A stretch of DNA of 32,977 nt from Bacilli bacterium (GTDB lineage: Bacteria > Bacillota_I > Bacilli_A > RF39 > UBA660), in NCBI GenBank assembly GCA_017938725.1, contig JAGBAW010000007.1, positions 1 to 32,977 of the forward strand, given 5' to 3'. Shown one piece after another: positions 1 to 32,977 of this stretch (its first letter is position 1; every line of letters begins with the position of its first letter). The position numbers and the translations under genes were made by a program. Under the pieces are notes generated by a model. It saw only the letters and a list, made by a program, of their open reading frames with translations. It ran no database searches and was not told where the DNA came from.

Positions 1-102
1 GTATCAAAAGAAGTGGCACAATGTTTAAATTATTTATATCCAGATTATGATAAAAATATTAGTAATTATGTTATAAGACAAAAAGAAAAATATCAAAGAT
101 AA
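1..102 (+). CDS. 3' end of an unidentified gene (partial)
   Basis: Frame 1 is open from the first base to a TAA at 100-102 and gives 33 residues, beginning SKEVAQCLNYLYPDYD after one Val and ending in a basic KEKYQR tail. The start lies outside the window. The fragment is too short to assign to a family. Because the following 180 bases hold only broken reading frames, it may itself be part of a decaying gene. Confidence 0.4.
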   Translation, partial: VSKEVAQCLNYLYPDYDKNISNYVIRQKEKYQR

Positions 103-288
103 AACATTTCTAACATTTGAGGATAAAATAATTGGATATCAAAATTATAAAGAGGGCAACAAATTACAATTTATGCGAAAGATTGTAAAATTAACAAAAA
201 TCTATTCCATAAACACTTAAAACGTGGTATATTATTACTAACAACGGAAGATTATATGTACTCTTTCGTTATTGGAAAAGAGTTGTAG
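103..288 (+). pseudogene. Degenerate gene remnant, family unknown
   Basis: No intact gene is present, but two frames carry protein-like stretches that look like one broken gene. One reads EDKIIGYQNYKEGNK from about 120. Another, open from 151 to a TAG at 286-288, contains KHLKRGILLLTTEDYMYSF and ends in GKEL. Switching between them requires a frameshift near 150-180. I do not recognise the family. The stop codon of the second frame lies inside the first hairpin of the RNA motif at 281-338, as the deformylase stop does in the second copy. Low confidence that this was one gene. Confidence 0.3.
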
Positions 289-338
289 ATAACTACGACA
301 CTCGCTCCAAAAGGTAAAATCGTCGCACCAATGTGACG
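281..338 (+). other. Stop-codon-associated two-hairpin motif, copy A
   Basis: Hairpin 1 pairs GTTGTAG (282-288) with CTACGAC (293-299) around ATAA. Its 5' arm contains the TTG TAG end of an open frame. A linker with GCTCC and GTAAAATC follows. Hairpin 2 pairs CGTCGC (321-326) with GTGACG (333-338) around ACCAAT, with one G-U pair. The same order of elements recurs at 2339-2402 after the deformylase gene. Function unknown; a 3'-end RNA element or terminator-like module is an inference. Confidence 0.5.
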
Positions 339-347
339 TTAATGATT

Positions 348-373
348 AAATCAATCTGAAAAGATTGATTTTT
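348..373 (+). terminator. Rho-independent terminator
   Basis: A perfect 10-bp stem, AAATCAATCT (348-357) with AGATTGATTT (362-371), closed by a GAAA tetraloop and followed by more T residues. It would end any plus-strand transcript passing through the remnant and motif copy A. Confidence 0.8.
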
Positions 374-520
374 ATATTTTCAAGTAGTTATAATATTTCT
401 AGTTTCATAAGCAAGCAACGGATTTATACTCCCATACAAATTCTAATACAGGATATGTATAACTATAATAAATATATGTCCTTTTATATCATTTTTTCAT
501 CGTTTACTTTTATAAGAAAA

Positions 521-1435
521 TTATATATATTTATTTAACTTATTGTTATTTCTTAATTTCCTTATAGCTCTTCTTTTAGCGTTTGCTATATCGTTTTTGC
601 TCAATCCCAAATATTCTGAAATTTCATTATAGGTTAATCCTCGAAACCCATTTATATCATATGATAGTTGCATTACCGCACGTTCTATTTCGCTTAATTT
701 ATCAAGTGCATTTTTGTAATCATACATGAATTGTTTAGATGATATATCTTTTATATAATCTTCAATATACTGCACATTTCTTTTCATATATACAATAGTC
801 GCTGGAGATTCTGGTGTTTCCTTATCATCATATCCAAAATTTAATTCTTTTACTTTATTTCCATGTGCATCATATTCAAAGTATAACTCAGAGTATATAT
901 TATGGACATAAATATATACATCACGGTAGGATAAGTGTTCCCATTTTGCAATATTTTTAATAACATTTCTTTCTATACATTTATATACATATAGTTCAAA
1001 AACCGGATTTTCACAATGAATTGCATATTTTACACATTTTATAAGAGCCTCTAAACATACATAATATAATTTTTCTTGTGATATTTTTTCATTAAAAAAA
1101 TGATACCATTCTCTAGTTGCATTAAAAACCATATACATACAGCCCTCAATAATAATTTTTTGTGAATTACTACTTAAATGTTTTTTCTCTGGATAGCTAT
1201 ATTTTTTTCTTAATTCTTCTTCTTTTTTTAAAATTTCATTATCTCTAAAAATTATAGCTAATAATCTTTCTTCTGGTGTAATATTTATACTAGTATTTTT
1301 TCTATATTGGGCAAGTTCTTCATTATATTTACTCCAAGTAGCACCCTCATTACGAAATATTTCAATAATTTCTTCTTCATTTAGCGAAAACGAGTGATCT
1401 TTCCAATCGTTTTCAATCATATCCAAATCAAACAT
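521..1435 (-). CDS. Sigma-70-family RNA polymerase sigma factor-like protein
   Basis: The 304-residue protein has a C-terminal region-4 helix-turn-helix (about 247-298) that begins LSEIERAVMQLSYD and ends in NAKRRAIRKLR, the usual pattern for -35 recognition. Residues about 124-175 (EALIKCVKYAIH, CIERNVIKNIAKW) resemble region 2. The first 110 residues are acidic and helical with no assigned domain. The start has a strong ribosome site (GAGGTGG on the minus strand). It stands alone on the minus strand in a decaying accessory region, as sigma-like regulators of phages or conjugative elements often do, but its target genes cannot be told from the window. It is not the housekeeping factor. It could instead be a DNA-binding regulator that keeps only region 4. 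Confidence 0.65.
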   Translation of the reverse strand: MFDLDMIENDWKDHSFSLNEEEIIEIFRNEGATWSKYNEELAQYRKNTSINITPEERLLAIIFRDNEILKKEEELRKKYSYPEKKHLSSNSQKIIIEGCMYMVFNATREWYHFFNEKISQEKLYYVCLEALIKCVKYAIHCENPVFELYVYKCIERNVIKNIAKWEHLSYRDVYIYVHNIYSELYFEYDAHGNKVKELNFGYDDKETPESPATIVYMKRNVQYIEDYIKDISSKQFMYDYKNALDKLSEIERAVMQLSYDINGFRGLTYNEISEYLGLSKNDIANAKRRAIRKLRNNNKLNKYI

Positions 1436-1612
1436 GTATCCACCTCATTAATTGTCAATTATAATATCATAAGTTAATGAAAAATACAATTTGTTGGGAA
1501 TATAATTTATCAAATTTTTAACCAACTTTTGGCCCTGATTTTTCGCATACGTGTATAGTTAAGGCTCCATTGACGAATCTGTTCGAACTTTTCGAACATT
1601 GATATATAGAGA

Positions 1613-1637
1613 AGCAATCGAACGATTGGCTTTTTTT
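1613..1637 (+). terminator. Orphan rho-independent terminator
   Basis: Arms AGCAATCG and CGATTGGCT with one bulged base are followed by a T run at 1631-1637. The gene upstream is on the opposite strand, so any transcript ended here would be a short non-coding RNA or read-through from 1-370. Confidence 0.6.
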
Positions 1638-1729
1638 GTATCCGTAGATTATTTTGATACTTGTGTCAAAATATCTAGGGGGTTAAATATTTTGTCAAAA
1701 CAAAATATAAATGGTTCATAGCCACTTTA

Positions 1730-1738
1730 TGTTATAAT
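1730..1738 (+). promoter_or_regulatory. Extended -10 promoter for the deformylase gene
   Basis: TGTTATAAT matches TGnTATAAT exactly. No convincing -35 lies 17 bases upstream. Transcription would start around 1745, just before the ribosome site AAAAAAGGAG of def. Confidence 0.55.
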
Positions 1739-1761
1739 TTTGATAAAAAAGGAGACTATAA

Positions 1762-2346
1762 ATGAACAGAATAACAATTGAAAATGATGAACAGTATTTA
1801 AGACAGATTTCCACTGATATTGATTTTGAAAAAGATAATTACATGGATTATATTAAAGCCTTAAAAGAATATTGTCAAAATAATGCTGTTTATGCATTAG
1901 CACCTGCGCAAATTGGTATTCCAAAAAGAATGATTTATTTAAAAAATACAACTACTGATATGTCTAAAAATAGAGATGCCAATTACGATGAAGAAATGGT
2001 TCTTATTAATCCAGTCATTATAAGTCAAAGAGGGCATACTAGATTTCTTGAAAGGTGCGCTAGTTGTCTTGACTTTGTTGGCATCGTGGACAGACCATAT
2101 GCAGTTGAGATTGAATACTATACTATTGATGGTAAACTTCATCATGAAACTTTTGAAGGTTTTAAGGCAACAGTATTTAGTCATGAATATGATCACTTAA
2201 ATGGAATTTTACACATTGACTTAGCCCCTGATGTATGTGAAATGACACTAGAAGAAACAAAAACTTATAGAGATCAACATCCTTATGAAATATTATCAAA
2301 AGATAATGAATATAAACTGGAAAAAGAAAAAAGTGAAAAGTTGTAG
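1762..2346 (+). CDS. def: Peptide deformylase, divergent accessory type
   Basis: Removes the N-formyl group from the first methionine of new proteins in the cytoplasm, using a metal ion. All three family motifs are recognisable in the 194 residues: YALAPAQIG (Q50) for motif 1, ERCAS (C99, metal ligand) for motif 2, and HEYDHLNG (H141, E142, H145) for motif 3. The second residue of motif 2 is Arg where EGCLS has Gly, and motif 1 is ALAPAQ in place of GLAAPQ, so this is a divergent paralogue and perhaps not the cell's main enzyme. The ATG has an AAAAAAGGAG site. Its TAG stop lies within the first hairpin of a repeated RNA motif. The surrounding genes are mobile or broken, which suggests acquisition. 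Confidence 0.88.
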   Translation: MNRITIENDEQYLRQISTDIDFEKDNYMDYIKALKEYCQNNAVYALAPAQIGIPKRMIYLKNTTTDMSKNRDANYDEEMVLINPVIISQRGHTRFLERCASCLDFVGIVDRPYAVEIEYYTIDGKLHHETFEGFKATVFSHEYDHLNGILHIDLAPDVCEMTLEETKTYRDQHPYEILSKDNEYKLEKEKSEKL

Positions 2347-2402
2347 ATATCTACGTCATCTGCTCCATGTAAAATCAATGTACGCCGAAAGGTGTACTTT
2401 TT
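2339..2402 (+). other. Stop-codon-associated two-hairpin motif, copy B
   Basis: Matches copy A at 281-338. GTTGTAG (2340-2346) carries the def stop codon and pairs, with one T-T mismatch, with CTACGTC (2351-2357). Then come GCTCC and GTAAAATC, and a second hairpin GTACGCC (2380-2386), GAAA loop, GGTGTAC (2391-2397), followed by five T. The three outer pairs of hairpin 2 differ from copy A but remain paired. With its T tail, copy B should act as a terminator for def. Confidence 0.55.
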
Positions 2403-2412
2403 ATATTGTAAT

Positions 2413-2446
2413 AAATGTTTCTTTCTAGAAAGGAGACATTTTTTAT
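2413..2446 (+). terminator. Second terminator downstream of def
   Basis: An 11-bp stem with two G-U pairs runs from about 2414 to 2440 around a CTAGA-like loop, followed by a T-rich run. The 3' arm contains AAAGGAG, which mimics a ribosome site, but no start codon follows at the right distance. Confidence 0.6.
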
Positions 2447-2500
2447 ATTATTAAATTTAAAACCATTAAAACACTTAAACCAAGTGGGAAAGTATTAAAG

Positions 2501-2749
2501 ATGATTAATTCTACTAAGCCAATTAGTTTAAGTATTACAAACGGGGAAATTAAGGTTTTAGAACCTACTAATATTCAAACTATTATTCCTATAAAGTATA
2601 TAATTACTTATATTGATAGAAAAATAGAATTTAACGAATACCCTAACACTGAAATTAAAGATAATAATTTTTATAATTTAAATACTAATAAAAGTTTTAA
2701 TGAAAGTGAACTAATTAAAAATTTAAATACAACTACTTGCAAATTTTAA
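2501..2749 (+). CDS. Hypothetical protein, possibly a remnant
   Basis: An 82-residue frame starting MINSTKPISLSITNGE. I do not recognise it. The same frame is open upstream to about 2438 (encoding FKTIKTLKPSGKVLK just before the ATG) without any ATG, GTG or TTG near a ribosome site, so the gene may have lost its original start. The site upstream of the 2501 ATG (GTGGGAAAG) is weak. The sequence is Asn- and Ile-rich with no signal peptide or membrane segment. It lies between a terminator and another broken gene, in line with decay of a transferred segment. Confidence 0.35.
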   Translation: MINSTKPISLSITNGEIKVLEPTNIQTIIPIKYIITYIDRKIEFNEYPNTEIKDNNFYNLNTNKSFNESELIKNLNTTTCKF

Positions 2750-2826
2750 AAACTGATATTAAAATTGTAAATTTTACATCTTATTATTTTTGTTATAGAA
2801 TATAGACTCAATTGGAGGGGATTATA

Positions 2827-3199
2827 TTGAAAAAAAAGTTTATTCAATTTTTCAGATAAAGATTTTAAAAGAATTATTTGTGAACCTAAAAAAACAGTTG
2901 TAATAGGATTTAATGAAAATCAATTTGGGGAAGCAGTTGTAACAACTGCGGTACCAGTTCAAACACAACCAGATAAGGTTAGTTATATAAAGAAAAAGAC
3001 TTTATCATACGAAAAATATATGATAATAACAAAAGATTTATTAAATCAACACTTGTATGAATAAAAGATATTACCATTAAATTCATCAATTATTGAAATT
3101 GATGGAATAGATATTACAAGTAATATACCTTATCTTTTATCAATTGAATCAAATATAGAAAAATTAAATAATAACTTAATTAGTGTGGAGGAAAAATAA
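2827..3199 (+). pseudogene. Broken gene upstream of the Nudix gene (frameshift plus stop)
   Basis: A GGAGGGG ribosome site precedes a TTG at 2827, but that frame ends after ten codons. Removing one A from the run of eight A at 2830-2837 joins the start to a frame that reads SLFNFSDKDFKRIICEPKK and continues to 3061. It then meets TAA at 3062-3064 and stays open again, as ILPLNSSIIEIDGIDITSN, to a TAA at 3197-3199. So there is one frameshift in a homopolymer and one in-frame stop. The family is unknown. The last stop overlaps the Nudix ATG (TAATG) and the end carries the Nudix ribosome site, so the two were translationally coupled. Confidence 0.6.
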
Positions 3200-3714
3200 T
3201 GGAACTAATAGATATAGTGGATGAAAATGGCAATTTTACTGGACAAGTTATGGATAAAGAAGAAGCACATGATAAAAACTTATTACACAATGAAGTAGCA
3301 GTATTTATTATAAACGATAATAATCAGGTATTACTTCAAAAGCGAAGTTCTAATAAGAGATTTGATCCAAATAAATGGGCTCTATGTGCTGGTCATGTTG
3401 ATACTGGAGAAAGTTTAGAAAATGCTGCTTTAAGAGAATTAAATGAGGAAGTTGGCATCAGTATTTCAATAAATGATTTAAAACCTTTTGCAGAAAGAGA
3501 ATTTACAATAAGAGATTCAAATTATCATATTACTTACTTTTATTATATTAAATCTAATTTAAATGAGAATGAGTTTATAATTCAAAAAGAAGAACTATCA
3601 GAAGTTAAATGGTTTGATTTAGATCAAGTTATAGATATGATAAAATCAAAGGATGAAACCATAGTATTTAAAGAAGAAAGAATTCATTTATTTGAACAAT
3701 TAAAAAATTTATAA
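3199..3714 (+). CDS. Nudix hydrolase, IDI/YfcD-like
   Basis: Hydrolyses a nucleoside diphosphate linked to another group, or acts on an isoprenoid diphosphate; the substrate is not evident. The 171 residues contain a complete Nudix box at 65-87 (G65, E71, R79, E80, E83, E84, G86), matching GX5EX7REUXEEXGU. The N-terminal MELIDIVDENG and the QKRSSNKRFDPNKWALCAGHV lead-in are typical of the isopentenyl-diphosphate isomerase-like or YfcD branch. A GGAGG site lies eight bases before the ATG, within the end of the broken upstream gene. A terminator follows. Confidence 0.88.
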   Translation: MELIDIVDENGNFTGQVMDKEEAHDKNLLHNEVAVFIINDNNQVLLQKRSSNKRFDPNKWALCAGHVDTGESLENAALRELNEEVGISISINDLKPFAEREFTIRDSNYHITYFYYIKSNLNENEFIIQKEELSEVKWFDLDQVIDMIKSKDETIVFKEERIHLFEQLKNL

Positions 3715-3723
3715 TCTATATTT

Positions 3724-3745
3724 AAGAGCTTTGGCTCTTTTTTTG
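3724..3745 (+). terminator. Terminator of the Nudix gene
   Basis: AAGAGC (3724-3729), TTTG loop, GCTCTT (3734-3739), then a T run. Confidence 0.85.
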
Positions 3746-3845
3746 TTGTCTGAATTTAGAAAGGAAAATTCCTAACCATTGCCAAGTTTTTTTAAATTTC
3801 AGTTTTAATAAAAAAGAGCAGAGTCCCCTTTATCCCAAATTTTAT

Positions 3846-4271
3846 TTAATTATATAGTTCTTTTACTCGTGCATAATATATTCTAAAAAATTTATTTAAA
3901 CCCGCAATTTTTACTAATGTTTTGTTTTTACCTTCTGCTTGTTTCCTTATCATAAATAAGTATACTGCATTATCTACTTTTCGCATACAAGATTTGATAC
4001 TTTTAGTTATTTCATAACCAATTTTTCTTAAATATTTATTTCCTCTTTTACTTATGTGTCTATTTGTTAAATTAAAGCCACCTTACTGATATTGTGGTGC
4101 ATAAATACCGCAAAACGCTATTAGACAATTGATATTTTTGAATCTTCTTATATCACCAATTTCAGTTATTAATCTTGATCTTGTTTTTGGACCAACGTCT
4201 TTCATATTATTAACAATATCAAATTCTTTTAATTGCATTGCAAGTTCATCCATTTTTGATATAATTATTAT
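3846..4271 (-). pseudogene. IS110-family transposase fragment (C-terminal domain)
   Basis: On the minus strand a frame from about 4271 to a TAA at 3848-3846 encodes the Transposase_20 region of IS110-type transposases: VGPKTRSRLITEIGDIRRF, LIAFCGIYAPQYQ, and HISKRGNKYLRKIGYEI. A TAA at 4085-4083 interrupts it between PQYQ and GGFN. The N-terminal DEDD catalytic domain is missing, so the element cannot move by itself. IS110 elements usually lack terminal inverted repeats, and none was seen, so the ends are uncertain. It marks past mobile-element activity in the accessory region. Confidence 0.85.
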
Positions 4272-4303
4272 GTAATTAGATTAGAAATACTAAAGGAGGC
4301 AAT

Positions 4304-4792
4304 ATGGATTATATAATAGAACTAGCAAATATAGAAGATATAGATTCTATATTAGATTTATATTCAGATAGAATAAAATGGTTTAAAGACAATAATATAA
4401 AGCAATGGAATAGGTATCTTGAAAATCATCCAAAGGAAGAATTTATGGAAGCAATAGAAAACAAAAATTATTACATTGTTAAGCAAGGTAATGAATTAGT
4501 AGCAGGTTTTGAATTAACAACTAATAGTAAAGAATGGAATGATGATATTACTCTTGCATATTACATATATAAGGTAGTCACAAAAGTTGGACATAAAAAT
4601 ATAGGAAAGATTCTTATTAATAAGTGCAAAGAAATAGCAAAAAGAGATGGGAAAAAATATTTAAGATTAGAATGTTTGAAATCAAACAAAAAATTGAATG
4701 ACATATATGAAGGGCATAATTTTAAGCTAATACGTTATGGTGAAAATGAACGTTATAGTTTTTCTTTAATGGAGTTGAAGATAGATGAGTAA
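4304..4792 (+). CDS. GNAT-family N-acetyltransferase
   Basis: Transfers an acetyl group from acetyl-CoA to an amine; the acceptor is unknown. The 162-residue protein has the family layout: an N-terminal strand and helix (IIELANIEDIDSILDLY), a central beta region, and an acetyl-CoA-binding stretch VGHKNIGKILINKCKEIA, a variant of the Q/RxxGxG/A motif. A C-terminal YEGHNFKLIRYGENERYSF follows, resembling the usual Y-x-x-x-GF segment. The ribosome site AAAGGAGG is strong. It overlaps the next gene by eight bases, so the two are co-translated and may act in one modification or detoxification step (inference). Confidence 0.75.
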   Translation: MDYIIELANIEDIDSILDLYSDRIKWFKDNNIKQWNRYLENHPKEEFMEAIENKNYYIVKQGNELVAGFELTTNSKEWNDDITLAYYIYKVVTKVGHKNIGKILINKCKEIAKRDGKKYLRLECLKSNKKLNDIYEGHNFKLIRYGENERYSFSLMELKIDE

Positions 4793-5468
4793 AGTGATAA
4801 TTGGAATAGTTGGAAAACATATAAAAGATGATAGAATAAGGACAGACACTTTAATTAGAGATGAATTAAAACAGGCTGTGTTTGATAATGGTGCTATTGC
4901 TATTGGTATACTATCTGCAAATAATGAGATATTATATACTACTGATACTTGGCAAAGCATGGAAGAAAAAATAGAAAAAGAAAATGTTATAGAGCAAATA
5001 AAATTATGTGATGGAATTATCTTACAGGGCGGTTCCACAAATGAGGCATTTGAAAATTGGATTGCAAGATATTGCTACGATAATAACATACCTTGTTTAG
5101 GTATATGTGCAGGTCAAAATAGTATTGTTAGAGGATTAGGGGGGACAACGTATAAAATACCTAACCCAGAAAAACATAATCAACCTAACAAAAATTATGT
5201 TCATACCATACATATTGATAGGACTTCAAGATTCTACGATATAGTTAAAGAAGAAGAAATTATGGTAAATTCTAGGCATAAAAGAAGTATTGACGAATGT
5301 CAACTATTAGATAAAGTTGGCTTCTGCGAAGATGGATATGCAGATATTGTAGAATCCAAAGATAAAACATTTTATATTGGAGTAAGATTCCACCCAGAAA
5401 GCTTATATAAAATAGATGAAAATATGAATAATATATTTAAAAGTTTTCTAGAAGCTTGTAAAAAGTAA
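4785..5468 (+). CDS. Class I glutamine amidotransferase-like (peptidase C26) protein
   Basis: Resembles gamma-glutamyl-GABA hydrolases (PuuD type), which cleave gamma-glutamyl bonds with a Cys-His-Glu triad. C108 lies in the nucleophile elbow LGICAGQNS, and H203 and E205 lie in RFHPES. DGIILQGGS (76-84) forms the oxyanion-side loop, and VNSRHKRSI matches the family's VNSxHHQ region with Arg for one His. Its 227 residues are near the usual length. It overlaps the upstream acetyltransferase by eight bases. The substrate is not shown by the sequence; a gamma-glutamyl peptide or modified amino acid is possible. Confidence 0.82.
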   Translation: MSKVIIGIVGKHIKDDRIRTDTLIRDELKQAVFDNGAIAIGILSANNEILYTTDTWQSMEEKIEKENVIEQIKLCDGIILQGGSTNEAFENWIARYCYDNNIPCLGICAGQNSIVRGLGGTTYKIPNPEKHNQPNKNYVHTIHIDRTSRFYDIVKEEEIMVNSRHKRSIDECQLLDKVGFCEDGYADIVESKDKTFYIGVRFHPESLYKIDENMNNIFKSFLEACKK

Positions 5469-5901
5469 GATGTAATATGGAAGCAAAAAACAATACAATA
5501 AGAAGTATAGGAGGTTTTAAAAAAGAAATATACTAATAGAAAATTTAAATTTGCAAATAGATAATTTAGTAAATAAAATTAAAAAAGATATAAAAATTAA
5601 AAAATGAAGTTATGATATAAAATTGTATATTTATGTATTAATAATTTCTAGGAATTTAGACATTGTCCTTGAATTAAGGAATAACAAATTAAGTGATTAC
5701 AATTTTGTATATTCAAATAAATAACCAATGGTACTATATGATTTCTCTATACTTTATCAGTTTTATTAATGAGGATAGGTTTTATAAACTAAATCCTAAT
5801 TTGCCTAAATTATTATATTATTTAAGGTTTTCATAATAAAAAAACACTTATCAAATAAGCAAATTAGTATATAATATTATATATGATATGAGGAGTAGAA
5901 C
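5469..5901 (+). other. Intergenic region without a confident gene
   Basis: AT-rich with only short frames. A GGAGG near 5511 precedes a frame reading RNILIENLNLQIDNLVNKI without a start codon, ending near 5607. Around 5737-5836 a second short frame contains INEDRFYKLNPNLPKLLYY and lacks a ribosome site. Both look like decayed gene ends. The last 35 bases carry a TATAAT (5870-5875) and the ribosome site of the next gene. Confidence 0.4.
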
Positions 5902-6090
5902 ATGAAAAACCATGAGATTAAAGAATTACTTGAACGAAAAAGGTATATACTTTCTATAAAGGATTACTTGAATATAACTAAAGATATGGATAAAATTAAT
6001 TATTTATCATATATACATGAAGGCAATTACTTTAAAATTGTTATAAAAGATATAGGGGAGTACAACTTTAAACTTAAAGAGGAACAATAG
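5902..6090 (+). CDS. Small hypothetical protein
   Basis: Encodes 62 residues, MKNHEIKELLERKRYIL at the N-terminus and a charged C-terminus ending LKEEQ. A good ribosome site (GAGGAG) and a TATAAT box at 5870-5875 precede it, and a terminator follows, so it looks like a free-standing gene. It has no signal peptide, membrane segment or known motif. The composition suggests a small cytoplasmic alpha/beta protein. Function unknown. Confidence 0.55.
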   Translation: MKNHEIKELLERKRYILSIKDYLNITKDMDKINYLSYIHEGNYFKIVIKDIGEYNFKLKEEQ

Positions 6091-6128
6091 TAATACCATG
6101 GCTAGTAAATAAACCTATGTTGATAAAG

Positions 6129-6164
6129 AATCTTTTCATGAAAATAGAAGTGGGAAGATTTTTT
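6129..6164 (+). terminator. Terminator after the small hypothetical gene
   Basis: AATCTTTTC (6129-6137) pairs with GGGAAGATT (6152-6160), two G-U pairs, and a run of T follows. Confidence 0.6.
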
Positions 6165-6234
6165 AATATTAAAGTAAAAATTTTATTACTAGATAATGGA
6201 ATTTGTATTTATTAATGTAATTAATTAAGAAATT

Positions 6235-6243
6235 TGATATAAT
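6235..6243 (+). promoter_or_regulatory. Extended -10 promoter for the lysozyme gene
   Basis: TGATATAAT matches TGnTATAAT; no clear -35 is present. It lies about 50 bases before the ATG. Confidence 0.5.
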
Positions 6244-6294
6244 AAAAATAAGTCGTAATACTATGTATATTTGAATATAAAGGAGATGTTAATA

Positions 6295-7497
6295 ATGAAA
6301 AATAAGAATAAAAAGATTAAAATAATCTTAATTGCAATTTCCTTAATAATATTGATTTTTTGTATGTTTAGATTAGTAAATTATTTAAGAGTTAAATATG
6401 CAAAAATTGATATAACTTTAGTATCAAATATGACTTTAGAGTTTAATGATAATAAAAAGGTTTCGGATTATATTGAAAGTATAAATGGTAAAATAGTGGA
6501 TGATTATAAAATTGATTCTACTAAACTTGGAACTAAGAAAGTTAAATTTAAATTTATAAATGATGATAATATAGAATTAGAATTTAGTTATAATATAGAT
6601 ATTGTTGATACAGTTGCTCCGGTTGTTTGGCTTGACGATACTTATTATGCCTTAAAGAATAGTGAAGATAATTTGCTTGATAAAATATTATGTGGTGATA
6701 ATTATGATAGTAATCCTAAATGTGAAATAATTGGAGAATATGATTTAAATAATATTGGATCTTATCCACTTTTATTTAAAGCAACTGATAGTAACAATAA
6801 TATTACTGAAAAAAATTTTACTTTAAAAGTTTATGAAAAAAATAAAAGTAATAATAATTCAAATATTAAATATACTAATTTTAGAGATGTAATTAACGAT
6901 TATAAAACAGATAATACTAAAATTGGAATTGACGTTTCAGCTTGGCAAGGTGATATTGATTTTGAAAAAATAAAAAATGCAGGGGTTGAATTTATAATTA
7001 TTAAAGTTGGTGGAACTAAGTATAATACTACTGAAAATTATGTAGATAGTAAATTTAAACGAAATATTGAAGGCGCTAATAAATATGGAATTGACGTTGG
7101 CATTTATTTTTATTCATATGCACAAAATAGTAAACAGGCAATAAATGATGCTAAATGGATTATTAATCAAATAAAAGATTACAATGTAATTTTACCAATA
7201 GCTTTTGATTGGGAGGATTTTGATAATTATAATTCTTATAAATTAAGTTTTTATAAACTTACAACTATGGCCGAAGATTTTATTAAAACTATTGAAAAAG
7301 AGGGATATGATGCAATGCTTTATGGAAGTAAGAATTATTTAGAACAAATATGGCTACCTACAAAATCCGATATATGGCTTGCGCATTATACAAGTAATAC
7401 AAATTATCAGGGAAAGTATAAAATTTGGCAAAAGTGTAATGATGGTTTAATAGATGGAATAGATGGCCCAGTAGATATTGATATTATGTACTATTAA
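6295..7497 (+). CDS. Membrane-anchored GH25 lysozyme (muramidase) with Ig-like region
   Basis: Predicted to cut the MurNAc-GlcNAc bond of peptidoglycan outside the cell. I chose the ATG at 6295 because AAAGGAG lies at 6279-6285; the in-frame TTG at 6271 sits upstream of that site. The 400 residues show a basic N-terminus and one membrane segment (about 8-28) with no cleavage site. Two beta-rich repeats follow, about 35-105 and 106-182, the second containing DTVAPVVWLDD and resembling DUF5011/bacterial Ig modules. After an Asn/Ser linker comes the GH25 domain from about 209: GIDVSAWQGDIDFEKIK, with D213 and the D305-x-E307 pair of FDWEDF as likely catalytic residues. Likely roles are wall remodelling, division or spore release. 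Confidence 0.88.
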   Translation: MKNKNKKIKIILIAISLIILIFCMFRLVNYLRVKYAKIDITLVSNMTLEFNDNKKVSDYIESINGKIVDDYKIDSTKLGTKKVKFKFINDDNIELEFSYNIDIVDTVAPVVWLDDTYYALKNSEDNLLDKILCGDNYDSNPKCEIIGEYDLNNIGSYPLLFKATDSNNNITEKNFTLKVYEKNKSNNNSNIKYTNFRDVINDYKTDNTKIGIDVSAWQGDIDFEKIKNAGVEFIIIKVGGTKYNTTENYVDSKFKRNIEGANKYGIDVGIYFYSYAQNSKQAINDAKWIINQIKDYNVILPIAFDWEDFDNYNSYKLSFYKLTTMAEDFIKTIEKEGYDAMLYGSKNYLEQIWLPTKSDIWLAHYTSNTNYQGKYKIWQKCNDGLIDGIDGPVDIDIMYY

Positions 7498-7540
7498 TTT
7501 TGACCTTGTAAATAATGTAAACTTATAATATTACAAATGA

Positions 7541-7569
7541 AAAAACTATTATTTTATTTAATAGTTTTT
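7541..7569. terminator. Bidirectional terminator between lysozyme gene and pnuC
   Basis: AAAAACTATTA (7541-7551) pairs perfectly with TAATAGTTTTT (7559-7569). T runs on both strands let it serve the convergent genes on either side. It overlaps the last base of the pnuC stop codon. Confidence 0.85.
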
Positions 7570-8225
7570 CACTTTATTATACTTGCATTTTTCCATTTAT
7601 ATATTCCATATATATTTATTAATAAATAGAAAATAGAAACCATAAGCATCATAAATGAATTAGGCCCATTATTTATAAAATTTATGATCCATATAATAAG
7701 GTCAATTATATTATTAAAAAGTAAAATGTACCAGCCTTCATTTAATCTTTTATTTAACAAGATCATTCCAGATATATTTAATATATTAGATGAAGAGTCT
7801 AAAAGTTCTAATTTTTGACTAGGTATTATTCCAAGTAAAAGACCAAATATAAAACTAAATAAAATGGATAATATTATAATTTTATATGATTTAGATCTAT
7901 TATATTTTCTAAATGTTATTTCAAAGTCATCTTTTTTCGATTTATTCCATGAAAAGAATCCATATATATTTAATGGCAAGTAAAGTACAAGTGATAGGAA
8001 GAATAAACCATACAAATTATTAATATATGAAATATAGGCATTACATAAATTGAATATACATCCAAAAATATAGTTAGATGATTTACCATTTGCCTGTAAC
8101 CATATATTTAATGTTCCTGATAAAAGTGCAATGAAACCATAATATAAGTCATTAGAAATTATACCCAATATAAAAGAAAAAACTATTATTAATATAGTAG
8201 TAATAATAGCCTTATTGTTATTCAT
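7569..8225 (-). CDS. pnuC: PnuC-type vitamin/nucleoside transporter
   Basis: A facilitative transporter in the cytoplasmic membrane. PnuC proteins carry nicotinamide riboside, and relatives carry thiamine or riboflavin. The 218 residues hold about seven hydrophobic segments. LYLPLNIYGFFSW (about 82-94) is the family hallmark with its aromatic cluster, and the LNEGWYILLFNNIIDLIIW and INIYGIYKWK segments match the C-terminal helices. No riboswitch is evident in the about 100 bases upstream, so the sequence does not reveal the substrate. Encoded with the lipoprotein gene on the minus strand, but a terminator separates them, so it needs its own promoter. A kinase partner (NadR or a thiamine kinase) is not in the window. 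Confidence 0.85.
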   Translation of the reverse strand: MNNNKAIITTILIIVFSFILGIISNDLYYGFIALLSGTLNIWLQANGKSSNYIFGCIFNLCNAYISYINNLYGLFFLSLVLYLPLNIYGFFSWNKSKKDDFEITFRKYNRSKSYKIIILSILFSFIFGLLLGIIPSQKLELLDSSSNILNISGMILLNKRLNEGWYILLFNNIIDLIIWIINFINNGPNSFMMLMVSIFYLLINIYGIYKWKNASIIK

Positions 8226-8295
8226 ATTACCACCTATTATATTTTATAAAATAATAATAAGCGAGTTACAAATTTATTAAAAATATATTTTAAAT

Positions 8296-8319
8296 AAAAA
8301 ACTATACAAAATGTATAGT
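8296..8319 (-). terminator. Terminator of the lipoprotein gene
   Basis: ACTATACA (8301-8308) and TGTATAGT (8312-8319) form a perfect stem. The A run at 8296-8300 gives the T tail on the minus strand. Confidence 0.85.
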
Positions 8320-8324
8320 AATTT

Positions 8325-8795
8325 TTATTCTTCGCAAGTTGCACCCAAAGATTCATATATATTTTTAGCACCTTTTAAAGTAATTTTATTATCTTTATTA
8401 ACATAGGCTTTCATAGATGAATTATCTTTTACAAACTTATCTAAATTCATTTTAGTATAGTCAATTGTAACTTTTGAGGTAACCTTATTACCTTCATTTT
8501 TTACATTATAAGTATATCCACCATATGTTTTATCAGCTGTTTGATATGAATCATTAAGAGTTTTTTCAAAGTAATTTCTAATTTGTTCATTATCTGAAGT
8601 AACTACTTCTTCAGTTTCAACACTAGTAACTGAATCATCAGTGGCGTAAATCTTATAAGTTGAATCTAACTTATATCCACTTGCAGATTGGTCATTAGTT
8701 AATGTACATGTAACAATTTTTTCTTCTTTTGAAGAACACCCTACTAGTAAAAACATGCACAATGAAATTGCTAAAATTTTAACTCCTTTTTTCAT
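8325..8795 (-). CDS. YehR/DUF1307-like lipoprotein
   Basis: A secreted, lipid-anchored protein. Residues 1-20 form a lipoprotein signal ending in LLVGCSS, with C20 as the lipidated cysteine. The mature part (about 135 residues) ends with VTIDYTKMNLDKF, then a helix and ESLGATCEE, an arrangement that resembles the YehR (DUF1307) family of small lipoproteins, whose function is unknown. Two more cysteines (the TCTL and ATCEE segments) might form a disulfide. The start has AAAGGAG upstream and an extended -10 box on the minus strand. It stands as a single transcription unit between two hairpins. Confidence 0.7.
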   Translation of the reverse strand: MKKGVKILAISLCMFLLVGCSSKEEKIVTCTLTNDQSASGYKLDSTYKIYATDDSVTSVETEEVVTSDNEQIRNYFEKTLNDSYQTADKTYGGYTYNVKNEGNKVTSKVTIDYTKMNLDKFVKDNSSMKAYVNKDNKITLKGAKNIYESLGATCEE

Positions 8796-8818
8796 ATAAA
8801 AATTCTCCTTTCAAAATA

Positions 8819-8827
8819 ATTATATCA
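8819..8827 (-). promoter_or_regulatory. Extended -10 promoter for the lipoprotein gene
   Basis: On the minus strand this reads TGATATAAT. It lies between CCTTTCA (8807-8813) and TGAAAGG (8828-8834), a 7-bp inverted repeat that could be a regulator site. Confidence 0.5.
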
Positions 8828-9011
8828 TGAAAGGGGAAAATTCTATATATAATTTTTAAAATTTAGAGGTATTTTGTGCATATAGAGAGAATAATATATA
8901 TGAAAAATATGTAGTAAAAAAGTTCACGCGAATTTTGTAAGATTTTGTCTAAACTATTTAAAACATATTTTATTAGTGATTTAATATTTATTGTAAAAGG
9001 GAGGCTAAAAA

Positions 9012-9326
9012 ATGATCGATGTAGATGTTGAATTTACCAAAGGGGTTTTATTTGTTAGATTAAAAGGAGTTATAAATAAATCTAATGAATATGTAGCAAA
9101 AGAGAAAATATTTAATATAATAAAAAATGGGGGTATAAGATATCTAGTATTTAATACAGAACAGTTAGATATAACTTCAGATGTAACGCTATTTGATGAT
9201 TGTGAAAAACTTATTAAACAAAACGATGGTAAGATGCTTATATGTTGCTCAAATATGAAAGAGTTTGCTACTAGTTATGAACATGTAGAAAACGAACTAT
9301 TAGCACTTAATCTTTTAACCGCATGA
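9012..9326 (+). CDS. spoIIAA: SpoIIAA-like anti-sigma factor antagonist (STAS domain)
   Basis: In spore formers SpoIIAA frees sigma F from its inhibitor SpoIIAB in the forespore. It is reset when SpoIIAB phosphorylates one serine. This 104-residue protein has a STAS-like pattern: VLFVRLKGVI (12-21), YLVFNTEQLDITSDVTLF (44-61) and KMLICCS. Aligning LDITSDVTLF with the family's MDSSGLGVIL puts S56 at the phosphorylated position, but the Asp-Ser-Ser-Gly sequence itself is not conserved. A GGGAGG site precedes the ATG. The stop overlaps the sigF start (ATGA), so no SpoIIAB is encoded between them. A 0A-box-like TGTCTAA lies at 8946-8952, one base from TGNCGAA; this is weak evidence of Spo0A control. 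Assignment rests partly on gene order. Confidence 0.75.
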   Translation: MIDVDVEFTKGVLFVRLKGVINKSNEYVAKEKIFNIIKNGGIRYLVFNTEQLDITSDVTLFDDCEKLIKQNDGKMLICCSNMKEFATSYEHVENELLALNLLTA

Positions 9327-9985
9327 TTAAACTTACAAATGAAATGGTTGAATTACTAGATAATAAAGTATCTTACATAGTTAATAAATATTCACAAGGT
9401 TATAATAGGGAAGATTTGATTCAAGCAGGAAGGTTAGGAATACAAAAAGCAGCAGATAATTATAAAGAAGATTTTGGGGTAAAATTTTCTACATTTTGTG
9501 AAAAATATATTTTAGGAGAAATTTTAAAATATATCAGGGAAGATAAGAATATAAGAGTTAGTAGAGACTTTATTAGATTAAAAAAGAGAATAGATATATC
9601 AACAGAGCATTTCTTTATGCGTATGGGTAGAAGTCCTAGCATTTTAGAATTGTCAAAGCTTTTGGATGAGGATGAGAGGAAAATATCTGAAGTATTGGGA
9701 TTTGATCAAAATGTTAGAAGTATTGATATAAAAATAGACAATGATAGTGATCTGACTTTAGCAGATACAATTAAGGATGATGAAAAAGTTGATAAAATTG
9801 ATTTGATTAGCTTAAATGATGCCTTAAATGATTTAACAGATGAAGATAGACAGATAATAAAGCAAAGATATTACGATGGAAAAACACAAACAGAACTTGC
9901 AAGTGAAATGAATATATCACAAGTTAAAGTTTATAGAATGGAAAGAAGAATATTGGATGATTTAAATGATAAACTAGCAGCATAG
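9323..9985 (+). CDS. sigF: Sporulation sigma factor, sigma F-like
   Basis: Directs RNA polymerase to early forespore genes. Region 2 spans about 25-80: REDLIQAGRLGIQKAADNY, FGVKFSTFCEKYILGEI, RVSRD. Region 3 is about 83-140 (GRSPSILELSKLL). Region 4 is about 164-215, with the helix-turn-helix TQTELASEMNISQVKVYRM. These match sigma F/G factors of Bacillus. Placement after spoIIAA and before spoVA favours sigma F over sigma G. At 220 residues it is shorter than the roughly 255-residue Bacillus protein, mainly at the N-terminus. The ATG overlaps the spoIIAA stop by four bases, indicating coupled translation at near-equal amounts. The stop codon lies in a terminator hairpin. Confidence 0.88.
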   Translation: MIKLTNEMVELLDNKVSYIVNKYSQGYNREDLIQAGRLGIQKAADNYKEDFGVKFSTFCEKYILGEILKYIREDKNIRVSRDFIRLKKRIDISTEHFFMRMGRSPSILELSKLLDEDERKISEVLGFDQNVRSIDIKIDNDSDLTLADTIKDDEKVDKIDLISLNDALNDLTDEDRQIIKQRYYDGKTQTELASEMNISQVKVYRMERRILDDLNDKLAA

Positions 9986-10000
9986 TTTATCTTTTTTTTT
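9969..10000 (+). terminator. Terminator overlapping the sigF stop codon
   Basis: ATAAACTA (9969-9976) and TAGTTTAT (9983-9990) form a perfect 8-bp stem around GCAGCA, followed by C and about nine T. The 3' arm begins with the sigF TAG. It separates spoIIAA-sigF from spoVA. Confidence 0.8.
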
Positions 10001-10045
10001 GTATAAAAAAATTTAATTAGTTAATAATACAAATGGTGAATAAAT

Positions 10046-10486
10046 ATGAATAAACAAAAGTATCAGCAGTTAACAAAAAAATACGCTCCTAAGGAAAATA
10101 AAGCAAAAAATATGGTAATTGCTTTTGTAATAGGAGGATTAGTAGGTTTACTTGGTCAATTTTTGGTAGATTTATATACTAGTTTTGATTCAATAAGCAA
10201 GGATGAAGCAACAAGTTTAATGATGGTAACATTGATATTCTTCTCTTGTTTATTTACTGCCTTAGGTTTTTTTGATCGATGGGTAGAAAAGGCAGGAGCC
10301 GGATTATTCGTACCTATTAGTGGATTTGCTCATGCAACTACAAGTAGTGCCCTTGAATATAAAAAAGAGGGTTTAGTAATGGGGATAGGATCTAATATAT
10401 TTAAATTATCAGGTAGTGTGATTTTATATGGCGTAGTTGCAGCTTATGTATTTGGAATAATTAGATTCGTATTTTTTGGAGGTTAG
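10046..10486 (+). CDS. spoVAC: Stage V sporulation protein AC
   Basis: Part of the SpoVA channel in the spore inner membrane that takes up dipicolinic acid during sporulation and releases it at germination. SpoVAC itself acts as a mechanosensitive channel in Bacillus. The 146 residues begin with a charged tail (QKYQQLTKKYAPKENKAKN) and contain about four membrane segments, with the family stretch GAGLFVPISGFAHATTSSA (about 85-103). The ribosome site is weak (GGTG). A possible sigma-G-type promoter, TGTATA (10000-10005) and AATAATA (10023-10029), is 17 bases apart but would leave almost no leader, so I give it little weight. A terminator upstream implies some separate promoter. Confidence 0.93.
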   Translation: MNKQKYQQLTKKYAPKENKAKNMVIAFVIGGLVGLLGQFLVDLYTSFDSISKDEATSLMMVTLIFFSCLFTALGFFDRWVEKAGAGLFVPISGFAHATTSSALEYKKEGLVMGIGSNIFKLSGSVILYGVVAAYVFGIIRFVFFGG

Positions 10487-10489
10487 GCT

Positions 10490-11476
10490 ATGAATATTAA
10501 ATTTGATAATGTTTATATTGAAAATGTTGCAACTGTCGCAGGACCATTTGTTATAGAAGGCCCATTAAATGACAAATTTGATAAGAAATTTAACGACTTT
10601 TATGATGGGGAAAAAACATTTGAACAATGTGAAATAAAAGAACTTATTGAAGCAGTTAAAATACTTCTAAAAAAGACAAATAAAAATGAGGAAGATATAG
10701 ATGTTGGAGTATCAGTTGATTTAATGAATCAACTTACCATATCTAATTTTGCATATTCAAGGTTAAATATACCATATTTGGGGATATATAATGCCTGCGC
10801 ATCTATGTGTGAAGCAATTTTACTTGCATCATCCATGATAGATGGAGGTAAAGTAAATAATGCAATATGTACAACTTCATCGCATAATATGACTGCAGAA
10901 AGACAGTTTAGAAATCCTGTCGAATATGGAGCACCTAAACCTAAAACTACAACATTTACAGTAACGGGTGCTACATCTATTATGCTTACAAATAATAAAA
11001 CCGATATAAAAGTAACAAGTGCAACAATAGGTAAAGTTATTGATATGGGTGTTATGAATGTCTTTGATATGGGTAGTGTAATGACACCAAGTGCAGCTTA
11101 TACGTTAAATGAACATTTGAAAAGTACAAATACTAAGGTTGATGATTATGATCTTATATTAACTGGTGATTTAGGAGTATATGGTAAGAAGATATTTAAA
11201 GAATATTGCAAGGAAGAATATGGAATAAATATAGGTGATAATTATGATGATTCCGCAACTAGAATATATGATTATAAAGAAAATATATATGCTGGAGGAT
11301 CAGGACCATCATGTTTACCGCTTGTTGTATATTCAGATATAATTCCAAAGATGAAATCAAGAAGTTTAAAAAAGGTATTATTAATAGCAACAGGAGCCCT
11401 TATGAGTCCAACTACATGTAATCAAAAACTTAGTATACCAAGTGTAAGTCATGCAATTTGTTTGGAGGTAATATAA
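10490..11476 (+). CDS. spoVAD: Stage V sporulation protein AD
   Basis: The soluble subunit of the SpoVA complex, with a thiolase-like fold, which binds dipicolinic acid and sits on the inner membrane of the spore. The 328 residues are the usual length. Conserved stretches include TVAGPFVIEGPL, LGIYNACASMCEAILLAS (thiolase-like active-site region with its Cys), TTSSHNMTAERQFRNPVEYG, and ATGALMSPTTCNQ near the C-terminus. It starts three bases after spoVAC, with GGAGG inside that gene's end, and is followed two bases later by spoVAE. The trio matches the minimal spoVAC-AD-AE set found in clostridia. Confidence 0.95.
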   Translation: MNIKFDNVYIENVATVAGPFVIEGPLNDKFDKKFNDFYDGEKTFEQCEIKELIEAVKILLKKTNKNEEDIDVGVSVDLMNQLTISNFAYSRLNIPYLGIYNACASMCEAILLASSMIDGGKVNNAICTTSSHNMTAERQFRNPVEYGAPKPKTTTFTVTGATSIMLTNNKTDIKVTSATIGKVIDMGVMNVFDMGSVMTPSAAYTLNEHLKSTNTKVDDYDLILTGDLGVYGKKIFKEYCKEEYGINIGDNYDDSATRIYDYKENIYAGGSGPSCLPLVVYSDIIPKMKSRSLKKVLLIATGALMSPTTCNQKLSIPSVSHAICLEVI

Positions 11477-11477
11477 T

Positions 11478-11828
11478 ATGATATATTTATATTCATTCTT
11501 ATTTGCTGGAATAGTTTGCTTAATAGGACAAATAATATTAGATAATACAAAACTACTTCCAGGGCATATAACTAGTTTATTTGTAGTAATAGGTGCAGCA
11601 CTAGATGTATTTTCTATATATGATTTTTTTGTAAATACTTTTGGAGCTGGAGCGGTTGTATGTATAACTAGCTTTGGACATTTACTAATTCATGGAGCAC
11701 TTTCAAAAGCTGCTTCATCTGGACTTCTAGGATTATTTACTGGTATGTTTTCTTTAACTGCAACAGGAATTACTGCGACAATAATATTTGCATTTATATT
11801 TACAATGATTTTTAAAGCAAGAGATTAA
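11478..11828 (+). CDS. spoVAE: Stage V sporulation protein AE (AEb type)
   Basis: A small membrane subunit of the spore dipicolinic acid channel. The 116 residues consist of about four hydrophobic segments, with PGHITSLFVVIGAALDVF and CITSFGHLLIHGALSKA as recognisable family regions. The latter echoes the SGFAHATTSSA stretch of SpoVAC, to which it is related. GGAGG lies before the ATG. It ends the operon: its TAA lies in the loop of a terminator hairpin. Genes spoVAA, spoVAB and spoVAF, present in Bacillus, are absent from this operon. Confidence 0.93.
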   Translation: MIYLYSFLFAGIVCLIGQIILDNTKLLPGHITSLFVVIGAALDVFSIYDFFVNTFGAGAVVCITSFGHLLIHGALSKAASSGLLGLFTGMFSLTATGITATIIFAFIFTMIFKARD

Positions 11829-11841
11829 ATCTTGCTTTTTT
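11814..11841 (+). terminator. Terminator of the spoVA operon
   Basis: AAAGCAAGA (11814-11822) pairs perfectly with TCTTGCTTT (11830-11838), followed by more T. The spoVAE stop codon is in the loop. Confidence 0.88.
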
Positions 11842-11887
11842 GATGCATAAGATTTAATATTAATATGAAATAAAATTTGTAAGGCAA

Positions 11888-11938
11888 TTGACAAATCTTT
11901 ATTCATAAGCATATAATGTATATTGGCAACCTTAAGGT
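11888..11938 (+). promoter_or_regulatory. Consensus promoter and palindrome of the marR-ABC exporter operon
   Basis: TTGACA (11888-11893), an 18-base spacer and TATAAT (11912-11917) form the closest match to a housekeeping promoter in the window. At and just past the expected start lie TTGGCAAC (11923-11930) and the perfect palindrome ACCTTAAGGT (11929-11938). Their position suggests an operator, probably for the MarR-type regulator encoded next. GTTGCCAA, the inverse of TTGGCAAC, recurs at 12409-12416 before the first exporter gene. Confidence 0.75.
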
Positions 11939-11947
11939 GGGATAGTA

Positions 11948-12386
11948 ATGAAAGAGGAAAATATATTATATGAAATAAGAACACTTGAGAACCTTATTAT
12001 AAGGAATTTAATGATTGAAAGTGAATTAAATTTTAAAAGGTACCAAAGCCAACATTAACTCAAATGCAAATTATAAAATATATATTAAATAATAAGTAAG
12101 ATGTATATCAAAGGGATTTAGAAAAAGTATTGAATTTAAGAAGAGCAACCGTTTCTTCGGTTTTACAAACGATGGAAAAAATGGACTTATTATAAAAGTT
12201 GTAAATGAAAATGATGCAAAAAGTAAAAAAGTAATACTTTCAGAGAATGCTAAGAAATTGTTTTCTTTAAAAAAGAAAAAATTAAAAGAAATAGAAAAGA
12301 AAGTAATAAATAATATCTCTAAAGAAGAGTTAGATATATTTCTAAAAATTATATATCAAATGAAGAGTAACCTTAAATGTAACTAA
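11948..12386 (+). pseudogene. MarR-family transcriptional repressor, inactivated
   Basis: The remains of a regulator for the exporter that follows. The start reads MKEENILYEIRTLENLIIRN and stops after about 36 codons. A shifted frame carries PTLTQMQIIKYILNNK, then an in-frame TAA, then DVYQRDLEKVLNLRRATVSS, which is the MarR winged-helix recognition region. A further shift near 12195 leads to SKKVILSENAKKLFSLKKKK and a C-terminal helix ending in KCN at 12386. At least two frameshifts and one stop remove function. The promoter and palindrome upstream remain intact. Confidence 0.85.
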
Positions 12387-12389
12387 GAA

Positions 12390-12430
12390 GGGAGAGAATA
12401 TATATTTAGTTGCCAAATATATAATTAATT
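12390..12430 (+). promoter_or_regulatory. Ribosome site separated from the start codon by a perfect hairpin
   Basis: GGGAGAG (about 12390-12396) is the only ribosome site before the exporter ATG at 12431, but it is over 30 bases away. Between them, TATATATTT (12399-12407) pairs perfectly with AAATATATA (12415-12423), with the loop AGTTGCC. Folding would bring the site to about nine bases from the ATG. An in-frame TAA at 12422 excludes an earlier start. Confidence 0.6.
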
Positions 12431-14191
12431 ATGTTTAAATTGTTAAAAAGTTTTACAAAAAAAGAATGGATATATATGATAATTAGTTTTGCACTAATTA
12501 TTTCGCAGGTATGGCTTGAACTTAGAATGCCAGATTATATGTCTGAAATAACAAAATTAGTTCAAACAAAAGGTGCATTAATGAGTGATATTTTAACTCA
12601 AGGTGGATATATGCTTTTATGTGCATTAGGTAGTTTAGTGTCCGCTATTTTAGTTGGGTATTTAGTTTCTAATGTAGCTGCATCTTTTTCAATGAAAACT
12701 AGAAAAGTATTATTTGATAAAGTTGAAAACCTATCTATGCAAGAAGTTAAGGATTTTTCAACAAGTAGTTTAATAACTAGAACTACAAATGATATCACAC
12801 AAATACAGATGTTTATTGCGATGGGACTTCAAATGCTTATTAAATCTCCTATAACCGCTGTATGGGCAGTAAATAAAATATTAAATAAAAATTTTAACTG
12901 GAGTATGATAACTGCAGCCGGTGTTGTAATATTACTTTTAACAGTATTTATTCTTATGATAATTGTTATGCCAAGATTTAAAATAGTTCAAAAGTTAATA
13001 GATAAATTAAATGGTGTTACAAGAGAAAACTTAAATGGTATAAGGGTAGTAAGAGCATTTAATGCAGAAGAATATCAAGAAAATAAATTTGAAGAAGTTA
13101 ATAACAAACTAACTAAGACACAACTATTTAATCAAAAAGCATTTGCAGTATTATCTCCTATAATGTATTTAGTTATGTACTTTTTAACACTTGCTATATA
13201 CTTTGTTGGTTCAGGACTAATAGATGAAGCCTTAATGGCAGATAAGATACCATTATTTGGCGATATGGTTGTATTTAGTAGTTATGCAATGCAAGTTATA
13301 GCATCATTTCTAATGCTTGCAATGATATTTATGATGCTTCCTAGAGCAAATGTATCAGCAAAACGTGTTAATGAAGTTTTAGATAAACAGATAAGTATCA
13401 AAGAGGGAAAAAATGATGGTAGTAAAGTAAAAGAAAAAGGAACTATAGTATTTAAAAATGTATCATTTAAATATCCAGATGCAGAAGAATGCATACTTGA
13501 GAATATTTCTTTTGAAGTAAAACAAGGAGAAACAGTAGCATTTATAGGTTCAACTGGAAGTGGTAAATCAACTCTTATAAATTTAATACCAAGATTTTAT
13601 GATGTGACAGAAGGTGAAATATTAATAGATGGGATTAATGTTAAAGATTATAAACTAGAATCTTTATATAATAAGCTAGGATATGTTTCTCAAAAAGCAA
13701 TTTTATTTGATGGAACAGTTAAATCAAATGTTATGTATGGAGATAATGGTAAGAAAAAAAGTGATTTAGACATTAAAGAAGCCATTAAAGTAGCACAAGC
13801 AGAGGAATTTGTACTTAAAATGGATGATAAATATGATTCACATATTGCACAAGGTGGAACCAATGTTTCTGGTGGACAAAAGCAAAGATTATCTATTGCA
13901 AGAGCAATTGCAAGAGACCCTGAAATATATATATTTGATGATTCATTTAGTGCACTTGATTATAAAACAGATTCTATATTAAGGAAAGAATTAAAGAAAT
14001 ATACAAAAGATTCAACTATATTAATAGTAGCTCAAAGAATAGGTACTATTATGAATGCAGATAAAATAATTGTTTTAAATGAAGGAAAATGTGTAGGAAT
14101 AGGTACACATAAAGAATTATTAAAAAATTGTGATGTATATAAAGAAATAGCTTTATCACAACTTGCAAAGGAGGAATTAGAAAATGAGTAA
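12431..14191 (+). CDS. Heterodimeric ABC exporter, subunit with degenerate ATP site
   Basis: A half-transporter: six membrane helices (about 1-310) and a nucleotide-binding domain, 586 residues. Walker A is GSTGSGKST (about 373-381), the signature VSGGQKQ (about 480) and the Walker B FDDSFSALD (about 501-509). The catalytic Glu after Walker B is Asp, and the switch His is Gln (VAQRIGT, about 534). This is the pattern of the degenerate partner in heterodimers such as TM287/288, LmrCD or BmrCD, so it should pair with the next gene product, which has the full set. Such pumps export drugs or lipids. It overlaps the partner gene by eight bases. A broken marR precedes it, so expression may be unrepressed. 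Confidence 0.9.
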   Translation: MFKLLKSFTKKEWIYMIISFALIISQVWLELRMPDYMSEITKLVQTKGALMSDILTQGGYMLLCALGSLVSAILVGYLVSNVAASFSMKTRKVLFDKVENLSMQEVKDFSTSSLITRTTNDITQIQMFIAMGLQMLIKSPITAVWAVNKILNKNFNWSMITAAGVVILLLTVFILMIIVMPRFKIVQKLIDKLNGVTRENLNGIRVVRAFNAEEYQENKFEEVNNKLTKTQLFNQKAFAVLSPIMYLVMYFLTLAIYFVGSGLIDEALMADKIPLFGDMVVFSSYAMQVIASFLMLAMIFMMLPRANVSAKRVNEVLDKQISIKEGKNDGSKVKEKGTIVFKNVSFKYPDAEECILENISFEVKQGETVAFIGSTGSGKSTLINLIPRFYDVTEGEILIDGINVKDYKLESLYNKLGYVSQKAILFDGTVKSNVMYGDNGKKKSDLDIKEAIKVAQAEEFVLKMDDKYDSHIAQGGTNVSGGQKQRLSIARAIARDPEIYIFDDSFSALDYKTDSILRKELKKYTKDSTILIVAQRIGTIMNADKIIVLNEGKCVGIGTHKELLKNCDVYKEIALSQLAKEELENE

Positions 14192-16202
14192 TGAAAATAA
14201 GTCTAATACTCCAAGAAGAAGACCTGGACATGGACCTAATTTTGAAAAACCCAAAAATTTTAAAGTAGCAATATCTAAATTATTATTTAATTTAAAAACA
14301 TTTAAAATTTTTATATTTATATCTTTATTACTAGCAATGATAAGTGCAATTTTGTCATTAGTGGCACCAAATAAACTTGCAGATTTAACAGATGAAATTC
14401 AAAAAGGTATTGTACTTAATACTAAGAATTTACAATTGATAATAAATGATACAAAAGAAAATTTAATGGGTACTACATCTATTGATGGTACTAAAATAAA
14501 TTATCAAGATAAAATGAAATTTTTAAACATAATATCTTCAATGAATGAAAATGATGATATAAATGAAATATATAGTAAAGTTGATGAAATGCCAAAATCA
14601 ATACAAAGTGTATTAAAACCAAAAATGGATATGAATGCAATAAAAAGTATATCTAAGATATTAGTTATAATATATTTATGTAGTGCACTATTTTCATTTA
14701 TCCAATCATTATTAATGACTGATGTATCAAATAAATTTGCAAAAAAATTAAGAAGTAGTATTTCAGTAAAGATTAATAAATTACCACTTAAATATTTTGA
14801 TAACAATTTATCAGGAGATATTCTTTCTAGAGTTACAAATGATATTGATACAATTGCTCAATCAATGAATCAATCTTTAGCTAATTTAGTTAGTTCAGTA
14901 ACACTATTTTTAGGGTCAATAATAATGATGTTTTATACAAATTGGATTATGGCTTTAACAGCAATCGCATCTAGTTTATTTGGATTTATATTTATGAGTA
15001 AAATATTAAGTAAATCCCAAAAATATTTTATAGCAAGACAAACTGAATTAGGTAAATTAAATGGGCATATAGAAGAAATTTATTCTGCTTTAAATGTAGT
15101 TAAAGTATATAATGGTAAAGGAAAGTCAGATCAAAAATTTGATGAATTAAATAAAAGTGTATATGAATGTAATAGGAAAAGTCAGTTTATATCAGGTTTA
15201 ATGCAGCCAATGATGGGATTTATTGGTAACTTTGGTTATGTAGCAGTATGTATAGTAGGAGCACTTCTTGTATCTAAAGATATAATTACATTTGGTGTAA
15301 TAGTAGCCTTTATTACTTATGTAAGATTATTTACCCAACCATTATCACAAATCGCACAATCTATGACATCTTTACAATCAACAGCGGCAGCATCAGAAAG
15401 AGTATTTGAATTTTTAGATGAAAAACAGATGAGTGATGAGAAAAATATAACTAAACTATTAAATAGAGAAGAAGTAAAAGGTAATATAGAATTTTCACAT
15501 GTTAAGTTTGGTTATAATGATGAAGAAATCATAATAAAAGATTTTAATGCAAATATAAAAGCAGGATCTAAAATAGCAATTGTAGGCCCAACAGGGGCAG
15601 GTAAAACTACAATGGTAAATTTACTTATGAAGTTTTATGAAATAAATGATGGAGATATAAAAATAGATGGTATTTCAATAAAAGATTTATCAAGAAAAAA
15701 CATACATGATTTATTTACTATGGTACTTCAAGATACATGGGTATTTGAGGGAACTGTAAGAGAAAATATTGTATATAACAAAGAAAATGTAAGTGATGAA
15801 GAAGTAAAAAAAGTATGTAAGGAAGTAGGAATACATCATTTTATAAAGACATTACCTAATGGTTATGATTCCATTTTATCTGATAGTGATAGTATATCTT
15901 CAGGGCAAAGACAACTTTTAACAATAGCAAGAGGTATGATAGATAATGCACCACTTTTAATATTAGATGAAGCAACAAGTAATGTAGATACAAGAACAGA
16001 AGAATTAGTACAAAAAGCAATGGATAAACTTTCAGAAGGTAAAACATCATTTATAATAGCTCATAGATTATCCACAATAAAAAATGCAGATCTAATACTT
16101 GTAATGAAAGATGGAAATATAATTGAGCAAGGTACTCATAATGAATTAATAAATAAAAAAGGTTTTTATGCAGACTTATATAATTCACAGTTTGAACTAT
16201 AA
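14184..16202 (+). CDS. Heterodimeric ABC exporter, catalytically complete subunit
   Basis: Partner of the preceding half-transporter, 672 residues. The start MSNENKSNTPRRRPGHGP is a basic, Pro-rich tail typical of this subunit. Residues about 60-150, between helices 1 and 2, form a long, probably extracellular insert. The ATPase domain has Walker A GPTGAGKTT (about 468-476), signature SSGQRQLLTIARG (about 571), Walker B ILDEATSNVD with the catalytic Glu (about 592-601), and the switch His in IAHRLSTI (about 626). The signature has Ser for the first Gly (SSGQ), common in this subunit class. A terminator directly follows. The exported substrate cannot be read from the sequence. Confidence 0.92.
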   Translation: MSNENKSNTPRRRPGHGPNFEKPKNFKVAISKLLFNLKTFKIFIFISLLLAMISAILSLVAPNKLADLTDEIQKGIVLNTKNLQLIINDTKENLMGTTSIDGTKINYQDKMKFLNIISSMNENDDINEIYSKVDEMPKSIQSVLKPKMDMNAIKSISKILVIIYLCSALFSFIQSLLMTDVSNKFAKKLRSSISVKINKLPLKYFDNNLSGDILSRVTNDIDTIAQSMNQSLANLVSSVTLFLGSIIMMFYTNWIMALTAIASSLFGFIFMSKILSKSQKYFIARQTELGKLNGHIEEIYSALNVVKVYNGKGKSDQKFDELNKSVYECNRKSQFISGLMQPMMGFIGNFGYVAVCIVGALLVSKDIITFGVIVAFITYVRLFTQPLSQIAQSMTSLQSTAAASERVFEFLDEKQMSDEKNITKLLNREEVKGNIEFSHVKFGYNDEEIIIKDFNANIKAGSKIAIVGPTGAGKTTMVNLLMKFYEINDGDIKIDGISIKDLSRKNIHDLFTMVLQDTWVFEGTVRENIVYNKENVSDEEVKKVCKEVGIHHFIKTLPNGYDSILSDSDSISSGQRQLLTIARGMIDNAPLLILDEATSNVDTRTEELVQKAMDKLSEGKTSFIIAHRLSTIKNADLILVMKDGNIIEQGTHNELINKKGFYADLYNSQFEL

Positions 16203-16205
16203 AAG

Positions 16206-16229
16206 CAATCAATCTATTGATTGTTTTTT
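16206..16229 (+). terminator. Terminator of the ABC exporter operon
   Basis: CAATCAAT (16206-16213) and ATTGATTG (16216-16223) with a T run at 16224-16229, starting four bases after the stop codon. Confidence 0.85.
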
Positions 16230-16288
16230 AATGTTTAAAGGGGAATTTGAATTTATAAAGGATAATAATTATTTATGAGGTGTTATGT

Positions 16289-16886
16289 ATGCAAGATAAT
16301 TATTATAACGAAATAAAAAATGAACTAATAAATAATGAAGTATATAAAAAAGTAAAAGATTATAGTAAAAATAGAAAAGACTTAGAAACATATTATAATG
16401 TTGGTAAATTACTATATGATGCAGGTAAACATTATGGGGAAGGAATAATAAAAGAATATTCTAAAAAACTAGCAAGTGAGTTTGGCAAAAGATATAGTGT
16501 AAGAGTATTATATAAAATGATTAAGTATTATGAATTTATATCAAGTAATAAAGTGCCGACAGTGTCGGCACAATTAACGTGGAGTCATTATGATGAATTA
16601 TTAAAATTTAATGATATAAATAAAATTAATTATTATATAACTAGTTCCCATGAACAAAATCTATCAGTAAGAGAACTTAGAAGTAAAATTAAAAATAACA
16701 GAATTAAAAAAAGAATATATAGGACAAATAGAAACTTATATGAATTATATAGATAAAAATATAAAAACAATTAATCAAGATAAAACAATAGGAATAATAA
16801 TAGTAAAAAAAGAAAATAAATTCATAATGGAATATTGTTCAGATAAAAGAATATTTGAGGTACAATATGAACTAGTGAAAAACTGA
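16289..16886 (+). pseudogene. YhcG/DUF1016-type nuclease gene with central deletion
   Basis: The ATG at 16289 follows GAGGTG; an in-frame GTG at 16280 overlaps that site and is less likely. About 150 residues match the DUF1016 N-terminal domain: YYNVGKLLYDAGKHYGEGIIKEYSKKLASEFG, cited here in two parts (YYNVGKLLYDAGKHYGEG and the following helix), LYKMIKYYEFI and QLTWSHYDELL. The frame ends at 16756. The +1 frame then gives GQIETYMNYIDKN, KTIGIIIVKKENKFIMEY and a TGA at 16884-16886, which matches the end of such proteins. About 100 or more residues between, containing the PD-(D/E)xK catalytic core, are missing, so the product should lack nuclease activity. A CCGACAGTGTCGG palindrome lies at about 16557-16569. 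Confidence 0.8.
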
Positions 16887-16890
16887 TTAT

Positions 16891-17193
16891 TTATTCAACC
16901 TTAGATAGTTCGATAATTAAGTCAAAGTTATCATCATTTGCCATTATATTCTTATGTAGCCCATTACATTTATCACATTTATATATAATTTTATAAGTAT
17001 CCTTAAATTTTTCTATACCAATAGGTCTTAAAATACCTTTGCAATCATTTAATCTATCACCTGGATTAATATCAACATGTTTTGAACATAAACAGTAATT
17101 GCAATGGTCTCTTGCAGTATAACCTAAAATATTTACTTTCTTGCCGCAATTTTCACATATAAATGCTTCATCAATCATATTAAATCTTTTCAT
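16891..17193 (-). CDS. RNHCP-domain zinc-ribbon-like protein
   Basis: A 100-residue cytoplasmic protein of the RNHCP family, whose function is not known. It has two CxxC pairs that probably bind zinc (ICENCGK and YKCDKCNG) and the central signature RDHCNYCLCSKHVDINPGDR, where the family name-giving RNHCP is RDHCN here. C-terminal ANDDN is also conserved. I start it at the ATG three codons inside the longest frame because AAAGGTG lies at the right distance; the upstream GTG is part of that site. It is convergent with the deleted DUF1016 gene and divergent from the next gene. Confidence 0.82.
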   Translation of the reverse strand: MKRFNMIDEAFICENCGKKVNILGYTARDHCNYCLCSKHVDINPGDRLNDCKGILRPIGIEKFKDTYKIIYKCDKCNGLHKNIMANDDNFDLIIELSKVE

Positions 17194-17235
17194 AAATTTC
17201 ACCTTTAAATAATAATACCATATTTTTATAATTAA

Positions 17236-17244
17236 TGTTATAAT
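17236..17244 (+). promoter_or_regulatory. Extended -10 promoter
   Basis: TGTTATAAT fits TGnTATAAT, 20 bases before the ATG of the tail-anchored protein gene. No -35 is clear. Confidence 0.55.
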
Positions 17245-17264
17245 TAAAATAAGAGAGGTAAATT

Positions 17265-18407
17265 ATGATAGAAGAAAAGTTAAAAGAATATGTTAGCGCG
17301 CTAGACAATACTGAATCCAAACGGTTTCTTAATCTGAAGAGAGAATTATTAAGCTTAAGTTTAAATGATAAGGAACTTGCAGCCTTACTTACATCTATTG
17401 AAGGACAAAGTAAGGAAATGAGTCAAAATATGATAAATAAATATTTAAGTAGTAAAGAGTTGGAAAAAGCTAAAGGCGATAAAGAAACTATTAGTAAAGT
17501 ATTTGGCGTAGATGTAAGTGAAGTGGAACATAGAAAGTTAAACAGTGGTAGGGATGTATTTGCTTTTTATGATTCTAATTATTCAAGAAAAAGAGTTTTA
17601 GAAAATCCAATAGAGGGAGAATCATTAATAGAGCAACTTAAAAGGATACAAAATGAAAATAAAGAATTTCAAGGCGCTAATGATTATAAATCAAATACTA
17701 ACGATATAATGAGGGATCAAGCAAATAAATTAGATTATGAATTACAGATGATTTATATAGATGATATTTATAATTATCAAATGATAATTGATGGTTTGAA
17801 TGAAGAAGAGAGAGTAGCTTTTGATTATTTATTAAAACAAAAAGATACTAAAAATATAAAATATATTAATATAGAAAATTGTTTTGCTTTAGATAGGGAA
17901 GGTAATATGATAGAGAGTTTTATTGATAAAGATACAAATAAGCCAAGAATAGAAAATCCTAGGAAATATAAATACCAGTTTAGTGAAATTGATAATGAAG
18001 AAGAGGTATATGATAATGATAAGACTAATACATATAATGAAAAAACTGAAACTATTGAAATAAGTTATGATGATTTAGAGGATATACCAGATTTAATAGA
18101 AGCGGAGTTACTTGATGTTTATGGTGCAAGTGTTAGCAAAGAACAAATTAAAGAGATTAGTAATAGTGTTATTAATTATTACAAGAATCCAGATCAAATG
18201 ATTTCTTTAAAAGAAAATCAAAGAGCATTTTATGAAAAATTTGTTAATATGCTTTCAGAAAAAATTGGACTAAAAAGAAGTCAAAATAAATCTAATCAAC
18301 AAGTTTTAAGAAATGATTTAAATACCAATGGTTTTAGCAGTACTATATTATTATCTATAGTTATAATAATAGTTTGTATAGTAATAGTAGCTTTAATGAT
18401 AAAATAA
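17265..18407 (+). CDS. Tail-anchored protein of unknown function
   Basis: Not recognised. The 380 residues are acidic and mostly helical, with no signal peptide and a single membrane segment at the very end (about 357-379, SSTILLSIVIIIVCIVIVALM), followed by a lone Lys. The bulk should therefore lie in the cytoplasm, held to the membrane by its tail, an uncommon topology in bacteria. A Glu/Asp-rich stretch (about 245-280, with DDLEDIPDLIEAELLDVYG) precedes a helical region before the anchor. GAGAGG precedes the ATG. The next gene begins 13 bases after its stop with its own ribosome site, so the two are one transcription unit and may work together. Confidence 0.6.
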   Translation: MIEEKLKEYVSALDNTESKRFLNLKRELLSLSLNDKELAALLTSIEGQSKEMSQNMINKYLSSKELEKAKGDKETISKVFGVDVSEVEHRKLNSGRDVFAFYDSNYSRKRVLENPIEGESLIEQLKRIQNENKEFQGANDYKSNTNDIMRDQANKLDYELQMIYIDDIYNYQMIIDGLNEEERVAFDYLLKQKDTKNIKYINIENCFALDREGNMIESFIDKDTNKPRIENPRKYKYQFSEIDNEEEVYDNDKTNTYNEKTETIEISYDDLEDIPDLIEAELLDVYGASVSKEQIKEISNSVINYYKNPDQMISLKENQRAFYEKFVNMLSEKIGLKRSQNKSNQQVLRNDLNTNGFSSTILLSIVIIIVCIVIVALMIK

Positions 18408-18420
18408 GGGAGAGATGAAA

Positions 18421-20034
18421 ATGATAAAAGAACATTCAAAAATTTTTAGTATTATTTTTACAATATTATTTGGAGGCATACTTTATTATCTTATGCTTCC
18501 ACCATTTAATATACATAGTTATTTATTTTGGGTATTTATATGTATATTAATTATAGTATTTTTTGTAATTTATTCATTATTAACAATACCCGCAAATATT
18601 ATTTATACAATAAAAGGTAAAAAGAAAAATAACAATTTAAAGAGTTATAAATTACTATTTGTTATTCCTATTATAATAGTAAGTATATTACTTGTTAATA
18701 TTATATTATCACCAGTATTTAATTCAAAATCATATTACAAGAGAATAGAAGTAAAAGATGATGCAAAGTTTACTGATGATGTTAAAGAGGTTGATTTTAA
18801 TAAAATTCCTCTATTAGATAAAGATTCTTCTGAAAAACTAGGGGATAGAACGATGGGCCAAATGAGTGAACTTGTTTCACAATTTGATGTATCAAATATG
18901 TATACTCAAATAAATTATAATGATAAGATTATTAGAGTAACGCCACTTGAATATAATGGAGTAATAAAATATTTTACTAATAGAAAAAATGGTGTAAAAG
19001 GTTATATCACAGTAGATTCAACAAATGGAGAGTCTAAACTAACTAAACTAGGTACAGGCATGAAATATATGCCATCTGCATTATTTAATGAAAATTTGTA
19101 TAGAAAACTTAGATTTTCTTATCCAACAGCTATATTTGAAGATATGGCATTTGAAATAGATAACGAAGGCAATCCTTATTTTGTCGCACCTATAATAAAA
19201 TATTCAGGAGTAGGACTTAAAAAAGATGTAGAAGCAGTTGTAATATTAGATCCTATTACTGGTAATTCTAAAAAATATGATGTTAAAGATGTACCAACAT
19301 GGGTAGATCATGTTTATCCTGCAAATTTAATAATCGAACAGGTTGATGATTGGGGACAATATAAAAATGGATTCTTTAATACAATATTTGGTCAAAAGGG
19401 TGTAGTACAAACTACAACTGGTTATAATTATGTTGTTATGAATGATGATGTATATTTATATACAGGTATTACATCTGTAATAAGTGATGAATCTAATATT
19501 GGATTTATACTTACTAATTTAAGAACAAAAGAAACTAAATTCTATAATGTCCCAGGAGCAGAGGAATATTCTGCAATGGATTCTGCAAAAGGACAAGTAC
19601 AACAAATGAATTATTCATCAACATTTCCTCTTCTTGTAAATCTAAATAATAAACCTACTTATTTAATATCTCTTAAAGATAATGCAGGACTTGTAAAAAT
19701 GTATGCATTTGTAGATGTTGAGGACTATCAAAAAGTAGTGGTAACAGATTCATCAAAAGGAATACAAAAAGCAGCTGAGAATTATTTGAATGATGTAGTA
19801 GATGATGAAAATATACATGAACTTAAAACAAAAGAAATAACTATTAAGACAATAAAAGAAGTAATAATTGACGGAAATACTTATTATTATATTACTGATA
19901 ATGATAATCAAAGATATAAGGTATCTATTAAAACTAATAAAAATTTATTACCATTTATAAATAATAATGATAAAGTAAGAATAGAATACGCAAAAGAAAG
20001 TGAAGTAATAACAATAAATGGCATAGAAAATTAG
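18421..20034 (+). CDS. Conserved multi-pass membrane protein with large outer domain
   Basis: About 537 residues. Three hydrophobic segments lie near the N-terminus (about 7-27, 34-57, 78-98), and then about 430 residues form a beta-rich soluble domain. Stretches such as GQMSELVSQFDVSNMYTQI, PLEYNGVIKYFTNRKNG and WVDHVYPANLIIEQ resemble a membrane protein family widespread in Firmicutes that carries no assigned function and is often misnamed. The final 60 residues look like a small beta-barrel (TIKTIKEVIIDGNTYYYIT). I chose the ATG at 18421, seven bases after GGGAGAG; the ATG at 18415 lies too close to it. It probably acts in the envelope. Confidence 0.65.
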   Translation: MIKEHSKIFSIIFTILFGGILYYLMLPPFNIHSYLFWVFICILIIVFFVIYSLLTIPANIIYTIKGKKKNNNLKSYKLLFVIPIIIVSILLVNIILSPVFNSKSYYKRIEVKDDAKFTDDVKEVDFNKIPLLDKDSSEKLGDRTMGQMSELVSQFDVSNMYTQINYNDKIIRVTPLEYNGVIKYFTNRKNGVKGYITVDSTNGESKLTKLGTGMKYMPSALFNENLYRKLRFSYPTAIFEDMAFEIDNEGNPYFVAPIIKYSGVGLKKDVEAVVILDPITGNSKKYDVKDVPTWVDHVYPANLIIEQVDDWGQYKNGFFNTIFGQKGVVQTTTGYNYVVMNDDVYLYTGITSVISDESNIGFILTNLRTKETKFYNVPGAEEYSAMDSAKGQVQQMNYSSTFPLLVNLNNKPTYLISLKDNAGLVKMYAFVDVEDYQKVVVTDSSKGIQKAAENYLNDVVDDENIHELKTKEITIKTIKEVIIDGNTYYYITDNDNQRYKVSIKTNKNLLPFINNNDKVRIEYAKESEVITINGIEN

Positions 20035-20079
20035 ATGGTATTTAAAAAATACTTAAAATTTTAACTATGGAGAGTAATG

Positions 20080-20730
20080 ATGAAACTAGAAGAATTAAAT
20101 AAAGAATATGATAAACTACAAAAAATATATGGTGATAATAACTTAGATTCTATATATAATGGAGGGTACTCAGATAATCCAGATATTGCATTTGTATTTA
20201 TGAATCCAACTGGAAGAAATATAGCCTCAAGTAAGACTTGGAAAGGTTTAAAATCTCCCTGGATTGGTACAAAAAATATATGGGATTTATTTAATGAGTT
20301 AGATTTGATAGATAAAACTATATATAATCAAATTAAATCTAAAAAAGGAAAAGAGTGGACAGAAGAATTTGCAGAAGATGTTTATAATTCTATAAAAGAA
20401 CATAAATATTTTATAACTAATCTTGCTAAATGTACTCAAGTAGATGCTAGGCCTTTACCTGATAGTGTATATAAAAAATACTTAAAATTATTTGAAAAAG
20501 AAATATCAATAGTAAATCCTAAAGTTATAATATTATTTGGTAATCAAGTAAGTTCTATAGTTCTTGATAAAAATATATCCGTTTCAAAATGCAGACGCAA
20601 GCGTTTTGAAAAAGAAATAAATGGAAATATATATAAATTTTATTCAGTATTTTATCCTGTAGGTAATGGAAGATTTAATATAGATAAATCTATTGAAGAT
20701 ATAAAATGGATTATTAATAATGAAATTTAG
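20080..20730 (+). CDS. Uracil-DNA glycosylase superfamily protein
   Basis: The superfamily removes damaged or uracil bases from DNA. The 216 residues have its layout: FVFMNPTGRNIAS (about 36-48), corresponding to the GEAPG-like loop; ITNLAKCTQVDARPLPDSVY (family stretch after the central helices); PKVIILFGNQVSS; and PVGNGRFN near the end, in the place of the HPS-like loop. The catalytic loop has Asn-Pro and no Asp, and no Cys cluster for an iron-sulfur centre is visible, so the exact activity is unsure. The ATG at 20080 is preferred over 20077 by spacing from GGAGAG. The TAG is part of a terminator stem. Confidence 0.72.
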   Translation: MKLEELNKEYDKLQKIYGDNNLDSIYNGGYSDNPDIAFVFMNPTGRNIASSKTWKGLKSPWIGTKNIWDLFNELDLIDKTIYNQIKSKKGKEWTEEFAEDVYNSIKEHKYFITNLAKCTQVDARPLPDSVYKKYLKLFEKEISIVNPKVIILFGNQVSSIVLDKNISVSKCRRKRFEKEINGNIYKFYSVFYPVGNGRFNIDKSIEDIKWIINNEI

Positions 20731-20747
20731 CATAGTCTAAATTTTTT
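20723..20747 (+). terminator. Terminator containing the glycosylase-like gene's stop codon
   Basis: AAATTTAG (20723-20730) pairs perfectly with CTAAATTT (20737-20744), then T. The 5' arm ends in the TAG stop. Confidence 0.8.
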
Positions 20748-20768
20748 CTTTATATAAATATTTAAATA

Positions 20769-20777
20769 TGTTATAAT
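20769..20777 (+). promoter_or_regulatory. Extended -10 promoter for scpA
   Basis: TGTTATAAT fits TGnTATAAT and lies 26 bases before the scpA ATG. No clear -35. Confidence 0.55.
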
Positions 20778-20803
20778 TAATTTAACATAAAGTAGGTGAA
20801 GTA

Positions 20804-21538
20804 ATGGAGTATAATTTTGTTATTAATGATTTTGAAGGCCCACTTGATTTACTTTTACATTTGATAAAAACGGATGAAGTTGATATATATGACATATCAA
20901 TAGAAAAAGTTACAGAGCAGTATTTATCTTTTATAAAGAGTATGGAAGAAATGAATCTTACAGTTGCATCTGAATATCTAGTAATGGCAGCGGAACTAAT
21001 TGAAATAAAATCTAGATTACTATTACCAAATAAGAAAGATTTAGATGAAGACGAATACGAGGAAGACCCAAGAGAAAATTTGATTAATAGACTCTTAGAG
21101 TATAAAAAATATAAAGATATGATAGATACATTTAAATCATTAGAGGAAGAAAGGAAAGATATATTTACTAAAGACCCTATTAATTTAAGTGAATATAGAG
21201 AAGTAAATGCTGAAAAAAATGGAGATATAACTCTTGAAGATTTAATAGAAGCACTAAAAAATTTTTTGAAAAGAAAAGAAGATGAAAAGCCTCTTCAAAC
21301 AAAGATAACAAAAAAAGAGTTATCAGTAACTGAAAGAACTAGTCAGATAAGAGACATATTAAAAAGAAAAAGAAGAATATCGTTTTTTGATTTATTTGAA
21401 GTTAAGACGAGAGAATATATAGTCGTTACATTCTTATCAATACTTGAAATGGCAAAATATGGGGAGATAAATATAGTTCAGGAGAGTAACTTTAATAATA
21501 TTATTATTAATTCAAAAGAAGGTGAAGTACATGAGTAG
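20804..21538 (+). CDS. scpA: Segregation and condensation protein A
   Basis: The kleisin subunit that links the SMC heads and, with ScpB, compacts and separates the chromosome. The 244 residues open with the family hallmark FEGPLDLLLHLIKTDEVDIYDI (here FEGPLDLLLHLI, then KTDEVDIYDI) and EYLVMAAELIEIKSRLLLP (about 60-78), the N-terminal part that contacts the SMC neck. An acidic linker DEDEYEEDPRE follows, then a C-terminal winged helix (about 180-230). It overlaps scpB by eight bases, matching the obligatory ScpA-ScpB stoichiometry. Confidence 0.96.
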   Translation: MEYNFVINDFEGPLDLLLHLIKTDEVDIYDISIEKVTEQYLSFIKSMEEMNLTVASEYLVMAAELIEIKSRLLLPNKKDLDEDEYEEDPRENLINRLLEYKKYKDMIDTFKSLEEERKDIFTKDPINLSEYREVNAEKNGDITLEDLIEALKNFLKRKEDEKPLQTKITKKELSVTERTSQIRDILKRKRRISFFDLFEVKTREYIVVTFLSILEMAKYGEINIVQESNFNNIIINSKEGEVHE

Positions 21539-22085
21539 TATATTAGAAGCAATATTATTTGCAGTAGGCGATGAAGGACTTACCAAAAAAGAAATATCAA
21601 ATATACTTGAAATTGAAGAAGGTAAGGTAAATGACGAATTAAAAAAATTAGAAAAAATATATGAAAATAGGGGTATTGAACTTAAACTTTTAGGTAACAA
21701 ATATAAGCTTATTACAAAGTCAGAATATAAAGATTATATAAAGAAATTAACAGATGAAGTTAGTAATAATCTTAGTAAATCTGCACTTGAAACTCTTGCA
21801 ATAATTGCATATAATGAACCAATTACAAGAATGCAAATAGATGAAATAAGAGGTGTTAATTCATCACAGATGATTAGAAATTTGTTATCAAAAGGATTTA
21901 TAGAGGATATGGGTAAAAGTGATTTGCCAGGTAGACCACTATTATATAAGACTACTAATCATTTTTTAGATTATTTTAATCTTTCTACAAAAGAAGATTT
22001 ACCTAAGATAAATTTAGAAGAAATAGAAGTACTTGAAGATGATGACTTATTTCTAACTAGATATAAAGAAGAAGGTGAAGTATGA
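21531..22085 (+). CDS. scpB: Segregation and condensation protein B
   Basis: Forms a dimer of two winged-helix domains that binds the centre of ScpA in the SMC complex. The 184 residues include SILEAILFAVGDEGLTKKEI at the start and ALETLAIIAYNEPITRMQID (about 90-110), the most conserved part of the family, then GLPGRPLLY-like DLPGRPLLYKTTNHFLDYF. I start it at the ATG (21531), with AAGGTG upstream; the longer in-frame GTG overlaps that site. The stop overlaps the next ATG by four bases. Confidence 0.96.
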   Translation: MSSILEAILFAVGDEGLTKKEISNILEIEEGKVNDELKKLEKIYENRGIELKLLGNKYKLITKSEYKDYIKKLTDEVSNNLSKSALETLAIIAYNEPITRMQIDEIRGVNSSQMIRNLLSKGFIEDMGKSDLPGRPLLYKTTNHFLDYFNLSTKEDLPKINLEEIEVLEDDDLFLTRYKEEGEV

Positions 22086-22738
22086 TAGGAGTTTTACTAG
22101 CAAGCAAAGAAGAATGGAATGTTTTGCTTAATGTTTATAATATAAGTGAGGATTACTTAGAAAAATATCCTTATGGAGAATTTTATAGGACTAATTTTAA
22201 TGGTAAAGATATAGTATTTTATAGAAGTGGGGCAAGAAAAATAAATGCAGCAGCTTCAACCCAGTACATGATAGATAGATTTTCTTTAGAAAAAGTAATA
22301 ATTATAGGAACATGTACAGCAGTAAATGATAGTTATGATTATAATGATATATTAATACCTAACAAAATAATTGATTATGATTATGTAATTAGAGAATTAT
22401 CATTTAATATAGATGATAGTAGCTTTATTGAATTACCTGAGGCAAATATTTCTTTAGAATATGTGGACGGAATACTTGGCTCTTCAGATAAAGCACTCGT
22501 AATGTGGAAAGATTTAACTTACTTAGCAAGTGTTGGTATAGATGCATCAGATATGGAATCTTATGCAGTTTGTAAGGTATGTATGAATAATAATATAGGA
22601 TTTAATATAATTAAGGGTATATCCGATAGACCAATGAAAAGTGAAAATGGTTATGATGAACAATTAGAAGTATATGAAGAAAATACTCCTATAGTAATGA
22701 AAAAGGTAATTGAAGATTATCTTCCAGAGGTGTTGTAA
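22082..22738 (+). CDS. Phosphorylase-superfamily protein, MTA/SAH nucleosidase-like
   Basis: Likely cleaves the glycosidic bond of 5'-methylthioadenosine or S-adenosylhomocysteine, recycling products of methylation. The 218 residues match the PNP/UDP phosphorylase fold: a first strand IGVLLASKEEW with an acidic pair near the start, IIIGTCTAVN (about 74-83), the ribose-binding Met-Glu in ASDMESYAV (about 154-162), and GISDRP (about 178-183), whose Asp would be the general acid. Motif spacing fits, but GTCTAVN differs from the usual GxAGG, so it could be a purine or uridine phosphorylase relative. Four-base overlaps join it to scpB and one-base overlap to the lipoprotein gene. Confidence 0.7.
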   Translation: MIGVLLASKEEWNVLLNVYNISEDYLEKYPYGEFYRTNFNGKDIVFYRSGARKINAAASTQYMIDRFSLEKVIIIGTCTAVNDSYDYNDILIPNKIIDYDYVIRELSFNIDDSSFIELPEANISLEYVDGILGSSDKALVMWKDLTYLASVGIDASDMESYAVCKVCMNNNIGFNIIKGISDRPMKSENGYDEQLEVYEENTPIVMKKVIEDYLPEVL

Positions 22739-23244
22739 TGAAAAAAAGTAAGATATTTATAGTGGCTTTAATATTATTAGCTATGTTTACAATAATCGGG
22801 TGTAATAAGAATGATGATAGTAAAAAGGTAGATACCAGTTCGAGTATAGAAAAGGAAAAAAATACTTACATAAAATTCGTAAAGGAATTAAAAAAGGTAA
22901 AAGAGTCAAGTGAAGAATTGCCATTTGATATAAATGTGAGTTATGATAAATTAGATGATGAAGAAATTAGATATCAGGTTGTTATTGACAATCCAAAAGT
23001 AGAATTAAAAGAAATAAAGGCTCTTGCAATACACGATAAACAAACAGATGATGTATTTCCAAGCGTAGGAATATTTGATAGTATAGTAGATTTAAGTACA
23101 TCTTCCAATTCTAAGGGTATAATACTCGTAGGGTATATTCCATATGATGGAAATATAGATGATTTTGATTGTGAGATAAAGGTATTAATTTCATATATAA
23201 AAGATGAAAATAAAATAACAAGCTATTATGTGACAAAAAAATAG
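22738..23244 (+). CDS. Lipoprotein of unknown function
   Basis: A 168-residue secreted protein: basic start MKKSK, hydrophobic core and lipobox TIIGC with C22 the lipidated residue. A Lys/Ser/Asp-rich linker precedes a beta-rich domain of about 110 residues (DINVSYDKLDDEEIRYQVVI, cited to 20 residues), which resembles no family I know. It begins at the last base of the upstream stop (TAATG) with AGAGGTG upstream, so it is the last member of the scpA-scpB operon. Its stop codon is in a terminator. Confidence 0.7.
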   Translation: MKKSKIFIVALILLAMFTIIGCNKNDDSKKVDTSSSIEKEKNTYIKFVKELKKVKESSEELPFDINVSYDKLDDEEIRYQVVIDNPKVELKEIKALAIHDKQTDDVFPSVGIFDSIVDLSTSSNSKGIILVGYIPYDGNIDDFDCEIKVLISYIKDENKITSYYVTKK

Positions 23245-23251
23245 CTTTTTT
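23221..23251 (+). terminator. Terminator of the scpAB operon, containing the last stop codon
   Basis: AGCTATT (23221-23227) and AATAGCT (23240-23246) followed by T. The lipoprotein gene's TAG (23242-23244) is inside the 3' arm, so the last codons form the hairpin. Confidence 0.75.
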
Positions 23252-23254
23252 ATT

Positions 23255-23263
23255 TGTTATAAT
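23255..23263 (+). promoter_or_regulatory. Extended -10 promoter before cse60
   Basis: TGTTATAAT fits TGnTATAAT, a housekeeping-type box, 16 bases before the cse60 ATG. I saw no clear mother-cell (sigma E) promoter. Confidence 0.45.
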
Positions 23264-23278
23264 TTACTTGGTGATAAT

Positions 23279-23446
23279 ATGAAAGTTAAAATATTTGATG
23301 AATCTCATGAATCTGATTTAGAAGCATCTGTTAATGCATTTTTAAGTGAACATAAGGATATTGTAGATATAAAATACCAGGTTAGTATAGCTATGTTTTC
23401 TGAAGAGCAAATATATTGTTTTTCTGCTATGATTATTTATAAATAA
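23279..23446 (+). CDS. cse60: Sporulation protein Cse60 family
   Basis: A small gene of 55 residues, MKVKIFDESHESDLEASVNAF at the start (cited up to the first 20) and a C-terminus ending QIYCFSAMIIYK. This matches the Cse60 family, known from Bacillus as a sigma E-controlled gene of unknown function made in the mother cell. GGTG precedes the ATG. It is convergent with the Met/Asn/Pro-rich gene, with which it shares a terminator. It supports sporulation capacity in the genome, in line with the spo genes at 9012-11828. Its box at 23255 looks like a housekeeping -10, so its control may differ from Bacillus. Confidence 0.8.
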   Translation: MKVKIFDESHESDLEASVNAFLSEHKDIVDIKYQVSIAMFSEEQIYCFSAMIIYK

Positions 23447-23450
23447 AAAA

Positions 23451-23473
23451 CACCATTTTTAATGGTGGCTTTT
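23451..23473. terminator. Bidirectional terminator between convergent genes
   Basis: CACCATT (23451-23457) and AATGGTG (23461-23467) pair perfectly around TTT, with A residues before and T after, so it works for both strands. Confidence 0.85.
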
Positions 23474-23797
23474 TTACATTATATTCATAGAGTTTTGATA
23501 TGAAGCGTTTATATAATCGCTAGACATCTCTGTATAATCTACTGCTTTAGGATATATATTATTTTGTAGTCTTTGAATGCTAGTTTCTAGGTTTTGAACC
23601 TTTTTTTCTAAAGCAGACACTCTTGATTCTAACTGATTATAACTATTCATGTTATTGTTATTTTGATACATTCCCATATTAGGAATCATACCCATTGGCG
23701 CAGGCATTACAGGCATATTAGGGTATTGCATACTCATAGCGTTATATGATTCAAAAGCGGGTCTTTCATCATATACCACAGTTTTATCGTAATTCAT
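23474..23797 (-). CDS. Met/Asn/Pro-rich coiled-coil protein, unknown function
   Basis: The 107 residues have three parts. Residues 1-25 are polar. Residues about 26-52 are low-complexity, rich in Met, Pro, Asn, Gly and Gln (PNMPVMPAPMGMIPNMGMY). Residues about 56-82 form a heptad coiled coil (LESRVSALEKKVQNLETSIQ), followed by a Tyr/Ser/Asn-rich tail. There is no signal peptide. The ribosome site AAGGAGG is strong. Such composition is seen in spore coat and outer-layer proteins, and it is convergent with cse60, so a coat role is possible, but this is only inference from composition and position. Confidence 0.55.
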   Translation of the reverse strand: MNYDKTVVYDERPAFESYNAMSMQYPNMPVMPAPMGMIPNMGMYQNNNNMNSYNQLESRVSALEKKVQNLETSIQRLQNNIYPKAVDYTEMSSDYINASYQNSMNIM

Positions 23798-23886
23798 AAA
23801 TTACCTCCTTAATTTGTTTCATTTTATTCTATGCTTTTGTTTATTTTTTGTCTGGGCTATTGTATAATATTACTAGGTGAATAATT

Positions 23887-24519
23887 ATGAGACTTAGAAA
23901 TGTTAAAGGCGCAAATGAAATTATAGAAAAATCAAAATATATAATTTTAAATCCAGAAAGTAAAAAAAGTAATTGGAATAAAGTATTTAATAATGAGAAT
24001 CCTATCAATATAGAAATAGGGATGGGGAAAGGTGATTTTATAATAAGTATGGCAGAAAATAATCCTGATGTTAATTTTATAGGTATTGAAATGTATGATA
24101 GTGTTATAGTTAAAGCCATAGAAAAATTAGAAAATAAAAATATTCCAAACTTAAGATTAATAAGAATGGACGCCAGATTAATAGAGAATGTATTTGATAA
24201 AGAAATAAATATTATCTATTTAAATTTTTCAGACCCATGGCCTAAGAAAAGAAATGCTAAAAGAAGACTTACACATGAAAGATTTCTAAATAGATACGAA
24301 AATATATTTAAAAATGAAAAGGTAATTTATATGAAAACTGATAATACTCATTTATTTGAGTTTTCAATTGAATCATTAAGTAATTATGGATATAAATTAA
24401 AAAATATATCACTTGATTTAAATAATAGTGATTTTAGTGGAAATATAATGACTGAATATGAAAAAAAATTTAGTAGTAGGGGTGTAAAAATAAATAGACT
24501 TGAAGCATATAAAGATTGA
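23887..24519 (+). CDS. trmB: tRNA (guanine-N7-)-methyltransferase
   Basis: Methylates G46 of tRNAs with S-adenosylmethionine. The 210 residues contain the SAM-binding loop IEIGMGKGDFI (about 40-50), FIGIEMYDSVI for the second strand, and the TrmB signature NFSDPWPKKRNAKRRLTH (about 116-133), followed by RFL. The C-terminal YEKKFSSRGVKINRLE is also characteristic. A TATAAT lies at 23863-23868. It is a normal-length housekeeping gene, transcribed apart from the coiled-coil gene on the other strand. Confidence 0.95.
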   Translation: MRLRNVKGANEIIEKSKYIILNPESKKSNWNKVFNNENPINIEIGMGKGDFIISMAENNPDVNFIGIEMYDSVIVKAIEKLENKNIPNLRLIRMDARLIENVFDKEINIIYLNFSDPWPKKRNAKRRLTHERFLNRYENIFKNEKVIYMKTDNTHLFEFSIESLSNYGYKLKNISLDLNNSDFSGNIMTEYEKKFSSRGVKINRLEAYKD

Positions 24520-24568
24520 TTAAATACAATTTTTATGGTAATATTAATAAAAATAAGGAGGATAAAAA

Positions 24569-25003
24569 GTGAAAAAAATTTTAAAGGTTACATTAGTAGC
24601 TTTGATTATGCTAGTGTTAAGTGGATGTACTAAGAAATATGATAAGCTAACTTATACGACATATAATGAATATTTTAATAATAAGGATGGATATACAATT
24701 ATAGATAAATCATCAGATTATGATATTGATATTATTAGATACATAGAAGCTGGTGATGGCAATGTTCAAATGATTTATATCGAATTTGATACAGAGGATA
24801 ATGCAATTAACTATGTTAAAGACCAATATAGTGATACTCCTGGATATAAATTAAAGTTAAAAGATGATTATTCTTATGTAAAAAGTACAAAAGATAAATA
24901 TTTTAAATTATACAGAGTAGATAATGTTGTTGTAAGCGCATTAACAATGGACAAAAAATATAAGAAAAATATTAATTCAATATTAAAGGATTTAGGTTAT
25001 TAA
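24569..25003 (+). CDS. Lipoprotein of unknown function
   Basis: A 144-residue protein with a GTG start, chosen because AAGGAGG lies at the right distance and no ATG is near. Signal peptide 1-19, lipobox LVLSGC with C20 as the anchor. The mature part starts TKKYDKLTYTTYNEYFNN and has the look of a small alpha/beta domain (helix, then IIRYIEAGDGNVQMIYIEF). I do not recognise the family. It ends at a TAA inside a palindromic terminator. Likely outer face of the membrane. Confidence 0.7.
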   Translation: MKKILKVTLVALIMLVLSGCTKKYDKLTYTTYNEYFNNKDGYTIIDKSSDYDIDIIRYIEAGDGNVQMIYIEFDTEDNAINYVKDQYSDTPGYKLKLKDDYSYVKSTKDKYFKLYRVDNVVVSALTMDKKYKKNINSILKDLGY

Positions 25004-25015
25004 TAACCTTTTTTA
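24994..25015 (+). terminator. Palindromic terminator containing a lipoprotein stop codon
   Basis: AGGTTATT (24994-25001) directly followed by AATAACCT (25002-25009), then T. The TAA at 25001-25003 spans the centre of the hairpin. Confidence 0.8.
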
Positions 25016-25027
25016 AGTGAGGAAAAT

Positions 25028-26512
25028 ATGAATAAAATTTTGCTTTGTATTTTAGATGGAGTTGGAATAAGTGAAGATAATAAAGGTGATGCATTTGCAA
25101 ATGCAAATACCCCAAACATAGATAAATTATTAAAAATTTATCCACATAAAAACATAAATGCATCAGGCACTTATGTAGGACTTCCAAATGGCCAGATGGG
25201 AAATAGTGAAGTTGGTCATTTGACAATAGGAGCTGGCAGAATAATATATCAATCGTTAGAATTAATTAACCAAAAGATAAAAAATGAGGAGTTTTATTCA
25301 AATGAATCATTTTTAAATGCTATAAAGCATGCCAAAGATAATAATTCAAAACTTCATATATTAGGATTACTTAGCGATGGTGGAGTTCATTCACACATAA
25401 ATCATATAAAGGCATTATTAAAACTATGTTATATAGAAAATTTCTCTGATGTATATTTTCATTTGTTCACAGATGGAAGAGATACATATAAGGAAAGTTC
25501 TATATCATATTTATATGAACTAACAGAAGAAATAAAAAAATATAAAATTGGAACAATAAGTACTATATCTGGTAGATATTATGCAATGGATAGAGATAAA
25601 AGATATGATAGAGTAAAGAAATGCTATGATGCAATGGTCAATAATGTTGGTAATAAATCAAACAATTATAATAAATATATTATGGAAAGTTATAAAAAAA
25701 ATATAACAGATGAGTTTATAGAACCATGTATATTTGATAATAATGGAAATATAGAAGAAGGCGATAGTATAATATGGGCCAATTTTAGATCCGATCGTGC
25801 AATTCAAATATTAAGCGCTTTAACAAATAGTGATTTTAATGAGTTTGAAGTAACTAGATTTAAAAATTTATATCTAACAACGATGATGTATGTATCTGAT
25901 AATATTAAATCTGATATAGCATTTAAAAAGGATACCATAGATAATACATTAGGCATATATTTATCTAAACAATCAAAAAGTCAACTAAGAATAGCAGAAA
26001 CAGAAAAATATGCTCATGTAACTTACTTTTTTGATGGTGGTAGAGATTTAGAATTAGATGGATGCAGAAGAATACTTATTCCATCACCTAAAGTTCCTAC
26101 ATATGATATAAAACCACAAATGAGTGCCTATGAAATAACAGATAAATTACTTACAGAAATGGATAATAATTATGATTTTATATTATTAAACTTTGCAAAT
26201 GGAGATATGGTTGGTCATACTGGTAATTATGACGCTACAATTAAGGCTGTTGAAACTGTTGATTCAATGATTGGTAAATTATATAATAAATGTAAAGAGG
26301 AAAAATACATATTGATAATAACTGCAGACCATGGCAATTGCGAGTCTATGATGGATAAAGAAAACAATATAATAACGAGCCATACAAAAAATAAAGTACC
26401 ATTTATTTTATGCAATAAAAATGCTAATATCGATAGTGTTGATAAATTATCAGATATCGCACCATTTATACTTAATTTAATGAATTTAAAAATACCTAAT
26501 GAAATGAAATAG
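25028..26512 (+). CDS. gpmI: 2,3-bisphosphoglycerate-independent phosphoglycerate mutase
   Basis: Interconverts 3- and 2-phosphoglycerate in glycolysis with two manganese ions. The 494 residues contain ILDGVG (D10, metal ligand), the phosphoserine loop GQMGNSEVGHL with S60, FTDGRDT, then DRDKRYDRV, then the metal-binding NFANGDMVGHTG, TADHGNCE and HTKNKVPF near the C-terminus. The length is slightly below the usual 510. GAGG is upstream of the ATG. The motif DGWG is DGVG here. Essential glycolytic enzyme, not linked to other glycolytic genes in this window. Confidence 0.95.
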   Translation: MNKILLCILDGVGISEDNKGDAFANANTPNIDKLLKIYPHKNINASGTYVGLPNGQMGNSEVGHLTIGAGRIIYQSLELINQKIKNEEFYSNESFLNAIKHAKDNNSKLHILGLLSDGGVHSHINHIKALLKLCYIENFSDVYFHLFTDGRDTYKESSISYLYELTEEIKKYKIGTISTISGRYYAMDRDKRYDRVKKCYDAMVNNVGNKSNNYNKYIMESYKKNITDEFIEPCIFDNNGNIEEGDSIIWANFRSDRAIQILSALTNSDFNEFEVTRFKNLYLTTMMYVSDNIKSDIAFKKDTIDNTLGIYLSKQSKSQLRIAETEKYAHVTYFFDGGRDLELDGCRRILIPSPKVPTYDIKPQMSAYEITDKLLTEMDNNYDFILLNFANGDMVGHTGNYDATIKAVETVDSMIGKLYNKCKEEKYILIITADHGNCESMMDKENNIITSHTKNKVPFILCNKNANIDSVDKLSDIAPFILNLMNLKIPNEMK

Positions 26513-26518
26513 TTTTTG

Positions 26519-26527
26519 TGGTATAAT
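26519..26527 (+). promoter_or_regulatory. Extended -10 promoter for the sortase gene
   Basis: TGGTATAAT fits TGnTATAAT, just after the gpmI stop. No clear -35. Confidence 0.55.
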
Positions 26528-26550
26528 TTTTCTAGAATGGAGAGGGCTAT

Positions 26551-27144
26551 ATGAAAAAGTTATTGAATATACTTATATTTTTGTTTATTTTTTCATTATA
26601 TTTCATAACTTTTTTAATGATTTATGATAATTTTAGGGAAAGAAAACTAAATAGTCAAGAAAAGAATGCTTTAGAATTATTTGAGAAAAAAATTGATGAA
26701 AAAAAGCAAGTAGAAGAAAATCAAAGTGGATCATATACAATAAGTTATAACGGATATACGATACTTGGTACAATAGAGATACCTAAAGTAGGAATTAGTA
26801 CTGTAATATTAAAAGAACATACATATGCCGCTATGAATATAGGAGCAATTAAAACATATGGTGTTGACTTGAATGAAAAAGGTGGTTTTGTAATATCTGC
26901 TCATAATTTTAGAGGAAGAACACCATTTTTCTATCCTATTAGGCTATTAAAAGAGAATGATAAAATTATAATAACAGATAATAAAGGAAGAACAATGGAA
27001 TATCTTGTTTATTCTGTAAGCAGATATGTAAATCCAAATGATGTAAGTTACTTGCAAAAAACTGATGATTATCATGTTACTATTGTTACATGTGAAGATG
27101 GTGGGAAAAGTAGAATAGTTGTAAAGGCTCATATTATCGAATAA
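26551..27144 (+). CDS. Sortase-family transpeptidase
   Basis: A membrane-held cysteine transpeptidase that joins surface proteins or pilins to the wall or to one another. The 197 residues have one membrane segment (about 5-25), a charged stalk and the sortase fold with H118 in VISAHNFRG, C181 in TIVTCEDGG and R188 in KSRIV, the full catalytic triad. The sequence resembles class D/E-like sortases, but the class is uncertain. No LPxTG-type protein is in this window, so the substrates lie elsewhere. GGAGAGG precedes the ATG. Confidence 0.88.
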   Translation: MKKLLNILIFLFIFSLYFITFLMIYDNFRERKLNSQEKNALELFEKKIDEKKQVEENQSGSYTISYNGYTILGTIEIPKVGISTVILKEHTYAAMNIGAIKTYGVDLNEKGGFVISAHNFRGRTPFFYPIRLLKENDKIIITDNKGRTMEYLVYSVSRYVNPNDVSYLQKTDDYHVTIVTCEDGGKSRIVVKAHIIE

Positions 27145-27204
27145 TAGTTATTTTTATATATTTTCTAGTTAAATTAATATTTATATAGTATGAATTAAAT
27201 CAAT

Positions 27205-27232
27205 AAAAGCATCAATTTGCTTTTTTTTATTT
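27205..27232 (+). terminator. Terminator downstream of the sortase gene
   Basis: AAAAGCA (27205-27211) pairs with TGCTTTT (27218-27224) around TCAATT, followed by T. Confidence 0.82.
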
Positions 27233-27274
27233 CGATAATGTGGTATTATATAATAAAAGAATAGGAGGAATAGT

Positions 27275-29095
27275 ATGGATAATAAGCATTTAGATGATTA
27301 TGATGAAGATTTACCCTTTTCTCCTTATATTGATGACAGTAGTACAAAGCAGGATAATAAAAGTGAAGAAATTGAGAATATATTTACTATGAAAAACGAC
27401 TCAGGTTTAGATAATATTGAACAGGTAGATATAAATAATAAAAATATAGAACAGCAAGAAAATAATATTGAAAAATTAACCGAGGGAAAAAATTCATATA
27501 ATAATCTAGTATATAATGTAGATATAAAAAAGAATAAAGAAAAAAAATCTGGAAAAATATATAAAAAAATAAGGCTTTTACCAGTTATTTCATTTTTATT
27601 TGTATTTGGACTTGGTGTTTATATTTTTGTTAATAATGTTAAAGCTGATGTTATAAATTTAATAAAGATTGAAGAGAACTATAAAGTAGGATATATAAAT
27701 AATGATGGAGAAGTCATAGTAAAACCTAAATATCTATATGGAACTGATTATTATAATGGGTATGCAGTTGTTAAAAATTACAATAGTTTATATGGAATAC
27801 TAAATGGTAAAGGTAATACGAAAATAGCATTTGGAAATATTTTTTCAGCTGTTTTATATGGTGATAGATATATTGTTAGTAAATTTACTAATGAAGGACT
27901 AAAGATGGGCATATTAGATAAAAATTTATATGAGATAACCAGATTTAAATATGATAATATTTCATATTTAAAATCGGGGATATTTGTATTTAATAGAGAT
28001 GAAACCATGGGGATTATGAATAATGATGGTAAGGAAATATATACATATAAAGTAGATGAAGTAGATGATAGAAATATATCTATTGATGTATCCAATATAG
28101 ACGATGATTCAAATACTGATATATATGCTAAGGTAAAAGTAAATGCTTCTTCTACAATAATAAATACAAATACTGGTAAAGAAGTGTATAAATACACATT
28201 AGAAGATATAAATGTACTTGATAATAACGTTTTTTATATAAAGAATGAGCAAGGTAACAATAAATACTTTATTATAAAGGATGACAAAGTAGTATTTGAA
28301 AGCGAGGAATATAAAAGAGTTAGGATTGAAAATCTAAATTCTGATATAGCTATTGCAATAAAAGAGGATACCACTATTGACTATATTAATCTATTAACTA
28401 AGGAGAAAATAAATAGCAATGAAAATATAAAGTATACATATTCAGATGGTGTAATACTTGAAGAAAGCTATAATTTTAAAACTGATAAGAATGAATATAC
28501 TATTTTTACACCTACTAAAACATTAGGAGTATTTACAGATTTAAATCCATTAGATGATACATTTGTAAATGGATATATGAAAGTTAACACATCTAATAAT
28601 AAATATAATTTTGTAAATAAGAATGGTGAAAAAATATTAAAAAAAGAATATGATTTTGTAGATAACTTTAATAAATATGGATTTGCATTAGTACAAAATG
28701 ACAGTGAATATGGTGTTATTAATAAAAATGGTAAAGAAATAATAAATACTAAATATGAGGAAATATTAACCTTAGATGATGATTTATTTAATACTATTAA
28801 AAAAAGAAATAAACAAGAATTATTTATTTTTAAACAAAATAATAAATATGGTATAATTAATTCAAGTGGTAATGTTGTACTAAAAGCTATATATGATGAT
28901 TTTGTGGTAGTTACAGCAAAGTATCCAATAATAAAAGCTATATATAATAATGAAGCAGTTATAATAAATTTAGATACATTAAAAGAATTAACTATAAAAG
29001 TAACTAATGATGTACAAGTTTATGATAATTATATAATTTCATCAAATAGCTATTATAACTATAATGGTGATTTAATATATAATGTGGGAGGTTAA
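27275..29095 (+). CDS. WG-repeat membrane protein
   Basis: The 606 residues begin with a 95-residue acidic, polar cytoplasmic segment, then KKIR and one membrane helix (101-121, LLPVISFLFVFGLGVYIFVNN). The rest, outside the cell, is a chain of WG-type beta repeats (about 135-600) with motifs such as VGYINNDGEVIVKPKY, YGVINKNGKEIINTKYEE and YGIINSSGNVVLKAIYDDF. WG repeats occur in many bacterial proteins of unclear function and probably form a propeller-like or solenoid surface for binding. A TATAAT (27249-27254) and AGGAGG precede the ATG. The stop lies next to the pilin-like gene, whose ribosome site is inside this gene's end. Confidence 0.8.
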   Translation: MDNKHLDDYDEDLPFSPYIDDSSTKQDNKSEEIENIFTMKNDSGLDNIEQVDINNKNIEQQENNIEKLTEGKNSYNNLVYNVDIKKNKEKKSGKIYKKIRLLPVISFLFVFGLGVYIFVNNVKADVINLIKIEENYKVGYINNDGEVIVKPKYLYGTDYYNGYAVVKNYNSLYGILNGKGNTKIAFGNIFSAVLYGDRYIVSKFTNEGLKMGILDKNLYEITRFKYDNISYLKSGIFVFNRDETMGIMNNDGKEIYTYKVDEVDDRNISIDVSNIDDDSNTDIYAKVKVNASSTIINTNTGKEVYKYTLEDINVLDNNVFYIKNEQGNNKYFIIKDDKVVFESEEYKRVRIENLNSDIAIAIKEDTTIDYINLLTKEKINSNENIKYTYSDGVILEESYNFKTDKNEYTIFTPTKTLGVFTDLNPLDDTFVNGYMKVNTSNNKYNFVNKNGEKILKKEYDFVDNFNKYGFALVQNDSEYGVINKNGKEIINTKYEEILTLDDDLFNTIKKRNKQELFIFKQNNKYGIINSSGNVVLKAIYDDFVVVTAKYPIIKAIYNNEAVIINLDTLKELTIKVTNDVQVYDNYIISSNSYYNYNGDLIYNVGG

Positions 29096-29096
29096 T

Positions 29097-29945
29097 ATGA
29101 AAAAGGGTTATACTTTGATAGAAATATTAGCGGTTATAGCAATACTCGCTGTTATAGGCGCGATAGCATACCCAAAAATAGCTGATTTAATAGATATGTC
29201 AAAAATAAATGCATATAGTGCTGCAAGAAAAAATATTATAGAAAGTGCAAAACTTAAATATTTAGCTGATGTTAATTCAAATGTTGTTACTGAGTATAAG
29301 GTTGTTGATCTTATTGATGAGGGATATATAAGTAAAGATACAAAAAATCCTTTAACTAATGATGAATATAGTGATCAGACGAAGGTGGTAATAACAAAAG
29401 AAAATGGTAATATAAAGTATGATTATGTTGATGGAAATACTATATATGATGTAGTAAGTAAAAAGAATGATTCTGATGGTATTTATTTAGATAACAATGA
29501 GTATATTTATAGAGGAGAGAATGCTAAAAATTATACATCATTTAATGGTGAAATATATAGAATTATAAAAATAGATTCATATAGGAATACATATTTATTA
29601 AAAGAACAAGGTAATAATGAGATAAATAAAAATGATTTAAAAAATTATATAAATTCATATTATAATGATAATTATAGTGAAGAGTATAAAACAAAAATAA
29701 GCAAATTTGATATATTAGACTATGAAATGTACTTAAATAGCTTTATTGGTAATGAATCTTTTATAACAAATAATAGTAATATATGGGTAAATTATGGCTT
29801 AGAATATAAAATATTAAATAATGTTACAAATACACTAGAAGATAATGATAAAGCAAATGTTACATTTGTTTTAAAGCTAAATAATACTATAACAATAATA
29901 AATGGTAATGGCTCACAGTTAGACCCTTACATAATAGGTGAGTAA
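29097..29945 (+). CDS. Pilin-like protein with N-methylation motif
   Basis: The N-terminal MKKGYTLIEILAVIAILAVI is the prepilin signature: a short basic leader, Gly at the cleavage position, then a Tyr and the conserved Glu five residues after the cut, and a hydrophobic helix (about 8-27). The 282-residue mature protein is long for a pseudopilin. After the helix comes KIADLIDMSKINAYSAARKN, then a soluble domain with EYIYRGENAKNYTSFNGEIY and a Tyr/Asn-rich end. I start it at the ATG 29097, after GGGAGG in the upstream gene. No prepilin peptidase or ATPase is in the window. It probably forms an export-type fibre or surface protein. Confidence 0.8.
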   Translation: MKKGYTLIEILAVIAILAVIGAIAYPKIADLIDMSKINAYSAARKNIIESAKLKYLADVNSNVVTEYKVVDLIDEGYISKDTKNPLTNDEYSDQTKVVITKENGNIKYDYVDGNTIYDVVSKKNDSDGIYLDNNEYIYRGENAKNYTSFNGEIYRIIKIDSYRNTYLLKEQGNNEINKNDLKNYINSYYNDNYSEEYKTKISKFDILDYEMYLNSFIGNESFITNNSNIWVNYGLEYKILNNVTNTLEDNDKANVTFVLKLNNTITIINGNGSQLDPYIIGE

Positions 29946-29972
29946 AATTCCTTTTATGGAGTTTTATTTTTT
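29944..29972 (+). terminator. Terminator overlapping the pilin-like gene's stop
   Basis: AAAATTCC (29944-29951) pairs with GGAGTTTT (29958-29965), one G-U pair, loop TTTTAT, followed by ATTTTTTT. The 5' arm begins inside the TAA stop. Confidence 0.8.
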
Positions 29973-29984
29973 TGTAAAAAATAC

Positions 29985-30013
29985 TTGATTTTATTTGATT
30001 TTATTGATATAAT
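29985..30013 (+). promoter_or_regulatory. Promoter of the S10 ribosomal operon
   Basis: TTGATT (29985-29990), a 17-base spacer and TATAAT (30008-30013), preceded by TGA to form TGATATAAT. The start of transcription would be near 30020, in front of a structured leader. Confidence 0.75.
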
Positions 30014-30019
30014 TGTCCT

Positions 30020-30154
30020 GTGTGTGACTGCGTAGATGTGGGAGATTGCTGACACACCAGGATAAGTTGTTTTTATATAATAAAGACAAATGGCATGTCA
30101 GGTAACTTACACGGAGTATGTCTATACAAGATATAGGCGAAAGGAGGATACATA
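30020..30154 (+). ncRNA. Structured S10 operon leader
   Basis: The about 135-base untranslated region starts with GTGTGT (30020-30025), which pairs with ACACAC (30052-30057) around a G-rich loop containing GATGTGGGAGATTGCTG. A second part, with GGCATGTCAGGTAACTTAC, leads into a run before the rpsJ site AAAGGAGG. In Bacillus and in gamma-proteobacteria the S10 leader is bound by ribosomal protein L4, which is encoded in this operon at 31282. Whether L4 binds here is inference; no sequence-level L4 site is proven. Confidence 0.55.
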
Positions 30155-30457
30155 ATGTCAAATAGAATTCAAATTAATTTGAAAGCATATGATCCAAGAA
30201 CAATTGATCAAGCTGCTAGTAAGATTGTTGAAACTGTTAAAAGAACAGGTTCTGAAGTAAGTGGGCCAATACCACTACCAACTAAAATTGAAAAAGTTAC
30301 AATCTTAAGAGCTGTTCACAAAGATAAAGATTCTCGTGAACAATTTGAAATGAGAACACATAAAAGACTAATTTGTATCAATAATCCTAGTAAAGACACA
30401 ATCGAGGCTTTAACTAGATTGGATTTACCTAGTGGTGTTGAAATAAATATTAAATAA
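30155..30457 (+). CDS. rpsJ: Small ribosomal subunit protein S10
   Basis: Part of the 30S subunit head, also the NusE partner in antitermination. The 100 residues start [20 protein letters not shown] and contain [20 protein letters not shown] and [10 protein letters not shown], all conserved. AAAGGAGG upstream of the ATG. First gene of the operon, with the usual order rpsJ-rplC-rplD-rplW-rplB. Confidence 0.98.
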
Positions 30458-30472
30458 TTATAGGAGGAAAAA

Positions 30473-31237
30473 ATGAAAAAAGGAATCTTAGGTCGTAAGA
30501 TCGGGATGACTCAGGTTTTTGCAAAAAATGGTAAATTGATTCCAGTGACTGTAATATCTGTTGAACCTAATGTTGTTTCACAAATTAAAACAAAAGAAAC
30601 AGATGGTTATGAAGCAATTCAATTAGCATTTGAAACAAAAAGAGAAAAACTTTCTAATAAACCACAGATGGGTCATCTAAAAAAAGCAAATACATCACCT
30701 AAGCGCTTCTTAAAAGAAATCAGAGGTGTTGACGTAAGTAACTATACTTTAGGTCAAGAAATTAAAGTTGATATCTTTACTGAAGGTGAAATGGTTGATG
30801 TAACAGGAACAAGCAAAGGTAAAGGTTATCAAGGAGTTATTAAACGTTATAACCAAAGTAGAGGTCCGATGGGACATGGTTCACAATATCATAGAGGCGT
30901 TGGTTCACTTGGTACTATGAGACCAATGCGTGTATTAAAAGGTAAAAAATTACCAGGACATATGGGAGCAAATACCGTAACAGTTCAAAACCTAGAGGTT
31001 GTTATGGTTGATCTTGAAAATAATGTAATATTAGTAAAAGGTAATGTTCCAGGTCCTAAAAAGTCTTTAGTTATAATCAAATCAGCTATTAAAAATGAAG
31101 GTGTAATAAAAGAAACTTTAGAATTAGTTTCATTTGAAGAACCTAAGGTTGAAGTAGAAGATACTACTATGGCTGAAGCTATAGCTGATGAAACAGTGAC
31201 TGAAGAAGTAATAGAAGAATCATCACAAGAAGCATAA
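30473..31237 (+). CDS. rplC: Large ribosomal subunit protein L3 with acidic tail
   Basis: Early assembly protein of the 50S subunit near the peptidyl-transferase centre. The 254 residues include the start [15 protein letters not shown], the loop [19 protein letters not shown] and [17 protein letters not shown]. The core matches the roughly 209-residue family up to about residue 210. The last about 45 residues form an extra tail, almost all Glu, Asp, Thr, Ala and Val (for example [28 protein letters not shown]). GGAGG precedes the ATG. Confidence 0.97.
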
Positions 31238-31281
31238 TTAATAACTTATTAAAATAAATTGTGATGAAAGGAGGAAGAAAT

Positions 31282-31908
31282 ATGCCTAAAATAGCTCTTT
31301 TAAATACAAAAGGTGAAAAAATTAAAGACATTAAGCTAAATGATGAAATATTTGGCATTGAACCAAATAATCAAACTATATATGATGCAGTTGTATTAAA
31401 AATGGCATCAGTAAGACAAGGAACTCACAAAGTTAAGACTAGAAGTGAAGTTTCAGGTGGTGGAAGAAAGCCATGGAGACAAAAAGGAACGGGTAATGCT
31501 CGTCAAGGATCAATCCGTGCACCACACTTTGTTGGTGGTGGAGTAGTATTTGGACCTACTACAGAAAGAAATTATACAAAGAAACAAAATAAGAAAGAAA
31601 GAAGATTAGCTTTAAAATCAGCTTTAACTTATAAAGCAAATGATAAGGAAATCATAGTTATTGAAAATTTAAAACTAGAAACACCTAAAACTAAGGATTT
31701 CAAGAAATTACTTGAAGATTTAAAAATTAATGGTAAAGCATTAATAGTTGTTAAAGAATTAACAGATAATTTAATATTAGCTTCTCGTAATTTAAGAGAT
31801 GTTAAAGTAATCGAAACTCATGAAATCAACACTTTTGATGTAATGAACTACACTAACTTGGTTCTTACTGAAGAAGCAGTTAAAATGCTTGAGGAGGTAC
31901 TAAAATAA
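31282..31908 (+). CDS. rplD: Large ribosomal subunit protein L4
   Basis: 50S protein that lines the peptide exit tunnel and, in well-studied bacteria, represses its own operon. The 208 residues include the tunnel-loop sequence [20 protein letters not shown] and [20 protein letters not shown] use the ATG at 31282, eight bases after AAAGGAGG; an earlier in-frame ATG lies before that site. The stop overlaps the rplW start by one base (TAATG). Confidence 0.97.
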
Positions 31909-32189
31909 TGATAGGAAATTATAGAGATGTAATTATTGCCCCTGTTATTACAGAAAAGAGTGCAAAAATAGCAGAAAAAGGCAATAAAATAGTATTTAAA
32001 GTTAGAAATGATGCTAATAAAGTTCAAATTAAACAAGCAGTAGAGAAAATATTTAATGTTAAAGTATTAAGAGTTAATACAATTAATGTTAAACCAAAAT
32101 ACAAAAGAGTTGGACGTTATGCAGGAACTACAAGTCGTTTTAAAAAAGCAATTGTAACATTAGCTCCTGGTAGTCAAATAGAATTATAA
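31908..32189 (+). CDS. rplW: Large ribosomal subunit protein L23
   Basis: 50S protein at the exit of the tunnel, the docking site for trigger factor and SRP. The 93 residues contain [16 protein letters not shown], then [20 protein letters not shown] and [17 protein letters not shown], a normal L23. It begins within the rplD stop, with GAGG upstream in rplD. Confidence 0.97.
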
Positions 32190-32204
32190 TAGGAGGTTTT
32201 AGAG

Positions 32205-32977
32205 ATGGCTATAAGACATTATAATCCAGTTACTCCTGGACAAAGAAAGAAAAGTACTTTAGTAAATGAAGAGCTAACTAAAACAGCTCCTGAGAAAAGT
32301 TTACTAAAAGCCCAAAATAAAAAGAGTGGGCGTAATAATCAAGGTAGAATAACAGTTAGGCATCAAGGTGGAGGTGCTAAAAGAAAATATCGTGTTATTG
32401 ATTTTAAAAGAAATAAATTTGATATTGAAGGAACTGTTGCATCTATTGAATATGATCCAAATAGAAGTGCTAATATAGCTTTAATTAACTATAGAGATGG
32501 TGAAAAAAGATATATAATAGCCCCAAAGGGATTAAAAGTAGGCATGAAAATAATATCTAGTGAAACTGCTGATATTAAGGTTGGTAATGCATTACCACTT
32601 ATGAGTATCCCAGTTGGTACTATAATACATAACATTGAAATGAGACCTGGTAAGGGTGGACAAATTGCAAGAAGTGCTGGACAAAGTGCACAAATTCTTG
32701 GAAGAGAAGAAAAATATGTTCTTGTGAGATTATCATCTGGTGAAACAAGAAAAATTTTAGGAACTTGCATTGCTACTATTGGTGAAGTTGGTAACGAAGA
32801 TTATTCATTAGTTAGACTTGGTAAAGCAGGAAGAACTAGATGGATGGGAATAAGACCTACAGTTCGTGGTTCTGTTATGAACCCTAATGACCATCCACAT
32901 GGTGGTGGTGAAGGTAGAGCTCCAGTTGGACGTAAACAACCTATGACTCCATGGGGTAAACCAGCACTTGGACTTAA
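32205..32977 (+). CDS. rplB: Large ribosomal subunit protein L2 (partial, cut by window end)
   Basis: 50S protein essential for subunit joining and peptidyl transfer. The frame begins at an ATG after AGGAGG and runs open to the end of the window, 257 codons of a usual 275 or so. It starts [20 protein letters not shown] and includes [59 protein letters not shown] (with the catalytically important His), and ends [14 protein letters not shown]. About 20 residues of the C-terminus are outside the window. Confidence 0.97.

Follow-up and report, generated by a model that had tools for sequence, protein, structure and literature searches.

Loss of the SpoIIAB kinase and erosion of the SpoIIAA phosphosite beside a retained sigF gene in a family of uncultured gut Bacilli

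In a family of uncultured gut Bacilli, the gene for the forespore sigma factor, sigF, is present without the partner-switch kinase SpoIIAB, as a preliminary description of a single locus had proposed: with the SpoIIAB model, a profile search found 0 of 37 family genomes above cut-off. We consider it probable that the partner switch has been dismantled in this lineage, leaving sigF behind a putative Spo0A-box promoter, together with a dispensable STAS protein that lacks the usual phosphosite and likely acts on sigma F. Textbooks give the partner switch as the reason why the spore programme starts in one daughter cell alone. A multi-genus gut lineage with sigF, SpoIIR and SpoIIGA and no such switch would have either a simpler compartment-specific sigma F or a second mechanism. 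One part of this picture is already known from a single clause in print, namely that spoIIAB and spoIIE are reduced or absent in RF39, for which spores with different regulation are predicted (PMC10868615, Microb Genom 2024). The main text of that paper does not discuss spoIIAA, the phosphosite, the operon or the 0A promoter, nor does it name spoIIAA and sigF under those names. Elsewhere, bacilli and clostridia that form spores are all listed as having spoIIAA, spoIIAB, spoIIE and sigF (PMC3533761, Table 3). We found no report, in the non-subscription literature searched, that the phosphosite is erased, that the STAS protein is remodelled or that its gene was repeatedly lost.

The window, by which we mean the whole stretch of 32,977 nucleotides analysed here, is contig C33 of a 1.07 Mb genome in 38 contigs that is 90% complete. 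On its forward strand it carries, in this order, the STAS gene, sigF, spoVAC, spoVAD and spoVAE. The STAS gene (9012..9326, 104 aa), preceded by the ribosome-binding site AGGGAGG (8998..9004), was assigned from its open reading frame, its domain match (PF01740, 23.4 bits) and alignments; its score of 24.6 bits with the SpoIIAA equivalog TIGR02886 is far under the cut-off of 114.75. The sigF gene (9323..9985, 220 aa) is nearest to the SigB/F/G and spore SigF models (TIGR02980, 155.9 bits; TIGR02885, 151.7 bits, the latter below its equivalog cut-off of 321.45), and the best PDB match of its product is the sigma F of 1L0O. What supports its identity as sigma F is that it is of the SigB/F/G type, is linked to spoVA and belongs to a lineage that has SpoIIR and SpoIIGA. 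The neighbouring genes are spoVAC (10046..10486; TIGR02838, 168.4 bits, above cut-off), spoVAD (10490..11476; NF006160, 383.6 bits, and TIGR02845, 372.4 bits, each slightly below cut-off) and spoVAE (11478..11828; TIGR02839, 125.1 bits, slightly below the cut-off of 131.1). As first described, the stop codon of the STAS gene and the start codon of sigF share the four bases ATGA (9323..9326), and no open reading frame separates the two genes, which leaves the operon without spoIIAB. The overlap alone says little, being one of a range of STAS-sigF spacings in family loci that lie mostly between -4 and +16 bases. SigF had also been called short at its N-terminus, and so it is; the shortness is not special to the lineage, given that class relatives with SpoIIAB share it (181-241 aa, as compared with 206-234 aa in the family).

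In order to place this locus among its relatives, we compared a family set of 37 genomes, comprising that of the window and its nearest 36, with class relatives outside the family, 8 of which, from five other families, were positive with the SpoIIAB model (E 1e-46 to 1e-55). Some class relatives belong to lineages with in-frame TGA in their reading frames, as in mollicutes. What is more, when the STAS alignment was run against named genomes, 200 relatives came up, 80 of which were fetched as loci with the pattern E[FY]xKG[IV]LF[VI]R; nearly all of these 80 come from uncultured Bacilli or Tenericutes metagenome bins, UBA660 and Ca. Pelethosoma among them. The family is thus probably UBA660 of the order RF39. 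The STAS protein was found in 31 of the 37 family genomes by profile search, and sigF lies directly 3' of its gene in 77 of the 80 loci, with metK in between in one (G008) and two running off the contig.

The preliminary description had left it undecided whether SpoIIAB is encoded elsewhere or whether the lineage does without it. Genome-wide searches for HATPase_c_2 and SpoIIAB gave no such anti-sigma gene, HATPase_c_2 having no match at all across the window's genome at its 90% completeness. In the family, the HATPase_c_2 matches are essentially open reading frames of about 300-860 aa, that is, of histidine-kinase or gyrase/MutL size, and the short TIGR01925 matches comprise one of 195 aa in G021 and a few others. 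A 140-aa piece in G035, considered as a candidate small HATPase protein, comes from a split histidine kinase, of which it makes up the second half, and lies beside a response regulator. The phosphatase is missing as well: no canonical SpoIIE occurs in the 37 genomes, and the one SpoIIE domain above cut-off, in G002, belongs to a 624-aa SpoIIE-HATPase fusion, a protein of another kind found in this single genome, while the weak hit from the window's genome (E 0.009) turned out to be a PP2C-like protein of 277 aa rather than SpoIIE. The G002 fusion (locus L062, G002:C23), with phosphatase and HATPase domain in one protein, is a curiosity in its own right, possibly a self-contained partner switch or possibly contamination. 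Sister families of the same class have both SpoIIAB and SpoIIE. In other words, the locus differs from a spoIIA operon in having no spoIIAB between the spoIIAA relative and sigF and no SpoIIE phosphatase in the genome; this arrangement without spoIIAB is family-wide (37 genomes), and the outcome that would have spoken for a conventional switch, spoIIAB and spoIIE elsewhere with conserved switch residues, was sought and not found. The rest of the pathway is retained, SpoIIR being present in 27 of 28 family genomes, Spo0A in 26 of 28 and SpoIIGA in 35 of 37. The sigma F inhibitor Fin, in turn, was above cut-off in 0 of 60 genomes.

The STAS protein itself has been remodelled. The column of the phosphorylatable serine holds Ser in 8 of 8 canonical relatives and in only 1 of 98 distinct family sequences; in the window, it reads Asp, because two residues have been deleted from the phosphosite loop in the window's genus. 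The remnant of the loop, ITSDVT (codons 54-59, 9171..9188 on the forward strand), is two residues shorter than the DSSG form, in line with the earlier statement that the Asp-Ser-Ser-Gly context is gone. Ser56, on the other hand, had been taken for the retained phospho-site serine and has to be given up as such, as it aligns with the Asp column of DSSG. Since the congeners show D, G, E, G, C and S at this position, S56 is not conserved, which holds even if a shift of the alignment by one position is allowed. A single family STAS protein (L148:6001-6339) has Ser in the phospho-site column, within D-S-T-G. Arg67, which is part of the interface of SpoIIAA with SpoIIE and of that with SpoIIAB (PMC11418112), is found in 8 of 8 canonical relatives and in 0 of 98 family sequences, and S59, G62, G66, F55, E21 and D23 are eroded too; residues of the fold, namely L14, L18, G20, D57, G60 and G76, are retained. 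The protein is therefore a SpoIIAA relative by its STAS fold and nearest similarity, lacking both the DSSG phosphoserine and the docking residue R67. Judging by these alignments, it is no longer phosphorylatable at the usual site.

That said, the STAS gene is not debris, as can be seen from its low dN/dS, its own invariant residues and a divergence that follows that of SigF. The best PDB profile matches of the family protein are the SpoIIAA structures 1auz and 1th8 (E 3e-19), and an AlphaFold model of the window protein (pLDDT 82.5) matches best the SpoIIAA of SpoIIAA-SpoIIAB complexes, with a TM-score of up to 0.87. Median dN/dS is 0.09 for STAS (145 pairs, which are not mutually independent) and 0.13 for SigF. 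The family-invariant residues, in window numbering, are E7, K10, G11, L13, F14, R16, G19, N48, G73 and E95, several of which are not conserved in canonical SpoIIAA. The invariance of the stretch E[FY]xKG[IV]LF[VI]R is in part an artefact of selection, since the same stretch served as the fetch pattern; it is likewise present in genomes found via sigF. Correlating distances with a cubic correction for those of SpoVAC, SpoVAD and SpoVAE, after dereplication and with a permutation test (a linear partial correlation was dropped because of saturation), we obtained a partial correlation of 0.51 between STAS and SigF (41 loci, permutation p 0.001), whereas the values of STAS versus each of SpoVAC, SpoVAD and SpoVAE were about 0.1. 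Such co-divergence is compatible with direct contact and also with shared constraint or joint recombination of operon neighbors.

Upstream of the STAS gene, 60-69 bases 5' of its start codon, lies a Spo0A box, TTTTGTCTAA (8943..8952, forward strand), that agrees with TTTTGTCGAA in 9 of 10 positions. Of the 88 family upstream regions, 66 contain the exact TTTTGTCGAA and 20 more a 9/10 match, with shuffles leading one to expect 0.3 exact occurrences, and the box keeps a near-constant distance from the STAS start. Within the window's genus, all 7 loci examined carry a TCTAA variant of the box. The 74 aligned upstream regions share a conserved block, TGTGCTAAATT, at +31 to +40 from the box; its form in the window, TGATTTAAT (8977..8985, forward strand, 31-40 bases 3' of the box), resembles an extended -10 element and may serve as a promoter. 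Among canonical relatives, 6 of 8 have the box or a one-mismatch form of it. The box is thus inherited, and for this reason its presence alone is no proof that transcriptional control has replaced the switch. What the comparison does show is that the Spo0A site was retained when the partner switch disappeared.

In four family genomes (G015, G020, G022 and G031), the STAS gene is absent and sigF is itself immediately preceded by one or two 0A boxes. In a tree of SigF and SpoIIGA, each of these genomes is sister to a STAS-bearing one, with bootstrap support of 80 to 99, and it follows that STAS was lost four separate times. With sigF kept in all four cases, the STAS protein cannot be indispensable. 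A STAS match in G032 that was flagged for a stop codon has a shorter C-terminus and no internal break. The repeated loss offers a test, in that relatives that have the STAS gene can be compared with those that lack it.

We propose the following course of events. Namely, in the ancestor of the family the SpoIIAB kinase and anti-sigma factor and the SpoIIE phosphatase would have been lost, and SpoIIAA would have lost its phosphorylatable serine together with the face on which kinase and phosphatase dock; the losses emerge from comparison with relatives, and their timing is what we infer. The sigF gene and the leftover STAS gene remain one unit behind a putative Spo0A-box promoter and, this box being retained, the supply of sigma F would be set by Spo0A~P. 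Sigma F presumably still drives spoIIR, and SpoIIR and SpoIIGA, the genes for which are present, would still signal to sigma E. The STAS protein, no longer an anti-anti-sigma factor, would most likely modulate sigma F independently of phosphorylation, perhaps by binding it directly. In its strongest form, in which a former reliever of an anti-sigma factor now regulates sigma F directly and independently of phosphorylation, in organisms forming spores without any partner switch, the proposal is one we put forward only tentatively. Spore formation in these uncultured organisms is itself a prediction. SigF may bear a trace of such changes at the position aligned with E149 of B. subtilis sigma F, the presumed counterpart of E156 in sigmaG. 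The aligned site holds Glu in 6 of 7 canonical sequences and in 15 of 91 family sequences, and Arg in the window; a change in this column would be consistent with release from SpoIIAB binding, although it is weak evidence if taken alone. In sigmaG, the E156K substitution makes the protein refractory to SpoIIAB (PMC3174212).

Could the missing genes simply have escaped assembly? The window's genome, at 90% completeness and in 38 contigs, indeed has neither Spo0A nor SpoIIGA, and since 7 of 7 congeners carry both, this is probably a matter of incompleteness. However, spoIIAB and spoIIE are absent from 37 genomes, many of them more than 93% complete, and STAS and sigF abut exactly where spoIIAB would be expected, so that an explanation by incomplete assemblies is refuted and has next to no credibility left. 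Decay of sporulation in the family, with spoIIAA-sigF as a relic being lost, is another possible account. The genomes are about 1 Mb in size, have lost spoIIAB, spoIIE and locally STAS, and include one (G012) without a match for sigF, SpoIIR or SpoIIGA. Yet low dN/dS, a precisely retained 0A box and near-universal SpoIIR, SpoIIGA and Spo0A indicate that selection maintains function in most members, and we hold general decay to be quite improbable.

Another idea is that the STAS protein has replaced SpoIIAB as a direct anti-sigma factor, retaining sigma F up to the point at which it is degraded or titrated in the forespore. The adjacency and mostly tight spacing of the two genes in 77 of 80 loci, the strong purifying selection on STAS, a co-divergence with SigF that roughly equals the one among SpoVA subunits and the new invariant residues E7, K10, G11, F14, R16 and E95 all fit such a role; the four lineages that independently lost STAS but kept sigF, and the metK gene separating the two in G008, do not, and we know of no STAS protein shown to bind a sigma factor directly. 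We regard it as possible and rather doubtful. Those same STAS-less lineages also weigh against an unrecognized anti-sigma factor unrelated to SpoIIAB, with STAS perhaps as its antagonist and the partner switch thereby in other hands, as do the loss of the phosphosite and kinase-docking residues from STAS and the failure to find HATPase_c_2 anti-sigma genes or Fin. In its favor, sigma F requires some control in the pre-divisional cell, and the family genomes hold many uncharacterized genes, so that an unrelated or highly divergent anti-sigma factor encoded elsewhere is possible; as an account of the whole, we deem this arrangement unlikely. The dismantled switch, with sigF behind its putative Spo0A-box promoter, is the reading that we prefer.

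It is instructive to set this reading against known systems. As in the Bacillus and Clostridium spoIIA switch, a SpoIIAA relative by sequence and fold stands before sigF, with a 0A box 5' and spoVA genes 3'; unlike there, the family has neither SpoIIAB, SpoIIE, the phosphoserine nor the docking residues, and has lost STAS in four lineages. With RsbV/RsbW/RsbU and other HATPase_c_2 switches it shares the STAS fold and a sigma factor of the SigB/F/G group, but it has no kinase or phosphatase, and no phosphorylatable residue is conserved at the site. CsfB (Gin) and Fin, two forespore anti-sigma factors that are not kinases and are unrelated to STAS, serve as precedents for kinase-free control of forespore sigma factors (PMC3174212).

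Chromosomal position was considered as well. In each genome with both genes on one contig, spoIIR lies about 15-36 kb from dnaA; sigF is on a separate contig in the compared genomes, and this distance cannot place it relative to the origin. In the window, a ribosomal S10-type operon (30155-32975), with the order rpsJ, rplC, rplD, rplW, rplB as judged by eye, lies about 20 kb from sigF. Operons of this type are often close to the replication origin, and such nearness could matter for the dosage of sigF at septation. The window also contains consecutive genes for a sortase, a protein with WG repeats and one bearing a type IV pilin-like N-methylation motif (26551-29945), possibly a surface-structure cluster; a 380-aa protein that has no Pfam match, with a predicted membrane protein of 539 aa after it (17265-20034); and a DUF1016_N protein of just 158 aa (16280-16756), apparently without the remainder of the family's normal length. 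Finally, a 304-aa protein on the reverse strand (521-1435), the sole match of which is to sigma-70 region 4, is possibly an unusual sigma-like regulator.
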